A stretch of 64,000 nucleotides of DNA from Lysobacter sp. ISL-50 (GTDB lineage Bacteria > Pseudomonadota > Gammaproteobacteria > Xanthomonadales > Xanthomonadaceae), in assembly GCF_018612875.1 (NCBI RefSeq), contig NZ_JAGGRI010000003.1, forward strand, positions 19,658 through 83,657. Reading direction: 5' to 3'. The notes under the pieces are model-generated. The model was given only the letters and a program-made list of their open reading frames with translations. It had not been told where the DNA came from and ran no database searches. Made by a program: the position numbers and the translations under genes. Shown piece after piece: positions 1 to 64,000 of the stretch. The number at the start of each line of letters is the position of its first letter. Position 1 is the first letter of the stretch.

Positions 1-23
1 TTCCCGATTCCCGATTCCCCGCG
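1..23. repeat. GATTCCC short tandem repeat (window edge)
   Basis: The window opens in two to three tandem copies of the heptamer CGATTCC/GATTCCC. The same motif recurs around 16,030-16,135. It is probably the end of a dispersed intergenic repeat cut by the window boundary. Confidence 0.4.
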
Positions 24-92
24 CCACGCCGCCGTCTCACACGCTGAGATCAGCGTCGCGTACAACGAGACTCCGCCCGCTCAAGCCGCGCC

Positions 93-2570
93 ATGTCCGC
101 CCTGATCGATCCGTCCTCGCGCGACCTCGTCCCGTCCGCCGCCAGCGCCCGCGCCCTGGCGCGCAGCGATAACGAAGAAGCCATCGACGCACGCCACGGC
201 GGCGCCCTGGCCGAGCGCCTGCAGCGCCGCTACCGCGACCGCATCACCGGTCACTTCACCCTGCCCGGCCGCGACGGCCGCTACGCGCCGCTGCCCGACG
301 ACCTGCCCGAATCGCTGAAGGCGGCGTTGCGCGCGCGCGGCATCGAGCGGCTCTACAGCCATCAGGCCGAAGCCTGGGACGCGGCCCAGGCCGGCGAACA
401 CGTGGCCGTGGTCACCCCGACCGCCTCGGGCAAATCGCTGTGCTACATCTTGCCGGTGGTGGCCGCGGCGATGACGTCCGGGGCCAAGGCGCTGTACCTG
501 TTTCCGACCAAGGCGCTGGCGCAGGATCAGGTCGCCGAGCTGCTGGAACTCAACCGCGCCGGCGAGTTGGGCGTCAAAGCCTTCACCTTCGACGGCGATA
601 CCCCCGGCGATGCGCGCCAGGCGATCCGCCTGCACGGCGACATCGTCGTGTCCAACCCGGACATGCTGCATCAGGCGATCCTGCCGCATCACACCAAGTG
701 GGCGCAGTTCTTCGAGAACCTGCGCTACATCGTCATCGACGAAATCCACACCTACCGCGGCGTGTTCGGCAGCCACGTCGCCGGGGTGCTGCGGCGCCTG
801 CGGCGCATCTGCGCGTTCTACGGGGCCCGGCCGCAATTCATCCTGTGCTCGGCGACGATCGGCAATCCCAAGGCGCACGCCGAGGCGCTGATCGAACAAC
901 CGGTGCGTGCGATCCTCGACTCCGGCGCGCCCACCGGCGACAAGCACGTGCTGCTGTGGAACCCGCCGGTGGTCAACGCCGACCTGGGCCTGCGCGCCTC
1001 GGCGCGTTCGCAGAGCAACCGCATCGCCCGCATCGCGATCAAGGCCGGCCTGAAGACGCTGGTGTTCGCGCAGACCCGCTTGATGGTCGAGGTACTCACC
1101 AAATATCTGAAAGACGTGTTCGATCACGACCCGCGCAAGCCCGCGCGCATCCGCGCCTACCGCGGCGGTTATCTGCCCAGCGAACGGCGCGAGGCCGAAC
1201 GGGCGATGCGCGACGGCCGCATCGACGGCATCGTCTCGACTTCGGCGCTGGAGTTGGGCGTCGATATCGGCAGCCTGGATGTGGTGGTGCTCAACGGTTA
1301 TCCCGGCTCGGTCGCCGCGACCTGGCAACGCTTCGGCCGCGCCGGCCGCCGCCAGCAGCCGTCGCTGGGGGTGATGGTCGCCAGCTCGCAGCCGCTGGAC
1401 CAGTACGTGGTGCGGCATCCGGATTTCTTCGCCGACGCCTCACCCGAGCACGCGCGGATCGCGCCGGACCAGCCGCTGATCCTGTTCGATCACATCCGCT
1501 GCGCCGCCTTCGAGCTGCCATTCCAGCACGGCGAGAGCTTCGGCCCGATCGATCCGGACGTGTTCCTGCAGGCGCTGGCCGAAACCGGCGTGGTCCATCG
1601 CGAGGGCGAGCGCTGGGAGTGGATCGCCGACAGCTATCCGGCCAACGCGGTGAGCCTGCGCTCGGTCGCCGACGGCAACTTCGTCGTGGTCGATCGCAGC
1701 GGCGGGCGTCAGTCGATCATCGCCGAGGTCGATTACTCGGCCGCCGCGTTGACCTTGTACGAAGGCGCCATCCACATGATCCAGTCGGTGCCGTATCAGG
1801 TCGAGCGGCTGGACTGGGAGGGGCGCAAGGCCTACGTCACCCGCACCCATGTCGATTACTACACCGACTCGATCGACTACACCAAGCTCAAGGTGCTCGA
1901 ACGCTTCGACGGCGGCCCGGCCGGGCGCGGCGACAGCCATCACGGCGAAGTGCACGTGGTGCGGCGCGTCGCCGGCTACAAGAAGATCCGTTACTACACC
2001 CACGAAAGCATCGGCTACGGGCCGGTGAATCTGCCCGATCAGGAATTGCACACGACCGCGCTGTGGTGGCAGTTGCCGCAGGGCGTGTTGCTGTCGCGGT
2101 TTGAATCCAGGCAAGAGGCGCTGGACGGTTTTCTCGGCGCCGCGCACGCGCTGCACATCGTCGCCACGGTCGCGGTGATGGCCGATGCGCGCGATCTGCA
2201 GAAGTCGGTCGGCAACGGCGACGGCGCCTGGTTCGCGACGCAAGACGCGGACGGCCGCGGCCAGCTGCGCGGCGGCGAGCACGATCCGCCGCACGGCGGC
2301 GCGCTGTCGATGCTGGAAGTGCAGCAGTTCGTGCCGACCGTGTACCTGTACGACAATTTCCCCGGCGGCGTGGGGCTCAGCGAGCCCTTGTGGTTGCGTC
2401 AGGCCGAATTGGTGACGCGCTCGCGCGAACTGATCGAACGCTGCGATTGCCGCGCCGGCTGCCCGGCCTGCGTCGGGCCGGTGCTGGCGTCGGATGAAGA
2501 GCGCGGCGCGGCGACGCCGAAGTCGCTGGCGCTGCGGGTGTTGCGCCTGCTTGAAGACGACGCGGCATGA
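93..2570 (+). CDS. mrfA: DEAD/DEAH-box helicase with C-terminal Zn-binding (MZB) domain, MrfA/Hrq1-like
   Basis: This 825-aa superfamily 2 helicase has a Walker A TPTASGKS at residues 108-115, a DEIH box at 216-219, an SAT motif (CSATIG) and a motif V-VI stretch ending QRFGRAGRR. The C-terminus carries a compact cysteine cluster (C784, C786, C790, C793) typical of the DUF1998/MZB domain. This architecture matches Hrq1/YprA proteins, including Bacillus MrfA, which acts with the exonuclease MrfB in repair of mitomycin-type DNA lesions. The next gene is an MrfB-like RNase H-fold nuclease that overlaps the stop codon by ATGA, which supports joint function. The start ATG at 93 lies 90 bp inside the window. 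Helicase identity is firm; the repair role is inferred from family and neighbour. Confidence 0.85.
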   Translation: MSALIDPSSRDLVPSAASARALARSDNEEAIDARHGGALAERLQRRYRDRITGHFTLPGRDGRYAPLPDDLPESLKAALRARGIERLYSHQAEAWDAAQAGEHVAVVTPTASGKSLCYILPVVAAAMTSGAKALYLFPTKALAQDQVAELLELNRAGELGVKAFTFDGDTPGDARQAIRLHGDIVVSNPDMLHQAILPHHTKWAQFFENLRYIVIDEIHTYRGVFGSHVAGVLRRLRRICAFYGARPQFILCSATIGNPKAHAEALIEQPVRAILDSGAPTGDKHVLLWNPPVVNADLGLRASARSQSNRIARIAIKAGLKTLVFAQTRLMVEVLTKYLKDVFDHDPRKPARIRAYRGGYLPSERREAERAMRDGRIDGIVSTSALELGVDIGSLDVVVLNGYPGSVAATWQRFGRAGRRQQPSLGVMVASSQPLDQYVVRHPDFFADASPEHARIAPDQPLILFDHIRCAAFELPFQHGESFGPIDPDVFLQALAETGVVHREGERWEWIADSYPANAVSLRSVADGNFVVVDRSGGRQSIIAEVDYSAAALTLYEGAIHMIQSVPYQVERLDWEGRKAYVTRTHVDYYTDSIDYTKLKVLERFDGGPAGRGDSHHGEVHVVRRVAGYKKIRYYTHESIGYGPVNLPDQELHTTALWWQLPQGVLLSRFESRQEALDGFLGAAHALHIVATVAVMADARDLQKSVGNGDGAWFATQDADGRGQLRGGEHDPPHGGALSMLEVQQFVPTVYLYDNFPGGVGLSEPLWLRQAELVTRSRELIERCDCRAGCPACVGPVLASDEERGAATPKSLALRVLRLLEDDAA

Positions 2571-3483
2571 CGGTCAGTCTCGCCAAGTTGCGGGCGTTGC
2601 AGCGGCAGGCCGGGCGGGTCGAGGTTGAGGCTGCGTCGGTCGATGGAGGAAAAGCGAATCTCCCCGCCCCGACCTCGACGCCCTGCGCCGCCTGATCGCA
2701 CAACGCGAACGCAAACCTGCCGCCGCGCCGTCGTCGTCGACCGCGCCCAAAGCATCGTCGCCGCTCGCCCGCCTGCCCGCCGACCGCTCGCTCCCCGGCG
2801 AGCAGATCGCCCCGGGCCTGCACCTGATCCAGGCGCACTTGCCCATGCCGGCGCCGGCCGCGGCCTTGTCGCTGGCCTTCGCCAAGCGCCCCGACGACGC
2901 GCTCGACCCGCGCCGCCTGCTGTTCTTCGACACCGAAACCACCGGCCTGGCCGGCGGCACCGGCACCCGCGCCTTCATGATCGGCGCGGCCGACTGGCAT
3001 CGCGACCCGCACCACGGCGACGGCCTGCGCATCCGCCAGCTGATGATCTCGACCCTGTCCGCCGAGCCGGCGATGCTGCGCGCGTTCGCGCAATGGCTCG
3101 CGCCCGACACGGTGCTGTCGAGCTACAACGGCCGCTGCTACGACACGCCGCTGCTCAACACGCGCTATCGATTGGCGCGCATCGCCAATCCGCTGAGCGG
3201 GCTCGATCACGTCGATCTGCTGTTCCCGGCGCGGCGCATGTATCGCGGCGTGTGGGAAAACTGCCGACTGGCGACGATGGAACGCGAGCTGCTGCGGATC
3301 GTGCGCGAGGACGACCTGCCCGGCTCGCAGGCACCGGCGGCGTGGCTGCATTACCTGCGCGGCGGCTCGTCGTCGCTGCTGCGGCGCGTGGTCGCGCACA
3401 ATCACCAGGACGTGGCGACACTGGCGCAGCTGATGCTCAGACTGATCCAGAGCCACGACGAACGCGCGTTGTCTTCCGCATAG
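2567..3483 (+). CDS. mrfB: RNase H-like exonuclease, MrfB/YprB-like, apparently frameshifted
   Basis: The protein reads clearly from about 2,640 to the stop at 3,483. It has an exonuclease motif DTETTGL followed by AGGTGTRAFMIGAA, a central SSYNGRCYDTPLL segment and a C-terminal HNHQDVATLAQLM, as in DEDD-type YprB/MrfB nucleases. The natural start is the ATG at 2,567, overlapping the helicase stop and giving MTVSLAKLRALQRQAG, but that frame ends after about 42 codons. The conserved remainder is one frame back. Restoring a single C in the run TCCCCGCCCC (2,661-2,670) would join the two parts as ...NLPAPDLDALRRLI. Either this is a sequencing or biological 1-nt deletion, or translation starts internally (ATG at 2,839) and loses the N-terminus. 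Confidence 0.7.
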
Positions 3484-3674
3484 CGACCACGCGCGACGCG
3501 GCCGCGACATCGCCGCCACGCCCGGCATGAACGCATCGCGCATCACGCCCGATCGCGACCATCGCCGCGTCGCATCGCCCCGCTACACTGCGCGCCCCGG
3601 CCTTCATGCGCCGCACACGCCGCCGCCCGCAGGCTCGCGGCACCGATCTGACGAGCATCGCCAGGAGCATCGCC

Positions 3675-3980
3675 ATGTCCCCCAACGCCTTCATCCGCAT
3701 CACCCTGCCCGTCGCCGCGCTGAGCCTCGTCCTGGCCGCCTGCGCCACGCCGATTCCGCCGACCAACATCAGCCCCGCCGCCTGCAACGCCGAAGCCGCG
3801 CGTTGGGCGATCGGCCGCGCGCCCGACGACGCCACGGTCGAACGCGCCCGCACCGAAACCGGCAGCCGGTCGGTGCGCGTGCTCAAGCCCGGCACCGCGG
3901 CGACGATGGATTTCCGGCCCGACCGCTTGAACATCGACGTCAACGATCGCGGCGCCATCACCGGTCTGCGCTGCGGCTAA
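3675..3980 (+). CDS. I78-family peptidase inhibitor lipoprotein (copy 1)
   Basis: This is a 101-aa protein starting at the ATG at 3,675, 6-10 nt after an AGGAG-like site. The N-terminus is a lipoprotein signal peptide with lipobox LAAC, so it should be anchored in the outer membrane or periplasm. The mature part carries the inhibitor I78 signature: an early Cys, WAIGR, VRVLKPGTAATMDFRPDRLN, and a terminal GLRCG that probably disulfide-bonds to the first Cys. Family members inhibit serine proteases. The gene next door encodes a paralog, pointing to a tandem duplication. The mature domain is short and complete. Confidence 0.8.
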   Translation: MSPNAFIRITLPVAALSLVLAACATPIPPTNISPAACNAEAARWAIGRAPDDATVERARTETGSRSVRVLKPGTAATMDFRPDRLNIDVNDRGAITGLRCG

Positions 3981-4216
3981 GCGACTCGCGATCGGGCCGG
4001 CGGCAACAGCGTTCGTCGCCGGCCCGATCCGACGGCGACGGCGCCGCGCCTTGTTGCAGCGCGGCAGCGATGCGGTTCGCGCACGCGATCGCGACCGCGC
4101 CCCTGTGCGCACAGTCGCGAAACCGCGCATCGATCCGGCGCGTTAACCTGCGACACAGCCGCGGCGGCGCAGGCTCGCCGCATCGCGCCGAGCGCGCACC
4201 CGCGAAGGAAACCGCC

Positions 4217-4627
4217 ATGCCGAACCGAAACGACGCATCGCATCCGCTGCACCGTCTGCTGCCCGTGGCCGTGCTGGCGCTCGGCTTGTCCCTGGCGCTG
4301 AGCGCCTGCGCCAGCCCGCGCCCCGCCGCCGAAATGGCCAGCTCGGCCGAGCAAGCCGCCGCCGCCGGGCAACCGGCATCCGAACCCGCCACGCCCACGC
4401 AGCCCGCGCCCATGCCCGCAGCACCGACTTGCAACGCCGAAGCGGCCAAATCCGCGATCGGCAAGACCGCCGACGCCGCCACCGTAGAACGCGCCCGCAC
4501 CGCCGCCGGCGGCCACACCGTGCGCGTGCTCAAGCCCGGCCAGATGATCACGAAGGAATACATGGACGGCCGGGTCAACGTGCACGTCGATGAGAAGAAC
4601 GTGATCGTCGAAGTCGGCTGCGGCTGA
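4217..4627 (+). CDS. I78-family peptidase inhibitor lipoprotein (copy 2)
   Basis: This 136-aa paralog of the preceding gene starts at the ATG at 4,217 after GAAGGA. It has a signal peptide with lipobox LSAC, then a 35-residue Ala/Pro-rich linker absent from copy 1, then the same I78 core: CNAEAAKSAIG, VERARTAAGG, VRVLKPGQMITKEYMDGRVN and a terminal VGCG. The MDF of copy 1 is replaced by KEY, so the reactive loop differs and the two may target different proteases. A longer reading frame extends upstream of the ATG but crosses copy 1 out of frame and has no family similarity, so it was rejected. Confidence 0.8.
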   Translation: MPNRNDASHPLHRLLPVAVLALGLSLALSACASPRPAAEMASSAEQAAAAGQPASEPATPTQPAPMPAAPTCNAEAAKSAIGKTADAATVERARTAAGGHTVRVLKPGQMITKEYMDGRVNVHVDEKNVIVEVGCG

Positions 4628-4767
4628 GGCGCAGCGCCCTCATCGTCATGTCCCGGCGCGGCAATCCGATTGCCGCGCCGCGGTTCCAACGCATCACGCG
4701 TCGCGACCGCGCCGCCAACGACGCATTGACCTAAACTGATCCGGCTTGTCGCACCCGGAGCTTTGCC

Positions 4768-5244
4768 ATGCGCGTGTCCTCCCGTTACCTCTGGCTCGCG
4801 ATAGCGGTCCTGGCGATCGGCGTGTTGTATTGGAACGGATCGGCACGCCACGGCAGCGATCGCACCACGCAGGCGTCCGGCCCCGCCGCCGAAGCCGACC
4901 TGCCCCGCGGCGAACGCGATACCCGCCCGCCCCGCGCCAATCCGGCTCACAGCTATCCCGAGTTCCTGCCGAGCCAAGCCCACGAGGTGCTGCGCCGCAT
5001 CGCCGCCGGCGGCCCGTTCGACCACCGCCAGGACGGCAGCGTGTTCCAGAACCGCGAGAACCGCCTGCCGCGGCAGCCGCGCGGCTATTACCACGAGTAC
5101 ACGGTGGAAACGCCCGGTTCGGACGATCGCGGCGCGCGCCGCATCGTCACCGGCGGCGATCCGCCGCGCGAGTTCTACTACAGCGACGATCACTACCGCA
5201 GTTTCCGCCGCTTCGACGTGGCGAGCGGAGGAGCCGCGCGATGA
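4768..5244 (+). CDS. Barnase-type guanyl-specific ribonuclease (RNase N1/T1 family)
   Basis: This 158-aa protein has an N-terminal hydrophobic segment (residues 7-23) acting as signal or anchor, then a microbial RNase domain. The conserved pattern is LPSQAHEVLRRI, GPFDHRQDGSVFQNRE, the catalytic Glu in YHEYTVETPG, a catalytic Arg in RRIVTGG, and the catalytic His in YYSDDHYRSF, as in barnase E73/R87/H102. The product would be exported and cleave RNA 3' of G. It overlaps the barstar-like gene by ATGA, so toxin and inhibitor are translationally coupled. Confidence 0.85.
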   Translation: MRVSSRYLWLAIAVLAIGVLYWNGSARHGSDRTTQASGPAAEADLPRGERDTRPPRANPAHSYPEFLPSQAHEVLRRIAAGGPFDHRQDGSVFQNRENRLPRQPRGYYHEYTVETPGSDDRGARRIVTGGDPPREFYYSDDHYRSFRRFDVASGGAAR

Positions 5245-5678
5245 GCGCCGTCGATCCGCGCGAACTGCTCGCCGATCCGGCCCAGGCCGGCGCGTACTTC
5301 ATCGATGCGCGCGACGCGCGCGCCCTGGCCGATGCCGCGGCCGATCTCGACTACGCGGTGGCGCGGGTCGATTTCGCCGGCTGCGCGGGCAAGGACGAAG
5401 CCCTGCAGCGGATCGCGCGCGCGCTGCGGTTTCCGGAATGGTTCGGCGGCAACTGGGACGCGCTCAACGACAGCGTCAACGATCTGTCGTGGTGGCCGGC
5501 GCCGGGTTATCTGCTGCTGATCGAACACGCCGGCGCGTGGCAGTCGCAGTACACCGACGAAGCGACGATCCTGGTCGAAATCCTCAACGACGCCGCGCAG
5601 GACTGGGCCCGGGCGCGGGTCGCGTTCTGGGCGCTGCTGCCGTTGCCGGCGGCCGAACTGGCGAAGATGGCGCCGTAA
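5241..5678 (+). CDS. Barstar-family ribonuclease inhibitor
   Basis: This 145-aa cytoplasmic protein has no signal peptide. It shows the barstar fold signature: an FAGCAGKDEALQRIARAL helix, then FPEWFGGNWDALNDSVNDLSWW and an acidic surface. Barstars bind the active site of barnase-type RNases and protect the producer before export. The ATG at 5,241 overlaps the RNase stop, so this is the cognate inhibitor of the preceding gene. It is longer than Bacillus barstar (90 aa), mainly through an N-terminal extension. Confidence 0.85.
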   Translation: MSAVDPRELLADPAQAGAYFIDARDARALADAAADLDYAVARVDFAGCAGKDEALQRIARALRFPEWFGGNWDALNDSVNDLSWWPAPGYLLLIEHAGAWQSQYTDEATILVEILNDAAQDWARARVAFWALLPLPAAELAKMAP

Positions 5679-5717
5679 CCGCGGTTCGCCATCGCGGCGA
5701 TTCGCGGCGACGCCGCA

Positions 5718-6797
5718 TCAAATCCCGTTGCGCCGCGACTGCGCGAGAAACCGCAACGCCGCGCGCTCCCACTGCAATTCGCCGCGCGCATCCTGCGCGT
5801 AGCGGCCCAGGCGCCCTTCGCGCCAACCGGCGAACACGGCCGGATCGATGTACGCCTTGCGGCATACCGACGGCGTGTTGCGCAACGCGCGCGCGACCTC
5901 GCCGATCACTTCGTTCTGCAGCGAGGCCAACGCGCGTTCGCTCGGCGCGCCGCCGCGCGCGGGCGCCGGCAGCGGCAGATGAGCCAGCCGACGGAACGCC
6001 GCCAGCGTCCCGCCCCAGGTGCGGAAATCCTTCGCGGTGAAATCCGCGCCCATGGCCTCGTGCAGGTAGGCGTTGACCGCGCCGGAATCCACCGGCTGCA
6101 CGCGGCCGTCGTCGTCGCGGTACTGGAACAGCGCCTGCCCCGGCAATTGCTGGCAGGCGCGGACCAGCCGCGTCAGCCGGGCGTTGTCGAGTTCGGCCTC
6201 CTGCGCCTGCCCGCCCTTGCCGCGGAAACGAAAACGCGCGCGGCCGCCGCGCAGGAACTCGACGTGACGGTTGCGCAGCGTGGTCAGGCCGAAGGAGCGA
6301 TTGCTGCGCGCGTATTCGTCGTTGCCGATGCGCAGCAGGGTCTGCGCCATCACCGCCACCACCATCGCCAGCACCTTCTCGCGCGGAAAGCCGGGGCGCT
6401 TGAGATCGCGCCGCACCCGCCGGCGCAACGCCGGCAACGCGCGGCCGAAGGCGATCACGCGCTCGAACTTGCCTTCATCGCGGAGCGAGCGCCATTGCCG
6501 GTGATAGCGATACTGCTTGCGCCCGCGCGCATCGCGGCCGGTCGCCTGCAGGTGGCCGCGCGCGTCGGCGCAGATCCACACCTCGGTGTAGGCCGGCGGA
6601 ATCGCCAGGGCGCGGATGCGTTCGAGCGTCTTGGCCGCGCGCAGCGGCTTGCCGCGCGCGTCGCGATAAGCGAAACCGCGGCCGGCGCGGCGGCGGGCGA
6701 TGCCCGGCTCGCCGTCGTTGACGTAACGCAGGCCGGCCGCGCGCGCGGTGCGGCGGTTGCTCGCGGCGGGAACGTCCGGTCCGGTGCGCTCGCTCAT
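5718..6797 (-). CDS. DNA topoisomerase IB
   Basis: The 359-aa protein matches bacterial (poxvirus-type) TopIB in full. The N-terminal domain includes GFAYRDARGKPLR and TLERIRALAIPPAYTEVWI; the catalytic domain follows with KVLAMVVAVMAQTLLRIGNDEYAR, an RFRGKGG loop and FTAKDFRTWGGTLAA. The nucleophile is Tyr316 in SVCRKAYIDP. It relaxes supercoils through a 3'-phosphotyrosyl intermediate. The gene stands alone, convergent with the barstar gene. Confidence 0.9.
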   Translation of the reverse strand: MSERTGPDVPAASNRRTARAAGLRYVNDGEPGIARRRAGRGFAYRDARGKPLRAAKTLERIRALAIPPAYTEVWICADARGHLQATGRDARGRKQYRYHRQWRSLRDEGKFERVIAFGRALPALRRRVRRDLKRPGFPREKVLAMVVAVMAQTLLRIGNDEYARSNRSFGLTTLRNRHVEFLRGGRARFRFRGKGGQAQEAELDNARLTRLVRACQQLPGQALFQYRDDDGRVQPVDSGAVNAYLHEAMGADFTAKDFRTWGGTLAAFRRLAHLPLPAPARGGAPSERALASLQNEVIGEVARALRNTPSVCRKAYIDPAVFAGWREGRLGRYAQDARGELQWERAALRFLAQSRRNGI

Positions 6798-6861
6798 GCC
6801 CCAGCAATACGGGCCGCGGCGTCAAGAATGCGGCAAGGAAGCGCTCGCGGACGGGCGCGAT

Positions 6862-7092
6862 TCAGCGCCCGCCGTCGTCCTTCTTCTTGAAATCGACCGG
6901 CTCGCTCTTGGCCTCGCTGCGCACGGTCTCGAGCTTGCGCTCGCACCAGCCCGGCGGCGTCTCGCCGGGCCGCGACGGGCCGCTGGCGCATTCGGGCCGC
7001 GCATCGACGGCGGCGTTGGTGTCCCGGTATTCCACACCGCCGCAGGCGCTCAGCGCCATGGCGACCGCGATCGAAACGATGACTGCACGCAT
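6862..7092 (-). CDS. Small hypothetical lipoprotein
   Basis: A 76-aa product from the ATG at 7,092. It has a lipoprotein signal (MRAVIVSIAVAMALSAC) with lipobox LSAC, followed by a hydrophilic, Lys/Asp-rich tail containing two more Cys (PECASG and GWCERK) that could form a disulfide. It is not similar to any family I recognise. An in-frame start 63 nt upstream exists, but the signal peptide fixes this one. Confidence 0.6.
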   Translation of the reverse strand: MRAVIVSIAVAMALSACGGVEYRDTNAAVDARPECASGPSRPGETPPGWCERKLETVRSEAKSEPVDFKKKDDGGR

Positions 7093-7179
7093 GCTCAGGC
7101 TCCTGTCTGCTTCACCGCGACGATGCCGCGCCGATCCCAACCGCACCTGTGCCATCGGTCAGGCAGGGACCGCGCCGGT

Positions 7180-8463
7180 TCAGACCGCCGCTTCGGCCTC
7201 GGCCTCGGCCATGACGGCGACCGGCACCGCCGCCGGCGCGCGCGCGTAGCGCCAGGCGATCAACAAGCCGGCGAACAACAGGGCCGCGGCGATGAACCAC
7301 GGCGCGCCGGGCAGGTGGATCGGCGAGCTCTTGCCGATGAAGTAGCCGAAGCTGCCGGCGAAGATCGCCGGGCCCAGCACGCCGGCCAGCGAAATCAGGC
7401 TCATCAGCGAACCCTGGATGCGCCCCTGCACTTCGGGCCCGACCTGGCGCGTGACCAGCGCCTGCGTGGCCGGCGCGGCCATCGCCCACAAGGCGCTGAT
7501 CGGCAGGCCGAGCAGGAAGTACAGCCCGGTGTCGGACAGCCCGTAAATAACGAAGCCGATCACGCCGCAGCTCAGGCCGATCAGCAGCGTGCGCCGTTCG
7601 CCGAACTTGGCCACCATGCGGCCGATCAGGAAGACATTGACGATGATGTTGCACACGCCCACCACCAGCAGCACCCAGCCGACTTCGCGCAGGCCCCAGT
7701 GGTACTGGTAGTCGGCGAACAACACGAAGATGCTCGGATACACGTAGTGCGCCATGTTGGCGATGAACACCACCGCGGCCAGGCCGAACACCTGCGGGTA
7801 GCGCTTGAGCAGCACCAGCGCGCCGAACGGATTGGCGTGGGCCCAGTCGAAGCGCGGGCTGCGCCGCTGCGGCGGCAACGATTCGGGCAGCACGAACAGG
7901 CCGTAGAGGAAGTTCAGCAGCGCCAGGCCGGCGGAGAACCAGAACGGCAGGCGCAGGTCGATCTCGCCCAGGTAGGCGCCGATCACCGGCCCGACCACGA
8001 AGCCCAGGCCGAATGCAGCGCCGATCATGCCGAAGCTCTTGGCGCGCTGTTCCGGCGGGGTGATGTCGGCGATGTAGGCGTTGGCGGTGGTGAAGCTGGC
8101 CGCGGTGATGCCGGAGACGATCCGCCCGATCAGCAGCAGCGGCAGGGTGTCGGCCACCGCCATCAACACGAAGTCCAGGCCCAGCCCCAGGCACGACAGC
8201 AGGATCACCGGGCGCCGCCCGAAGCGGTCCGACAGGCTGCCCTGGATCGGCGAGAACACGAACTGCACCAGCGCGAACACCGTGCCGAACAGGCCGACCC
8301 ACCACGCCGCCACGGCGGTGTCGCCGTTGACGAAGTTTTCGATCAGATGCGGCAGCACCGGAATGATCAGGCCGAACGACAGCACGTCGATCAGGACGGT
8401 GATGAAGATGAAAACGAGCGCAGCACGACGCGCGCCCGAGGCGGGAGCGGAAGCAGAGGTCAT
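7180..8463 (-). CDS. MFS transporter, TetA-like drug:H+ antiporter family
   Basis: This 427-aa protein has 12 predicted membrane segments. Helix 1 is LIDVLSFGLIIPVLPHLI. MFS motif A between helices 2 and 3 is GSLSDRFGRRP, and the antiporter-type motif C region is FGLGFVVGPVIGAYLG. These features place it in the TCR/Tet subfamily of proton-driven exporters. The substrate cannot be read from sequence; chromosomal members of this group are often annotated as tetracycline-resistance-like without confirmed activity. The start at 8,463 drops a 22-residue N-terminal extension with no membrane character. Confidence 0.8.
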   Translation of the reverse strand: MTSASAPASGARRAALVFIFITVLIDVLSFGLIIPVLPHLIENFVNGDTAVAAWWVGLFGTVFALVQFVFSPIQGSLSDRFGRRPVILLSCLGLGLDFVLMAVADTLPLLLIGRIVSGITAASFTTANAYIADITPPEQRAKSFGMIGAAFGLGFVVGPVIGAYLGEIDLRLPFWFSAGLALLNFLYGLFVLPESLPPQRRSPRFDWAHANPFGALVLLKRYPQVFGLAAVVFIANMAHYVYPSIFVLFADYQYHWGLREVGWVLLVVGVCNIIVNVFLIGRMVAKFGERRTLLIGLSCGVIGFVIYGLSDTGLYFLLGLPISALWAMAAPATQALVTRQVGPEVQGRIQGSLMSLISLAGVLGPAIFAGSFGYFIGKSSPIHLPGAPWFIAAALLFAGLLIAWRYARAPAAVPVAVMAEAEAEAAV

Positions 8464-8981
8464 GAAAGTAGGCGGCCGGCCTGGATGATCCGATCGGCGC
8501 AGTCTAGCGCGCGAGCCCGCGGCCGCCATGGACGATTGTCACGCGGCGATGGTTTCCGACGTTACCAATTGCCCCGCGAAGCATATATTTTTCCTGTCGG
8601 ATCATCTGCTTACGAAATCGCCTGTGAGCGCGCGCGCTCACAAAGCCGTGCCGGCGCAAGCGCCGTAATTCCCGTGCCCCCGGGTGAATTGCCGCATCGC
8701 ACAATTTGTGCTTTAGTCGGAACACGCTCGGTTATTACACCGCCGGTGCAGGAGAAATCCCGCGCCAGTGGCGGACTCGCCTTGCGCGACGGCAAAACGA
8801 CACAGCGATATCGCGACCACGACTCGCGTTGGAGAGCATTACGTCGAAGCCGATCTCCACGGCCGCCGCATCAGAGATGCGCGCCCGCGGAACCAGTGAG
8901 AGAGGCGCGACACAGGCACGGCCACAACGCGAAGGCGGTAGCGAGCTAGCGATCCACGGAACACTCACGTCCGGAGATGCG
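8464..8981 (+). promoter_or_regulatory. Divergent control region upstream of gltB
   Basis: A 518-bp gap between the divergent MFS gene and gltB without a convincing gene. It is locally AT-richer than its surroundings (GCATATATTTTTCC around 8,581). A weak sigma70-like match is TTACCA (8,562-8,567), 16 bp, TATATT (8,584-8,589). The gltB ribosome-binding site is CCGGAG at 8,971-8,976. Long 5' regions are usual for gltB, but no specific operator could be identified. Confidence 0.3.
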
Positions 8982-11900
8982 ATGCAAGCCACGCAACAAA
9001 GTTTGTACGACCCCCGCGACGAGCGGGACAGCTGCGGTTTCGGACTGATCGCGCAACTCGACGATCGCCCTAGCCGAGCCCTGGTCGATCGCGCCCTGGA
9101 GGCGCTCTCGCGCATGACCCACCGCGGCGGCGTCGCCGCCGACGGCCTCAGCGGCGACGGCTGCGGTCTGCTGATCCGCCATCCCGACGCGTTTTTGCGC
9201 CTGATCGCGCGCGAAGCCAACATCCGCCCGGGCCCGCATTTCGCCGCCGGCCTGGTGTTCCTGCCGCACGACGCCAGCCAGGCCGGCGTCGCCCGCGACA
9301 CGCTCAACGAAACCCTGCGCAGCGAAGGCATGCGCGTGACCGGTTGGCGCGTGGTGCCGGTGAACCTGGACGCCTGCGGCGATCTGGCGCGCAAGACCAT
9401 GCCGCGCATCGAGCAGATTTTCGTCGATGCCGCCGCGCCGTTCGACCCGGCCGGCTTCCAGCGCTCCTTGTTCCTGGCGCGCCGCCGCGCCGAACAGCGC
9501 CTGCGCGCGATCAAGGACTTCTATGTGGTCAGCCTGTCCTCGGCCAGCATCGGCTACAAGGGCATGGTGCTGCCGGACCGGCTGATGCAGCTGTATCCGG
9601 ACCTGCAGCGCGCCGAGCTGGCCGCCAGCGCGGTGGTGTTCCACCAGCGCTTCTCCACCAACACCACGCCGCGCTGGCCGCTGGCGCAGCCGTTCCGCCT
9701 GCTCGCGCACAACGGCGAGATCAACACCATCGCCGGCAACCGCGCCTGGGCGCAGGCGCGCGCCTACACCTGGCGCACGCCGAGCCTGGACCTGCGCGAG
9801 TTCGATCAGGTCGTCAGCACCGACGGCTCGGATTCGCAGAGCCTGGACAACATGCTCGAAGTGCTGCAGGCCGGCGGCATGGACCTGCTCAAGGCGATGC
9901 GCATCCTGATTCCGCCGGCGACCCAGTCGCTGGAATACAAGGACGCCGATCTGGCCGCGTTCTACGAGTACTACGCGCTCAACACCGAGCCGTGGGACGG
10001 CCCGGCCGGCATCGTCACCTGCGACGGCCGCTACGCCGCCTGCACGCTCGACCGCAACGGCCTGCGCCCGGCGCGCTGGCTGCGCTCGCGCGATCGCCAT
10101 TTCCTGATCGCTTCCGAGGCCGGGGTGTGGGAGCTGCCGGTGGAGGAGATCGAAGCCAAGGGCAAGCTCGGCCCGGGCGAGATGATCGCCGCCGACCTGT
10201 ACCAGGGCGAGCTGCTCGATTCGGAAGCCATCGACCGCATCAACCGCGCGCGCGCGCCGTACAAGCGCTGGCTCAAGCAGGGCATGACCTACCTGCACAG
10301 CGAGCTGATCGATCCCAACCTCGCCGCCGAGCCGTTCGATCACGAAACCCTGGCCGGTTTCCAGAAGCTGTTCCAGCTGACCCGCGAAGAACGCGAGCAG
10401 GTGCTGCGCCCGCTGGCCGAGATCGAACAGGAAGCCACCGGCTCGATGGGCGACGACGTGCCGATGGCGGTGCTGTCGCAACAGGTGCGGCCGCTGTACG
10501 ACCACTTCCGCCAGGCCTTCGCCCAGGTCACCAATCCGCCGATGGACCCGTTGCGCGAGGATTGCGTGATGTCGCTGGCGACCCAGATCGGGCGCGAGGG
10601 CAACGTCTTCGTCGATGGCCCGGGCAATGTCGGCCACATCCATCTGAACTCGCCGGTGCTCGCCCAGCGCAAGCTGCGCCAGTTGCTGTCGATGGCGCCT
10701 TACGATCAGTCGCACCACTACATCGACCTGAACTACACCGCCGAGGAAGGTCTCAAGGCCGCGCTGTTGCGGCTGTGCGCGCAAGCCGAGCAGGCCACGC
10801 GCGACGGCAACGTGCTGCTGATCGTCACCGACCGGCGTCCGCGCCGCGACGCGCTGATGATGCACGCGCTGCTCGCCACCGGCGCGATCCACCAGCACCT
10901 GACCCGGGTCGGCCTGCGCTGCGAGGCCAATCTGATCATCGAGACCGGCACCGCGCGCGATCCGCATCATTTCGCCTGCCTGATCGGCTTCGGCGCGACC
11001 GCGGTGTATCCGTACCTGGCCTACCAGACCCTGCACGACCTAGGCGCGCGCGGCATCCTGCGCACCAAGCACGGCGAGGTCGCGCAGATCGGCCGCAGCT
11101 ACCGCCGCGCGATCAAGAAGGGCCTGCTGAAGATCATCTCGAAGATGGGCATCGCCACCATCGGCAGTTATCGCGGCGCGCAGTTGTTCGAGATCATCGG
11201 CCTGGACAAGGAAGTCGTCGATATGTGCTTCACCGGCGCGCCTTCGCGCATCGCCGGCGCCGGTTTCGAGCTGTTGCAGGAAGACAACCAGACCCTGGCC
11301 GACATCGGTTGGGATGCCAATCGCCTGCCCGAGATCGGCGGCCTGCTCAAGTACACGCCGGGCGGCGAATATCACCTGTTCAATCCCGACGTGGTCACGC
11401 GCCTGCAGCGCGCGGTCGGCAGCGGCGAGTGGAGCGACTGGCAGCACTACGCCGAGGCGGTCAACGAACGCCCGACCGCGGCGCTGCGAGATCTGCTGGA
11501 GCTCAACGCCGATCCGGCCAAGGCGATTGCGATCGAGGAGGTCGAACCGGTCGCCGACATCGTGCGCCGCTTCGATTCGGCGGCGATGAGCCTGGGCGCG
11601 TTGTCGCCGGAAGCGCACGAAGCGCTGGCGATCGCGATGAACCGTCTGGGCGGGCGCTCCAATTCGGGCGAAGGCGGCGAAGACCCGGCGCGTTATCGCA
11701 GCGACAAGGTCTCGAAGATCAAGCAGATCGCCTCGGGCCGTTTCGGCGTGACACCGGAGTATCTGGTCAACGCCGAAGTGCTGCAGATCAAGATCGCCCA
11801 GGGCGCCAAGCCCGGCGAAGGCGGCCAGCTGCCCGGCCATAAGGTCAACGAACTGATCGCGCGCCTGCGCTACGCGATGCCCGGCATCGGCCTGATTTCG

Positions 11901-13436
11901 CCGCCGCCGCATCACGACATCTATTCGATCGAAGACCTCGCGCAGTTGATCCACGACCTGCGCCAGGTCAATCCGCAGGCGCTGATCTCGGTCAAGCTGG
12001 TGTCGCACGCGGGCGTGGGCACCATCGCCACTGGCGTGGCGAAAGCCGGCGCCGACCTGGTGACGGTGTCGGGCCACGACGGCGGCACCGGCGCCAGTCC
12101 GCTGTCGTCGATCCGCTACGCCGGCACGCCGTGGGAACTGGGCCTGGCCGAAGCGCGTCAGGCGCTGATCGCCAACGATCTGCGCGAGCGGGTGATTCTT
12201 CAAACCGATGGCGGCCTGAAGAGCGGGCTGGACGTGATCAAGGCCGCGCTGCTGGGCGCGGAGAGCTTCGGCTTCGGCACCGCGCCGATGATCGCGCTGG
12301 GCTGCAAGTACCTGCGCATCTGCCACCTCAACAATTGCGCCACCGGCGTCGCCACCCAGGACGCCGGCCTGCGCCGCGATCATTTCACCGGCCTGCCCGA
12401 GCGCGTGGAGAACTTCTTCCGCCTGCTGGCCGAGGAAGTGCGGCATTGGCTGGCCTCGCTGGGCGTGCGCACGCTCGGCGAACTGGTCGGCCGCACCGAT
12501 CTGCTCAAGCAAAGCGAAGGCGACAGCGCGCGCCAGCAATGCCTGGACCTGTCGCCGCTGCTGGCCGGATCGGGTCTGGCCCACGGCGGCCATTGCGGCA
12601 TGCCGGCGCCGGCGGCGGAACCCGACGGCCTGTCGGCGCAGTTGGAAGCCGAACTGGCCGAGGTGATCGCGAACAAGGCCGGCGGCGATTTCAGCTACAA
12701 GATCCGCAACACCGACCGCAGCATCGGCGCGCGCCTGTCCGGGCGCATCGCCCGCGCCCACGGCGATCGCGGCATGAACGATGCGCCGATCACCCTGCGC
12801 TTCAACGGCACCGCCGGGCAGAGCTTCGGCGCATTCCAGGCCGGCGGCCTGCATTTCGAGCTGTCGGGCGAAGCCAACGACTACGTCGGCAAGGGCATGG
12901 CGGGCGGCCGCATCGTGCTGCGTCCGCCGGCGGGCGCGCGTTATGTCGCCAATGAGACACCGATTCTCGGCAACACCTGTCTGTACGGCGCCACCGGCGG
13001 CGAGCTGTACGCCGCCGGCCGCGCCGGCGAGCGTTTCGGCGTGCGCAATTCCGGCGCGACCGCGGTGGTGGAAGGCGCCGGCGATCACTGCTGCGAATAC
13101 ATGACCGGCGGCGTGGTCGCGGTGCTGGGCCGCACCGGGTTGAACTTCGGCGCGGGGTTTACCGGCGGCATGGCGTATGTGCTCGATACCGAGCGCGATT
13201 TCGTCGATCGCTACAACCATGAGCTGATCGACATCCTGCGCATTTCCGCCGACGGCTTCGAGCATCACCGCTCGCACCTGCACGACCTGCTGGAAACGCA
13301 TGTGGCATTGACCGGCAGCGTGTGGGCGCGGCGGATTCTGGATGAGATGCGCGACTACCTGGGCAAGTTCTGGCTGGTGAAGCCGAAGGCGGCGAGCCTG
13401 GAGTCGCTGGCCGAGACGTTGAGGAGTGCGGCGTGA
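8982..13436 (+). CDS. gltB: Glutamate synthase (NADPH) large subunit
   Basis: The 1,484-aa protein makes glutamate from glutamine and 2-oxoglutarate with the small subunit. A 17-residue propeptide precedes Cys18 (SCGFGLIAQ), which becomes the N-terminal nucleophile of the type II glutaminase domain. The FMN-binding synthase domain includes SGHDGGTGASPLSSI. The 3Fe-4S cluster cysteines sit in CRICHLNNCATGV (with C-x4-C). The C-terminal GXGXG beta-helix contains YVGKGMAGGRIVLRPP. The ATG at 8,982 follows CCGGAG. gltD follows after a 265-bp spacer filled by a repeat pair, so the two genes may be separately attenuated. Confidence 0.97.
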   Translation: MQATQQSLYDPRDERDSCGFGLIAQLDDRPSRALVDRALEALSRMTHRGGVAADGLSGDGCGLLIRHPDAFLRLIAREANIRPGPHFAAGLVFLPHDASQAGVARDTLNETLRSEGMRVTGWRVVPVNLDACGDLARKTMPRIEQIFVDAAAPFDPAGFQRSLFLARRRAEQRLRAIKDFYVVSLSSASIGYKGMVLPDRLMQLYPDLQRAELAASAVVFHQRFSTNTTPRWPLAQPFRLLAHNGEINTIAGNRAWAQARAYTWRTPSLDLREFDQVVSTDGSDSQSLDNMLEVLQAGGMDLLKAMRILIPPATQSLEYKDADLAAFYEYYALNTEPWDGPAGIVTCDGRYAACTLDRNGLRPARWLRSRDRHFLIASEAGVWELPVEEIEAKGKLGPGEMIAADLYQGELLDSEAIDRINRARAPYKRWLKQGMTYLHSELIDPNLAAEPFDHETLAGFQKLFQLTREEREQVLRPLAEIEQEATGSMGDDVPMAVLSQQVRPLYDHFRQAFAQVTNPPMDPLREDCVMSLATQIGREGNVFVDGPGNVGHIHLNSPVLAQRKLRQLLSMAPYDQSHHYIDLNYTAEEGLKAALLRLCAQAEQATRDGNVLLIVTDRRPRRDALMMHALLATGAIHQHLTRVGLRCEANLIIETGTARDPHHFACLIGFGATAVYPYLAYQTLHDLGARGILRTKHGEVAQIGRSYRRAIKKGLLKIISKMGIATIGSYRGAQLFEIIGLDKEVVDMCFTGAPSRIAGAGFELLQEDNQTLADIGWDANRLPEIGGLLKYTPGGEYHLFNPDVVTRLQRAVGSGEWSDWQHYAEAVNERPTAALRDLLELNADPAKAIAIEEVEPVADIVRRFDSAAMSLGALSPEAHEALAIAMNRLGGRSNSGEGGEDPARYRSDKVSKIKQIASGRFGVTPEYLVNAEVLQIKIAQGAKPGEGGQLPGHKVNELIARLRYAMPGIGLISPPPHHDIYSIEDLAQLIHDLRQVNPQALISVKLVSHAGVGTIATGVAKAGADLVTVSGHDGGTGASPLSSIRYAGTPWELGLAEARQALIANDLRERVILQTDGGLKSGLDVIKAALLGAESFGFGTAPMIALGCKYLRICHLNNCATGVATQDAGLRRDHFTGLPERVENFFRLLAEEVRHWLASLGVRTLGELVGRTDLLKQSEGDSARQQCLDLSPLLAGSGLAHGGHCGMPAPAAEPDGLSAQLEAELAEVIANKAGGDFSYKIRNTDRSIGARLSGRIARAHGDRGMNDAPITLRFNGTAGQSFGAFQAGGLHFELSGEANDYVGKGMAGGRIVLRPPAGARYVANETPILGNTCLYGATGGELYAAGRAGERFGVRNSGATAVVEGAGDHCCEYMTGGVVAVLGRTGLNFGAGFTGGMAYVLDTERDFVDRYNHELIDILRISADGFEHHRSHLHDLLETHVALTGSVWARRILDEMRDYLGKFWLVKPKAASLESLAETLRSAA

Positions 13437-13466
13437 TGGGGGGCTGGTTTGCGGCAACGGCAACGG

Positions 13467-13640
13467 CGAATCCCCCCTGCCCCCCTTTTTCAAAGGGGGG
13501 AACGGCAACGGCTGATTGGGCGACGGTGACGACGATGATTGGAATTTCGCGGTTCGAGCATTCAAGCAAGCATCTGCCCGCCCCGACGGTAAAACCGACC
13601 GGGTTCCCCCCTTTGAAAAAGGGGGGCCAGGGGGGATTCG
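13467..13640. repeat. Inverted pair of dispersed AATCCCCCC...GGGGGGAA repeats between gltB and gltD
   Basis: Two ~38-bp copies lie in opposite orientation at 13,467-13,502 and 13,602-13,640. Each contains its own hairpin (CCCCCC-TTT-GAAAAA-GGGGGG type), and together they can form one long stem with a ~100-bp loop. The same element occurs as another inverted pair at 18,618-18,736, so it is a genome-dispersed REP-like element. Its position between gltB and gltD could affect mRNA stability or termination. Confidence 0.8.
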
Positions 13641-13659
13641 CTTTGGCTGTCGCTCCTGA

Positions 13660-15234
<1,575 letters not shown>

Positions 15235-15237
15235 CGT

Positions 15238-15376
15238 CGTTCCCTTCTCCCGCTTGCGGGAGAAGGTGCCCGGAGGGCGGATGAGGGCATGCGCGATCTG
15301 GTTTGCGACGCAAGTTGCCACGTCGCGTGCCCTCACCCCAACCCTCTCCCGCAAGCGGGAGAGGGAGAGGAGCAGA
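15238..15376. repeat. Inverted CTCTCCCGCTTGCGGGAGAG repeat pair between gltD and folE
   Basis: Two oppositely oriented copies, around 15,241-15,288 and 15,320-15,370, each contain a strong hairpin (CTCCCGC-TT-GCGGGAG) and the side sequence GCCCTCACCCCAACCC or its complement. This type of repeat is common in Xanthomonas and Lysobacter intergenic regions. It sits between two convergent genes and could act as a bidirectional terminator. Confidence 0.8.
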
Positions 15377-15390
15377 TCACAGAAGCAGAA

Positions 15391-15984
15391 TCAGCGCCCC
15401 GGACCCACATCGATGAACCGCAGGAACTCCGCGCGCGTGCGCGCATCGTCGCGGAACATGCCGAGCATCTTCGAGGTGATCATGCTCACGCCGCGCTTGT
15501 GCACGCCGCGGGTGGTCATGCACTCGTGCGCGCCCTCGATCACCACGCCCACGCCGAGCGGCTGCAGCACGTCCTGGATCGATTGCGCGATCTGCGCGGT
15601 CATCTTTTCCTGCACCTGGAAGCGCCGCGCATAGGTCTCGACCACGCGCGCCAGCTTGCTGATGCCCACGACCTTGCCGCTGGGCAGATAGCCGACGTGG
15701 GCCTTGCCGATGATCGGCGCCATGTGGTGCTCGCAGTGGCTTTCGAACTCGATGTCGCGCAACACGATCATCTCGTCGTAGCCGGCGACTTCCTCGAAGG
15801 TGCGCGCCAGGTACTCGCGCGGATCGTCGTCGTAGCCGCTGAACCAGTCGCCGTAGGCCTCGACCACGCGCTTGGGCGTGTCCAGCAGACCTTCGCGGGC
15901 GGGATCTTCGCCGGCCCAGGCCAGCAGAGTGCGGACCGCGGCTTCGGCTTGATCGCGGCTGGGCTTGTCGGGGGTGTCGGCCAT
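15391..15984 (-). CDS. folE: GTP cyclohydrolase I
   Basis: This 197-aa enzyme converts GTP to 7,8-dihydroneopterin triphosphate, the first step of folate and pterin synthesis. It carries TPKRVVEAY, the zinc-ligand motif [29 protein letters not shown], the catalytic region [18 protein letters not shown], and the second zinc Cys in HECMTTRGV. Length and motifs are typical. It is a single gene convergent with gltD. Confidence 0.96.
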
Positions 15985-16052
15985 GAGTCGGCCTCGTTCG
16001 GTGGGAGGGGAATGCTATCAAGCCGGGATTCGGGATTGGGGATTGGTTGGAC

Positions 16053-16134
16053 GGGAATCGGGAATCGGGAATCGTAGAAAAGCCGCCAGGCCTCCCAGCT
16101 TTAGGCTTTTACGATTCCCGATTCCCGATTCCCG
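16053..16134. repeat. Inverted GGGAATC triplet repeat forming a long hairpin
   Basis: Three copies of GGGAATC followed by TAGAAAAGCC (16,053-16,085) are mirrored by GGCTTTTACGATTCC and further GATTCCC units (16,105-16,134). The arms give a near-perfect stem of about 30 bp with a ~20-nt loop. It lies in the folE upstream spacer and is probably a dispersed repeat. Confidence 0.7.
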
Positions 16135-16136
16135 GC

Positions 16137-16166
16137 AAAAAAAAGGTCGCCCAAAGCAGGCGACCA
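16137..16166 (-). terminator. Rho-independent terminator for the leftward gene ending at 16,219
   Basis: On the minus strand, GGTCGCC-TGCTTTG-GGCGACC is followed directly by a run of eight T. The 7-bp GC-rich stem plus U-tract is a textbook intrinsic terminator. Confidence 0.85.
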
Positions 16167-16218
16167 GTTGACTCCCCGGGGGAGAGAGACCTAGGGAGCA
16201 GAGCCGGTGCGCGGGTTG

Positions 16219-16569
16219 TCAGCGCTCCGGCCGGTCGAGCGCGTGGGGCAGATTGCGCTCGATGTGGTGCCAACCGTCGCGCACGGCGTCGCGCGCTTCG
16301 GCCCAGTGCAGTCGCGACGAGGCCCGGCAATGGGTCCAGTCGCGCGCGAGTTCGTCCTCGACCTCCTCGAAGCGGCGTCCGCCGCAATGCAGATAGCTGT
16401 CGTAACCGTAGCGATAGGCCGGCTCGTAATCGGGCCATTCGCGACCGGCGCTGTAATACGCGGCGAAACGGAATTCACGGTGAAAGTGTTCGCGGTACTC
16501 CCCAGGGTCGATTGCCTGCGCGACGGCGGCGCCGACCTGGGTTTCGTCGTGTTTGCTCATGGCTTGCAT
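16219..16569 (-). CDS. Hypothetical protein (116 aa)
   Basis: A soluble, acidic and aromatic-rich protein: YREHFHREFRFAAYYSAGRE, DYEPAYRYGYDSYLHCGGRR, FEEVEDELARDW, and SRLHWAEARDAVRDGWHHIER near the end. The pattern of a Tyr-rich front followed by an ARDAVRDGW helix is one I have seen in uncharacterised proteobacterial proteins, often next to general-stress genes. It has no signal peptide or membrane segment and no known function. It is followed by a clear intrinsic terminator. Confidence 0.65.
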   Translation of the reverse strand: MQAMSKHDETQVGAAVAQAIDPGEYREHFHREFRFAAYYSAGREWPDYEPAYRYGYDSYLHCGGRRFEEVEDELARDWTHCRASSRLHWAEARDAVRDGWHHIERNLPHALDRPER

Positions 16570-16807
16570 CGACTTGCCTTAAACGCCAAACGCGTCCATG
16601 AGCCCACGCTAGGCCCTGGCGGATGCAATGCAGGTGAAGACGCGGCGTGACGGCGGCGATGTTCAGCTAAAGTTCGCGTCGCGCTCAGCAGCGTTAGCGC
16701 CGCGTGAGGATTTCGATCCGCCACAGGCTGGGCGAAGGCCGATACGCGGCATCGGCCGAGTGTTCAGGCGATGCTCGGACGAGCGCCGATACCGAGGCCG
16801 CGGGCGC

Positions 16808-18499
16808 TTACTCGGCCTGCAGCACCACCGCGATATCGCGGCTGCCGCTCTGCGCCACGCTGACCGCGTTGCGGCCGGCGGCGGTGGCGTTGCGCAGGGC
16901 GAAGCGCACGCGTTCGAACAATGCCGCCACCTGCTCGCCGCGTTGCGACATGGCCAGGCCGATGCTCACGCTGATGGTGATTTCGTGGCCGTCGATGCGG
17001 AACGGACGCTGGGCGAAGGTCTCGCCGATGCGCCGCGCCAGCAGCTCGCATTCGCCGCGCTCGCATTCGCTGACGATGCCGAAGCAATCGCCCTCCATGC
17101 GCGCGATGGTGTCGTCCGGGCTCAGCACCCCGCGCATGCGCGACAGGGCCTGCTGCAGCAGCGCATCGCCGACCGCGCGGCCGTAGCGCGCGTTGACCTC
17201 GCCGAAACCGTCCAGATCCACCAGCAGCAGGCCGTAGGTGTTGACGTTGAGGCTGCCCGGCGAGGACCAGGCTTCCAGCATCTGCTCCAGCACCTGGGCG
17301 TTGAGCGCGCCGGTGAGCGGATCGCGTTCGACCGACTGCCGCGCCAGCAGCACGATGCGATGGCGGTTGGCGGCGTGCTGGCTCAGGGCCAGCGCCAGCA
17401 CCGCCGATTCCAGCACCGCGGTCAGGGCCAGGCCGCGTTCGGCCCATTCGGCGTCCTGCAGGCCCAGGATGTTCGCCGCCAGCGCGGCGGCCAGCACCAG
17501 CATCGGCGTCCAGCCCAGCAGGTAATAGCCGGCGTAGGGCGCGCCCTTGCGCCAGGCCACCACCGCGATCACCAGCATCAGCGGCACGCCCAGCAGCAAC
17601 AGCGCGTTGCCGCCGATGTACCACCAGCCGTAGACGTGTTCGCGCAGCAGCACCAGGACCAACAGCCAGAACATGTTCGCCCACTGGATGCTGCGCAGCA
17701 CCCAGGTGGTGCGCGGCATCAATCGCGGCAGGTCGAGGAAGCGCAGGCTGAAGCCGATCTGGAAGATCGTCGCCAGGGTCGCCAGCGCCCACCCCACCGC
17801 CGGTTCGCTGGCCATGCCGGCCAGCCCCCACATTTCCGAGGCATCGCCCGATCGCAGCAGCAGGTAGGTGGCCATGCACGCCAGATAGGCGCCGTAGCCC
17901 AGGTAGACGAAGTCGCGGAACGCCACCCACACGCCGACCATCGCCACCGCCATCAGCATCATCGCGGTGAAGGCGGCGGCCATGAAACGCGCGTCGCCGC
18001 GCTCCTGCCGGGCCAGTTCGGGAATGCTCGCGAACGACAGGCGGATTTCGCTCATCGCCGCGCGGCCCTTGATGCGCACATAGGCCACGGTCGAAGTCGG
18101 CCAGCCGTTGGGCAGCGACAGCACCCAGCCGCGCCGCATCAGCGGCACGCCGCCGCGTTCGGCGTCCTGGATTTCGCGCAGATGCGCCGCGCCCGGCGGG
18201 TAGTACAGCAGCGGCCCCATCGCGCGCGAGCCGCGCACCACCAGCATCAGGCCGTCGCCGGGCTTGATCGAGCGCTGGCTGGTCAGGCGCAGCCAGTAAC
18301 CCTCCGAGCGGCGCGGCAGGCTGAAGCGGATGACGTCGTCGGGACGCTCGGCGGTCAGGCTGCGCATCACCGGCGCGCCCACCGGCGGCGTCTGCAGGTC
18401 GGTGTCGGTCATCAACACCTCGACCTTCAGCGATTGCGCCGCGGCCGGCGCGCACAGGCAGGCCAACGCGACCATCAGCGCCCACAGGGCCTTGCGCAT
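16808..18499 (-). CDS. 7TMR-DISM membrane protein with a degenerate GGDEF domain
   Basis: This 563-aa protein has a signal peptide (residues 1-21), a periplasmic 7TMR-DISM extracellular domain to about residue 170, seven or eight membrane helices (about 175-390), and a C-terminal GGDEF domain starting near DPLTGALNAQVLEQ. The signature GGDEF is EGDCF (residues 469-473), so the first Gly and the catalytic Glu are lost. The Asp in LLLVDLDGFGEVN is retained. Diguanylate cyclase activity is therefore unlikely; GTP or c-di-GMP sensing or a structural role is more plausible. It is a single leftward gene. Confidence 0.8.
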   Translation of the reverse strand: MRKALWALMVALACLCAPAAAQSLKVEVLMTDTDLQTPPVGAPVMRSLTAERPDDVIRFSLPRRSEGYWLRLTSQRSIKPGDGLMLVVRGSRAMGPLLYYPPGAAHLREIQDAERGGVPLMRRGWVLSLPNGWPTSTVAYVRIKGRAAMSEIRLSFASIPELARQERGDARFMAAAFTAMMLMAVAMVGVWVAFRDFVYLGYGAYLACMATYLLLRSGDASEMWGLAGMASEPAVGWALATLATIFQIGFSLRFLDLPRLMPRTTWVLRSIQWANMFWLLVLVLLREHVYGWWYIGGNALLLLGVPLMLVIAVVAWRKGAPYAGYYLLGWTPMLVLAAALAANILGLQDAEWAERGLALTAVLESAVLALALSQHAANRHRIVLLARQSVERDPLTGALNAQVLEQMLEAWSSPGSLNVNTYGLLLVDLDGFGEVNARYGRAVGDALLQQALSRMRGVLSPDDTIARMEGDCFGIVSECERGECELLARRIGETFAQRPFRIDGHEITISVSIGLAMSQRGEQVAALFERVRFALRNATAAGRNAVSVAQSGSRDIAVVLQAE

Positions 18500-18617
18500 A
18501 CCCAGGTCCGCCCCCGCGAGAATGAGCGTTGAAGTCTAGCCGGAGTCGGCGCGGGCGGGATGGCCGATCGAGGCGCAATCGGGCGTCCTCACAAACCCAA
18601 CGCCCCCACCTACCGGC

Positions 18618-18736
18618 TTCCCCCCTTTGAAAAAGGGGGGTTAGGGGGGATTTGCTCTTCAAGTTCAGATGGGCGCGAGGACTGCTTTCAGAGCAAAGGC
18701 AAATCCCCCCTACCCCCCTTTTTCAAAGGGGGGGAA
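18618..18736. repeat. Inverted pair of TTCCCCCC...GGGGGGATTT repeats
   Basis: Copies at 18,618-18,655 and 18,699-18,736 are inverted relative to each other and identical in type to the gltB-gltD spacer element. Here the pair is arranged in the opposite order (ATTTGC ends facing inwards). It lies between the GGDEF gene and the leftward transporter gene. Confidence 0.8.
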
Positions 18737-18783
18737 GCGCCGTTTCTATTTAACTTTCATCGGGGAGAACTCGTCGTTTCGAT

Positions 18784-19776
18784 TCAACCGCCGCGATCGC
18801 TGCGCAATTCCTTCACCCGGCGATCGTTGCCCGCCGCCGCGCGCGCGGCGACCACGCTGAATGCGACGATCCCGAGCATGACCACGCAGGCGCCGGCCAG
18901 CGCGCGGCCCTGCGGCCAGGCTTCGCCGAGCCACAGCGCGCCGATCACGGTGGCGAACAGGATTTCCGCCGCCTGCATGGCCTCGGCCGCGGCCAGCGCG
19001 GTCGGATCGTTGCGGACCATGCCGGTGGCCTGGAAGAACAGCACCGTCGCGATCACCCCGGCGCCCAGCGCCACGCCCGCGGCCAGGACCACCTGTCCGG
19101 CCGGCGGCGGGCCCGCTTCGATCCCGGCATACAACGCCACCGCCCACCACAACGGCTGGCTCGCCAGGGTCATGCCGAACACGCGCTGGGTGGCGTTGAG
19201 TTCGGTCCCGGTCTTTTCCAGATGCAGCAGCAGGCCACGATTGCCCAGCGGATAAGCGACCGCGCCGATCGCCACGCAGACCAGCGCGATCCAGCCGGCG
19301 CGATCCAGCCGCCCGCCGCCGTGGCCGAGTTGCAGCAACAGCACGCCGGCCACGATCACCGCGCCGGTCGCCAGCGCCGGCAGCGGAATCCGCGCGCGCG
19401 CGTCGCGATACAAAAACGGCGCGCACAGCATTCCGGCGATCACGGTCAGCTGGAAGGTGCCGGCCACCAGCCACGACGGCCCGCTGGAGGCGGCGTAGCT
19501 CAGGCACAGGTAGAACAGCACGAAGCCGATCCCGCTCCACAGCAGCCACGGCCCGGGATGAGTGCGGATCGCCCGCCACACCGGCCGCACGCCGCCCAGC
19601 AGCGGCATCGCCACCAGCAGCATCGGCAGGGTGAACAGATAACGCAGCGCCGCGGTCCAGGCCCAATGCCCGCCGGCGTTGGCGGCGGCGCGGTTGAGCA
19701 CGTAGGTGCAGGTGAAGAACAGCGCCGAAGCCAGTGCGATCGACACCGCCCACAAGGCCTGGCGGCTGGCGCTCAT
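18784..19776 (-). CDS. EmrE/EamA-type multidrug resistance efflux transporter (DMT superfamily)
   Basis: A 330-aa protein with about ten membrane helices in two repeated halves, as in DMT-superfamily exporters. Landmarks are ALFFTCTYVLNRAAANAGGHW, LVAGTFQLTVIAGMLCAPFLYRD, and the second-half IGALWLGEAWPQGRALAGA. The start ATG at 19,776 overlaps the bioC stop (ATGA), placing it in the bioH-bioC transcript. A role in exporting a metabolite is possible from context, but the substrate is unknown. Confidence 0.75.
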   Translation of the reverse strand: MSASRQALWAVSIALASALFFTCTYVLNRAAANAGGHWAWTAALRYLFTLPMLLVAMPLLGGVRPVWRAIRTHPGPWLLWSGIGFVLFYLCLSYAASSGPSWLVAGTFQLTVIAGMLCAPFLYRDARARIPLPALATGAVIVAGVLLLQLGHGGGRLDRAGWIALVCVAIGAVAYPLGNRGLLLHLEKTGTELNATQRVFGMTLASQPLWWAVALYAGIEAGPPPAGQVVLAAGVALGAGVIATVLFFQATGMVRNDPTALAAAEAMQAAEILFATVIGALWLGEAWPQGRALAGACVVMLGIVAFSVVAARAAAGNDRRVKELRSDRGG

Positions 19777-20684
19777 GGACGCTGCCGGACGCGGATGCTC
19801 GACGCCGGCACCTGCACTTCGTCGATGCCGCCGACCCGGATCGGCGTGCCCGGCTCCGGGCCCCAAGCGTGGGCGTAGATGACTTCCCAGGTCGCTGGCA
19901 GCTGGCCGCGCGCATCGCGCAGCGGCTCGTAGGCCTGCGCGGCGCGGGCGAAGCGCGCGCGCCCGGTCAGGCTGCGCCGGCGCGTGACCATCGCGTTGGT
20001 CGCGCCGAGCGTGCGCAGTTCGCGCATCAGATGGCCCAGGTCGGGATGACCGAGGGTGAATTCGTCGCGATCGAGCACCGGATTCTTGAATCCGGACGCG
20101 ATCAGGGCATCGCCGAACTGGGCGATCGACGGAAACAGGCTCACGTGCGGCGCCGCGTCGGCTTCGGCGAAGGCGCCGCGCAGCTCGAACAAGGTGTCCG
20201 GGCCGAAGGTCGACACCAGCAGCAGCCCGCCGGGCTTGAGCACGCGGCGGAAACCGGCGAACACCGCCGGCAGGTCTTCCACCCATTGCAGGCACAGGTT
20301 CGAGAACAGCACATCGACGCTGCTGTCGCGCAGCGGCAGCGCGCGCGCGTCGGCGCAGACCGCATCGGGCCGGCGCGCGCCGCCGAGCAGGCGCGGGCGC
20401 CAGCCGCCGTCGCCGAAATGCGTGCGCGCCTCGCGCAGCATCGGCACGGCCAGATCCAGCGCGATCACCTGCGCGCGCGGCCAGCGCTTCTGCATCGCCG
20501 CGCTCAGATGGCCGGGGCCGCAGCCGACATCGACCACGACTTCGGGCGCGCGATCGTCGAGGTAATCCAGGGTTTCCGACAAGCGCGCGCCGACTTCGCG
20601 CTGCAACGCGGCGGCATCGTCGTAGCCGTGCGCGGCGCGCGAGAACGAGCGGCGAACCTGGCGGTGGTCGAACAGATCGGTCAT
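19773..20684 (-). CDS. bioC: Malonyl-ACP O-methyltransferase
   Basis: This 303-aa SAM-dependent methyltransferase has the N-terminal BioC signature (VRRSFSRAAHGYDDAAALQREVGARL), SAM motif I VVDVGCGPGHL, acidic motif VIALDLAVPML, and VLFSNLCLQWVEDLP plus LKPGGLLLVSTFG. BioC methylates malonyl-ACP to start pimelate assembly. BioH, which removes the methyl group, is encoded immediately upstream. Motifs and context agree. Confidence 0.93.
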   Translation of the reverse strand: MTDLFDHRQVRRSFSRAAHGYDDAAALQREVGARLSETLDYLDDRAPEVVVDVGCGPGHLSAAMQKRWPRAQVIALDLAVPMLREARTHFGDGGWRPRLLGGARRPDAVCADARALPLRDSSVDVLFSNLCLQWVEDLPAVFAGFRRVLKPGGLLLVSTFGPDTLFELRGAFAEADAAPHVSLFPSIAQFGDALIASGFKNPVLDRDEFTLGHPDLGHLMRELRTLGATNAMVTRRRSLTGRARFARAAQAYEPLRDARGQLPATWEVIYAHAWGPEPGTPIRVGGIDEVQVPASSIRVRQRP

Positions 20685-20781
20685 GGACTTCGGGCTTGCC
20701 TGTTGCTGTGCGGGAGGTTCATGCGCGCCGGGTGCGCGCGCGGGACGGATTCGAATGCATCGGCGTCATCGCCGCATGGCA

Positions 20782-21579
20782 TCAGGCCGCGGCCGACTGG
20801 GCTTCCGCCTCATCGACGAAGGCCTCGATGGTCTGCGCGACTTCGTCGGTCGCGCCGAGAAACGGCGCGTGGCCGGCCTGGGCGATCACCACGCTGCGGC
20901 CGCGCGGCGCCAGCGCGGCGGCGGCCGGCATCGCGGCGGACGGCACCAGGCGGTCGCGGCGTCCGGAAATCCACAGGCTGGGCACTTGCAGGCCGGGCAG
21001 TTCCTCGCGCACGTCGAATTCATCCAGCAAGCTCAGGCCTTCGTGCAGCGCGCGCGCGGCCGGTTCGCCGCGCTCGAAGGCTTGTTGCTTGAGATGGCGC
21101 AGTTCGTCCTGCGCGCTGGGCGAGCCCAGCGCTTCCAGGGCCAGAAAGCCTTCCAGGGTGCCGCGAAAATCGCGCTGCAAGGCCTCGCCGAAATTACGGA
21201 ACAGATCCGGCGACACGCCGTGCGGCCAGTCCGGCCCGACCACGAAGCGCGGCGAGGATGCGATCAGGATCAGGCCGCGTACCTTGCGCGGATGATCCAG
21301 TCCGGCGCGCAGCGCGACCTGGCCGCCGAGCGACCAACCCAGCCAGTAGGCATCGGGGATGCGCTCGACCAGTTCCGCCGCGAGCGCCTTGGGATCGAGC
21401 GCGGTGGCGTCCTCGCGCGCGTAGCCGTGGCCCGGCAGATCGATCAGGTGCACGGTGTAGTGCGCGGCCAGGCGTTCGACCAGCGACGCGAACAGGCCGC
21501 CGTGCATGGCCCAGCCGTGGATCAGGGCGATGGCCGGGCGTCCGCTGTCGGGGGAAGCGCCGATGGTTTGGATGTACAT
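20782..21579 (-). CDS. bioH: Pimeloyl-ACP methyl ester carboxylesterase
   Basis: This 265-aa alpha/beta hydrolase has an oxyanion-hole region ALIHGWAMHGG, a nucleophile elbow GWSLGGQ, a probable catalytic Asp in SGRRDRLVP and a catalytic His in AGHAPFLG. BioH cleaves the methyl ester of pimeloyl-ACP, ending BioC/BioH-type pimelate synthesis. It starts the bioH-bioC-transporter unit, about 320 bp downstream of the ACT-domain gene. Confidence 0.92.
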   Translation of the reverse strand: MYIQTIGASPDSGRPAIALIHGWAMHGGLFASLVERLAAHYTVHLIDLPGHGYAREDATALDPKALAAELVERIPDAYWLGWSLGGQVALRAGLDHPRKVRGLILIASSPRFVVGPDWPHGVSPDLFRNFGEALQRDFRGTLEGFLALEALGSPSAQDELRHLKQQAFERGEPAARALHEGLSLLDEFDVREELPGLQVPSLWISGRRDRLVPSAAMPAAAALAPRGRSVVIAQAGHAPFLGATDEVAQTIEAFVDEAEAQSAAA

Positions 21580-21723
21580 GGGGGAAGGAGGTCCGTACTG
21601 CGTGCGTTGGTGCTGAGCTGGTTGGTGCGTGTTTGCGCGTGTTTGCGAAGTGGCGATGGCTGTGTCGGCTCTGCCGACCTCGCGCTTATGTTCTTAGCCG
21701 TTTTTTTTGCCGTTGTTTTTTTG

Positions 21724-21810
21724 CCGTCATTCCCGCGAACGCGGGAATCCAGCGACTTTGACGGTACTCGCACGAAAGTCGCTGGATTCCCGAGCTCGCA
21801 GGAATGACGG
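21724..21810. repeat. CCGTCATTCC inverted repeat element
   Basis: The arms CCGTCATTCCCGCGAACGCG/GGAATCCAGCGACTTT and AAAGTCGCTGGATTCC/CGAGCTCGCAGGAATGACGG are nearly perfect reverse complements around a ~15-nt loop. Each arm has a smaller internal hairpin. It is a dispersed Xanthomonadaceae-type intergenic repeat between the bioF-ACT and bioH units. Confidence 0.8.
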
Positions 21811-21901
21811 TAGGAAGGTGGCTTGGCGGACGAAGTTCATCGGCTCCGGCACGCAACGTAATTCCGGCGCGAATCACGACTTAGTCCTGAACCCTGCCGC
21901 C

Positions 21902-22350
21902 TCACACCCCCGCCTCACCGCGCAAGGAATGCAACGCCGCCACCGCCTCGTCGCAGCGATCCGCCGGCACCAGCAGATGATCGTGATAGAACCCGGCCAA
22001 CACATTGCACGGAATACCGCGCCGGGTCAGCGCGCGCGAGAACGCCGCGGTCAGACCCACCGCTTCCAGCGCCGAATGCACGCGCAAGGTCAGCCACGCG
22101 GCGACGAAGTCGTACTTCAATCCGTGTGCGTCGGCATCGGCGCGGCGCAGCACGCAGGTCAGGCCTTCGTTCTCGGTCACCGTCGCCAGGGCGAGCTCGC
22201 GCAAGGGCGAGCGAGCGTCGGACGTGCTGGCGTAGACGTACTCGCCTTCGCGCACATCGACCTGCAGGCCGGCCAGCATCTGCGCCAGATCGGTTTGCGC
22301 GATCGATCCAGCCGCCGCGCCCGCGTCCGACGTCGAAGACGGCCCGGCGC

Positions 22351-22354
<4 letters not shown>
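21902..22354 (-). CDS. ACT domain-containing protein
   Basis: A 150-aa protein with a paired ACT-like fold. It has a Ser/Ala/Gly-rich leader (residues 1-18), [33 protein letters not shown], and a C-terminal [21 protein letters not shown], the hallmark of the small ACT_7 family whose ligands are probably amino acids. The ATG overlaps the bioF stop by 4 nt, so it is made with BioF. A link to biotin synthesis is suggested only by this coupling. Confidence 0.7.
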
Positions 22355-23583
<1,229 letters not shown>

Positions 23584-23601
23584 CGCGGAAGCTCCGCCGC
23601 T

Positions 23602-24639
23602 TCAGGCGGCGCAGGTGTGGGCGGACTGTTCGGAATGTTCCTCAATACTCGCATGGACGGTGCCGGCGGTCTCGACGATTTGCATCGGCTTGAGGCCCAG
23701 GCGGGCGAACAGTGCAAGGTCGCGCTCGGTGTCCGGATTGCCGGTGGTCAGCAGTTTTTCGCCGTAGAAGATCGAATTGGCGCCGGCCAGGAAGCACAGC
23801 GCCTGCAGTTCGTCGCTCATCGCCTCGCGTCCGGCCGACAGGCGGACCATCGACTTGGGCATCAGCAGGCGCGCAACTGCGATGGTGCGCACGAATTCGA
23901 AGGGGTCCAGCTCGGCCGTGCCGGCCAGGGGCGTGCCTTCGACCTGGACCAGCCGGTTGATCGGCACCGAGTCCGGATGCGCCGGCAGGTTGGCCAGGGT
24001 CTGCAGCAGGCCGGCGCGCTGGCCGCGCGACTCGCCCATGCCGACGATACCGCCGCAGCAGGTCTTCATGCCGACATCGCGCACGTGCTCCAGCGTGTCC
24101 AGGCGGTCCTGGAACTCGCGGGTGTGGATGATCTCGTTATAGAACTCCGGCGCGGTGTCCAGATTGTGGTTGTAGTAGTCCAGGCCGGCCGCCTTCAGCG
24201 ACTTGGCCTGATCGCCCGACAACATGCCCAGGGTGGCGCAGGTTTCCAGACCCAGGGCCTTCACCTCGCGGATCATCGCCGCGACCTTCGGGATATCGCG
24301 GTCCTTCGGCGAGCGCCAGGCCGCGCCCATGCAGAAGCGCGAAGCGCCGGCGGCCTTGGCCTGCCGGGCTTTCTCCAGCACCGCCTCGGTGCTCATCAGC
24401 TTGGTCGCGTCCACGCCGGTGTGATAGCGCGCGGCCTGCGGGCAGTAGCTGCAGTCTTCCGGGCAGCCGCCGGTCTTGACCGACAGCAAGGTGCTGACCT
24501 GGACTTCGGTCGGATCGAAATTCTCCCGGTGCGCGCTCGCGGCGCGGTGCAGCAGCTCGGGGAACGGCAGATCGAACAGCGCGCGGACCTCGGCGCGGGA
24601 CCAATCGTGGCGGAGCGGAGTGGAACTCGGAGTGGACAT
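23602..24639 (-). CDS. bioB: Biotin synthase
   Basis: This 345-aa radical-SAM enzyme inserts sulfur into dethiobiotin. The cluster motif is CPEDCSYC (CxxxCxxC). The 2Fe-2S ligands fall in [18 protein letters not shown] and [23 protein letters not shown] and VEGTPL are typical. The start at 24,639 (MSTPSST) was preferred over one 45 nt upstream because similarity starts at [11 protein letters not shown] BirA-like operator lies about 100 bp upstream. Confidence 0.95.
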
Positions 24640-24740
24640 AGGCACCGGGGCTGGCTCCAGCGGGACTGCACTGACGGCGGGCAAAGGGGGACCGGCCGCC
24701 GGACGGCCGGAGCCGGCAGTCTGGTAAGCGCGCGGGCGGC

Positions 24741-24772
24741 TGTCAACCGATCTTGTCGCGATCGAGTTGACA
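24741..24772 (-). promoter_or_regulatory. BirA-type biotin operator upstream of bioB
   Basis: TGTCAACC, 16 bp, aGTTGACA: two 8-mers in inverted orientation with one mismatch and exactly the spacing known for BirA operators (TGTAAACC-N15/16-GGTTTACA type). It lies 102 bp before the bioB start. On the minus strand the second arm provides a TTGACA that could serve as the -35 hexamer. Repression of bioB-bioF-ACT by biotinyl-AMP-loaded BirA is inferred. Confidence 0.65.
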
Positions 24773-24834
24773 GCTTTGGGCGGGGCGTATGGGATGGACT
24801 GGGTCGCGGGGCCAGCCGCTGCGTGGTGGCGGTG

Positions 24835-24983
24835 TCTTTTGTAGGAGGGCCTTCAGGCCCGATGCTTTCCTCTCCGGAACCGCGCCCCGGCCGAAGCGCG
24901 GAAACAGATAGCCAAGCGAAGGCCCCCCCACCGCGCCCCTGCGAAGTCTTTTGTGGGAGGGCCCTTCAGGCCTGACGCTTTCC
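24835..24983. repeat. Two direct copies of the TCTTTTGTGGGAGGGC...CTTCAGGCC repeat
   Basis: Copy 1 spans 24,835-24,870 and copy 2 spans 24,947-24,983. Both read TCTTTTGT(A/G)GGAGGGCC, then TTCAGGCC and GA(T/C)GCTTTCC. The inner GGGCC-TTCA-GGCC forms a hairpin. It is a dispersed intergenic repeat separating bioB from comF. Confidence 0.7.
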
Positions 24984-25094
24984 GCTACGAAGCGACAACC
25001 CCATCCGCAAAACAACCTCCCCGCGGACTTCCCCGACGCGCGCCCCCGCCTTCCCCCGACAGCCCTGGCGCCCACGGCAAGCCAAGCTGCGCCA

Positions 25095-26177
25095 ATGACC
25101 TTCGCCGCCTCCGCGATAGACGCGCCGCGCGCCGGCGGACTCTGGCGTCGCCTGGGCTGGGCGCTGTGGCCGCCGCGCTGCCTGATCTGCGGCGAGGCCG
25201 GCGCCGACGGCCGCGACCTGTGCCCGATCTGCGCGGCGGCATGGCCGTGGATGGGCACGGCCTGTCTGGCCTGCGCCTTGCCGTTGGCGGCTCCGGCGCC
25301 GTTCGCCGGGCAAACGGGCGACGCCATGGGTTCGATCGATGACTCTGCTCATCCGAGAACCGACGCATGCATCGGCGATGACAACGCGCTCGCCCATGGC
25401 TCGCCGCACGCTTGGCCCGATGCAGCAGCCCAAACCGATGCCGCAAGCATCACCCCAATCTGCGGCCACTGCCTGCGCCGCCCGCGCGTGTTGAGCGAAG
25501 TCCACGCCGCCTGCGTCTATCGCGCACCGCTGGACCGGCTGCTGCCGCGCTTCAAGTTCCATCGCGATCTGGCCGCGGGCCGTCTGCTGGCGACGATGAT
25601 GGCGCGGGCCATCGCGGCGAAATTCGAATCCGGTGATCTGCACCGATTCGATGACCGCAACGATGCGACGCGCACACCGGCCACTACAACGCCCTGCATC
25701 CCGGCCAGCCGCGCCGGCCCGCTCGAATCCCACACAGCTCATAGCGGTTCGCATGCGGGCGACGCTACAGGCCCTTCATCGCGGACGTCCCCGCCAATCG
25801 ATGCACCGATCACTGCGCCACCCACCACGCCGATCCTCATCCCGATCCCCCTGCACCGCGCGCGCCTGCGCGAACGCGGCTACGACCAGGCGCTGGAACT
25901 CGCGCCCCCCCTCGCCCGCGAGCTGCGCCTGCCCTTGCTGGACGATGCCCTGCTGCGCCTGCGCAACACGCCCGCGCAATCACGCCTGGACGCCGCGCAT
26001 CGGCGACGCAACCTGCGCGATGCCTTCGCCTGGCGCGGCGCCGCATCGGTTCCCGCGCACGTGGTCCTGATAGACGACGTCATGACCACCGGCGCGACCC
26101 TGCACGCCGCCGCGCGAACGCTGCGGCGCGTGGGCGTGCAGCGAGTGGACGCCTGGGTCTGCGCACGCGTGCTGTGA
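25095..26177 (+). CDS. comF: ComF family phosphoribosyltransferase-like protein with long insertions
   Basis: The 360-aa protein has the ComF layout: N-terminal zinc-finger cysteines (CLICGEAG, CPIC, CLAC, CGHC), YRAPLDRLLPRFKFHRDLAAG, PIPLHRARLRERGYDQALELA, and the PRPP-binding loop VVLIDDVMTTGATL. ComF is required for DNA uptake and transformation in many bacteria. It is about 120 residues longer than usual because of two low-complexity insertions, one around residues 72-118 and one around 180-240 (Thr/Pro/Ser-rich). Both keep the frame open, which suggests tolerated loop expansion. Confidence 0.85.
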   Translation: MTFAASAIDAPRAGGLWRRLGWALWPPRCLICGEAGADGRDLCPICAAAWPWMGTACLACALPLAAPAPFAGQTGDAMGSIDDSAHPRTDACIGDDNALAHGSPHAWPDAAAQTDAASITPICGHCLRRPRVLSEVHAACVYRAPLDRLLPRFKFHRDLAAGRLLATMMARAIAAKFESGDLHRFDDRNDATRTPATTTPCIPASRAGPLESHTAHSGSHAGDATGPSSRTSPPIDAPITAPPTTPILIPIPLHRARLRERGYDQALELAPPLARELRLPLLDDALLRLRNTPAQSRLDAAHRRRNLRDAFAWRGAASVPAHVVLIDDVMTTGATLHAAARTLRRVGVQRVDAWVCARVL

Positions 26178-26242
26178 GCGCGAGCCGCTCTATGCCGACA
26201 CGACGCGGCCGCGGACAAAGCCGCGACCGCCTCGCCCCAACG

Positions 26243-27988
26243 CTACGGCGACCCCGCCAGCGCCTGCGCCGGCTGCACCCGCGCCGCGTTGACCCGGATC
26301 GACCAACTGCGCGAATGCTGCAACAGCCCACCGGCCATCGCCGCGCTCACGAACGCGGTCTTGTCGGTGACGCGCAATTCCAACGTGCGTGTCGCCGGCG
26401 TGGCCGCATCCTGGCGGAAATCGTAGGTCGCCGAGGTCGCACCCGCGATCGCGGTGCCATCGAGGTACCACTGCACCGCGACGGTGCCGATGCTCGGCCG
26501 CAACAACGTCGCCGAGAACCGCTTGGTCGTACCGCGCGCGTACGCCACCGCCGCGGCCGGCGACGGCGATTCGGTGCCCGGCTCGACCAGGTCGATGCCC
26601 GCCGACGGCGACCCGAAGCCGCCGCGATACAACTTGCGCACGTACTCCTGCCGGCAGACCGGGCAGAACGTATTGCCTAGCGCGCGCATCAGGCAGGTGT
26701 TATCGACCGGCCGGTACATACCGTTGCTCAGATAGCGCGCGCCCTTGAACAAACCGGTGCCGCTGGTGCCGGCGGGCGTCGGAATCGGCAGACCCGGGGT
26801 GAACCAGCTGCGCCACTTCACCAAGCTGGCGTTGGTCTGGTTGGTGACGTTGGGCTCGCACAGCGCGCTGCCGCTGATATCGCTGCACGCCGGGAAGCCG
26901 GGATACGGGCTTTCGTATTCGTCGGCCAGCCCGTGGAAGCTGTGGCCGAACTCGTGGATCGCGATCAAGGCCGCGCTGGTGTGCGCGGAGATCGTCGCGA
27001 ACGAACCGCCGGCACCGCCGTAGACCGGGTCGTTGACCGTCACCAGGATCTTGTCCCAATCCGGAAAGCTCGCCGCCGCCGCCATTACCTTGGACGAGCG
27101 CGTGGTCAGCAGGCGATGGATCTGGCTGGTGCAGAAGGTCGCATCGAGCGCGGTGTTGACGAATTGCCCGGCGCGCGGATCGTTGCGCGCATCGGTGTCG
27201 GCGCAACACGTGGTGCCGGTGCAACCGACCTGGTACGGCGGATGATCGGCGCCGGACTGGGCGGAGGCGACGAAGCCGGCCTGCCAGTTCACGAAGCTCT
27301 GATACTCCTTGTACGGGCTGACGTTGAACATCGCCGTCTTCAGCGCCGCGGCCTGATTGGCGAAGGTGGTCTGCTCGGCATTGGTGTAGCCGTCGCCCAG
27401 CACGAGGATGTCGAGACGATTGCCCGAGTTGGCCGCCTTCGCGGCACCGGCCTTCGCATCGTCCGGCGCGGGCAGCGACCACGGCGTGCGCGCCGGCATC
27501 GTCGCCGCCAGCGGCAATTGCGAAGAACGGATCGCCAGTTCGCGCAGATCGATGCGCTGCGCGGACTTGGCGTTGCCGTTGCCGATCAGTTCGATCGTAT
27601 CGGCCTCCTCCATGGGCACGCGGACGACGAAGGCGCGGCGCGGGTCGCGCACCAGCGGATGCAGCTCGATCGCACCGTCGCCGTGATCCGGATCGTGCGC
27701 GAATTCGGCGCGGATGAAGTTGGGCACCTGCGCCTCGTACACGGCGGCGTTCTTGGCGCCGTTGCGCGACACGCGGTATCCCACGCGTTCCACGCCGCGC
27801 TCGACCGGTTGGTCGCTGCGCTGGTCGCGATGCGGATCGGACAATTGCACCTGGGTGTAGAACACCGGCTCGGCGCGGCCTTGCGCGTCCATTTCGAACA
27901 CGACGTAGTGAGCGGGAACGGCGGCGTAGGCGCAGGAACTGGCCAGCAACCACAGTAGGGCGGCGCGCGTGAGCTTGGACGAAATCAT
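26243..27988 (-). CDS. Secreted M64-family metallopeptidase (IgA peptidase-like)
   Basis: This 581-aa protein has a signal peptide (MISSKLTRAALLWLLASSCAYA, residues 1-22), an M64 N-terminal beta domain, and a catalytic domain from DILVLGDGYTNAEQ to the zinc motif HEFGHSFHGLADEYE (HExxH plus third ligand region). A C-terminal Ig-like beta domain follows (from about residue 480). Cys pairs (CTGTTCC, CSDISGSALC, CLMRALGNTFCPVC) indicate an exported, disulfide-bonded enzyme. M64 peptidases were named for an IgA protease, but environmental homologues are general proteases. Confidence 0.85.
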   Translation of the reverse strand: MISSKLTRAALLWLLASSCAYAAVPAHYVVFEMDAQGRAEPVFYTQVQLSDPHRDQRSDQPVERGVERVGYRVSRNGAKNAAVYEAQVPNFIRAEFAHDPDHGDGAIELHPLVRDPRRAFVVRVPMEEADTIELIGNGNAKSAQRIDLRELAIRSSQLPLAATMPARTPWSLPAPDDAKAGAAKAANSGNRLDILVLGDGYTNAEQTTFANQAAALKTAMFNVSPYKEYQSFVNWQAGFVASAQSGADHPPYQVGCTGTTCCADTDARNDPRAGQFVNTALDATFCTSQIHRLLTTRSSKVMAAAASFPDWDKILVTVNDPVYGGAGGSFATISAHTSAALIAIHEFGHSFHGLADEYESPYPGFPACSDISGSALCEPNVTNQTNASLVKWRSWFTPGLPIPTPAGTSGTGLFKGARYLSNGMYRPVDNTCLMRALGNTFCPVCRQEYVRKLYRGGFGSPSAGIDLVEPGTESPSPAAAVAYARGTTKRFSATLLRPSIGTVAVQWYLDGTAIAGATSATYDFRQDAATPATRTLELRVTDKTAFVSAAMAGGLLQHSRSWSIRVNAARVQPAQALAGSP

Positions 27989-29003
27989 GGGATCTCCCAA
28001 CGGCACGGGGATACGGGCGTCCGCGCGGCGCGGACGGTTTCGTCGCGGAACCCGCGCCAACGACGGCGCCACAGCCCCGGGTGTGCCCACGACGGCTGCA
28101 CGCTAACCCACGCGCTGGCCGTGCTTCGTCGCGGCGATCACACAATGCGCCGGCGCGATGGAGGAGGTTTTGTGATGCCCGCCAGCGAATATGCGTTTTC
28201 GCGCATCGATGGGCCGATTCGATGGGACGACTCGATGGACCGATCACGCCGGCGCTGTCGCCCGGCTCGAAGCGTTCGCAAGCATCGCCTGGGTTGCCCA
28301 GGCGAAGACAGGCGCGGCGATACACGACGTCCGCCGAATCCCTCGCACGCGCGCATCATCCGCGTACACACGCCCCGCAGGCAGCGCGAAGCGCATACGA
28401 GCGCAGGCGAGACCGCTCGCGGCCCCGCCCGCCGCCCGATGGCGGAATCCTTTCCGCCACGCGCGCCATCCCGGGCGCATCCCCGATTCCGACCGCCCGC
28501 CATCCATGGCGGTGGTTTCCCTACGCCTCGCCTCCTGGCGAGCCTGATCGAATCGAGCGGGGGTTTGCTGATTTACTCACCGGCGTCCTTGCCGTGTCGG
28601 AACCGACCTTCATCGCGAGCGCTTGGCCGACGAGGACGCATGTCGCCCGCGATGTTCCCTGGTCCGATTCCGAAGTCCTTTGAAGTCTCCCGAAGTCCTT
28701 TCCCGATAGCCGACGAAGTCCGTTTCAAGCCCCATTAGCGGAGGAAATCCGTTTCCTTTCGCGTGGAGCCATTGTCGCGCAGACAGGTCGCACAGGCTGA
28801 GAAGTGCGAGCGTATCGACGGAAAAAACCGCGGTTTGTTCCAGTGTGGAGGTGGAGCGCGACCTCCTTGTTGCGCTCCCGCCGCGGCAGCCCGACGCGAC
28901 GTCTCCACCCGCACAGGATCGCCCGCCGCCCCGGTCCAGGGCAGTCGGGCATCGTCGCGAACGGGGGTAGGATTTTTCCGGTTGCGCGGCCGGCGTTTTG
29001 CGC
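27989..29003. other. ~1-kb spacer without a convincing gene
   Basis: Reading frames here have no family similarity or plausible start and are treated as chance GC-rich frames. The only structure seen is a cluster of GAAGTCCTTT/GAAGTC direct repeats (28,669-28,730). Confidence 0.5.
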
Positions 29004-30446
29004 TTACGGCATGACCGGCGGGTGATAGCTCAGAGTCAGGCCGAGCAACCACAACAGCCCCAGCACCAGCGGAATGTGCACTAGCAGCTGGATGAAGGTG
29101 AATCCGACGATGTCGCGCGCCTTCAGTCCCAGCACGCCCAGCAGCGGCAGCATCCAGAACGGATTGATCAGGTTCGGCAGCGCCTCGGCGGCGTTGTAGA
29201 CCTGCACCGCCCAGCCCAGATGCACTTTCAGATCGTTGGCGGCCTGCATCACGTAGGGCGCCTCGATGATCCATTTGCCGCCGCCGGAGGGCACGAAGAA
29301 GCCCAGCACCGCCGAGTAAACGCCCATGACCAAGGTAAAGGTGTCGGTATCGGCCACGCGCACGAATACGCTGGACAGATGATGCGCCAGGGTCTGGCCG
29401 TCGCTGCCCTTGGCCGCGGTCAGCAGGCTGGCGATGCCGCCGTAGAGCGGGAACTGGATCAACACGCCGGTGGTGCTGGGCACCGCGCGCGCGACCGCGT
29501 TGAGGAAGCTGCGCGGTCGCCAGTGCAGCAGCAGGCCAGCGGTCAGGAACGCGAAGTTGTACGTGTTGAGGTTGGCGATGGCGCTGACCACGGGTTTGCC
29601 GGAAAACTCCACGATGAGCCACCCAAGACTCATCGCCGCCAGCAGCAACGTGATCAGCGGGCTGTATTCCAGCCATTCGCCCGGACGCTTGCGCGGCGGC
29701 AACGTGGCGGCGTTCTTTTCTTCGACGGCGAAATGCTCGGCGCCGTCGAAATCGCGCGCGCGCCGCACCGACGCGCCGCGCGGCGCGGTGACGAAGCAGA
29801 TCAGCAGCGACACCGCGATCAACACCGCGGTCAGCACCACCGACTGCCACAGCAAAATGGTTTCGCTGAAGGGAATCACGCCGGTGATCGCCAGCAAGGC
29901 CGGCGGCATGCTCGCCGGATTGGCCTGCAACTGCGCGGCCGACGAACTCAGGCCCATTGCCCATACCGCGCCCAGGCCGAGATACGCCGCCGCGCCGGCC
30001 GCGCGGTAATCCATGTCCAGGTCGTCGCGACGCGCCAGCGCGCGCACCAGCAGGCCGCCGAATACCAGCGAAAAGCCCCAGCTCAGCAACGAGGTCAACA
30101 TGCTGATCAGGCCGACGTAGCAGATCGCGCCGCGACCGCTGCGCGGGACGCGGGCGAGCGCGTCGATCACCCGCGCGACCGCCGGTGCGGTCGCGACGAC
30201 GTAACCGCCGATGACCACGAAGGCCATTTGCATGGTGAAGGGAATCAGGCTCCAGTAGCCGTCGCCGAATGCCGACGCGGTCGCCGTGGGCGTGGCGCCG
30301 AAGCCCAGCGCAGCGACCGCGACGATGACCACGCCGAGCGCGGCGAACACATACGCGTCGGGAAACCATCGTTCGGCCCAGGCCGCGCTGCGCAGGGCGA
30401 AGCGCGCGAGCGGGCCGTCGGCGGGAGCGGAGGCGGCTGAGTTCAT
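29004..30446 (-). CDS. Short-chain fatty acid transporter family protein (AtoE/TIGR00366)
   Basis: This 480-aa integral membrane protein has about 12 helices. AtoE-family hallmarks are WFPDAYVFAALG, MQMAFVVIGGYVVATAP, GLISMLTSLLSWGFSLVFGG, and GVYSAVLGFFVPSGGGKWIIEAPYV. Family members carry short-chain fatty acids such as acetoacetate or butyrate. No CoA-transferase genes are adjacent, so the substrate is not supported by context. Confidence 0.85.
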   Translation of the reverse strand: MNSAASAPADGPLARFALRSAAWAERWFPDAYVFAALGVVIVAVAALGFGATPTATASAFGDGYWSLIPFTMQMAFVVIGGYVVATAPAVARVIDALARVPRSGRGAICYVGLISMLTSLLSWGFSLVFGGLLVRALARRDDLDMDYRAAGAAAYLGLGAVWAMGLSSSAAQLQANPASMPPALLAITGVIPFSETILLWQSVVLTAVLIAVSLLICFVTAPRGASVRRARDFDGAEHFAVEEKNAATLPPRKRPGEWLEYSPLITLLLAAMSLGWLIVEFSGKPVVSAIANLNTYNFAFLTAGLLLHWRPRSFLNAVARAVPSTTGVLIQFPLYGGIASLLTAAKGSDGQTLAHHLSSVFVRVADTDTFTLVMGVYSAVLGFFVPSGGGKWIIEAPYVMQAANDLKVHLGWAVQVYNAAEALPNLINPFWMLPLLGVLGLKARDIVGFTFIQLLVHIPLVLGLLWLLGLTLSYHPPVMP

Positions 30447-30573
30447 GGCGGGATTCCTGCGACGGGGCTGGGCGATTGTCCAAGCCTGGGCCGGACGGGC
30501 CACTTGCACTTTAGTCGCACACTCGCCGCCGCGGCGAGGGTACACGCCGCTGCCACGGCGCGCCCTGCGTGAC

Positions 30574-31095
30574 TTACGGCGTCTTGGCCGGCGCGATCCG
30601 CGCCTTCGCCCGCTTGCCGGAGCCGATGATCGCCTCGGCCCGCAGCTCGAAGCTGGCGTCCTTCGAATACAGGCCGCTGGTCGCGACCGCGGTCCAGGCC
30701 GGATAGTGGTCCTTGAAGAACTCACGATGCACTTTCAACACCGGCGCGATACGGCGGCGGAATTCCTCGTGATCGCGGGCGACGTGGAAGCTCTGCATCT
30801 CCACCACATCGTCCATGCTGGCGCCGGCGCTGCGCAGGTGCGCCTGCAGTTGCTGGAACAGCCAGCGCGCCTTGGCCTCGTCGTCGACGCCTTCCAGCGC
30901 GGGAATGCCCGAGACGATCACGCGGTCGCCGATCTTCACCACCGGCGAGTAGTGCAGATCGTGATACGAACTCTCCCACCCTTCCGGCGCGAAATGCTCG
31001 CGCGCGGGCGCCGAAGCCGGCGGCGCGGCGATGGCCGGCAACGCCGCGACACAGAGCGCGGCCAGGGGAATCAGGGAACGCAGCCAGACGCGCAT
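30574..31095 (-). CDS. Periplasmic RidA (YjgF/YER057c) family protein
   Basis: A 173-aa protein with a signal peptide (cleavage after PAIAA, about residue 24) and a Rid domain: HYSPVVKIGDRVIVSGIPAL, SFHVARDHEEFRRRIAPVLK, YPAWTAVATSGLYSKDASFELRAEA. The Arg that fixes the imine carboxylate in catalytic RidA is at LRAEAI. Most RidA proteins are cytosolic deaminases; an exported one must act on other substrates. Confidence 0.8.
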   Translation of the reverse strand: MRVWLRSLIPLAALCVAALPAIAAPPASAPAREHFAPEGWESSYHDLHYSPVVKIGDRVIVSGIPALEGVDDEAKARWLFQQLQAHLRSAGASMDDVVEMQSFHVARDHEEFRRRIAPVLKVHREFFKDHYPAWTAVATSGLYSKDASFELRAEAIIGSGKRAKARIAPAKTP

Positions 31096-31186
31096 GAGTC
31101 ACTCCGCAGCCGATAAGGCGGCCATTGCACGCCAGCGGCGCGGCGCTGTCATTGCCCGCGATCGCGGTTTCGCCGGATTCAGCGCC

Positions 31187-32098
31187 TCAGACCGCCGCGG
31201 AGGTCGCGCGCAGGGCGTAGTCCAGCGCCAGGCCGGCGAAGATCGTCAGCCCCACCCAGTGGTTGTGCAGGAACGCGCGGAAGCAGGCCTCGCGTTCGCG
31301 ATGGCGGGCGATAACGAACTCATACACCACCAGCGCCGCCGCGACCGCCAGGCCGCCGAAGTACCACACCCCCAACTCCGCGCGCTGGCCGACCAGGCCC
31401 AGCGCGAGGAACATGAGCGCATACAGCACGCCGATCGCGACCAGATCCAGATCGCCGAACAAGATCGCGGTGGACTTGGAGCCCATCTTCAGATCGTCCT
31501 CGCGATCGACGATGGCGTACCAGGTGTCGTAAGCGGTGGACCACAGGATATTGGCCGCATACAGCAGCCACGCCAGCGCCGGCACCTCGCCGCGCACCGC
31601 CGCGAACGCCATCGGAATGCCCCAGCCGAAGGCCATGCCCAGATAGACCTGCGGCAGATAGGTGTAGCGCTTGAGATAGGGATAGCTCGCCGCCAGCACC
31701 ACGCCGACGAAACTCATCACGATGGTCAGCCGGTTCAAGGTCAGGACCAGCCCGAACGCCGCCAGCATCAGCACCGCGAACACCGCCAGCGCCTCGCGCC
31801 CGCGCACCTCGCCGGTCGCCAGCGGCCGGTGCTTGGTGCGCTCGACATGCGGATCGAGCCAGCGATCGGCGTAATCGTTGATCACGCAACCCGCCGCCCG
31901 AGTCAGCCAGACCCCGGCGCTGAACACGAACCACGTCCACAGCGGCGGCACGCCCCCGGCCGCGACCCACAGCCCCCACCAGGTCGGCCAGAGCAGCAAC
32001 AGCCAGCCGATCGGCCGATCGCCGCGGGTCAACTTCCAATAAAGCGACAGCCGCCGGCGCCAGTCCGGCGCGGGCATGGGGGAATGAGCGTGTTCCAT
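31187..32098 (-). CDS. ubiA: 4-hydroxybenzoate polyprenyltransferase
   Basis: This 303-aa membrane enzyme attaches the polyprenyl tail to 4-hydroxybenzoate in ubiquinone synthesis. The two Asp-rich Mg-diphosphate motifs are [21 protein letters not shown] and [22 protein letters not shown]. It has eight to nine helices and starts MEHAHSP. The gene lies next to tRNA-Arg. Confidence 0.95.
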
Positions 32099-32417
32099 AG
32101 CGCATAGATTAGCGCGAGGTGTTCGCGGCATCTGCGTTGGAGGTGGGTCGGGTGCTTGGCGGGTGTGGGCGGGTTGGACGCGGCCCGGTGATGGCGGCGG
32201 CTGGCTGGCGCGGGGTTAGCGGACTGGACGTCCTGGGCGGCCTGTCGCTCAAAAGCGTATGTGTCGCGGGGCCGAATGCCTTCCGCCATCGGGCTGGTGC
32301 CGTCATTGCCGGCCCGCCGACCCGCGACCTTGCGGCCGCCCGCAACGCGACGTCACCCAAACCGCCGGATTCCGTTAGAATGCACGGCCGCACGACACCC
32401 TCGTGCGCACCGACAAC

Positions 32418-32494
32418 GCGCCTGTAGCTCAGCCGGATAGAGTAGTGGCTTCCGAAGCCATTGGTCGGGGGTTCGAATCCCTCCAGGCGCACCA
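32418..32494 (+). tRNA. tRNA-Arg (anticodon CCG)
   Basis: A 77-nt cloverleaf. The acceptor stem GCGCCTG pairs with CAGGCGC, then A and encoded CCA. The D arm is GCTCAGCCGGATAGAGT. The anticodon stem GTGGC/GCCAT encloses loop TTCCGAA with anticodon CCG (reads CGG). The T arm is GGGGGTTCGAATCCCTC. The lower-GC region starts right after it, but no duplicate of its 3' end is seen in the window. Confidence 0.97.
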
Positions 32495-32897
32495 AACTCC
32501 CAGCCTCAACCTTTTCTACGCCTCGTCGCAACGACGAAAAAGGCCCTATTTCCGGGGCTTTTGGCGCTTTCCATTGGTCGGCGAGTTATCCACAGAGGGG
32601 CTGTTTGGCGATTTTTTCGCCTCTCTCCGGGCCTTTTTCTCCAAGCCATTGGTCGGCCGACCATTGCTCGCCCCTTAAAATTCAGGCACTTACGAGGGCC
32701 GGTTTTTTGACGTTTTGCCTTCGAAAGGGCGGCGAAACTCACGTCCATTGAAAGAGCGATGCTTGCGTATCGGACTGCTAAGTGAGGCCGCGCAACATTT
32801 TCAGTGGTTCTGCGACCAGATACTTGTCAGAGGCTGTGAACTTCGCGTCGCGCCGGATAACCTCCCTCTTGGCATCAATCGAGGGATCAAACAATCA
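32495..32897. other. tRNA-proximal spacer, 403 bp, no gene seen
   Basis: AT-rich compared with the chromosome. It contains repeated CCATTGGTCGG(C/G) units (32,457-32,469, inside the tRNA, then 32,571-32,582 and 32,646-32,659) and a GTTATCCACAG DnaA-box-like 9-mer (TTATCCACA, 32,586-32,594). No reading frame with homology was recognised. Confidence 0.45.
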
Positions 32898-33281
32898 ATG
32901 GCGACTAGGTACTCCAAGCGGCGGTTCGACGGAACAGTAGTCCACTACGACTCCGAGGAGGATATGCGGGCAGATGAACCACCTCGGGCAGGCTTGTTCG
33001 TCTTTTCAGGTGTCTTCGCCGAGTTTTCCATCTTCTACGCCTTGGTCGGCTTCTTCATATCCGCCGTGGTGATCGCCTTAACAGTGTATGGCCTTGATCT
33101 GGGCGCCAGTTGGTCAAAGCCTCTGCGCTTTAGCGCGGTGCTTGTGGCGATCAGTGCGGTTACTTATCTGATAGCGCGAACGGGCTGGTTCCTAACCCAA
33201 CTCTTCTTCCTTGTCGTGGGCGCCATCATCATCCTTAGCGTTCTCGGTGCGATCGTTGCTGCACTCTGGCATTTCGCATAG
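32898..33281 (+). CDS. Small membrane protein, unknown function
   Basis: 127 aa from the ATG at 32,898. A basic cytoplasmic head (MATRYSKRRFDGTVVHYDSEEDMRADEPP) is followed by four hydrophobic segments: FSIFYALVGFFISAVVIALTV, LRFSAVLVAISAVTYLIA, WFLTQLFFLVVGAIIILSV and AIVAALWHF. It is not a recognised family. GC is lower than in the flanking chromosome, consistent with acquired DNA. A frame extension upstream to 32,715 lacks support. Confidence 0.6.
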   Translation: MATRYSKRRFDGTVVHYDSEEDMRADEPPRAGLFVFSGVFAEFSIFYALVGFFISAVVIALTVYGLDLGASWSKPLRFSAVLVAISAVTYLIARTGWFLTQLFFLVVGAIIILSVLGAIVAALWHFA

Positions 33282-33737
33282 GGGAATTGGCGGCGGCCCT
33301 ACCCCGAGCGAATCGATCGTGCTTGAGGAACGCCCTGCTTCAGACGAGCGTTCGTGGTGACCTCCAAGCGCTGTCGTAGCACATGCTATGCGTCACGCTC
33401 GCACCATTGGAGGAATGCTTCCTCAGAAACCAGCGAGCGGTCTTGACTCCGGCTCGACACCCGGTACAAGCTGCGCCCAGCTTTACCCTATTACTGCGGG
33501 AGTGCCCAATGTAGGCGCTTCGGCTTGACCCGAATCCTTTGGACGGGCCCTTTCGTGGGCACCCCAGGACCTTACCGCGCAGGACTAGCGGCAAGGGCAT
33601 TTACACGGGTCCAACATGGACAGTTTATGTGCCAACGCTGCTACCGACCTATTGCCGATGCGCTGCATCCATTCTTGGATGCGGAAGGCATTCCCGTGCC
33701 TTCAAGCACGGACTATCTAGCTGACCCGGAGCCTGAA
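33282..33737. other. Spacer upstream of the immunity/effector unit
   Basis: 456 bp without a confident gene. A frame continuous with the next gene reaches back to 33,525 but encodes no recognisable sequence, and a good ribosome-binding site (CGGAGCCTGAAATG) fixes the start at 33,738. It probably contains the promoter of the two-gene unit. Confidence 0.4.
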
Positions 33738-34196
33738 ATGCCATTTGTAAACGAATTCATTCCTGCTGAGGAAGTCGCGAAGTATCAGCTAGAAGAGATT
33801 GATAGCAAATTTGTATCAAATGGAACACGAGCACGGGACTGGACGATTGATCGCGAGCGGGACATCTACCTGAGGAATGTCGCCATAGGCGGCGGGGCAG
33901 AACCCGAGCTGCGAAACAGGACGTCATGGACGTTGTATTGGCATGGCGATTTGATCTTTCTGCGGCTTGATTTGATATCCGGCGGCGAAGAATCGGACGG
34001 AGTGGGCTGTTCGCAATGGAAACTAATGTGGCTCAACGGAAGTAACGGCTTGCCGCCGCACTTGAAGGAACAACAGACACAGATCTTTTCGGATCTCAAA
34101 GAAGCGTTGACCGCATACAAGAGCTTCGGCATCTACTCACGTGATTGGCTTGGCTATCGGGTCATCCTTGAAATTGATGAGGCGTGCGTGATATGA
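33738..34196 (+). CDS. Putative cytoplasmic immunity protein for the downstream T4SS effector
   Basis: 152 aa starting MPFVNEFIPAEEVAKYQLEE after CGGAG. The sequence contains FVSNGTRARDWTIDRERDIYL, SWTLYWHGDLIFLRLDL, QWKLMWLNGSNGLPPHLKEQ and LKEALTAYKSFGIYS. I recognise this as a small conserved family found upstream of XVIPCD effectors in Xanthomonadaceae. The gene overlaps the effector ATG (ATGA). Known X-Tfe immunity proteins against cell-wall effectors carry a lipoprotein signal. This one has none, implying the toxin acts in the cytoplasm. GC is about 50%, well below the chromosome. The immunity role is inferred from position and family. Confidence 0.65.
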   Translation: MPFVNEFIPAEEVAKYQLEEIDSKFVSNGTRARDWTIDRERDIYLRNVAIGGGAEPELRNRTSWTLYWHGDLIFLRLDLISGGEESDGVGCSQWKLMWLNGSNGLPPHLKEQQTQIFSDLKEALTAYKSFGIYSRDWLGYRVILEIDEACVI

Positions 34197-37100
34197 CGGA
34201 CGCGCTGACAGCCAATGAAGCGATAGCGCTTCTGCGTGGGAGCCCAGGCGATTACGCAACTCCAGAGAAGTTGCGTGCTTTAGCTGCACAGGTTGATGCA
34301 GACAGTCCGGGCCGACTGACCGTTCTCTATAGCGGACAAACGGCAAACGGGGTGTGGTCTTCAGATGTAATCGACAGCATGGTGGACGCCAATGAGGACG
34401 TTCGCGTCATCAATAAGAGTGAAGCGGCACGGCTATTCAAATCTCGTGATTTCTACCATGCAGTAGCCAAAGCTTACGGTCTGGATGACGCCGAGCCGTT
34501 AGTTACAGGAAAGTACCGCGGCCCGGCCAGCGACTGGCTCTATCATCCCACTGAGGGTCCCTGGGCGGATGCCTCTGCGCGCTTTGCGGATAAGACGATC
34601 GGCGAAGTCCGCGCCATCGTCAGCGATGCGCAGCCTAATCGCGTCTTCGGTGCGATTGAGGTTCCGCATGTTCTAGCCAATAAAAGCGTTACCACCGTGG
34701 AGGAGATTCCGCGCGACGTGCTCGTGGCACGTCAATCTACTCACGGGGAGCAAGCCGCGTTCGAAATGATCGTTGCACGGGCACGCGAAAACGTGGGTCG
34801 ATTGCGCGTCGTGGTGGACGACGTCGGCATGCCGCAGCGGATAGATGGCGGCGCGATCCAGTTGGATAGCCGCGCCTATTTCATCGGAACGCAGATCGAA
34901 GGCAAGGTGCCGGGGTTTACGGCGGTCACCCGGCCTTTGGCTGAAACCATGAACCCTCCGACCGAGTACGCGCTTGCAGGGCAGCGGCACATTACTGACT
35001 GGCAAGCGCAGCTAGCACAGAGCGCAGGTGCGAGGGAGGCTGCGCAATCGGCTTCCATCAGACGAATAGGCGCTGCTGTAGGTCTGGGCGTCGCCGCCAG
35101 CGCCTACGACGCAGTACAGAGTGGTTCTCGCGTCGACACCTTGCTCGCGCAAGACAATCCGCTGGCCGCACAGTCGGAATTGACGCATTACGCCGCGCGC
35201 GGCACGGGCGGCTGGATAGGTGGCGCGTCGGCTGGATTGGTCGCCACGGCGGCATCGACTGGACCTGGCGTGATTGGCTTCATCGTAATTGGTGGCGCGG
35301 CCGTGGCTGGCGCGCATGTGGGCGAGCATGTCGCCACGGTGGCGGACAGCTACAAAACCTTCATTCAGAAGGACACTCAGGGCGTCATATGGCACTCCAA
35401 CGGGCTGCAATGGGTCCGGAAGGATATGGGCGACCTGATCGATGATGGCAAGAACGAACCGGTAAAGCAGGACTTTTCTGCCGATCCGGAAAAAGCGGAC
35501 GAGCTGAATTACCGCGCAAGTATTTCGGCCACGGAACTAGCGATCGGAAAATTGCAGTCGCCAAAAAATCCGTACTCGCAGCCGGCGTCGGACAACGATT
35601 CGGTGAGCCAACGCCGCGCGGATTGGGAACGCAACCCGCAAACTGGCACTTGGGACCGAAAGGTAGTCGAGGGCTTTGAGCAGCCCGGCGTACCGATGAT
35701 CCGACCCGAGCGAGCCAGCGCCGAGCGCGCCGCCGAGTTGGATCGCGCATCGCAACAGGTGATCCAAGAGAACATCGCCAACGGACCTGCGCCGATGGCG
35801 GCTCGTTTCCAACTGGTTCACCGTAGCGAAGGCTGGGAACGGTTCGGCGTGGTACCGCCCTCCATCCAAACCGCGCTTCAAGACGATTCGCTGATCGCGT
35901 CGGATGGCAAGCTGTATCAGCGTACGGCCGAAGGGCAATGGCAGCGCAATGGCGAGTCCGTGGTAGCCGCCGGAAACCTTCGTCAGGAACTGGACAGCAC
36001 GCGTGCGGCACTGCAACCGCAGTTGACGCAGCATCAGGAACAAGTCGCCGCTATTCCGCCTCGGCAGCCGCCAACCTTGGAGGACATCGAGCGCAAGGAT
36101 CTGATGAAGACCCTCAGAGACCATAAGGTCGAGCCCAGCGCCGAGCAGTTGGAAGCGGCGCTGGAGGCGGTCAGGCGAACCCAACAAGAGCATGGCATCA
36201 ACCCGCTGACGACCTCGCTGCACCTGAGGCTCAATACGGCGAGCGGAAAATTCGATATCGACAGTCCGATCGAACATATCGGCCGTGATGCGGATGGCGC
36301 GAATCGGGTTCAGGCCACCACGAGCCCGTTGGAAGTGCAGCTGGCGATGCTCGACTTGCGGTCGCCACCTCCCACAACACCGGAGCCGCCGGAACTGCGC
36401 ATCGCGAACCTGTCTCCGCAACAGCAGGCCGCCTTGGAACAGGTCGTTCGCGAGGCGAACCGCTTGGGCCTTCAACGCGATGACGTGCAGGCCACCGCCC
36501 GCCAAGCCGTGGCCGATGCAACGGATGGTATCCCCGACATCGTCACGACCCCCGTTGACGCTGATCGCCCGCGATCAACACTCAAGCCCGAAGCATCGCG
36601 CCAAGTGGATGCGCCTTCACCCGTCATAGCCAAGGTTACGGTCGCGGAACCTGTCGCGGAGAAACCGCAGGATAAGCAACCGGAGCAAAACCCTTCAGAA
36701 GCAGGGCGGACGCCGACCGGAACACTCGACGGCGCGCAGCAGACAGCTACTGCGGCTCCACTTGCTGCTGCGACCACCCCGCCCCTTCGGGAAGCGGAGA
36801 ACGTTCGAACCGTGGCCGAGCCGGGGTTACCCCCGGCACCTAAGCCGGCCGAGCCCGCACCGATCGCCGTAGCGCCGGCCGAGCCAGTTAAACCTGACGT
36901 AGTCGTCGCGAAGCCGCCGGAGCTGCAGGCGCCTGCGTCACAGCCCGCGCCAGACGCGCCGACGACCGCGCCTCACCAACCCGCACCTCACGTCGCGCTG
37001 GTGGCAGCCGAGGCCACGCTAACGCCGGACTCGCCGACACAGACGCCGCCCCAGCCAGTCCCTCAAGTCACACCTGTAGCGGCGGAAGCCGAGCCTGCGC

Positions 37101-37960
37101 CGGATGATGGAACCTTGCGCTACGGCGACCGAGGTGATGACGTCGAGATGTTGCAGTACCGCTTGCAGCGGGTCGGCTACGGTGGAACAGACGACGCACC
37201 CCTACAGCGGAACGGTCAGTTCGACGCCGCAACCGAGCAGGCCGTACGCCAGCTACAACGCGACCATGGTCTGGCGGAGACGGGGAGCGTTGACCCCGAG
37301 ACGGTCCACGCGCTCGCAGTTGCGCAGCAGGCGAAGATCGAATCGCAGAAGGCCGACAAGACTGCCATTGAGGCCCCCCAAGCCGATAAGGCTATGAAAC
37401 CCGCCGACCTGGCGACCGTGGTAAGCGACGAGCGCGCTGTCGAAGCCGCTATGACATCGTTGACTTCCCCACTGGCCGAATCGCGTCTGATCGAGACTAA
37501 CCATCGAGTCGAGCCTGCGGCTGCACCCAATGAAGATCGGTTGAAGGAGCGCGAACCGAACTATGCGCCGGTCCGCGACAAGGCGACGCCAGCGCCGGCA
37601 ATGGACGCACAGGATCTGGCACGCATGTCTCCTGCTGACCAAGCCATGTTCGCGAAGATTCGCGCGGCGGCCCCCGGCCACGTCTCAGATGAAACCGTGG
37701 CGGCGGCGATGCTCTCGGCCAAGCGCGACAAAATCCACGATGCAGATAGCATCGCGCAGGTGGGCGTCGCTAACGGCAAGCTATGGGTCGGCTCAACCAC
37801 ACCCGGCTTTTATGGCGCGGCATCGCTCTCCGAGCCGCCGCCCGCGATGCAGGACACGCTGCGCGAGACGCAGGCGGTCAATCAGCAACGCGAGCAGCAG
37901 TTGGCCCAGGAGGCATCGCAACGTAATCCGGATGACCCGAGTCGTGGACCGTCACGGTAA
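34193..37960 (+). CDS. Candidate type IV killing effector (XVIPCD-like) with ADP-ribosyl cyclase-like N-terminus and peptidoglycan-binding domain
   Basis: 1,255 aa. Residues 1-175 include VLYSG (residues 44-48), WADASARF (W124, S128), PNRVFGAIEVPHV (E156) and TTVEEI. This order and spacing resembles CD38-type ADP-ribosyl cyclases (W189, S193, E226). About 285-400 is a Gly/Ala-rich hydrophobic segment with a GVIWHSNGLQWVR continuation, seen in other Xanthomonadaceae effectors. 620-970 is Pro/Ala/Gln-rich. About 975-1,040 is a PG_binding_1 domain (LRYGDRGDDVEMLQYRLQRVG). 1,130-1,255 fits the XVIPCD secretion signal: IHDADSIAQV, TTPGF, PPPAMQDTL and a Gln-rich end. Start at ATG 34,193; GTG at 34,184 is possible. 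The enzymatic assignment is inference. Confidence 0.7.
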   Translation: MTDALTANEAIALLRGSPGDYATPEKLRALAAQVDADSPGRLTVLYSGQTANGVWSSDVIDSMVDANEDVRVINKSEAARLFKSRDFYHAVAKAYGLDDAEPLVTGKYRGPASDWLYHPTEGPWADASARFADKTIGEVRAIVSDAQPNRVFGAIEVPHVLANKSVTTVEEIPRDVLVARQSTHGEQAAFEMIVARARENVGRLRVVVDDVGMPQRIDGGAIQLDSRAYFIGTQIEGKVPGFTAVTRPLAETMNPPTEYALAGQRHITDWQAQLAQSAGAREAAQSASIRRIGAAVGLGVAASAYDAVQSGSRVDTLLAQDNPLAAQSELTHYAARGTGGWIGGASAGLVATAASTGPGVIGFIVIGGAAVAGAHVGEHVATVADSYKTFIQKDTQGVIWHSNGLQWVRKDMGDLIDDGKNEPVKQDFSADPEKADELNYRASISATELAIGKLQSPKNPYSQPASDNDSVSQRRADWERNPQTGTWDRKVVEGFEQPGVPMIRPERASAERAAELDRASQQVIQENIANGPAPMAARFQLVHRSEGWERFGVVPPSIQTALQDDSLIASDGKLYQRTAEGQWQRNGESVVAAGNLRQELDSTRAALQPQLTQHQEQVAAIPPRQPPTLEDIERKDLMKTLRDHKVEPSAEQLEAALEAVRRTQQEHGINPLTTSLHLRLNTASGKFDIDSPIEHIGRDADGANRVQATTSPLEVQLAMLDLRSPPPTTPEPPELRIANLSPQQQAALEQVVREANRLGLQRDDVQATARQAVADATDGIPDIVTTPVDADRPRSTLKPEASRQVDAPSPVIAKVTVAEPVAEKPQDKQPEQNPSEAGRTPTGTLDGAQQTATAAPLAAATTPPLREAENVRTVAEPGLPPAPKPAEPAPIAVAPAEPVKPDVVVAKPPELQAPASQPAPDAPTTAPHQPAPHVALVAAEATLTPDSPTQTPPQPVPQVTPVAAEAEPAPDDGTLRYGDRGDDVEMLQYRLQRVGYGGTDDAPLQRNGQFDAATEQAVRQLQRDHGLAETGSVDPETVHALAVAQQAKIESQKADKTAIEAPQADKAMKPADLATVVSDERAVEAAMTSLTSPLAESRLIETNHRVEPAAAPNEDRLKEREPNYAPVRDKATPAPAMDAQDLARMSPADQAMFAKIRAAAPGHVSDETVAAAMLSAKRDKIHDADSIAQVGVANGKLWVGSTTPGFYGAASLSEPPPAMQDTLRETQAVNQQREQQLAQEASQRNPDDPSRGPSR

Positions 37961-37972
37961 CCGGAGCAGCGG

Positions 37973-38371
37973 ATGAATACGACCAACGGACCGCACATGG
38001 TCTACCTGCTCGCAGACCAGCGGCGTGGGCCCTATGTAGTCGGAGTAGGTGGAGAGCTTGACGAGGTCGTGAGAGAGTTTCGCGAAACGCATATAAGAAG
38101 AGTATGGCGTAGCGGCGATCGCAACCTGTCCCCCTTTTGCTTGGTCTGGTTTGAACGAACCCAGACCCATGCAGATGCATGCGAGCGCGCAGCACAGATC
38201 CGGGCTTGGCCGCATCGCTGGCAACGCCGCTTGATCGAGTCGGTTAACCCAGAGTGGCTAGAGCAATCTCAAATAGAGGCCGGTGCCCCGACGTTTATTT
38301 GGCAATGCATTCCTGAGCTGTCCAGCCAAGGCAGCATTCGTTATCTGTCAATTGATAAGGACCCTCAGTAG
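37973..38371 (+). CDS. GIY-YIG-like protein, degenerate
   Basis: 132 aa: MVYLLADQRRGPYVVGVGGELDEVVREF, then CLVWFERTQTHADACERAAQIRAWPHRWQRRLIESVNPEWLE. This follows the UvrC/Slx1-like GIY-YIG layout (VYLLAxxxxGxLYVGxTxDL, then REKQLKxWxRxWKxxLIexxNPxW). The second Tyr and Gly motif (YVVGV) is altered, the usual catalytic Arg is not obvious, and the conserved Glu is replaced around ERAAQI. It lies 12 bp after the effector stop. Whether it belongs to the effector unit is unknown. Confidence 0.6.
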   Translation: MNTTNGPHMVYLLADQRRGPYVVGVGGELDEVVREFRETHIRRVWRSGDRNLSPFCLVWFERTQTHADACERAAQIRAWPHRWQRRLIESVNPEWLEQSQIEAGAPTFIWQCIPELSSQGSIRYLSIDKDPQ

Positions 38372-38481
38372 ACGCATCGGCATGGGCGCTGGTGGGTAAA
38401 GACCCTTCCCCCCTTTTGCTCACTTTTTTGATGGTGATCTTCGGATCTGAATCACCCTCTAGTTTGAGCATCGGAACGACT

Positions 38482-39174
38482 TCAAGAAGATTTCAATGCT
38501 TCGATTTCTTCAAGCTGCTCTGCGGCGGTGCGCATGTATAACTTGACGCCGTCCAGCATGCAGTTTCTCGCTGGCAATAACGTGCGCGTCGCCGCAGGCT
38601 GGAACGGGTGCGGACAATACAGATCGCTGGCCTCCATCAGACCCAAGCCCTGATCCAGCGCATAGTCCACGGCCTGCAAAAACACGGGTAACGTCTCCCC
38701 GAACGTCTCCTCCATCGCCCCACGCAGCCCGTCGTCTACGGCGAGATCGTGGCGAAGCTGCTGAAGCTGAGCGGGCCCGAATAGCACACCACTGCAATAG
38801 TTCTGTGTGATTACGCCGATGAAGTCAGCACTGACCAACTTTGCCGGCAGCACTTCCAACCAGTTCACCACATAGCGTTCGTATTCGGGATGATCCTCTA
38901 ATACGAATGAGAATGCCCCTCCGCGCAGATACCAAAACTTGCGCAAGAACCCGGCCAACATGGCCATGCAGTAGCCGTCGCCTTTATTGAACGGCGTCCC
39001 TTGAGGCAACGTAGCGGCAACCGCCAACGCCTGCGTCAATGCAGCAACCTCGTCGGGTTCTAAGCCGAATAGACGTTCCAGGCGGCGCGGCGCGAGCGGA
39101 TCTCCCAGGCTGTCGAAATAAAGGCCTTGCACCTCGTCCACACCGATCAGGTGATAGGTGATGTCAAATCCCAT
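38482..39174 (-). CDS. Hypothetical protein (230 aa)
   Basis: Starts MGFDITYHLIGVDEVQGLYF. The sequence is soluble and acidic with a central NKGDGYCMAMLAGFLRKFWYLRGGAFSFV, then FIGVITQNYCSGVLF and a C-terminal helix (MRTAAEQLEEIEALKSS). There is no signal peptide and no recognised domain. It reads against the effector unit. The MGFDITYH start resembles small uncharacterised proteins that often begin MG(L/F)DI in Xanthomonads, but no function follows from that. Confidence 0.6.
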   Translation of the reverse strand: MGFDITYHLIGVDEVQGLYFDSLGDPLAPRRLERLFGLEPDEVAALTQALAVAATLPQGTPFNKGDGYCMAMLAGFLRKFWYLRGGAFSFVLEDHPEYERYVVNWLEVLPAKLVSADFIGVITQNYCSGVLFGPAQLQQLRHDLAVDDGLRGAMEETFGETLPVFLQAVDYALDQGLGLMEASDLYCPHPFQPAATRTLLPARNCMLDGVKLYMRTAAEQLEEIEALKSS

Positions 39175-39334
39175 AACGCGCTCCGTGCCCCCATCGGCGA
39201 TGGGGCGAACTGTATCGCAACTCACCCGGAGCTTGGAGGGGCGGGCGTAACCGGTGGAAAGCCGGGCGTCAGGAAAGGAGAAAGGGAAGGCTGCGTCCGT
39301 AAGTGGACCGCTGAAGCGCTAGGCCAACAAAGGC

Positions 39335-39631
39335 TCATTCACTTCTACCCTCTCCCAGTTCAGCGCGGATAAGGCGGCCCTGGCGATCCAGCCAGCGGGC
39401 GACCCACCCGGCGGCGGCGGCCGACGTCTGGAACGGCCGGTCGATCTGGCTCCCCCTGGCCATGTGCCGGCGGATCACCGCCGTGCAGCCTCGCGCGTTG
39501 GCGGTAATCGAAGCCAGCCACACGTCCGGACGCGCGTCCGTGACGGCAACGACGTGACGGGCAGCGGGCGCACCCAACGCCTCCCAATGGAAGCCGCTGG
39601 GTAACGGAACGTGCTCAAGGTCTGTTCTCAT
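39335..39631 (-). CDS. Small hypothetical protein (98 aa)
   Basis: Reads MRTDLEHVPLPSGFHWEALG, ARPDVWLASITANARGCTAVIRRHM and AAAGWVARWLDRQGRLIRAE. The alternation of short strands and a final amphipathic helix (AAAGWVARWLDRQ) resembles small proteins seen in Xanthomonad genomes. It is not identified further and may be the last chromosomal or first prophage gene. Confidence 0.45.
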   Translation of the reverse strand: MRTDLEHVPLPSGFHWEALGAPAARHVVAVTDARPDVWLASITANARGCTAVIRRHMARGSQIDRPFQTSAAAAGWVARWLDRQGRLIRAELGEGRSE

Positions 39632-39740
39632 GGCGCCAGACTAGGAGCGTTGGGTCGCACCGGCCGCGACGGTGGCCCACGCGTAGTAAGCGGCGCCGGA
39701 TCTGTGAAGATCAGGACGCCGCAGTGATGACTTCACTCAG

Positions 39741-40211
39741 TTACTCAGCTCGGGCGGCGTGCTCGTCCAGTAATTGACGCGCACCGCTCTTGGACAGTCC
39801 ATTGAGGATCGCCAACTTCGCCAGAAACGCTTCGCGGGGCCGTGCTTGATCGGCCTCCCAGGTATAAATCGCATTCGTGCTTGAGCCCAAAAGTAGGCCC
39901 ATTTCCCGGCGACTCAGCTCCAATCGCTCCCGCAGCGCGCTCACCCGTGCAGCGGTGTAGCGAAAATTCGCTTTAGGCTTTTCCCTAACGGTCTCGTCAG
40001 GCTTGGCGTGCAGGCGCGGCCGAGCCGAGCGCACCGTTCCTTTCGATACGCTGGCCACTTCTCGCCTCAGCGTGACCCGCTCGTTCTTCAGCGCCACCAC
40101 GGTCTTACGCAGCACAACGAGCTGCGCCTTCATGGGTTCGATGATCTTCTTGGCTTCCCTACGGGAGATGCGGACGATTTGCTCTTTGGTAACAACGGCA
40201 ACGTTTGCCAT
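39741..40211 (-). CDS. Phage XRE-type regulator with N-terminal coiled coil
   Basis: 156 aa. Residues 10-60 are a basic, heptad-like helix (IVRISRREAKKIIEPMKAQL and onward). The C-terminal half is a helix-turn-helix of the XRE family: RVSALRERLELSRREMGLLLG, SSTNAIYTWEADQARPREAFLAKLAIL. It is probably a DNA-binding regulator of the recombinase operon, encoded at its 3' end. No LexA-like cleavage domain is present. Confidence 0.7.
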   Translation of the reverse strand: MANVAVVTKEQIVRISRREAKKIIEPMKAQLVVLRKTVVALKNERVTLRREVASVSKGTVRSARPRLHAKPDETVREKPKANFRYTAARVSALRERLELSRREMGLLLGSSTNAIYTWEADQARPREAFLAKLAILNGLSKSGARQLLDEHAARAE

Positions 40212-40236
40212 GATGGAACTTCCTGTCGTGGTGATG

Positions 40237-40668
40237 TTACGGATGATTCGTGAGACCCACTAAGCGGCGCTGGTCCGACCACAGCAACGGCGGGCTGATG
40301 CCCAAGCGGTCGATCTGCACGTCGGGAATGGTGTCGTCCAGGATGCCCGCGACGATCTCAGGCGCGAGCAAGGTGAGGTTGATGATCCGACCGACATAGC
40401 TGTTGTCGGTGGACTCGGTTTCTGCGATTTCCTTCATCGAAGACATCTCGCCCCGTTCCAGCATGGAGCGCCAGCGGACACCTTTGGCGAGGGCGCGTTG
40501 CAACGAGGTCAGTTGCAGGGCCGAGGAAGCCGCATCGCTGTTCGTGGCCTGCCCGTAGCGCCTGCGGCCGGCGCGGCGGCTGATACTCAGCGGCACGATC
40601 ACGGTCAGCGCGCCATCGCTGGTTTGGACGATGCTCGCCGCCCCGGTGACATTTACCGACGCCTTCAT
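40237..40668 (-). CDS. KorB/ParB-like HTH protein accompanying the serine recombinase
   Basis: 143 aa. Residues 50-115 contain LQRALAKGVRWRSMLERGE, MKEIAETESTDNSYVGRIINLTLLAPEIVAGILD, a KorB/ParB-type helix-turn-helix common in small proteins encoded just after COG1961 recombinases. The ATG overlaps the recombinase stop (ATGA), so they are co-translated. It may bind near the attachment site or act as a directionality or copy-control factor; this is inference. Confidence 0.7.
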   Translation of the reverse strand: MKASVNVTGAASIVQTSDGALTVIVPLSISRRAGRRRYGQATNSDAASSALQLTSLQRALAKGVRWRSMLERGEMSSMKEIAETESTDNSYVGRIINLTLLAPEIVAGILDDTIPDVQIDRLGISPPLLWSDQRRLVGLTNHP

Positions 40669-42008
40669 GCGGCGATCTCCTGCCGTGCGAACTCGTCGGC
40701 CAGCGATACCACCCCGTTGGGATGGAACCGAATCTCCATCGCGTCCGGTCGAACCACGATCTTCTCCACCAGCAACCGAACCAACCGATGTTGTTCAGTC
40801 GGGAACAGCGTATCCCAGACTTGATCGAACTGGCGCAGGGCCAACACGATCCGCGCCTCGTCGGCGCCGGGCATTGCCTCGACGGCTTTGGGCACGATGG
40901 CGGCCAGCAGTTCCGGGGTGTTGAGCATCTGGCGCACGTACTTCACCACGATGCCTTCCAACTCAGCCGCTGGAAGCCGGGGGAACGTAGACGCCGAGGC
41001 CCCTTCGTGGATGTACGCGGTACTCAGGTAATAGCGGTACATGCGCCCGTTGCGTTTGGTCGTATGGCAGGGCGTCATCGCCCGCCGGTCCGGCCCCTCA
41101 ATCAGTCCCTTCAGCAAGAACGGCACCTTGGTCCTGCTCGCGTTGCCTCGGACCGTCGCATTGCTCGCCAGAATCGCTTGCACCTTGTCCCATACCGCCG
41201 TATCGATGATCGGGGGATGGCATTGAGTGAAGTACTGATCGCAATGTTTCAGCTCACCCAAGTAGGTGCGGTTGTGCAGGATCTTGTGAATCGTGCTCTT
41301 GTCGTGCCGCTGCTGGTCGCGCACACGGCCTTGGCGGGTGGTCCACGCCTTGCTCATGTAGCCCATGCCATTCGCGTCCGTTACCACGGCTTGAATGGAC
41401 TGCGTTTCGATTAGACGCTGAAAGATGAAGCGGACCTGCGCGGCTTCCAGATGGTTGACCGCCAAACGTCGGTCTTTGATGTCATAGCCCAAGGGCGGGA
41501 TGCCGTGCATCCACAATCCCTTTTTTTTGCTCGCCACCATCTTGTCTCGCACGCGATCCACGGCCAGTTCACGCTCGAACTGCGCGAACGTCATCATCAT
41601 GTTCAAGGTCATTCGACCGACCGCGTCCTTGGTGTTGAAGTTCTCCGTGATCGACACTAACGACACCTTATGCTGATCGAACAGATCGATCAGAACGGGG
41701 AAGTCACGCATCGATCGGGTCAAGCGGTCGAGTCGGTAGACCACAACCACATCGATGACGCCGTTGCGGATGTCGGCAAGCAATCGTTGGAGTACGGGCC
41801 GGTTCATGTCGCGAGCGGACACTGCAAGCTCGTCGTAGTCATCGGACACTGGAATCCAGCCATCACTGCGGCGCGCGGCAATGTAGCTCGCACCGGCATC
41901 GCGCTGGGCCTCGACGGAGTTGTACTCGCGCTCCAACCCTTCTTCGTTCGATTTTCGAGCGTAGACGGCGCACCTCAATCGTTTTACATCTGTGGTCGTT
42001 ATCGCCAT
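40665..42008 (-). CDS. Large serine recombinase, probable prophage integrase
   Basis: 447 aa from the ATG at 42,008. The resolvase domain has the nucleophile in YARKSNEEG (Ser20, Arg18), VEAQRDAG, DRLTRSMRDF with the conserved Arg, and the FAQFERELAVDR helix. A recombinase domain (GYDIKDRRLAVN, LHNRTYLGELKHCDQYF) follows. The usual zinc-ribbon Cys pair is lost (KGLIEGPDRRAMTPC), as in other members of this branch. It would catalyse site-specific integration by Ser-phosphodiester exchange. It lies in a six-gene leftward operon with overlapping starts and stops. Confidence 0.85.
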   Translation of the reverse strand: MAITTTDVKRLRCAVYARKSNEEGLEREYNSVEAQRDAGASYIAARRSDGWIPVSDDYDELAVSARDMNRPVLQRLLADIRNGVIDVVVVYRLDRLTRSMRDFPVLIDLFDQHKVSLVSITENFNTKDAVGRMTLNMMMTFAQFERELAVDRVRDKMVASKKKGLWMHGIPPLGYDIKDRRLAVNHLEAAQVRFIFQRLIETQSIQAVVTDANGMGYMSKAWTTRQGRVRDQQRHDKSTIHKILHNRTYLGELKHCDQYFTQCHPPIIDTAVWDKVQAILASNATVRGNASRTKVPFLLKGLIEGPDRRAMTPCHTTKRNGRMYRYYLSTAYIHEGASASTFPRLPAAELEGIVVKYVRQMLNTPELLAAIVPKAVEAMPGADEARIVLALRQFDQVWDTLFPTEQHRLVRLLVEKIVVRPDAMEIRFHPNGVVSLADEFARQEIAA

Positions 42009-42367
42009 TGGTCTGAACCCACCAGCATCGCGGTCCCAACACATGCATTTATAGCCACAACGTGGTCGGGGTCGAAGACCGCCAGTAACCTATGCGCATC
42101 TGCAGTGGAAGCCACTAGTTCAGACCATTCGCTGATTACGACACAGTCGAAGTGTTCTTGCTGAACTGCATGCAGTAGACGTTGCAGCTCCGGCCGGTCC
42201 CATCGATCGCAGTGGTGTCCCTGGTCGACGAACAATGTCGCAGATTGGCTGGCGCCCATTTGCGCCATCGCCTTTTCCGCTAGTTTTCGCTGAAAGACGA
42301 GTTCCTCGGTATCTTGATTCGGTGTGTAGCAGTACACCGCGAATCGCATATCTTTCATCTCACGCAT
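41999..42367 (-). CDS. Stand-alone resolvase-like N-terminal domain, catalytically degenerate (1)
   Basis: 122 aa: MRFAVYCYTPNQDTEELVFQRKL, LFVDQGHHCDRWDRPELQRLL, FDCVVISEWSELVASTADAHRLLAVF. The order of strands and helices, including DRPELQRLL, is that of the serine-resolvase N-terminal domain. The catalytic Ser is lost (YARxS becomes YCYTP) and DRLxR becomes SELVAS. There is no DNA-binding C-terminus. It overlaps the recombinase start by 10 nt. It could be an inactive partner that modulates recombinase assembly. Confidence 0.65.
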   Translation of the reverse strand: MREMKDMRFAVYCYTPNQDTEELVFQRKLAEKAMAQMGASQSATLFVDQGHHCDRWDRPELQRLLHAVQQEHFDCVVISEWSELVASTADAHRLLAVFDPDHVVAINACVGTAMLVGSDQWR

Positions 42368-42451
42368 GTTGGGCTCCGTTAGCGATGTTGGGTTGGCCGG
42401 GTGGGCACGTACTGAGGAATTGCGTGCGCGGTGATCGCGGGCTAGAAGCGC

Positions 42452-42820
42452 TCATGCGGCGAGCCTCACGACGAGGCCTTCGCGCAAGCGGCATTCGACC
42501 ACCAGCACCCCGTGCTTGCGGAAGAAGCGGGCCAGCATCTGAACGCCGAGTTCCGAGGCGGCCAAGCGGTTCCACCCGGTGACGGCGATGCAATCAATCG
42601 TGCCGCCGGCCGCATCGGCCAGAAGTCGTTGGAACCCGGGCCGCGCGTCACGATCTACGTCCAGCCCGTCGTCGCTGTAGTGCTCAACCTCGACCTCTCC
42701 ACTCGTGCAACGGTCGATCACCTTACGAACGCCTTCGCGTTGATAGGCGATGTAGTCGGCGTCGGTCTGCGCCGACTGGCAATAGATCGCGATACGCAAC
42801 GCGTCATTGATGATGCTCAT
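42452..42820 (-). CDS. Stand-alone resolvase-like N-terminal domain, catalytically degenerate (2)
   Basis: 122 aa: RIAIYCQSAQTDADYIAYQREGV, EVEHYSDDGLDVDRDARPGFQRLLADA, IDCIAVTGWNRLAASELGVQ, FFRKHGVLVVECRL. This is again a full resolvase catalytic-domain fold without C-terminal domains. Catalytic Arg and Ser positions read Gln and Ala (YARVS becomes YCQSA), while an NRLAAS remnant of DRLSRS remains. The start overlaps the DUF2924 stop (ATGA). With the previous gene it gives two inactive resolvase paralogs before one active recombinase. Confidence 0.65.
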   Translation of the reverse strand: MSIINDALRIAIYCQSAQTDADYIAYQREGVRKVIDRCTSGEVEVEHYSDDGLDVDRDARPGFQRLLADAAGGTIDCIAVTGWNRLAASELGVQMLARFFRKHGVLVVECRLREGLVVRLAA

Positions 42821-43323
42821 GCTTTCTTTCCTTTCTCAGCGCTCGCGCGCAGTCCGAAGAACGCCGGCCCCGACCAACGGGTTCCGGTAATTTCCCTGGC
42901 GATCTTCGACAAGCTGCCGAATCGCCGACCTTCATAGTCAAATTCGCCGCCGGCACGCACGGTCACCCGATGCAGCCGTCCGTTGTATTCGCGCGTCAGC
43001 ACCGTGCCGACCACCGGGGCCGGCGCACTCGCCCGCCGGGTCACCTTGCCGGTTTCCACCAATCGCTTGAGCCGCTGGGTATTGCTGTCCAACAGCGGGT
43101 CGTGGGCGGCGCGGTACGCATCCTCTTGTAGGCGGTGTGCCAGCCGACGAATTGCATAGCGCCGATTGTTCACGCCGGGTGGTTCGCCAAACAGATCCAT
43201 CCACTTCTGCTTAAGCTCGCCCCACGACAGGTGCGGCAAGGCAGCGACCTGCGCGGCCAGCGTGCTCTGGGTATTGCCCTGATCATCCACATCAGCCTCC
43301 ACGGCTCTCCAAGGTGTTGGCAT
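42817..43323 (-). CDS. DUF2924 domain-containing protein
   Basis: 168 aa. It matches DUF2924: LPHLSWGELKQKWMDLFGEPPG, NNRRYAIRRLAHRLQEDAY, GTVLTREYNGRLHRVTVR, FDYEGRRFGSLSKIAREITG. This family is regularly encoded upstream of serine recombinases in prophages and mobile elements; its function is unknown, possibly DNA binding. The start MPTPWRAVEADV at 43,323 was chosen over an upstream codon because of the overlap with the small gene before it. Confidence 0.75.
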   Translation of the reverse strand: MPTPWRAVEADVDDQGNTQSTLAAQVAALPHLSWGELKQKWMDLFGEPPGVNNRRYAIRRLAHRLQEDAYRAAHDPLLDSNTQRLKRLVETGKVTRRASAPAPVVGTVLTREYNGRLHRVTVRAGGEFDYEGRRFGSLSKIAREITGTRWSGPAFFGLRASAEKGKKA

Positions 43324-43483
43324 ACACCCTCGGTTGGCCCGTCTTATCAAGTACAACCGCACGAGAGACCGAAAACATTGGAGACGATTGCGCTGCCTTC
43401 CGACGCATCGATTCGGCGATCAAGGAGGCGATGGCACTGACCCGGCCCTCGATCTGTCGGGTTTGTTCTTGGCTAGGAATCAT
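43292..43483 (-). CDS. Small hypothetical protein (63 aa)
   Basis: MIPSQEQTRQIEGRVSAIASLIAES, then RRKAAQSSPMFSVSRAVVLDK. Amphipathic helix at the N-terminus; no domain recognised. The start overlaps the stop of the preceding 331-aa gene by 4 nt and its end overlaps DUF2924 by 32 nt, which supports it as a real operon member. Confidence 0.5.
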   Translation of the reverse strand: MIPSQEQTRQIEGRVSAIASLIAESMRRKAAQSSPMFSVSRAVVLDKTGQPRVYANTLESRGG

Positions 43484-44475
43484 TTCGCGGTCTCGGCGTC
43501 GTTATAGTCGTGGGGCAGTGCTACTTTGCGAATCGCCACCTCGCCCTGGCTCCAATCGATGAAGCGTGCAATTTCGGGACGACGGCAGATCTGTTTCAGG
43601 CTGGTGTTCTCGCGGCTGTGCCCGGACCGATCGAGCACCCAGCTTTGCTTCGGCCGCTCCTCACCCATGTCGTGGGCTTCGGCGATCGCCAAGACAAAGC
43701 GACACTGCTTGCGGTGCAGCACCAACTCTTGATCTTGCAAACGAAGTCGGGAGCCATCAGGACTGAGCTTGAACCAGCGGCGCTGGCGACCGGCGGCCAC
43801 TGCAAGCGCGTCTACGGGAACCACCGTGTTCGCGAACGTTTCATAGTCGAATTCCAGACCTTCGGCTTCCAGTCTGGCCACGCGCGACAGCGGGATCATC
43901 AAGCGCTGCCCATCGCTCAGCTCGACAGGGAACTCTTCCTTCGTTGTAAGAACGACCTGTCGCCCTGCCAAATCGCGTTCCAGCGCGGCGATGACCGGCT
44001 CCATGTGCGGACTTGCCGTGCATCGCAGCAAATAGACCGTCACGCTCTGCTGTCGGATCGACACCTGCGCCAAGCGCCACAGACGGTTGGGCATTAGAAC
44101 GACCGGCACGGTATCGGACAACCGCTTCGCCAGTTCGCCCGGCAACCACACATGGCGCACCCGCATTTTCATATCCGCTGGCCACACCTCGACCCGGCCG
44201 CCGCACGCCACGCAGACCAACGCATGGTCGTCGTACTCCTGCATCTGGCGCACCGCCATGAGCCCGCACGTTACGCACAGGCTGCGGATTGCGCGTTTCG
44301 CCGGGTACATCGCACCCAACGCGACCAGCTTGGGCTGCAGTGAACTGCCCGTCGCAGACAACAGTTCGTCGGCCGGTTCGTTATCGAACCAGTTCAGGTA
44401 TCTCTTAAGCACAGCAAAGCTTCCCGACCGCGTTTGATCGCGGGTACAAGGCACCGTTCGCGCCGTCGCCGGCAC
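43480..44475 (-). CDS. Hypothetical protein with CxxC pairs, first gene of the recombinase operon
   Basis: 331 aa. LKRYLNWFDNEPADELLSATG, then a possible zinc site (SLCVTCG near residue 66 and VCVACGG near 86), ARLEAEGLEFDYETFAN, and a C-terminal CRRPEIARFIDWSQGEVAIRKV. It is not a recognised family. The first gene in these recombinase operons is usually an uncharacterised protein of this size. A GTG at 44,412 is an alternative start. Confidence 0.6.
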   Translation of the reverse strand: MPATARTVPCTRDQTRSGSFAVLKRYLNWFDNEPADELLSATGSSLQPKLVALGAMYPAKRAIRSLCVTCGLMAVRQMQEYDDHALVCVACGGRVEVWPADMKMRVRHVWLPGELAKRLSDTVPVVLMPNRLWRLAQVSIRQQSVTVYLLRCTASPHMEPVIAALERDLAGRQVVLTTKEEFPVELSDGQRLMIPLSRVARLEAEGLEFDYETFANTVVPVDALAVAAGRQRRWFKLSPDGSRLRLQDQELVLHRKQCRFVLAIAEAHDMGEERPKQSWVLDRSGHSRENTSLKQICRRPEIARFIDWSQGEVAIRKVALPHDYNDAETAK

Positions 44476-44830
44476 GTCAAAAAACTACAGGCGGATCAAT
44501 AGACCGGCGGTGCCGTCATCGACCTAGGTCGTGATATCGCCGGTGATCGGGGTGTTTGATCTGGCCACAGCCCGCTATGACGGCATACGGCGGTTGGAAA
44601 GCGGAACAGAAGGGGGCGCGCAGTCGGCGCGCAGGTACGAGGGTGCTGACGAATCCGTTCATTGGGGGAGGTCCTGCAGAGCCACTTCAGGTGGCGTCTT
44701 TCTTTGAATGAAGATTATCGCGCCGTTCATTGCGTGCGCAATATCACGGCGGCGACTTCGTGCAAATGGCAAGCAAAAACACAGATCTGTTAATTGCGCG
44801 TTTTGCTTGAGCGTGAACGCCAGCAAAAGT

Positions 44831-44892
44831 CTAGCCATTGCTAGCCACTGTCTAGCCTCGGATCTAGCCATTTCTATCTTTCGGTTCTAGCC
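44831..44892. promoter_or_regulatory. Five phased CTAGCC boxes between divergent operons
   Basis: CTAGCC occurs at 44,831, 44,841, 44,852, 44,864 and 44,887, giving spacings of 10, 11, 12 and 23 bp (about one or two helix turns). Four copies extend to CTAGCCA. The block lies in the 480-bp gap between the leftward recombinase operon and the rightward early genes, just ahead of the HTH gene at 44,957. It is a likely operator array for a phage regulator; the binding protein is not known. Confidence 0.6.
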
Positions 44893-44956
44893 AGCTTTGC
44901 GCGACGCTATTCGCCACGACACACACCGTGTCGTCGCACGAACAGGAGTCGCGACA

Positions 44957-45169
44957 GTGAGCATTCCCCATCTATCCACCGAGGAACTCGCCGAGCGCTG
45001 GCGCGTTGCCGCACGTACGGTCAAGCGCTGGCGCAGCGAGGGCATCGGTCCGCGTTCGGTCAAGGTCGCGCGCAGCGTTCGCTATCGTCTGGACGACGTC
45101 GAGCGCTTCGAACGCGGTACTGATACCGCCATGGCACCGCGCGCGAGCAGCGTCGAGGCGAACGCATGA
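44957..45169 (+). CDS. Excisionase/MerR-like HTH protein
   Basis: 70 aa from a GTG at 44,957 preceded by CAGGAG. It reads SIPHLSTEELAERWRVAARTVKRWRSEGIGPRSVKVARSVRYRLDDVERFE, the HTH_17 winged-helix typical of excisionases and phage Cox-like regulators. It is the first rightward gene after the CTAGCC array, so it could bind that array and control both the recombinase operon and early genes. A frame extension to 44,897 has no similarity. Confidence 0.75.
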   Translation: MSIPHLSTEELAERWRVAARTVKRWRSEGIGPRSVKVARSVRYRLDDVERFERGTDTAMAPRASSVEANA

Positions 45170-45636
45170 TGCTGCTGGAGCACTGTATTTCGCGGCCGGC
45201 ATCGGAGTTGGCGGACTACCCGCCCGAGGTGCTGTTCGATCTCAAGAAGCAGGCGGCCGATGGTCTCGCGACTGCGAAGGCGAACGCCGAGCTTGTCGAT
45301 CGCGCGCTCGATCTTCGCTATAGCCGCACCGCCGCATCTGCGCGCATCGCGGCCGGCAAGGACACCGGCTCGGTGACGTTCGCCGATGGCGCGATTCGCG
45401 TCAGCGTCGAGCTGCCGAAGAAAATCGAGTGGGACCAAACCAAGCTCGCGCGCATCGTGGAGCGCATTCGCGCCGCGGGCGAAGACCCGACCGAATTCGT
45501 GGAGGTCAGTTACCGCATCAGCGAATCGAAGTACAGCGCGTGGCCCGCTTCGATGCGCTCGCCGTTCGACGCCGCCCGCACCTTGAAGATCGGCAAGCCC
45601 ACATTCCGACTGTCGTTGCCGGTGGGTGCAGCGTGA
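45166..45636 (+). CDS. Hypothetical phage protein (156 aa)
   Basis: It has MMLLEHCISRPASELADYPPEVLFDLKKQAADGL with a coiled helix to residue 45, followed by a beta-rich domain (VTFADGAIRVSVELPKKIEW, FVEVSYRISESKYSAWPASM, LKIGKPTFRLSLPVG). The start overlaps the HTH gene stop (ATGA). Proteins with this helix-then-strand layout are common near recombination genes of Proteobacteria phages; no function is known. Confidence 0.65.
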   Translation: MMLLEHCISRPASELADYPPEVLFDLKKQAADGLATAKANAELVDRALDLRYSRTAASARIAAGKDTGSVTFADGAIRVSVELPKKIEWDQTKLARIVERIRAAGEDPTEFVEVSYRISESKYSAWPASMRSPFDAARTLKIGKPTFRLSLPVGAA

Positions 45637-45718
45637 CCATCATCACAATTTCTAGTTGCATTACCCGGCATCGGACACCCGCCCGCACCTCGCCGCCGAA
45701 ACGTCCGGGGGGCCGCTG

Positions 45719-46546
45719 ATGCCGTTGCCGATCATCACCGCCGATCAGCGTCTGGCCGAGGTCCGCGGCGTCAAAGGTGTGCTCGTCGGTAGTTGGGGCC
45801 TGGGCAAGACGTTCCAGCTGTGGACGCTGGACCCGGCGACGACCCTGTTCGTGGATATCGAGGCCGGCGACCTGGCGGTCAAGAGCTGGCCTGGCGATAG
45901 CTTGCGCCCACGGACATGGGAGGACTGCCGCGACATCGCCGTCCTGCTCGGCGGCCCGAACCCGGCGCTGCGCGAAGGTCAGTCGTTTAGTCAGTGGCAC
46001 TACGAGAGCGCCACCGAGCGCTACGGCGATGCGGCCGAGCTGGCGAAGTACCGCACCGTCTTCATCGACTCGATCACCGTCGCCGGTCGCCTGTGCTTCC
46101 AATGGTGCAAGGGACAGCCGCAAGCGTTCTCGGAGAAAAACAACAAGCCCGATGTCCGCGGCGCGTACGGGCTGCTCGGCCAGGAGATGGTCGCGTGGCT
46201 GACCCACATCCAACACACCCGCACTAAGCACATCTGGTTCGTCGGCATCCTTGATGAGCGCACCGACGAGTTCAACCGTCGTTACTACGAGCTGCAGATC
46301 GACGGCTCCAAGACCGGTTTGGAACTTCCCGGCATCGTCGATGAAGTGATCACGCTGGCCGAGATCAAACCGGCCGATGGCGAACCGTACCGCGCGTTTG
46401 TGTGCCAGACCGGCAATCCCTGGGGGTTTCCCGCCAAGGACCGCTCTGGCCGGCTCGACATGGTCGAGCCCCCAAACCTCGGACAGCTCATGCGCAAGCT
46501 CGGCGCGCCCGAAGCGGCGGCGCCTAACCCACCTTCCTTTCATTAA
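45719..46546 (+). CDS. Sak4-like phage recombinase (RecA-fold ATPase)
   Basis: 275 aa. Walker A GSWGLGKT (residues 24-31), Walker B-like YRTVFIDSIT, a KTKHIWFVGILD strand, and ELQIDGSKTGLELPGIVDEV resembling the L2 region of Sak4 proteins. Sak4 ATPases anneal or exchange strands together with a phage SSB. The following gene fits that partner, and a Cas4-like nuclease comes soon after. Start ATG 45,719 was preferred to an upstream ATG at 45,656. Confidence 0.75.
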   Translation: MPLPIITADQRLAEVRGVKGVLVGSWGLGKTFQLWTLDPATTLFVDIEAGDLAVKSWPGDSLRPRTWEDCRDIAVLLGGPNPALREGQSFSQWHYESATERYGDAAELAKYRTVFIDSITVAGRLCFQWCKGQPQAFSEKNNKPDVRGAYGLLGQEMVAWLTHIQHTRTKHIWFVGILDERTDEFNRRYYELQIDGSKTGLELPGIVDEVITLAEIKPADGEPYRAFVCQTGNPWGFPAKDRSGRLDMVEPPNLGQLMRKLGAPEAAAPNPPSFH

Positions 46547-46558
46547 CTCGGAGTCCGC

Positions 46559-47167
46559 ATGTCGGCCTGGAACAATTTCAACGACGCCGATAGTCCGGCG
46601 TTCTCGCTCATCCCGAAGGGCACCTTGGTCAAGGTCCGCATGACCATCAAGCCCGGCGGCTACAACGACCCGAGCCAGGGTTGGCTGCACGGCTGGGCCA
46701 CGCGCGGCGACACCGGGGCGATCTACCTCGCCGGTGAATTCGTCGTGCTGGACGGCAAATATGCGAAACGCAAGCTGTGGTCCCTGATCGGGCTGCACAG
46801 CGTGAACGGTGCGACTTGGGGCCAGATGGGTCGCAGCTTTATCAGGGGCGCGCTCGACTCCGCGTTCGGACTGCATCCCGATGACATCAGCGCGACCGCG
46901 CAGACCCGCCGCTGCATCGAGAGCTTCGCCGATCTGGACGGCTTGGTGTTCGTCGGCAAAGTGGATTGGGACAAGGATCAGCGTGACGGCTCCGACAAAG
47001 CGGTCATCAAAATTCCGATCACGCCCGATCACCCGAGCTACAAGGAGGTCATGGGCGGCATGCCGACCGCGCCGAACGCGGCGATGGCGCCCGCGCGTGT
47101 GCCGCACGCGGCCCAGGTCGCGGCAACGGCCGCCCCGGTCGCCGGTCGCCCGGCGTGGGCGCAGTGA
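46559..47167 (+). CDS. Probable single-stranded DNA-binding partner of Sak4 (phage OB-fold protein)
   Basis: 202 aa. The core is beta-rich (KGTLVKVRMTIKPGGYND, AIYLAGEFVVLDGKYAKRKLWSLIGL, DGLVFVGKVDWDKDQRDG) with a flexible Ala/Pro tail ending GRPAWAQ, as in SSB-like proteins that accompany Sak4. It starts 13 bp after the ATPase gene. Sequence similarity to classical SSB is not evident, so the assignment rests on context and layout. Confidence 0.55.
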   Translation: MSAWNNFNDADSPAFSLIPKGTLVKVRMTIKPGGYNDPSQGWLHGWATRGDTGAIYLAGEFVVLDGKYAKRKLWSLIGLHSVNGATWGQMGRSFIRGALDSAFGLHPDDISATAQTRRCIESFADLDGLVFVGKVDWDKDQRDGSDKAVIKIPITPDHPSYKEVMGGMPTAPNAAMAPARVPHAAQVAATAAPVAGRPAWAQ

Positions 47168-47181
47168 GGCGAACCCAACGC

Positions 47182-47379
47182 ATGACCCGACAGTCGCCCC
47201 TGCAAGAGCGATACCCGAACCGCGAGGGTATCTATACCGAACTGCGCAAACTCTCGGCCGCGGATCTGCACGCCCAGATCCAGCATTTGCTGCAGCAAGC
47301 GCAACAGCACCATGAACACGCCAGGGCGTTGATCGACTACCGCGACCGCGTGGTCGATCAGTCACGTCATGGCCGATGA
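47182..47379 (+). CDS. Small helical phage protein (65 aa)
   Basis: MTRQSPLQERYPNREGIYTE, then LSAADLHAQIQHLLQQAQQHHEHARALIDYRDRV, a long amphipathic Gln/His-rich helix. No domain recognised. It overlaps the next gene by ATGA and follows the SSB-like gene closely. Confidence 0.55.
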   Translation: MTRQSPLQERYPNREGIYTELRKLSAADLHAQIQHLLQQAQQHHEHARALIDYRDRVVDQSRHGR

Positions 47380-47804
47380 CGTGTTGCTGGGCCTGCGGAA
47401 AGCCCGCCCGCGGCTTCGGCCATCTGGATCTGCGCCGCCAGATCGGTGATCCGCGGCGCGCGCCGTATCGATGGGCGTTCTGCTCGACCACCTGCCAGAA
47501 CGCCTTTCACCAACTCTACGACACACGACGCCGGAGTGATCCGGCGTCGATAGAGGAGCTATTGCCTGTGACCCACCCCCTGTCCCACGAAGCACAACGT
47601 GCGTGCCGCCAAGCGCTGGCGTCGGCCGCCGACAACATCGGATGGCACAAGCCCCTAAACAACTACAACCAAGCGCAGGTCATGCAAGTCATCGAAGCCA
47701 TCACCTTGGCCTACGAAGCATCGATTCGCGGACAGACATCGCCGGCTGGCCACAAGGTCGCGCTGCCGCTGGATGGATTCGAGAACGACTCCATCCCTTT
47801 TTGA
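47376..47804 (+). CDS. Zinc-finger phage protein (DUF6511-like)
   Basis: 142 aa. The N-terminal CWACGKPARGFGHLD and YRWAFCSTTCQNAFHQLY form a treble-clef-like Cys4 motif typical of small phage proteins annotated as DUF6511. The C-terminal half is helical (AQRACRQALASAADNIGWHK, MQVIEAITLAYEASIRG). It is probably nucleic-acid binding. Start ATG overlaps the previous stop. Confidence 0.6.
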   Translation: MTCCWACGKPARGFGHLDLRRQIGDPRRAPYRWAFCSTTCQNAFHQLYDTRRRSDPASIEELLPVTHPLSHEAQRACRQALASAADNIGWHKPLNNYNQAQVMQVIEAITLAYEASIRGQTSPAGHKVALPLDGFENDSIPF

Positions 47805-47856
47805 GTTTTGGCATTGCCATTTTTTTTTGGCATTCGCCACTTTAGCGACCGAAACT

Positions 47857-48606
47857 ATGCTTGATTTCAACACGCACGACGTATCCGAACAGGTCGGCGC
47901 GCTCGTCGATTCCGCAATGGAACGCGAGGCGGCGTTGTTGCCGCCGCGTGCCTACCTGGGCGCATCGAGCCTCGGCGAAGACTGCGCGCGCCGATTGCAG
48001 TTCCAATACTTCGACGCGCCCAAAGACCTCGGTCGGCACTTCCCCGGTCGGGTACTCCGCGTGTTCGCACGCGGCCACCGCGTCGAGGACTGGATGGCCG
48101 ACTGGCTGCGGCTGGCCGGTTTCGAGCTGCGCACGCGCAACGACCAAGGCGAGCAGTTCGGCTTCGCCGCTGCTGCCGGGCGCGTTCGCGGCCACGCAGA
48201 TGGCGTGATCGTCGCCGGCCCCAGCGGTTTTCAATACCCGATGCTCTGGGAAAACAAAGCCGTCGGCCTGAAGACGTTCCGCGAGCTGCAGCGAAAGCGG
48301 CTGTTCGCCAGCCGGCCGGTCTATGCCACGCAGATCGCGATGTATCAGGCGTACCTGGGTCTGCACGAACACCCGGCGCTGTTCACCGCCATCTGCGCCG
48401 ACGACATGTCGATCTATGCCGAGCGTGTCGTGTTCGATCGGGGCCTGGCGCAGCGCGCGTCCGACCGTGCCGTCGAGATCTTGCGCGCCAGCGATGTCGC
48501 CGAGTTACTGCCCCGCATCACCACCACCCCCACCCATCAAACCTGTCGCCAGTGCCCCTGGCAGGACCGCTGTTGGTCCCTAGCCACCCCCATCACCCAC
48601 CACTGA
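47857..48606 (+). CDS. PD-(D/E)XK exonuclease with predicted 4Fe-4S cluster (Cas4/AddB-like)
   Basis: 249 aa. Catalytic residues: GHADGVIV (D115) and LWENKAV (E132, K134), plus a QIAMYQAYLGL helix as in RecB-like nucleases. Cysteines C43 (GEDCARR) and CRQCPWQDRC (C230, C233, C239) match the split 4Fe-4S pattern of Cas4 and AddB. With the Sak4-like and SSB-like genes upstream it forms a phage recombination module, supplying 5' resection. The start at 47,857 removes a non-homologous stretch. Confidence 0.8.
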   Translation: MLDFNTHDVSEQVGALVDSAMEREAALLPPRAYLGASSLGEDCARRLQFQYFDAPKDLGRHFPGRVLRVFARGHRVEDWMADWLRLAGFELRTRNDQGEQFGFAAAAGRVRGHADGVIVAGPSGFQYPMLWENKAVGLKTFRELQRKRLFASRPVYATQIAMYQAYLGLHEHPALFTAICADDMSIYAERVVFDRGLAQRASDRAVEILRASDVAELLPRITTTPTHQTCRQCPWQDRCWSLATPITHH

Positions 48607-48615
48607 GGTTGCGTC

Positions 48616-49494
48616 ATGAACCAGAATGTCCATCGTTTGCCGATTACGATTGAATCCGAGTCCGAAGCCATCACGTTGCCCGCGCGCGAGCGCTGCTCGA
48701 TCGAAGTGGTCTTGGTCAACGCCGTGATCGCGTCGGCTTGGTTGCACCGAAACAGCAACAACCGGCCCATTCGACACAAGGCGGTGTCGCAATACGCCTG
48801 CGATATGACCGGCGGGCAATGGAAGAGCACCGGCGAATCGATCAAGTTCAGCAAGAGCGGTCGGTTGCTGGACGGCCAGCACCGACTATCCGCGATCGTG
48901 GAAGCCGATGCGATCATCGACGTGGTCGTGAACACCGGCCTGGAAGATGGCTCCTTCGATGTCATCGACACCGGTCGGCACCGAACTGGGTCCGATATCT
49001 TGACCATCGATGGCATTTCGCTGAGCGAGGCCCGCACGGCCGCGGCGGCGCTGCCGATGATCGTGAACTTCAGTCGCGGCCTGCTGGCGCACAGTTCCGC
49101 GCGCCCCACGAACCAGGCACAACTGGATTTCTGGAAGCAGCATCCGTATGTGCAGCCCGCCAGCCGCTACGCGGCGCTGCTGCCGAAGCGCTACCCGCCC
49201 ATTTCCCATGCTAAGGCGATGTTCCTGCACTGGCGGTTCGCCCAGATCGATCCGGAGGCCGCGGAGGACTTTCTCAGCGCACTGTTCACCGGCGGTCACC
49301 TGTCGATGACCGAGTCCATCTATCACCTGCGCGCCAAGCTGATGGAATCGCGCATGCAGGGCGTCCCGATCCGCGATGGCGTCCAGATCCACGCTTGTTT
49401 CAAGGCGTGGAATCTCTACCGCGCCAAGCGCGAGGTCAGGACGTGGCGTTCGGTCTTCCCCAGGGCCGACGAGAAACTGCCGGAGCTGATCTGA
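48616..49494 (+). CDS. ParB-like phage protein 1
   Basis: 292 aa. A ParB/Srx-type domain reads VVLVNAVIASAWLHRNSNNRPIRHKAVSQYACDM, SKSGRLLDGQHRLSAIVEAD, VVVNTGLEDGSFDVIDTGRHRTGSD. GQHRLSA is the family's box II-like motif. The C-terminal half is all helical and unrecognised. Phage members of this group are annotated as partition or nuclease proteins without direct evidence. The next gene starts at the last base of its stop. Confidence 0.7.
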   Translation: MNQNVHRLPITIESESEAITLPARERCSIEVVLVNAVIASAWLHRNSNNRPIRHKAVSQYACDMTGGQWKSTGESIKFSKSGRLLDGQHRLSAIVEADAIIDVVVNTGLEDGSFDVIDTGRHRTGSDILTIDGISLSEARTAAAALPMIVNFSRGLLAHSSARPTNQAQLDFWKQHPYVQPASRYAALLPKRYPPISHAKAMFLHWRFAQIDPEAAEDFLSALFTGGHLSMTESIYHLRAKLMESRMQGVPIRDGVQIHACFKAWNLYRAKREVRTWRSVFPRADEKLPELI

Positions 49495-50348
49495 TGACTG
49501 TGGAGTTTCATCCGCTTTGCATGGCTCTGCCCGACATGGCCGACGAGCCGTTCAAGGCATTGGTTGAAGATATCCGTGTGAACGGCCTGCGTCACGATAT
49601 TGTGCTGTTTGAAGGGGCGATTCTCGACGGTCGCCATCGGTATCGTGCGTGCCTGACGTGCGGCGTCGTGCCTCGATTCGTTACCTTCGACGGCGATGAT
49701 CCCCTCGCTTTCATCATCAGCGAGAACGTCACGCGGCGGCATCTTAGTGAGTCCCAGCGAGCGATGGTCGCTTCACGACTTGCTAACCGCCCGGTCGGAG
49801 GAACCTATTCTCATTCTGCAAATTTGCAGAATGAGATTGTGACGCGCGACCACGTCGCTAAATTGCTCTCGGTTTCCGACCGTACGATCGCTAACGCGGT
49901 TCGTGTCAGGGAGGCGGGTATCCCGGATCTGATCGCCAAGGTTGACGGTGGCGCAATCACCGTCCACGAGGCGGCCAAGATCGCCTCCCTCAATCCCAAA
50001 GCTCAAGCGCGATTGGTGGCGATCGAGGAGCGAAAGCCGCGACAGCGCGAGCTTTCGGCGTCGCTCAACCGCAGTGCAAGTCGGAATCGGGTAGACCGGC
50101 CGGAGGTGGTGGCGCCCGTTGAGGCGACGGTTCGCTACGGCAGTCAGGTGTTGGTTCGACTGGAGCGATTCGCCACCGACAGCATGGACGCCGCGGAATC
50201 GCCTGAAGAGTTCGCGAACCGATGCGTGGCCGAGATGGACTGGGACAGTCCGAGGCTTAAGGGGCAGCTGATGCTGGTGCTGAGGGCTACGGCCGGCATC
50301 TGCGCCCTCGACGCAGCCCTGCGCCAAGCAGTGGAGGCGCGCGCATGA
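49494..50348 (+). CDS. ParB/Srx-domain protein 2 with HTH
   Basis: 284 aa. FKALVEDIRVNGLRHDIVLFEGAILDGRHRYRACLT (ParB box), LAFIISENVTRRHLSESQRAM, then an HTH (LLSVSDRTIANAVRVREAG) and AITVHEAAKIASLNPKAQ. This is the ParB-HTH layout without a dimerisation domain. Phage versions often regulate replication or DNA modification. The first 33 codons of the longer frame lie inside the previous gene and are not used. Confidence 0.75.
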   Translation: MTVEFHPLCMALPDMADEPFKALVEDIRVNGLRHDIVLFEGAILDGRHRYRACLTCGVVPRFVTFDGDDPLAFIISENVTRRHLSESQRAMVASRLANRPVGGTYSHSANLQNEIVTRDHVAKLLSVSDRTIANAVRVREAGIPDLIAKVDGGAITVHEAAKIASLNPKAQARLVAIEERKPRQRELSASLNRSASRNRVDRPEVVAPVEATVRYGSQVLVRLERFATDSMDAAESPEEFANRCVAEMDWDSPRLKGQLMLVLRATAGICALDAALRQAVEARA

Positions 50349-52624
50349 TGGATTTCAACGATGCCCTTGCATCGGAAAACGCCGCGCGCGCGCGGCGGGC
50401 CGATGTCCGCGCGGCGCTGCTGCAACGATGGGAAGGCGTGCTGCACGCGCTCCTACCGAAGGGCAAGGTGCGCCACGGCAAGTTCGTCGTGGGCGACGTG
50501 ACGGGCCAAGCGGGCGATAGCCTGGAGGTGGAACTGACCGGCGACAAGGCAGGGCTGTGGAAAGACCATGCCAGCGGCGAAGGCGGTGATGCGTTCGACC
50601 TCATCGCGGCCCATCATCGCTTGGATGCACGGCGCGATTTCGCGAAGGTGCTGGACGAGGCCGACGCGCTGCTGGGACGTGCGCCCGAAGCGCAGGCGCC
50701 CTTGCGGCGCCGCCGCTCCGAGCCGGTACTAGACGAGTTGGGACCGCATACGGCGCGATGGGATTACCTCAGCGCGGAGGGCGAGCTGATCGCGTGCGTC
50801 TACCGCTACGATCCGCCCCACGGCAAGCAGTACCGACCGTGGGATGCCAAGCGTCGCAAGCACCAAGCGCCGACGCCGCGACCGCTCTACAACCAGCCTG
50901 GCGTCGCGGCGTCCAACGAGGTTGTGCTGGTGGAGGGCGAGAAGTCGGCCGATGCGTTGATCGAACGCGGGACGTGCGCGACCACGTCAATGAACGGCGC
51001 CAACGCCCCGATCGACAAAACCGATTGGTCGCCGCTGGCCGGCAAGCATGTGCTGATCTGGCCCGACAAGGACAAGCCCGGTTGGGAGTACGCGATGCAG
51101 GCCGCGCAGGCGGCGTTCCAGGCCGGTGCGGACTCGGTGGCGTTGCTGCACCTACCCGACGACAAGCCGGAAGCGTGGGACGCCTTCGATGCAGTGGCCG
51201 AGGGCTTCGACGTCGACGGCTTCCTGCGCGCGGGCGAGCGCACCTTCCTATCGCCCGGCAACGATGACGCGCCGCCTCCTATCGACTTCGGCGGCCTGGA
51301 CTGGAGCAGCGACGACGGCCTGGGACTGGCCTTTACCCGCCACTATGCCGACGACTGGCGTTATTGCGCGGCCTGGGGTCAGTGGTTGAGTTGGACCGGC
51401 ATGCGCTGGAATCCTGATCGAACCCTCGTTCTGCAGCACCTGGTGCGCGGTGTCTGTCGTGCGGCGCAGCCATTTTCCGAAAAGCCGTCGCAGCGTTCGA
51501 AGCTGGCGTCGGCTTCGACCGTCGGCGGCGTTGAACGCTTGGCCCGTAGCGACCCGCGCCACGCCTCCTGGGCCGAGGATTGGGACCGCGACGTGTGGGC
51601 GCTGAATACACCGAGCGGGATCGTGGATCTTCGCAACGGCGCGTTGCGCCGGCATGCACGCGGTGAACATATGACTAGGCTGACCACGGCCAGTCCGATG
51701 GGCGAGTGCCCGACGTGGCGCCGCTTTCTGGGCGACGTGACCGGTGGCAACACAGAACTCGCCGACTATCTGCAGCGCGTCGCGGGTTACTGCCTGACCG
51801 GCGTGACCCGCGAGCACGCGCTGTTCTTCCTATACGGAACTGGCGCGAACGGTAAGTCCGTGTTCGTCAACACGTTGGCCACGATCCTGGGCGACTACGC
51901 GACCAACGCGCCGATGGAGACGTTCATGGAAGCGCGCGGCGATCGACACCCGACCGATCTGGCCGGGTTGCGCGGCGCGCGCTTCGTCGCGGCCAGCGAA
52001 ACCGAGCAAGGCCGGCGCTGGAACGAAGCCAAGCTCAAAGCCATCACGGGCGGCGACAAGGTCAGCGCGCGTTTCATGCGCCAGGACTTCTTCGAGTACA
52101 TCCCGCAGTTCAAGTTGGTCATCGCCGGCAACCACAAGCCGGCGATTCGAAACGTGGACGAGGCGATGAAGCGCCGGCTACACATGGTGCCCTTCACGGT
52201 CACCATTCCCCCGGAGCGACGTGATGGCCGCTTGACCGAGAAGTTGCTGGCCGAACGCGACGGGATCATGAGCTGGGCCGTGCAGGGCTGCTTGGACTGG
52301 CAGCGCACGGGCCTGCGCCCGCCGCAATGCGTGATCGATGCGACCGACGAGTATTTCGAGGAAGAAGACCGCGTCGGCGAATTCGTGACCGAGGACTTCT
52401 TCGTGCACCCGGACGCGCGCGTAACGATCGAGGACACGTTCCTGCGTTGGAGGGAACGGGGTGAGCAGCGCGGCGAGTACATCGGCACGTCCCGGTGGCT
52501 GGTGCAGCAATTGCTCGCAAGAGGCTTCGCTCGCTTGCGACTGCCCGGCGGCGCGAAAGGATTGGCCGGTCTCTCGCTTAAGCCGCGCCAGCAATCCGTG
52601 CGTCTTCCCTACGCCGACAACTAA
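50345..52624 (+). CDS. Phage primase-helicase, D5/P4 alpha-like
   Basis: 759 aa. The N-terminal zinc/primase-like part includes GLWKDHASGEGGDAFDLI. A TOPRIM-like segment follows (EVVLVEGEKSADALI, HVLIWPDKDKPGWEYA). The C-terminal half is a D5_N plus SF3 helicase with Walker A YGTGANGKS (residues 497-505), AASETEQGRRWNEAKLKAITGGD and FKLVIAGNHKP. It would unwind and prime phage DNA. The strong palindrome at 52,631-52,724 lies 6 bp after the stop and may be its origin. Confidence 0.9.
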   Translation: MMDFNDALASENAARARRADVRAALLQRWEGVLHALLPKGKVRHGKFVVGDVTGQAGDSLEVELTGDKAGLWKDHASGEGGDAFDLIAAHHRLDARRDFAKVLDEADALLGRAPEAQAPLRRRRSEPVLDELGPHTARWDYLSAEGELIACVYRYDPPHGKQYRPWDAKRRKHQAPTPRPLYNQPGVAASNEVVLVEGEKSADALIERGTCATTSMNGANAPIDKTDWSPLAGKHVLIWPDKDKPGWEYAMQAAQAAFQAGADSVALLHLPDDKPEAWDAFDAVAEGFDVDGFLRAGERTFLSPGNDDAPPPIDFGGLDWSSDDGLGLAFTRHYADDWRYCAAWGQWLSWTGMRWNPDRTLVLQHLVRGVCRAAQPFSEKPSQRSKLASASTVGGVERLARSDPRHASWAEDWDRDVWALNTPSGIVDLRNGALRRHARGEHMTRLTTASPMGECPTWRRFLGDVTGGNTELADYLQRVAGYCLTGVTREHALFFLYGTGANGKSVFVNTLATILGDYATNAPMETFMEARGDRHPTDLAGLRGARFVAASETEQGRRWNEAKLKAITGGDKVSARFMRQDFFEYIPQFKLVIAGNHKPAIRNVDEAMKRRLHMVPFTVTIPPERRDGRLTEKLLAERDGIMSWAVQGCLDWQRTGLRPPQCVIDATDEYFEEEDRVGEFVTEDFFVHPDARVTIEDTFLRWRERGEQRGEYIGTSRWLVQQLLARGFARLRLPGGAKGLAGLSLKPRQQSVRLPYADN

Positions 52625-52630
52625 CCCCTT

Positions 52631-52724
52631 GTGACCGAATGGTGCCGAAGAATCGTAACTCCCTACATGTGTGCGCGCGCACACACGCGTATAGACTTAC
52701 GATTCTACGGTCTCATTCGGTCAC
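52631..52724. other. Nested 94-bp palindrome after the primase gene (candidate origin)
   Basis: Outer arms of 28 bp (52,631-52,658 and 52,697-52,724) match at 24 positions, sharing GTGACCGAAT/ATTCGGTCAC and AGAATCGTAA/TTACGATTCT. In the middle lies a perfect 18-bp palindrome TGTGTGCGCGCGCACACA (52,668-52,685), almost concentric with the arms (centres 1 bp apart). The alternating purine-pyrimidine core (about 24 bp) is Z-DNA prone. It sits between the primase-helicase and the RuvC-like gene. Confidence 0.7.
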
Positions 52725-52750
52725 AAACCGCATCGACCGGAGACAAATCA

Positions 52751-53353
52751 ATGACTTACGAAACACCCACCTCGCATGCGGACGCTCGTATGCGACAGCC
52801 GAACGTCTTCGGCGCTAACGCCAAGACGACGATTCGCGACGAGTCAGCGGATCGCCACGCAGGCAATGCCAGCCCTGCGCTCGATACGGACAGCCCTGTC
52901 ATCCTCGCGCTCGACCTGGGCACGACGCTGGGCTGGTCGTTGCGCTTGTCGGGCCAAGTCATGAGCGGCAGCGAGCCGTTCAAGGTCGGTCGCTTCGAAG
53001 GCGGCGGCATGCGCTACCTGCGCTTCGTGCGCTGGCTCGATGACCTGTGGCGCTTCGCCGGCCCGCTGGCGACCGTCCATTTCGAGGAAGTGCGCCGGCA
53101 CAAGGGCGTTGACGCCGCGCATGCCTACGGCGGTTTCCTGGCGCAGCTCAGCGCGTGGTGCGAGCGCCATGCCGTGCCGTACCAGGGCGTGCCGGTGGGC
53201 ACGATCAAGAAATTCGCGACCGGCAAGGGCAACGCCAACAAGGCGGCGATGATCGAAGCGGTGAAGCACTGGGGCTATCAGCCGGCCGACGACAACGAGG
53301 CCGACGCGTTGGCGCTGCTGCACTGGGCAGTCGCCCAGGAGCCGAAGGCATGA
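52751..53353 (+). CDS. RuvC-like Holliday junction resolvase (phage type)
   Basis: 200 aa. The RNase H fold carries Asp55 in VILALDLGTTLGWS, Glu112 in VHFEEVRRH, and the C-terminal Asp cluster ADDNEADALALLHW (D180/D181/D185), the residues used for metal binding in RuvC. GTIKKFATGKGNANKAAMIEA is also typical. An ~45-residue disordered N-terminus precedes the domain. It resolves recombination or packaging intermediates. Confidence 0.8.
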   Translation: MTYETPTSHADARMRQPNVFGANAKTTIRDESADRHAGNASPALDTDSPVILALDLGTTLGWSLRLSGQVMSGSEPFKVGRFEGGGMRYLRFVRWLDDLWRFAGPLATVHFEEVRRHKGVDAAHAYGGFLAQLSAWCERHAVPYQGVPVGTIKKFATGKGNANKAAMIEAVKHWGYQPADDNEADALALLHWAVAQEPKA

Positions 53354-53781
53354 GCTTCACCTGGACCATCGATGCGGTCGCGGATCGTTTCCACGAAGCC
53401 GCGGTGACCGCGCGCCGATTGCCGCCGGCCAGGGTGCAGGGCTACGCGGCGTACTGGCCCGACATCCAACGCCAGTCCTGGGAAGGCTACGCCGACGAGC
53501 GCATCGTCCTGCGCTTTGCTGCCTCGCCTGCTGCGATTGATCGCTTCGGCGAAACCGTGCGGTGGCTGCGTTGGCTGGACGAGGAGCAGCGTCGCCTGAT
53601 CTGGCTCAGGGCACAGTACGTGCCGTGGCGCGAGGTGTGTACCCGCACCGGTCTGATCCGCAAGACCGCATGGCGACGCTGGCAGCACGCGCTGACGCTA
53701 GTGACCGTGCATCTCAACGGTCCGTTGCCGCACTTCGCGGCGGTCAAATCCGTCGCTGATCGAACGACGTTGTCCTACTGA
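53350..53781 (+). CDS. DUF6362 family phage protein
   Basis: 143 aa. FTWTIDAVADRFHEAAVTARRLPPARVQGYAAYWPDI, then RWLRWLDEEQRRLIWLRAQYVPWREVCTRTGLIRKTAWRRWQHAL, an HTH like that of DUF6362 proteins (sigma-region-4-like). It is probably a DNA-binding phage regulator of late genes or packaging. ATG overlaps the RuvC stop (ATGA). Two hairpins lie downstream. Confidence 0.7.
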   Translation: MSFTWTIDAVADRFHEAAVTARRLPPARVQGYAAYWPDIQRQSWEGYADERIVLRFAASPAAIDRFGETVRWLRWLDEEQRRLIWLRAQYVPWREVCTRTGLIRKTAWRRWQHALTLVTVHLNGPLPHFAAVKSVADRTTLSY

Positions 53782-53900
53782 CCCTTGGTGTCCCCTTGTG
53801 TCACCACGGAGCAAAAACAGGGTGTCCCAAACATCCGGGTTTTGCCCTAGCCTAGTCGGCATGCTGAAGATGGTGCGTCGGGGGACGCGGCAGTCGGCAC

Positions 53901-53989
53901 GGTCAGCCCGAAGCGTCGCAGAGCATCAGCGAAATCTTCGGGCTGACCCTTTTCTCGCCCGGTCGAAGACAGTCACCACGGCGTCTTCG
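53901..53989 (+). terminator. Two consecutive hairpins after the DUF6362 gene
   Basis: GGTCAGCCCGAAG (53,901-53,913) pairs perfectly with CTTCGGGCTGACC (53,936-53,948) and is followed by CTTTTCTC. A second stem, CGAAGAC/GTCTTCG, lies at 53,964-53,989. This gap of about 450 bp (53,782-54,236) otherwise holds no gene. It probably ends the replication transcript. Confidence 0.55.
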
Positions 53990-54236
53990 AACAGTTCAAC
54001 GCAACGACGCCGCGACACAGCCGCAACGTGCGGCGCGCGAACGAGTCGCCGCCGTTGCCTCACCCTCGTAGCACGCGGCCCACACGCGCCGACACGTCGC
54101 GACGTCGGCGGATGAAATCGGCGGGTCCTCCCTGGCCGATTCGGGGTGCGGGGGGCCCAGCCGCAAAACCCCGCTAGCGTCAATCTCTTTTTTCGGGTTT
54201 GCAGTCCCTGCAACCCGGTTCGCACTCGGACATCCT

Positions 54237-55496
54237 TTGAACCTTCAGATCGAACAGCGCCCGATCGAGGCGCTCATTCCGTTTGCGCGCAACGCGCGCA
54301 CACACTCCGATGCGCAAGTCGCGCAGATCGCCGCGAGTATTGTGGAATTCGGTTGGACCAACCCGGTTCTTGTCGATGGCGCCAGCGGCATCATCGCCGG
54401 CCACGGCCGACTGCTCGCCGCACGCCAGTTGGGTCTCGGCAAGGTGCCGGTCATCGAACTGGCGCATCTGACCCCGGCGCAGAAGCGCGCCTACGTCATC
54501 GCCGACAACCGGCTCGCCGAGAACGCGGGCTGGGATGAGGAACTGTTACGGCTGGAGCTGGAGGAGCTGCGCGACGCCGATTTCGATCTGGACCTGCTCG
54601 GCTTCACCGATGACGAACTGGATGAGTTGCTCGACGGCGACCCGGCCGGGTTGACGGACGACGACGCGGTACCCGAAGTGCAGGAGCAACCGGTCTCGCG
54701 CCGTGGCGATGTTTGGATCTGCGGTAACCACAAGGTGCTGTGCGGCGACGCCACCCACGCCGCTGACTACGCGGTGTTACTCGGCGACGAACTGGTGGAC
54801 ATGACCTTCACCGACCCGCCCTACGGCGTGAACTACGCCAACAACCCGAAGGACAAGCTGCGCGGCAAGCACCGTCCGATCCTCAACGACAACTTACTGG
54901 CTGCGGACTTCAGCGCATTCTTGGAAGCGTGCTGCGCGCAGATGGTAGCCCTGACCAAAGGCGCGATCTACATCGCCATGTCATCGTCGGAACTGGACCG
55001 GTTGCAGACGGCGTTCCGCGCTGCCGGTGGTCGCTGGTCCACGTTCATCATTTGGGCCAAGAACAAGTTCACGCTGGGCCGTGCCGATTACCAGCGTCAG
55101 TACGAGCCGATCCTCTACGGCTGGCGAGATGGCAACGACCGCTTTTGGTGTGGCGATCGCGACCAGGGGGATGTTTGGTTTATCGACCGCACCAGCAAGA
55201 ACGACTTGCATCCGACCATGAAGCCGGTGGTGCTGGTCGAGCGGGCTATTCGCAACAGCAGCAAGAGTCGCGATCTGGTGCTCGATCCCTTTGGTGGATC
55301 GGGTACCACGATGATCGCGGCCGAGAAAACCGGCCGCCGCGCGCGCCTGATCGAGCTGGACCCGAGGTACGCGGACGTGATTGTTCGGCGCTGGCAAGAC
55401 CATGCCGGCCAGGCCGCGCTCCGGCAGTCTGATGGCGTGCTGTTTGATGATGCCGCGAGCAGCGTCGAGCCCGACACCCTCGCGGATGCCGAATGA
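54237..55496 (+). CDS. ParB-domain / DNA N4- or N6-methyltransferase fusion
   Basis: 419 aa starting at a TTG (54,237). The N-terminal ParB-like domain reads PIEALIPFARNARTHSDAQV, IAGHGRLLAARQLG, AYVIADNRLAENAGWDEELL. The C-terminal methylase has DPPY (residues 193-196) after VDMTFT and DPFGGSGTTMIAAEK (350 onward) for SAM binding. Fusions of this kind are frequent in prophages and probably mask phage DNA from host restriction. The C5 methylase gene overlaps its stop by 4 nt. The TTG start makes low-level expression likely. Confidence 0.85.
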   Translation: MNLQIEQRPIEALIPFARNARTHSDAQVAQIAASIVEFGWTNPVLVDGASGIIAGHGRLLAARQLGLGKVPVIELAHLTPAQKRAYVIADNRLAENAGWDEELLRLELEELRDADFDLDLLGFTDDELDELLDGDPAGLTDDDAVPEVQEQPVSRRGDVWICGNHKVLCGDATHAADYAVLLGDELVDMTFTDPPYGVNYANNPKDKLRGKHRPILNDNLLAADFSAFLEACCAQMVALTKGAIYIAMSSSELDRLQTAFRAAGGRWSTFIIWAKNKFTLGRADYQRQYEPILYGWRDGNDRFWCGDRDQGDVWFIDRTSKNDLHPTMKPVVLVERAIRNSSKSRDLVLDPFGGSGTTMIAAEKTGRRARLIELDPRYADVIVRRWQDHAGQAALRQSDGVLFDDAASSVEPDTLADAE

Positions 55497-56530
55497 TTCG
55501 CCCGGCTTATTACAACGAACTCGATCCCTACCTATGCCATTGGCTGCGAAACCTGATTGCTGCCGGCCTGATCCCACCGGGCGACGTCGATGACCGCGAC
55601 ATCCGATCTGTTCCCGCAGACGATCTGCGCGGCTACGGCCAATGCCACTTCTTCGCCGGGATCGGCGGCTTTGCCTACGCCTGCCGGCTCGCCGGCTGGC
55701 CCGACGAGGAACCGATCTGGACGGGCGGCTTCCCGTGCCAGCCCTTCAGCGTCGCGGGCCGACAGCGCGCGCGGGCGGATGACCGTCACCTCTGGCCGGA
55801 ATTGCATCGCCTTATTGCATCCGCGCGACCCGCTGCATTCCTGGGTGAAAATGTTGCTGGCATCGTCCCGCTGGCACTCGACGGAGTTCTCGCTGACCTG
55901 GAAGCCGAAGGCTACGCCAGCCGGGCGGTTGTTGTTCCAGCTTGCGCCGTCAACGCCCCGCACCGACGCGGCCGCGTCTGGATCGTCGGACGACGTTTGG
56001 CCGACGCCGCTGGTTCCGAGCGGCGGGCGCAGCGTGCCGCCGGGAACGACGTTGACGGGCAAGATGCCGAACGGGAAGAAACGCACCATCGAACTGGCGC
56101 ACTTGGCGAAGCGGGTCTGGCCGACCGCGACGGCGAACGACGCGGAGAAGCGCGGCGACTTTGCGGCCGAGCGGCGCAATGGCCTGCCGGGGGTGGCGAA
56201 GGCGGTGTGGAGCACGCCGCGCGCGAGCGACGGGGAGAAGGGCGGCCCCGGCCAGCGCTTCGGCAGCGGGGCGACGTTACCGCTGCCAGCGCAGGCGGTG
56301 TGGGCGACGCCGACGGCGCGGGATCACAAGGATGCGTCGAGCATTGGCAGCGCACCGGTCAATGGGATGCTTGGCAGACAAGTCGGACCCTCGCCGGTCG
56401 CCGGATACCTGAATCCGGAATTCGTCTTCTGGCTGATGGGGTATCCGCAAGAATTCCTAAGCTGCGCGCCGCCGGCAACGCGATCGTGCCGCAAGTCGCC
56501 GCCGAAATCCTCCGCGCCCTGCGCCGCTGA
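55493..56530 (+). CDS. DNA (cytosine-5) methyltransferase
   Basis: 345 aa. CHFFAGIGGFAYACRLAGW (motif I), GGFPCQPFS with catalytic Cys82 (motif IV), FLGENVAGI (motif VI), HRRGRVWIVG (motif VIII) and GNAIVPQVAAEIL (motifs IX-X). The target-recognition region is Arg/Gly/Ala-rich with repeated (L/V)(A/G)D-DG-GERR elements. The first ~50 residues (MIRPAYYNELDPYLCHWL) are phage-specific. ATG overlaps the previous stop. A second, similarly long frame covers the same DNA (see next entry). Confidence 0.85.
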   Translation: MIRPAYYNELDPYLCHWLRNLIAAGLIPPGDVDDRDIRSVPADDLRGYGQCHFFAGIGGFAYACRLAGWPDEEPIWTGGFPCQPFSVAGRQRARADDRHLWPELHRLIASARPAAFLGENVAGIVPLALDGVLADLEAEGYASRAVVVPACAVNAPHRRGRVWIVGRRLADAAGSERRAQRAAGNDVDGQDAEREETHHRTGALGEAGLADRDGERRGEARRLCGRAAQWPAGGGEGGVEHAARERRGEGRPRPALRQRGDVTAASAGGVGDADGAGSQGCVEHWQRTGQWDAWQTSRTLAGRRIPESGIRLLADGVSARIPKLRAAGNAIVPQVAAEILRALRR

Positions 56531-56597
56531 CGCCGCGCTCTCGCGCGACGCCAGCACGCCGCCGGCTCAACCCTCGTCGGCGGCCAACCCGACGTAG
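55590..56597 (+). CDS. Overlapping +1-frame protein across the C5 methyltransferase gene (possible overprinting)
   Basis: 335 aa from the ATG at 55,590, entirely inside and slightly beyond the methyltransferase gene. It contains SLTWKPKATPAGRLLFQLAPS, four W(P/S/A)T(P/A)-type blocks (DVWPTPLVP, RVWPTATANDAEKRG, AVWSTPRASDG, AVWATPTARDH) and LNPEFVFWLMGYPQEF. These are elements I know from the C-terminal half of other phage C5 methylases, yet here they are in the other frame. It may be a shadow, a relic of an ancestral frameshift, or translated. A reading-frame shift would fuse it to the methylase N-terminus. Confidence 0.35.
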   Translation: MTATSDLFPQTICAATANATSSPGSAALPTPAGSPAGPTRNRSGRAASRASPSASRADSARGRMTVTSGRNCIALLHPRDPLHSWVKMLLASSRWHSTEFSLTWKPKATPAGRLLFQLAPSTPRTDAAASGSSDDVWPTPLVPSGGRSVPPGTTLTGKMPNGKKRTIELAHLAKRVWPTATANDAEKRGDFAAERRNGLPGVAKAVWSTPRASDGEKGGPGQRFGSGATLPLPAQAVWATPTARDHKDASSIGSAPVNGMLGRQVGPSPVAGYLNPEFVFWLMGYPQEFLSCAPPATRSCRKSPPKSSAPCAADAALSRDASTPPAQPSSAANPT

Positions 56598-56890
56598 CGG
56601 GCGTACCTGTAGCCTTCGGTGCGTATATACAGCGTCGGACGGTTCGCCGACCGAATCTCCAACGCGTCGGTGTACATCCCGTGGAAGTTGTAGAGCCAAT
56701 CGCGGTCGCGCAGCAGTTGCTTGGCGAAAGCGTCGTATTCGCAGGAGGTCAGCTCCTTGACCTCCACGACTCGAGCGAACTCTGCCGGTACGTCTAGGTC
56801 CCGAAGCTCGCGTTGGACCCAGGACAAGTTCTCGGCTTTGCGTGCAAATCGGACCTTCTGGATGCGCGGCGCGATGTGGGTGGTAATCAT
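56567..56890 (-). CDS. Cassette gene A: hypothetical phage protein (107 aa)
   Basis: MITTHIAPRIQKVRFARKAE, LRDLDVPAEFARVVEVKELTSCEYDAFAKQLLRDRDWLYNF and YIRTEGYRYARYVGLAAD. Mixed alpha/beta, acidic; no recognised family. Preceded by hairpin leader A, whose ATG (56,921) is out of frame with the gene and overlaps it. The gene's own SD is ACGGAAGA. Last of the four leftward leader-bearing cassettes. Confidence 0.55.
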   Translation of the reverse strand: MITTHIAPRIQKVRFARKAENLSWVQRELRDLDVPAEFARVVEVKELTSCEYDAFAKQLLRDRDWLYNFHGMYTDALEIRSANRPTLYIRTEGYRYARYVGLAADEG

Positions 56891-56918
56891 TGGCGGTCTT
56901 CCGTGGTGGGCGTGCCGA

Positions 56919-56951
56919 CATGAACGCTTCCTTCGGCGAGGAAGCCAAGCG
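56919..56951 (-). promoter_or_regulatory. Conserved hairpin leader A
   Basis: 27-nt stem-loop (minus strand: CGCTTGGCTTCC, loop TCGCC, GAAGGAAGCG) followed by TTCATG. The SD-like GGAAG lies in the 3' strand of the stem. The leader ORF starts MSARPPRKTAND and overlaps cassette gene A out of frame. Confidence 0.7.
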
Positions 56952-57028
56952 GAACGACGGCGGTATTTGCGCTGACGCCACTTCTGTTTAGTCTTCAGAC
57001 AAGATTGGTTGTTCTCCGAACGAAGAAC

Positions 57029-57050
57029 GGCGCGCATCGCTGCGCGCCGC
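57029..57050 (-). terminator. Hairpin after cassette gene B
   Basis: Perfect 9-bp stem CGGCGCGCA/TGCGCGCCG with a 4-nt loop, 16 bp past the stop of gene B; on the minus strand it is followed by TTCTTCGTTC. Confidence 0.55.
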
Positions 57051-57065
57051 TTGGATGTGGCCGAT

Positions 57066-57338
57066 TCAAATCAGATCGAAATCGCCGCTGGTCGGATTGA
57101 ACCGAATGGCCGCGCCGGTGCGGATTGGCGTTGCGCCGCCGAAATAGAGGTGTCTGTACGCGCTTCGGTACTCCAGCGCGCGCTCGGCCTGTTCGCGACT
57201 CAGACCGCAGTCGATGAAGTAGTCGCGCAGTTCGTCGTCGGTGCTGGATTCGTTGTTGCTCAACTGGTCCTCGACCAGCGCCAGCAGTAACTCCGGCAGG
57301 GCCGAGAGCAGCGGATCGGGTTGTTTCCTTAGGCTCAT
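57066..57338 (-). CDS. Cassette gene B: hypothetical phage protein (90 aa)
   Basis: MSLRKQPDPLLSALPELLLALVEDQLSNN, DDELRDYFIDCGLSREQAERALEYR and IRTGAAIRFNPTSGDFDLI. The central helix-turn resembles a UBA-like bundle; no family recognised. The leader ATG at 57,365 is in frame and would add MASQHGDRI to the N-terminus, so either start could be used. Confidence 0.55.
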   Translation of the reverse strand: MSLRKQPDPLLSALPELLLALVEDQLSNNESSTDDELRDYFIDCGLSREQAERALEYRSAYRHLYFGGATPIRTGAAIRFNPTSGDFDLI

Positions 57339-57362
57339 GATGCGGTCTCCGTGTTGGGAGGC

Positions 57363-57395
57363 CATGAACGCTTCAAACCAAACGAAAACCAAGCG
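57363..57395 (-). promoter_or_regulatory. Conserved hairpin leader B
   Basis: 27-nt element CGCTTGGTTTTC, GTTTG, GTTTGAAGCG, then TTCATG. The outer CGCTT/AAGCG stem is kept; the inner stem is weaker than in A, C and F and GGAAG is replaced by TTGAAG. The leader ATG is in frame with gene B. Confidence 0.6.
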
Positions 57396-57468
57396 GTGTG
57401 CAGGGCATAAATCGACGTTCGTCGCAGCGTTAAGCTGTCGGACAAGAAGAGACGTTATCCTAGCGCGT

Positions 57469-57494
57469 CGCGGCCGGGCGTTTGCCCGGCCGCG
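57469..57494 (-). terminator. Hairpin after the DUF3489 gene
   Basis: Perfect 11-bp GC stem CGCGGCCGGGC/GCCCGGCCGCG with loop GTTT, 9 bp past the stop of the DUF3489 gene. No T-run, so termination may be partial. Confidence 0.5.
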
Positions 57495-57502
57495 CGCTGG
57501 GA

Positions 57503-58147
57503 TCACTCTTCCTCGTCGCTGGTGGTGGGTGCCGCCGCACGTTCGGCTTCCTTGGCCTCCTCGGTCTGGATGCGGTAGACGCGGTCTTCCTTGCCCGCCT
57601 TCTCGTTGATGACCGTGTAACCCTTCTTCTTGAGCGTGCCGGCGAAGAATCCGCGCACCGAGTGCTGCTGCCAGTCGGTCGCGGCCATGACCTCCTTGAT
57701 GGTCACGCCCTGCGGGCGCATCAGCAGGGCGACGACTTGCGCGATGCGATTCGGCTTGCGCTCTTTTGCCGGCGCGGGCGTGACTGCCTCGGCGATGACC
57801 CCGATAGCGGCGTTGGTGTCGCCAGCATCGGCATCCGCGTCGCCGTCGACGTCGTGACTAGCGTCCGATTCGTTGTCGGCATTTTCTTCGCCGCTCTCAA
57901 TGACCCCATCTCCTTCCTCCGCTCGGACGATGTCGGTCATCGGGGGCTCCAGACCCACCACCTCGTAGCCCGCATCGGTGAGCGCGTGGCCCGCGCCGTC
58001 CGTTGCGATCAGGTCGTTGAGCAGGAGCGAGCGGGTCACGGCCGTGCGCGCGCCGCCGCGCAGGTTGTCGGGGAAGTTCTCGATGCGACCGCCGGTTTCG
58101 ACGGCGAGGAGGATCAGGGCGCGCTGGTTGTCGGTGATCTGGTACAT
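57503..58147 (-). CDS. DUF3489 domain-containing protein
   Basis: 214 aa. N-terminal helical domain (MYQITDNQRALILLAVETGG, RSLLLNDLIATDGAGHALTDAGYEV), an acidic Asp/Glu/Ala linker (residues 75-120), then the DUF3489 core RIAQVVALLMRPQGVTIKEVMAATDWQQHSVRGFFAGTLKKKGYTV with YRI. DUF3489 is a winged-helix-like phage domain of unknown role. It is the only gene in the 56.5-61.5 kb array without the hairpin leader. Confidence 0.7.
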   Translation of the reverse strand: MYQITDNQRALILLAVETGGRIENFPDNLRGGARTAVTRSLLLNDLIATDGAGHALTDAGYEVVGLEPPMTDIVRAEEGDGVIESGEENADNESDASHDVDGDADADAGDTNAAIGVIAEAVTPAPAKERKPNRIAQVVALLMRPQGVTIKEVMAATDWQQHSVRGFFAGTLKKKGYTVINEKAGKEDRVYRIQTEEAKEAERAAAPTTSDEEE

Positions 58148-58181
58148 ATCTGTTTCCTAAGTGGTGAGGTGTGTTGGGTTA

Positions 58182-58207
58182 GCGCGCCCCGCCGGTGCGA
58201 GGCGCGC
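58182..58207 (-). terminator. Hairpin after cassette gene C
   Basis: GCGCGCC/GGCGCGC stem with a 12-nt loop, 8 bp past the stop of gene C. No T-run. Confidence 0.4.
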
Positions 58208-58214
58208 AGGAGGG

Positions 58215-58445
58215 TCAGCCGGCGAGCACTTCGCTGATGGCTTGGTGCGGGTTGATGTCGCCGTTCGCGATGGCGACCATCACGTCGTCGTTGAAAGTGT
58301 TCAGGACGAGGTAGGCCCGCCGTTCCATTTCGTGCTGTGCGGCCAAGTGCCAGTCGTTGATGCTGAGCAGTTGCGTCAGTGCCGCGCGGTTATACTTCTT
58401 CATTCCGTGGATGTAGTCTTTAAATGCTGCGGTTTGGTCGTTCAT
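58215..58445 (-). CDS. Cassette gene C: hypothetical phage protein (76 aa)
   Basis: MNDQTAAFKDYIHGMKKYNRAALTQLLSIND, AAQHEMERRAYLVLNTFNDDVMVAIANGDINPHQAI. All-helical, no domain. The leader ATG (58,481) is in frame and would add MSPHQRRPRRPT. The SD before the gene ATG is CACGGAGG. Confidence 0.55.
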   Translation of the reverse strand: MNDQTAAFKDYIHGMKKYNRAALTQLLSINDWHLAAQHEMERRAYLVLNTFNDDVMVAIANGDINPHQAISEVLAG

Positions 58446-58478
58446 GGTTGGCCTCCGTGGCCGTCGTTGGTGTGGGGA

Positions 58479-58511
58479 CATGAACGCTTCCTTCCACAAC
58501 GAAGCCAAGCG
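58479..58511 (-). promoter_or_regulatory. Conserved hairpin leader C with upstream palindrome
   Basis: CGCTTGGCTTC, GTTGTG, GAAGGAAGCG, then TTCATG: a CGCTT-GG-CTTC/GAAG-G-AAGCG stem. A 14-bp palindromic box AGAACGCTCGTTCT (58,525-58,538 on the minus strand) lies 13 nt upstream; the same box precedes leader E. Confidence 0.7.
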
Positions 58512-58579
58512 AATAGCGCGACTAAGAACGAGCGTTCTCAGTTACAGACAGGCGTCAGACAGCTACGTTGCGCAGCCAC

Positions 58580-58604
58580 AAAAAACGCCCCTTGCGGGGC
58601 GTTG
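58580..58604 (-). terminator. Rho-independent terminator after cassette gene D
   Basis: On the minus strand AACGCCCC-GCAA-GGGGCGTT is followed by TTTT (six Ts in total counting the stem end). A canonical intrinsic terminator 17 bp past the stop. Confidence 0.85.
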
Positions 58605-58620
58605 TCGGGTGTTGTGGGGA

Positions 58621-59010
58621 TCAGCCGATTCGGCGCTGTCGGATCGCGGTAGGAATCAGTAGATCGCAGGCCCTTGCCTCCTGCCACCGGTACGCGGTTA
58701 GGGCGACCTCCGGGATGGGCGCGGTAACGACCGTCTCCGCACGCGGATCGATGGACCAGTCTTCTGCTTCGCCTTCGCCGAGCCATACGCTGCCGAGCAT
58801 CGTATGCCGCTCGGTCGGCAGGGCGTCCGCTGCGCTGCCGCCAGCGGCACGCAGTGCGGCGGCGTAGCCGGCGAGGTAGGCGGCGGTTAGCGCGCTGTCG
58901 AGGTTGCTGGCACACACGCTGTGGAAGTCCAGGCCGTCGCTACCTCGCATATCCAGCGTTGATACGTGCAGGTGTTGTTGCGCGATGGTGGTGAGCGTCT
59001 TGCGGTTCAT
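58621..59010 (-). CDS. Cassette gene D: DUF6900-like phage protein (129 aa)
   Basis: MNRKTLTTIAQQHLHVSTLDMRGSDGLDFHSVCASNLDSALTAAYLAGYAAAL matches the DUF6900 pattern (IA-EHL-TLE-R-SD-LDFH, AL-AAY-AG). The remainder (VWLGEGEAEDWSIDP, PEVALTAYRWQEARAC) is unrecognised. The leader ORF (MRRPNAQPRRLP) ends in TGA overlapping this ATG (CCATGA), so translation is coupled. Confidence 0.65.
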   Translation of the reverse strand: MNRKTLTTIAQQHLHVSTLDMRGSDGLDFHSVCASNLDSALTAAYLAGYAAALRAAGGSAADALPTERHTMLGSVWLGEGEAEDWSIDPRAETVVTAPIPEVALTAYRWQEARACDLLIPTAIRQRRIG

Positions 59011-59042
59011 GGCAGCCTCCGTGGCTGTGCGTTGGGTCGACG

Positions 59043-59075
59043 CATGAACGCTTCCGCTGGGTGAGAAGCCAAGCC
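59043..59075 (-). promoter_or_regulatory. Conserved hairpin leader D with 12-codon uORF
   Basis: GGCTTGGCTTCT, CACCC, AGCGGAAGCG, then TTCATG. The leader ORF of 12 codons ends in a stop that overlaps the gene D start. GGAAG precedes the leader ATG by 5 nt. Confidence 0.7.
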
Positions 59076-59191
59076 GACTGCTCGTCATATCCTGACTTTC
59101 GCAGACCAAAGACAACGGGCGTACAGCTTCCGGCGGCCAGTTGTCCAAGGCCTAAACGAGTTAAGAGAACGCTCGTTCTTCCTGCAGATTC

Positions 59192-59224
59192 CGCTTGGCT
59201 TGTGAGCGAAAGGAAGCGTTCATG
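59192..59224 (+). promoter_or_regulatory. Conserved hairpin leader E with 12-codon uORF
   Basis: CGCTTGGCTT, GTGAGCG, AAAGGAAGCG, then TTCATG. The leader ORF MSSPQRRGTRRA ends with TAG (59,258-59,260) two nt before the gene E ATG. The box AGAACGCTCGTTCT lies at 59,166-59,179, 12 nt upstream of the hairpin, as before leader C. Confidence 0.75.
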
Positions 59225-59262
59225 TCCTCGCCGCAACGACGCGGTACACGGAGAGCGTAGCC

Positions 59263-59805
59263 ATGCCGCAGAACAATACGAATTTGTTTAGGGCCGCAAC
59301 AAGAGCAATCGGCCCGTGTATCGATGCAATTAAAACGACGGAAGATTGGAGAAGACGGTTTACCGAAACAGAGCGCGAGCAGGTGAAATGGATGCTGGAC
59401 ACCTGCTGCGACTTGTTCGAAACGCTCCATGCTTGGATGAGATGGGACTATCGGCTGAACGACCGTGCCGCCCTGACCTACCACTTGGATCGTAGGCTTT
59501 GCCTGAAGCCCGGTGCGGACACGCGCCATCTGCCGCCTTGCCGCGCCGCCGTCTTCGCGGCAGGCGTGGAGGCAATGTGCGCCGCCAGAGGCCGTCTACG
59601 GGCGGCGGGTCGCGGCTTGGAACGCCCACTGAGTCATCGCGAGAACATTGCAGCGGACCAGATGGTGCGAGCGGTCGCCGAGATGTTTGACGTAATCGAT
59701 GGTTGCGGCGGATACGTCGAAATGGCAGAGGAAATGAGAGGGATCATCGGAGAGGGTGGCGTCCCGTTAAGCCCCCACGTCACAGAGCCGCAAGCGGAAT
59801 GGTAA
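59263..59805 (+). CDS. Cassette gene E: hypothetical phage protein (180 aa)
   Basis: MPQNNTNLFRAATRAIGPCIDAIKTTEDWRRRF, VKWMLDTCCDLFETLHAWMRWDYRLND, HREN-IAADQMVRAVAEMFDVIDGCGG. All helical, no recognised domain. First rightward cassette; SD CACGGAGAG precedes the ATG at 59,263. Confidence 0.6.
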   Translation: MPQNNTNLFRAATRAIGPCIDAIKTTEDWRRRFTETEREQVKWMLDTCCDLFETLHAWMRWDYRLNDRAALTYHLDRRLCLKPGADTRHLPPCRAAVFAAGVEAMCAARGRLRAAGRGLERPLSHRENIAADQMVRAVAEMFDVIDGCGGYVEMAEEMRGIIGEGGVPLSPHVTEPQAEW

Positions 59806-59858
59806 CGACTACAGCGCGATCGCATGGCTTAGTGCAGCGCTGACGCGAAGAGCGCAGA

Positions 59859-59895
59859 CCCCAGCGTCCACCGGGCGTTGGGGTGTTCCTTCTTC
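59859..59895 (+). terminator. Cassette-type hairpin after gene E
   Basis: CCCCAGCGTCC-ACC-GGGCGTTGGGG followed by TGTTCCTTCTTCCC. The same design recurs after genes F and G, and as a variant after gene H. Confidence 0.7.
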
Positions 59896-59964
59896 CCACG
59901 GCACCCCGCAAGCGGCCTTGTTCCTGTCCGGTAGGTGTCTCGCGATATGAAATGCGGCGAACAC

Positions 59965-59997
59965 CGCTTTGCTTCCTTGTTGGAAGAAGCGTTCATG
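59965..59997 (+). promoter_or_regulatory. Conserved hairpin leader F
   Basis: CGCTTTGCTTCC, TTGTT, GGAAGAAGCG, then TTCATG: the best pairing of all copies, with CTTCC opposite GGAAG, covering the SD. The leader reads MSSPQRRGELGEQRW and overlaps gene F out of frame; the first 8 codons match leader E. Confidence 0.75.
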
Positions 59998-60035
59998 TCC
60001 TCGCCGCAACGACGCGGCGAGCTTGGAGAACAACG

Positions 60036-60284
60036 ATGGCGAATATGTCTTACTGCCGATTTCATAACACCTTGCACGCGCTGAGGGACTGCGATCACGT
60101 CTTGGGAGACATGGTCGACGGCGATCCTGAGCGACTCAGCGCCGAGGAACTTGAGGCGACGAAGGAGTTGGCTACCACTTGCTTGAACATCGTTCAGATG
60201 CTGGCCGAACGTGGCTCCTTGGCATTCGAACCCGACATGGACCTCGCGAGGGTAGTCGAGGAATTGAACGACTCGGCGACGTAA
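60036..60284 (+). CDS. Cassette gene F: phage protein (82 aa), paralog of gene G
   Basis: MANMSYCRFHNTLHALRDCDHVLGDMVD, LSAEELEATKELATTCLNIVQMLAE. The MSYCRFxNT-L-DC start belongs to a widespread small phage family of unknown function. Aligns along its length with gene G (FH-T, AEELEATK/AEDLDAAK, C--VV-ML). SD GGAGAAC. Confidence 0.65.
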   Translation: MANMSYCRFHNTLHALRDCDHVLGDMVDGDPERLSAEELEATKELATTCLNIVQMLAERGSLAFEPDMDLARVVEELNDSAT

Positions 60285-60299
60285 TGGTTTGAGAGCGCC

Positions 60300-60332
60300 T
60301 ACCCCAGCGCCCGACGGGCGCTGGGGTATTCC
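60300..60332 (+). terminator. Cassette-type hairpin after gene F
   Basis: ACCCCAGCGCCC-GAC-GGGCGCTGGGGT, a perfect 12-bp stem, followed by ATTCCCTCTTC. Confidence 0.7.
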
Positions 60333-60359
60333 CTCTTCTGCGAGAATTTCGCGCACGAT

Positions 60360-60392
60360 CCGTTGCAATTGTCGTTGAAGGAAGCGTTCATG
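60360..60392 (+). promoter_or_regulatory. Conserved hairpin leader G (weakest copy)
   Basis: The 3' side GTTGAAGGAAGCG-TTCATG is kept, but the 5' side reads CCGTTGCAATT, so the outer stem is poor. The leader starts MDWPQRRGDSRN and overlaps gene G out of frame. Confidence 0.55.
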
Positions 60393-60432
60393 GACTGGCC
60401 GCAACGACGCGGCGATTCAAGGAATATTTACC

Positions 60433-60687
60433 GTGAGCGAGTATTACCGCGATTTCCACAGCACTGCGAAGTACCTTCAGCGATACGAAGTATGCATCCA
60501 CGATCTGCTGCAATTTGACGACACCGAGCAAATGGCCGCCGAAGATTTGGACGCGGCGAAGCGAATGGCGCGCAGTTGCTGGGCGGTGGTGATGATGCTG
60601 TGCGAGAAGGCTCAGATCGAGCTGCCCAAGGAGCCGGACTTTGATCCCATCCTCGATGAGGTGAATGAGGTCGCGGCCAACCGATAA
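60433..60687 (+). CDS. Cassette gene G: phage protein (84 aa), paralog of gene F
   Basis: GTG start. VSEYYRDFHSTAKYLQRYEVCIHDLLQFDD, MAAEDLDAAKRMARSCWAVVMMLCEK, DFDPILDEVNEVAANR. Diverged copy of gene F. The SD is weak (AAGGAATATTTACC), suggesting that it depends on the leader for translation. Confidence 0.6.
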   Translation: MSEYYRDFHSTAKYLQRYEVCIHDLLQFDDTEQMAAEDLDAAKRMARSCWAVVMMLCEKAQIELPKEPDFDPILDEVNEVAANR

Positions 60688-60699
60688 GAACGGAGTGTG

Positions 60700-60735
60700 A
60701 AAACCCCAGCGCCCACCGGGCGTTGGGGTTTTCCC
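60700..60735 (+). terminator. Cassette-type hairpin after gene G
   Basis: AAAACCCCAGCGCCC-ACC-GGGCGTTGGGGTTTT followed by CCCTCTTCC. The flanking A and T runs allow termination in either direction. Confidence 0.75.
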
Positions 60736-60795
60736 TCTTCCTTTCTTCAGCGCACCTGTCTGTCAGCTGTCGGCGGTCAAGCAGGCCGGAGGTTC

Positions 60796-60828
60796 CGCTT
60801 GCGATGCTCGCGCAGCGAAGCGTTCATG
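60796..60828 (+). promoter_or_regulatory. Conserved hairpin leader H
   Basis: CGCTTGCGATGC, TCGCG, CAGCGAAGCG, then TTCATG. A CGCTTGCG/CGAAGCG-type stem. The leader reads MTSPHQRGLPRK and overlaps gene H out of frame. Confidence 0.65.
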
Positions 60829-60865
60829 ACGTCGCCGCACCAACGCGGCCTACCAAGGAAGATAC

Positions 60866-61399
60866 ATGAACGACCAATACCTTATCGCCGACGCGGAATT
60901 GCGCAGCTTCGGCGACTATCTGGAACGGATACTGCTGTCGAGTTACCCGGTGCCCGAGGAATCGAACGAAGTCCTGAGTCTGTTCGCTTGCTACGGACTT
61001 GCCAGTACGCTGGCCGAGCGTACCGATACCTTCCGCACCATGCGGTTATCCGCTGACCTGATTGAACGGCTGGTGGATGCTTGCCGGAAGGAACTGGCTC
61101 CGCTGGAGCGCGCGATTGATCAGGTCAAGGGCTGGGCCGGTAAGCGACTGGTACCAAGCGAGATTGGCGAGAACGAGATGACGCTGCGCTGGCTGTACGC
61201 CACCATTGAGCGTTACTTCGATGGGCTGGAACCGGAGTTTTCGGCGCTGCCAGTGCATCAGCTCAATCGGGTGTTGCGCCATGCTCGATTGATGCAAGTT
61301 TGGGATGTCGCGGATCACACGTATCCGCGCGTGCTACGCAACGCCATCAGCTATCTGGAGAACGCGATCCTCGCGGCGATCTGCGCGCCCCGTAACTAA
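60866..61399 (+). CDS. Cassette gene H: hypothetical phage protein (177 aa)
   Basis: MNDQYLIADAELRSFGDYLERILLSSYPVPEESNEVLSLFACYGLA, LIERLVDACRKELAPLERAIDQVKGW, RVLRNAISYLENAILAAI. All helical. No recognised domain. Its ATG is preceded by AAGGAAG. Last gene before the packaging block. Confidence 0.6.
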   Translation: MNDQYLIADAELRSFGDYLERILLSSYPVPEESNEVLSLFACYGLASTLAERTDTFRTMRLSADLIERLVDACRKELAPLERAIDQVKGWAGKRLVPSEIGENEMTLRWLYATIERYFDGLEPEFSALPVHQLNRVLRHARLMQVWDVADHTYPRVLRNAISYLENAILAAICAPRN

Positions 61400-61419
61400 C
61401 CGCTGCCGCGCGAGAGCGC

Positions 61420-61455
61420 ACACCCTTGCTCCCGGTGGGAGCAGGGGTGTTCCCT
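61420..61455 (+). terminator. Cassette-type hairpin after gene H
   Basis: ACACCCTTGCTCCC-GGT-GGGAGCAGGGGTGT followed by TCCCTCTTCCCTTT. Sequence differs from E-G but stem length and tail are kept. Confidence 0.7.
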
Positions 61456-61521
61456 CTTCCCTTTACCCTATCTGCGCCGATGGCCGGCGGTCGCGGAGGC
61501 TGACCCGAATCGAATCCTGAC

Positions 61522-62052
61522 GTGGGAATCTCCATCCGTGCTTACGGCCGCCATCGTGGCGTGTCCGACACCGCCGTGCGCAAGGCCATCGCCGCCGGCC
61601 GCATCACCGCCGAGACGGACGGCACGATCAATGCCGCGCGCGCTGACGCGGAATGGGCCGCTAGTACGCGGCCACCGGACGGGACGCAGCTTGCGCGCCC
61701 CTCGCGCGCGCGGTCCAGCGACGATGGTGCCGCCATGGTGTCTACGGGCGCGCCCAGCGGCAGCAACACCTACGCGCAGGCGCGTACCGCTAATGAAGTT
61801 TTAAAGGCGCAGCACCACAAGCTGCGCATCGCTCAGTTGAAGGGCGAGTTGATCGATCGCTCGCAGGTCATGGAACAGATCTTCGCGCTGGCGCGCACTG
61901 AGCGCGATGCTTGGTTGAACTGGCCGGCGCGCATCAGTTCGATGCTCGCCGCTGAGTTGGGTATTGATCCACACACGATGCATGTCGCGCTGGAGCGCGA
62001 GGTGCGCCAACACCTGTCTGAGTTGGGCGAGTTTTCCGCTCGTCTGGAGTAA
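61522..62052 (+). CDS. Terminase small subunit (Nu1-like DNA packaging protein)
   Basis: 176 aa from a GTG. N-terminal winged HTH: MGISIRAYGRHRGVSDTAVRKAIAAGRITAETDG, as in lambda Nu1-type proteins that bind cos. Central coiled helix (VLKAQHHKLRIAQLKGELIDRSQVMEQIFALARTERDAWL) and a C-terminal helix that would contact the large subunit. The terminase large subunit starts 3 nt after its stop. It follows the last cassette. Confidence 0.75.
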   Translation: MGISIRAYGRHRGVSDTAVRKAIAAGRITAETDGTINAARADAEWAASTRPPDGTQLARPSRARSSDDGAAMVSTGAPSGSNTYAQARTANEVLKAQHHKLRIAQLKGELIDRSQVMEQIFALARTERDAWLNWPARISSMLAAELGIDPHTMHVALEREVRQHLSELGEFSARLE

Positions 62053-62055
62053 TGC

Positions 62056-64000
62056 GTGTACGACGGTTCGGACGACGTTGCGCGGTACTGGCGCGACGGC
62101 CTGATGCCCGATCCATTTCTCGATGTGTCCGAGTGGGCGGATCGCGACCGGGTTTTGTCCAGCACTTCGTCGGCCGAGCCAGGTCGCTGGCGCACCGCGC
62201 GAACGCCGTACCTGCGCGACATCATGAACGACCTGTCGCCGGCTTCGGCGACCGAGCGCGTCGTCTTTATGAAGGGCGCTCAGGTCGGGGGCACGGAATG
62301 CGGCAATAATTGGATCGGGTACGTCATCGCGTGCGCGCCGGGACCGATGATGGCGGTGGCGCCCACGGTCGAGATGGCCAAGCGCAATTCGAAACAGCGC
62401 ATCGATCCGCTGATCGAGGAGTCGCCGTCGCTGCGCGAGCGCATTGCGCCGTCGCGCGCGCGCGATGCCGGCAACACCATCCTCGCCAAGGAGTTCCGCG
62501 GCGGCGTGCTGGTGCTGACCGGGGCCAACAGCGCGGTCGGCCTGCGCTCGATGCCGGTGCGGTATCTGTTTCTGGACGAAGTGGACGGCTACCCACGCGA
62601 CGTGGAAGGCGAAGGCGATGCGGTGGCGCTGGCGGAAGCCCGCACCCGCACCTTTACCCGGCGCAAGATTCTGTTGGTCTCGACGCCGACGATTGCCGGC
62701 GCCAGCACCATCGAGCGCGAGTACCTTGCGTCCGACCAGCGCCGGTTCTTCGTGCCGTGCCCGCATTGCCGGCATGAGCAGTGGCTGCGATTCGAGCAAC
62801 TGCGCTGGACCTGGGGCGAGCCGCGCTCGGCCCGTTACATCTGCGAGGTCTGCGAGCAGCCGATCGGGGAGCACCACAAGACCGCGATGCTGGCGGACGG
62901 GCATTGGATCGCGACCGTCCCGCAGAACAGCGGCAAGACGGCCGGCTACCACCTGTCCTCGCTGTACTCCCCGGTCGGCTGGCGCAGTTGGGCCGACATC
63001 GCCGCCGCATGGGAAACCGCCCAGGGCTCGGCGACCGCGCTCAAGGCGTTCAAGAACACCGAGCTGGGCGAGACCTGGGAAGAGGAAGGCGAGGCCCCCG
63101 ACTGGGAGCGTTTGCTGGAGCGGCGCGAGGACTACCGCATCGGCACCGTGCCGGCCGGTGGATTGTTGCTGACCGGCGGCGCCGACATTCAGAAAGACCG
63201 CATTGAGGTATCGGTCTGGGCCTTCGGGCGCGGGCGCGAGACCTGGCTGGTTGAGCATCGCGTGCTGATGGGCGACACCGCCCGCGCGGCGGTGTGGAAC
63301 GAATTGGGTCAGGTGCTGCAAGCGCAATGGACCCACGCCAGCGGCGCACTGCTGCCGCTGACGCGATTGGGTTTGGACACAGGCTTTGCAACGCAGGAAG
63401 CGTATGCGTTTGCGCGCTCGGCGGGCGATCCACGCCTGCTGCCGATGAAAGGCGTCGGCAGCGCCGCCGCGCTGATCGGCACACCGACCGCGGTGGATGT
63501 GAGCGTGCCCGGTAAGCGCATCCGGCGCGGCTTGAAACTGTTCGCGATCGCCGGTGGCATTGCCAAGCTGGAGTTCTACAACGCGCTACGCCTGTCGATC
63601 GAGATCGGCCCGGACGGGCAGCCGGCGTTTCCGGCCGGCTACGTCCACCTGCCGAAGGTCGACGGCGAGTTCCTTCAGCAGCTGACCGCCGAACACCTGA
63701 TCTCCCGACGCGACCGCCACGGCTACACCGTGCGCGCCTGGGAGAAGCGGCGCGACCGCAACGAGGCGCTCGACTGTTACGTCATGGCGCGCGCCGCGGC
63801 GATGCAGGCCGGCGTCGATCGATTCGAAGAGCGCCATTGGCGCGAGATGGAGCGAACGCTTGGCGTTCTACCTGCGGCGATGCCATCAACGTCACCGTCC
63901 CCACCGACTTACCCCTCCCCACAGGCCGCCTCCCCAGGCGGCCTTTCCATTTCCGCCCCGCGCCGAGGGCGCCGGGTCATTTCGAGCCGTTTCATGCGAT
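62056..64000 (+). CDS. Terminase large subunit, GpA type (partial, runs off window)
   Basis: 648 residues are visible from the GTG at 62,056, with no stop before the window ends. Walker A-like GAQVGGTE (residues 74-81) after VVFMK, Walker B YLFLDEVDGYP, motif III VSTPTIAGAS, a zinc-binding CPHC...CEVC pair, and the nuclease part (GADIQKDRIEVSVWAFG, GLDTGF, KRRDRNEALDCYVMARAA). This is the Terminase_GpA family of lambda-like packaging motors. It points to a cos-type tailed phage whose head and tail genes lie to the right. The last ~45 visible residues are Pro/Ser/Arg-rich. Confidence 0.9.
   Translation, partial: MYDGSDDVARYWRDGLMPDPFLDVSEWADRDRVLSSTSSAEPGRWRTARTPYLRDIMNDLSPASATERVVFMKGAQVGGTECGNNWIGYVIACAPGPMMAVAPTVEMAKRNSKQRIDPLIEESPSLRERIAPSRARDAGNTILAKEFRGGVLVLTGANSAVGLRSMPVRYLFLDEVDGYPRDVEGEGDAVALAEARTRTFTRRKILLVSTPTIAGASTIEREYLASDQRRFFVPCPHCRHEQWLRFEQLRWTWGEPRSARYICEVCEQPIGEHHKTAMLADGHWIATVPQNSGKTAGYHLSSLYSPVGWRSWADIAAAWETAQGSATALKAFKNTELGETWEEEGEAPDWERLLERREDYRIGTVPAGGLLLTGGADIQKDRIEVSVWAFGRGRETWLVEHRVLMGDTARAAVWNELGQVLQAQWTHASGALLPLTRLGLDTGFATQEAYAFARSAGDPRLLPMKGVGSAAALIGTPTAVDVSVPGKRIRRGLKLFAIAGGIAKLEFYNALRLSIEIGPDGQPAFPAGYVHLPKVDGEFLQQLTAEHLISRRDRHGYTVRAWEKRRDRNEALDCYVMARAAAMQAGVDRFEERHWREMERTLGVLPAAMPSTSPSPPTYPSPQAASPGGLSISAPRRGRRVISSRFMR

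What the first reader, a model, noticed from the sequence alone, without database searches (positions are those of the whole stretch)
56567..61460. Array of eight small phage genes sharing a 27-nt SD-masking stem-loop and leader ORF
Seen in sequence: eight copies (four per strand: 56,919-56,951; 57,363-57,395; 58,479-58,511; 59,043-59,075; 59,192-59,224; 59,965-59,997; 60,360-60,392; 60,796-60,828) of a block of fixed length. It is (C/G)GCTT, about 17 variable nt, AAGCG, then TTCATG. Loop sequences differ but pairing is mostly kept (CTTC with GAAG in A, C and F), a sign of selection on structure. GGAAG in the 3' strand would be the SD for the leader ATG, so folding would hide it. Each leader ATG opens a short Arg/Pro-rich ORF (MSSPQRRG in E and F, MDWPQRRG in G, MTSPHQRG in H). 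In D and E it ends at the gene start; in B and C it is in frame; in A, F, G and H it overlaps. Inference: a shared post-transcriptional switch (temperature, sRNA or protein) that co-regulates otherwise unrelated accessory phage genes. I know of no described element like this.
Basis: partly seen in the sequence, partly recalled or inferred. Interest (0 to 1): 0.85.

Follow-up and report, generated by a model that had tools for sequence, protein, structure and literature searches.

The report
Shared phage promoter-like DNA element array
Eight small genes of a Lysobacter prophage, like genes in many related phages, sit behind the same two-part DNA signal, which looks more like a phage-specific transcription switch than an RNA hairpin and which usually accompanies two uncharacterised proteins that may read it.

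Summary
The eight blocks are real: the 12-mer GAAGCGTTCATG occurs 21 times in this genome, its reversed control 0 times. The RNA reading fails: variable stem positions do not covary in 90 Lysobacter-array copies, the eight copies fold differently, and the 'leader ATG' is not conserved (113 of 133; 24 of 76). What is conserved is a bipartite signal, CTTG-N18-GCGTTCAT, at one spacing (111 exact matches at gap 18, 0-2 at each of 20 other gaps), mostly 28-64 nt before genes with their own SD, often just after a terminator. It has promoter geometry without a sigma70 -10. Long contigs found through the DUF6362 protein carry it too (22 of 24), often in variant form. In 369 genomes, all 8 with three or more copies have DUF6362 (9 have it), but DUF3489 associates equally well. 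Best reading: a phage-lineage promoter for accessory genes, read by a phage factor, perhaps DUF6362, whose weak structural matches are about half sigma factors (24 of 50 listed). Promoter activity and reader are inferred, not shown. Closest known: mycobacteriophage SAS/ESAS.

The parts
56919..56951 (-). Element A (CTTG-N18-GCGTTCAT), upstream of gene 56567-56890
   Evidence: exact match
57363..57395 (-). Element B, upstream of gene 57066-57338
58479..58511 (-). Element C, upstream of gene 58215-58445
59043..59075 (-). Element D, upstream of DUF6900 gene 58621-59010
59192..59224 (+). Element E, upstream of gene 59263-59805
59965..59997 (+). Element F (CTTT instead of CTTG), upstream of gene 60036-60284
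60360..60392 (+). Element G (GTTG instead of CTTG), upstream of gene 60433-60687 (GTG start)
60796..60828 (+). Element H, upstream of gene 60866-61399
56567..56890 (-). small gene A, 107 aa; related 'FSRKP...EYDAF' proteins follow the element in L017, L036, L083, L258 (likeness judged by eye)
   Evidence: (phrog_21303 E 6.8e-06)
57066..57338 (-). small gene B, 90 aa
57503..58147 (-). DUF3489 protein (a relative hits winged-HTH models), second candidate reader; no element directly upstream here, lies downstream of gene C
   Evidence: Pfam PF11994 E 1.3e-22
58215..58445 (-). small gene C, 76 aa
58621..59010 (-). small gene D, DUF6900
   Evidence: PF21841 E 8.2e-16
59263..59805 (+). small gene E, 180 aa
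60036..60284 (+). small gene F, 82 aa, 'SYCRF' family
   Evidence: phrog_8760 E 1.7e-11
60433..60687 (+). small gene G, 84 aa
60866..61399 (+). small gene H, 177 aa
58584..58603 (-). intrinsic-terminator-like hairpin after gene D, upstream of element C
59858..59884 (+). terminator-like hairpin after gene E
   Evidence: (family D2)
60292..60336 (+). terminator-like hairpin after gene F; its arm ends 25 nt before the CTTG position of element G
   Evidence: D2, I16; not among the nine sites; sequence
60699..60733 (+). terminator-like hairpin after gene G
61410..61460 (+). terminator-like hairpin after gene H
   Evidence: D2; shorter stems
53350..53781 (+). DUF6362 protein, 143 aa; predicted helical HTH, candidate reader of the element
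   Evidence: PF19889 E 3.4e-33; models; Foldseek

Best explanation
Each block is a fixed-geometry bipartite DNA element, CTTG-N18-GCGTTCAT (CTTG usually followed by GCTT), that acts as a phage-lineage-specific promoter or activator-dependent promoter core. CTTG lies where a -35 would be and GCGTTCAT where a -10 would be; transcription would start a few nt beyond TTCATG and give a T-poor 5' leader carrying the gene's real SD. Each accessory gene (or short operon) thus has its own switchable promoter after the previous gene's terminator. DUF6362, a small HTH protein with sigma-region-4-like helices, is the first candidate; DUF3489 is the second. Shown: the element, its spacing, its position before genes, its association with DUF6362/DUF3489 phages, and the lack of a conserved ATG or covarying inner stem. 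Inferred: promoter activity, start site, reader identity and timing.
For: Fixed spacing: 111 exact CTTG-N18-GCGTTCAT in 95 DUF6362-fetched loci against 0-2 at each of 20 other gaps; 105 against 0-1 after dropping 7 contigs that the motif search had already brought in. In own-genus loci fetched by the 11- or 12-mer alone, CTTG is at -19 for 81 of 97 distinct 11-mers and never at -18 or -20. Position: in 76 of 76 non-redundant copies a gene start with SD lies 40-100 nt after CTTG. Terminators: one within 100 nt upstream for 53 of 133 elements against 9% of random positions; element G leaves only 25 nt for any other promoter. No sigma70-like promoter in 56500-61550 (0 found, 1.1 expected). T falls from 22-24% upstream to 8-10% right after the element in 90 Lysobacter copies. 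Association: DUF6362 in 22 of 25 motif-bearing virus records that I chose; in 369 genomes all 8 with 3 or more copies are among the 9 with DUF6362 (Fisher p 1e-15). Test from the protein side: 20-kb regions around DUF6362 in seven genomes without the exact Lysobacter motif hold 2 or more copies of the element, mostly in a variant form, at the same spacing (8 of 8 regions, L355-L362; 7 with 2-4 exact copies, L356 with 1 exact and 2 one-mismatch copies). Of 80 viral loci found by protein alone (7 motif-fetched contigs dropped) 39 have an exact element, and of the 24 that are at least 14 kb long 22 do.
Against: No transcript data. The -10-like half (GCGTTCAT) resembles no sigma70 -10. No Foldseek match of DUF6362 has E <= 0.001, and its sequence profile hits sigma region 4 only weakly (RpoS E 0.14; gone). 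G420 has DUF6362 but no motif (3.9-kb contig). RcOceanus, a Rhodobacter phage with a remote DUF6362-like protein, has no element at up to 1 mismatch, nor have the regions fetched around DUF6362-like genes of Eleftheria and Shinella plasmids an obvious one. 41 of the 80 protein-found viral loci show no exact element, many of them short contigs; the 54 of 87 at up to one mismatch include three loci (L367, L386, L394) whose only matches look like chance matches in coding sequence. 80 of 133 elements have no terminator within 100 nt by my crude finder. The leader-frame bias is unexplained.
Confidence: 0.68

Rival explanations
1. One reading: an RNA stem-loop hides the SD of a conserved leader ORF; temperature, sRNA or protein opens it and the leader controls translation of the gene.
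For: Inverted arms CGCTT/AAGCG and CTTC/GAAG in several copies; 33-34-nt blocks fold slightly better than shuffles on average (mean z -0.53, n 133); leader ATG in frame with the gene in 48 of 97.
Against: No covariation at varying inner pairs in 90 copies, one of six inner pairs above shuffles in 56 others; the 5' side of the outer pairs varies while the 3' side stays; the eight copies fold into different structures; the reverse complement folds as well (mean z -0.76); ATG absent in 20 of 133 array copies and 52 of 76 copies from DUF6362-fetched loci; the genes carry their own SD.
Confidence: 0.07
2. Operator rather than promoter: the element binds a phage repressor or activator (the GAA-GCG-TTC half is partly palindromic) while an ordinary weak promoter nearby starts transcription.
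For: Partial dyad in the core of the GAAGCG form; fixed spacing also fits a bound dimer plus RNA polymerase; DUF3489 relatives hit winged-HTH models and DUF6362 is predicted as an HTH-type fold.
Against: Little room between terminator and element for another promoter in G; no sigma70-like promoter found in the region; asymmetric site pointing towards the gene in 76 of 76 copies.
Confidence: 0.15
3. RNA-level antitermination or processing site at the start of each transcript, with two promoters in the roughly 118-bp centre driving the two arms through the terminators.
For: Divergent layout of the Lysobacter arrays; terminators after genes.
Against: In 18 DUF6362 loci examined the exact copies lie on one strand, and many copies are solitary before a single gene such as DUF2924; no covarying inner stem.
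Confidence: 0.06
4. Recombination boundary or cassette site (integron attC-like or module-boundary sequence) with no role in expression.
For: The same gene families recur behind the element in different phages; repeats could help swap genes.
Against: Upstream of and oriented towards a gene start, mostly at 28-64 nt and in 76 of 76 copies; attC core sequences (recalled) were not seen; no copy after the last gene of either arm in the window at up to 1 mismatch.
Confidence: 0.04

Closest known systems
Mycobacteriophage cluster K Start-Associated Sequences and Extended SAS (Pope et al. 2011, PMC3203893; Adephagia paper 2024, PMC11373665; passages read)
   Same: Short conserved repeats before many small non-structural genes of different families; sites almost all in one orientation; the authors see little support for an RNA hairpin in the ESAS repeats, and the later paper finds putative SigA-like promoters in ESAS.
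   Different: Different sequence and phages. SAS lies 3-9 bp from the start codon in the RBS position; this element lies mostly 28-64 nt upstream, has its own fixed bipartite spacing, no sigma-A-like hexamers and recurs across many proteobacterial hosts.
Activator- or sigma-dependent phage promoters (T4 middle/late, P2-type Ogr promoters; recalled)
   Same: Repeated phage-specific promoter read with help of a phage protein, controlling a gene class.
   Different: Sequence, spacing and candidate reader differ; not tested experimentally.
Sigma-region-4-like phage late regulators RinA/ArpU (recalled; only a search listing seen)
   Same: Small HTH protein encoded upstream of terminase.
   Different: DUF6362 is a separate Pfam family, weak structural similarity only; in the window its candidate sites lie before accessory genes and none before the terminase genes.
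RNA thermometers / SD-masking leaders (recalled)
   Different: No conserved paired structure, no conserved start codon; Rfam gave only three sub-threshold matches in 56000-62000.

Membership tests
SD-masking RNA leader / thermometer | paired structure kept by compensatory change | tested here: not met
   shuffled pairing equals observed at varying inner pairs in 90 copies; one of six inner pairs exceeds it in 56 others; outer pairs not testable there because the 3' arm was fixed by selection
SD-masking RNA leader / thermometer | masked SD followed by a conserved start codon | tested here: not met
   ATG in 113 of 133 and 24 of 76
Known RNA family | Rfam covariance match at gathering score | tested here: not met
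   three sub-threshold matches, none overlapping an element
Mycobacteriophage SAS | 13-bp motif with AGGAG within 3-9 bp of the start codon | tested here: not met
   element lies mostly 28-64 nt upstream with different sequence
Mycobacteriophage ESAS | imperfect inverted repeats around SigA-like -35/-10 hexamers | tested here: not met
   no sigma70-like pair found in 56500-61550
sigma70-type promoter | TATAAT-like -10 with A at position 2 | tested here: not met
   17 bp after TTGnnn the hexamer is GTTCAT, nearly invariant
Bipartite promoter in general | fixed or narrow spacing of two blocks upstream of a gene | tested here: met
Bipartite promoter in general | transcription start just downstream | not testable with these tools
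   no RNA data available here
Sigma region 4 (DUF6362) | significant sequence or fold match | tested here: inconclusive
   Sigma70_r4_2 E 0.001 for one of six members, below cut-off; Foldseek hits to region 4 with TM(target) about 0.7 but E above 1
Integron attC | site downstream of each cassette, same strand order | tested here: not met
   sites upstream of genes, array divergent

The most novel reading that the evidence does not exclude
DUF6362 is a minimal, phage-encoded promoter-specificity factor (sigma-region-4-like, joining or replacing host sigma) that defines a regulon in a large group of proteobacterial temperate phages: it switches on dispersed one-gene promoters CTTG-N18-GCGTTCAT before accessory genes, DUF3489, DUF2924/serine recombinase and excisionase-like genes. 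It would thereby link replication-stage expression to host-takeover, defence and integration genes.
Probability: 0.35. Interest if true: 0.78.

Novelty: new variant of a known kind. Interest (0 to 1): 0.62.

Why it matters
It would give a sequence signature for a phage regulon in many uncultured and prophage genomes, suggest a function for a domain that no held paper mentions (DUF6362; 0 papers), and flag many unknown small genes as one co-regulated accessory class, a practical way to look for new counter-defence or takeover genes. It also corrects a plausible RNA-switch reading.

Tried and rejected
RNA hairpin with SD masking: rejected on inner-stem covariation, folding and ATG loss. Leader peptide: loops of the downstream CCGC/GCGG hairpin vary in length (6 nt in 36, 5 in 6, 9 in 1 of 43 copies), which shifts the frame; not pursued further, and the frame bias stays open. 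Recent duplication: rejected, the element recurs in other hosts with different flanks. Known phage records: blastn of the array against 50,697 phage records gave six records, the best being Acidithiobacillus phage AcaML1, 76% over 104 bases inside the DUF3489 gene, not at an element; two single-element queries gave only matches with E 0.8 or higher. DUF6362 as the sole associated protein: rejected as a claim after DUF3489 gave the same association. Late-operon control: no element upstream of the terminase or in about 38 kb beyond the window at up to 1 mismatch. Comparisons with sigma32, ECF and other sigma consensus sequences were from memory only. A viral scan with a spacing error of mine found nothing and was repeated correctly. 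Literature searches without a paper on this element: (listings only).
Full report
Observation. Nineteen matches to GAAGCGTTCATG at up to two mismatches were found in the window against 6.3 expected, and none of 100 shuffles reached 19. The genome holds 21 exact copies and none of the reversed pattern. The array lies in a prophage between a replication operon (D5 primase, DUF6362, N6/N4 and C5 methylases; Pfam; the RuvC-like label of 52631-53353 and the AlpA-like label of 44957-45169 are mine from the sequence) and what I take to be the terminase genes from 61522 on (no Pfam family over cut-off for the small subunit; named by position and likeness). The genus is Lysobacter: the lengths of contigs G003:C12 and G017:C32, of genomes given as same genus, equal those of Lysobacter sp. 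Root690 and L. antibioticus 13-6 contigs.

Spread. Of 60 related genomes searched, own included, the 12-mer occurs in 39, in many as single scattered copies; clustered arrays are visible in G003, G004, G005, G006, G008, G009, G017, G018 and G019. Lysobacter arrays mostly show one strand on the left and the other on the right. Viral contigs and named genomes of other proteobacteria carry the element before DUF2924 (L043 by Pfam; L061, L195, L213, L222 by likeness), DUF3489 (L017, L021, L065), DUF6900 (L047) and an HTH_17 gene that I call excisionase-like (L291).

What is conserved. In 133 non-redundant elements of 36 chosen array loci the columns CTTG (-19 to -16), T at -12 and GCGTTCAT (+3 to +10) are nearly invariant, with GCTT after CTTG and AA before the core as weaker features (that finder itself demanded the two blocks with at most one mismatch). 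Loci fetched by the 11- or 12-mer alone have CTTG at -19 in 81 of 97, and never at -18 or -20. In 95 loci fetched through the DUF6362 protein, exact CTTG-Ng-GCGTTCAT occurs 111 times at g = 18 and at most twice at each of the other 20 gaps between 8 and 28. Seven of these contigs had already been found by the motif; without them the counts are 105 and at most one. The real gene start, with its own SD, mostly follows 28-64 nt after the first base of the 12-mer (which includes chance matches) and within 40-100 nt of CTTG in 76 of 76. Positions downstream of the core are T-poor: 8-10% against 22-24% upstream in 90 Lysobacter copies, 13-16% against 24% in 56 others.

Why not an RNA switch. Varying inner stem pairs show no more pairing than after shuffling partners in 90 Lysobacter-array copies (z -0.9 to 0.8). 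In 56 filtered other copies one inner pair reaches z 4.3 and one -2.1, and the two outermost pairs hold in only 50% and 36%. Both sets were chosen for an exact CTTG and an exact 3' arm, so the outer pairs say only that the 5' side varies. The eight window blocks fold into different shapes, z between -2.77 and +1.07. Over 133 elements the mean z is -0.53, and -0.76 for the reverse complement, as expected of partial dyad symmetry in DNA. The leader from +9 on has mean z -0.80, which fits the short hairpins noted after the core. The ATG is replaced by ATA, ATC or ATT in 20 of 133 and by ATC or ATA in 52 of 76 copies from DUF6362-fetched loci. Against this, in 103 Lysobacter copies the leader frame has fewer early stops than the other frames, and in 48 of 97 the leader ATG is in frame with the gene. 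I take this as confounded by relatedness and by in-frame run-on, but it is not explained away.

Why a promoter. The window scan found no sigma70-like promoter between 56500 and 61550, and nine terminator-like hairpins against 4.2 expected. A family of four terminator-like repeats follows genes E, F, G and H. Element G begins about 25 nt after the terminator arm, which leaves no room for another promoter. Across 133 elements a terminator lies within 100 nt upstream in 53, against 9% of random positions in the same loci. TTGnnn-N17-GTTCAT has the geometry of a sigma-type promoter, but the -10 is not TATAAT-like, so a special reader is needed. This step is inference.

Candidate reader. DUF6362 (window 53350-53781) was found in 22 of 25 virus records that I chose from those with a motif match; the three misses are records of 5.4, 23.4 and 31.3 kb. 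In an even sample of 369 genomes of the class (400 asked), DUF6362 is over its cut-off in 9 and three or more copies of CTTGGCTT-N14-GCGTTCAT occur in 8, all among those 9; six other genomes have a single copy (p 1e-15). The ninth, G420, has DUF6362 on a 3.9-kb contig without the motif. The exact Lysobacter form was present only in G000 of these. Reading about 20 kb around DUF6362 in seven of the others (eight regions, two from G208) showed two or more copies of the element, mostly in a variant form, CTTGGCTTC...GAACAGCGCGTTCAT, at the same spacing in all eight; L356 has one exact and two one-mismatch copies, the rest 2-4 exact ones. A protein-only search gave 229 viral loci, of which 80 were returned, and a second gave 7. 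At up to one mismatch 54 of 87 hold a match, mean 1.30 per locus against 0.19 at ten wrong spacings; three of the 54 have only matches that look like coding chance. Without the seven contigs that the motif had already found, 39 of 80 have an exact element, and 22 of the 24 that are 14 kb or longer; the other two have a one-mismatch copy. The queries themselves came from element-bearing contigs. The DUF6362 models (block means of pLDDT 82-94 over residues 61-120) have no Foldseek match with E <= 0.001; of the 50 matches listed for the second model 24 are sigma factors or their region 4, for example SigD4 and SigR region 4 (TM by target 0.72 each), all with E above 1. One of six family members scanned hits Sigma70_r4_2 at E 0.001, below its cut-off. 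Rhodobacter phages carry remote homologues annotated as HTH proteins, and RcOceanus shows no element at up to one mismatch.

Comparison and verdict. The nearest described case is the SAS/ESAS system of cluster K mycobacteriophages, in which repeats before many small genes were first linked to translation and the extended ones later found to hold putative promoters (passages of PMC3203893 and PMC11373665). This element differs in sequence, position, spacing and host range. I found no held paper on DUF6362, and none on this element in the listings; that covers only open-licence PMC papers and those search words. The finding is a real and widespread phage regulatory element whose first interpretation was of the wrong kind; its promoter nature is likely, its reader open.

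Noticed in passing
window 40665-42044 (-), 42817-43362 (-): Serine recombinase beside a DUF2924-like protein (Pfam hit for the recombinase; the window DUF2924 assignment is mine by eye, its Pfam scans failed). In other phages DUF2924 genes themselves follow the element.
   Followed up: partly
G000: C1, C33 around 73 kb and 181 kb: This genome carries three DUF6362 genes and four DUF3489 genes, which suggests at least three related prophages.
   Followed up: no
window 58525-58538 and 59166-59179: Palindrome AGAACGNNCGTTCT upstream of elements C and E, the only two matches in the window at up to 1 mismatch (0.10 expected); a possible extra operator.
   Followed up: partly
elements of L368-L445 relative to DUF6362: In the 18 DUF6362 loci listed all exact copies lie on the opposite strand to DUF6362, about 3-7 kb downstream, whereas Lysobacter arrays are divergent.
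   Followed up: partly
window leaders +12 to +45: Short hairpins such as CCGC-GCGG (43 of 103 copies) or GGCC-GGC (23 of 103) directly after the element, possibly 5' mRNA stabilisers.
   Followed up: partly
L457 4391-4454 (-): Agarilytica rhodophyticola plasmid pSU2 carries DUF6362, recombinase and DUF2924 genes like a phage-plasmid of this lineage; a one-mismatch element precedes its DUF2924 gene.
   Followed up: no
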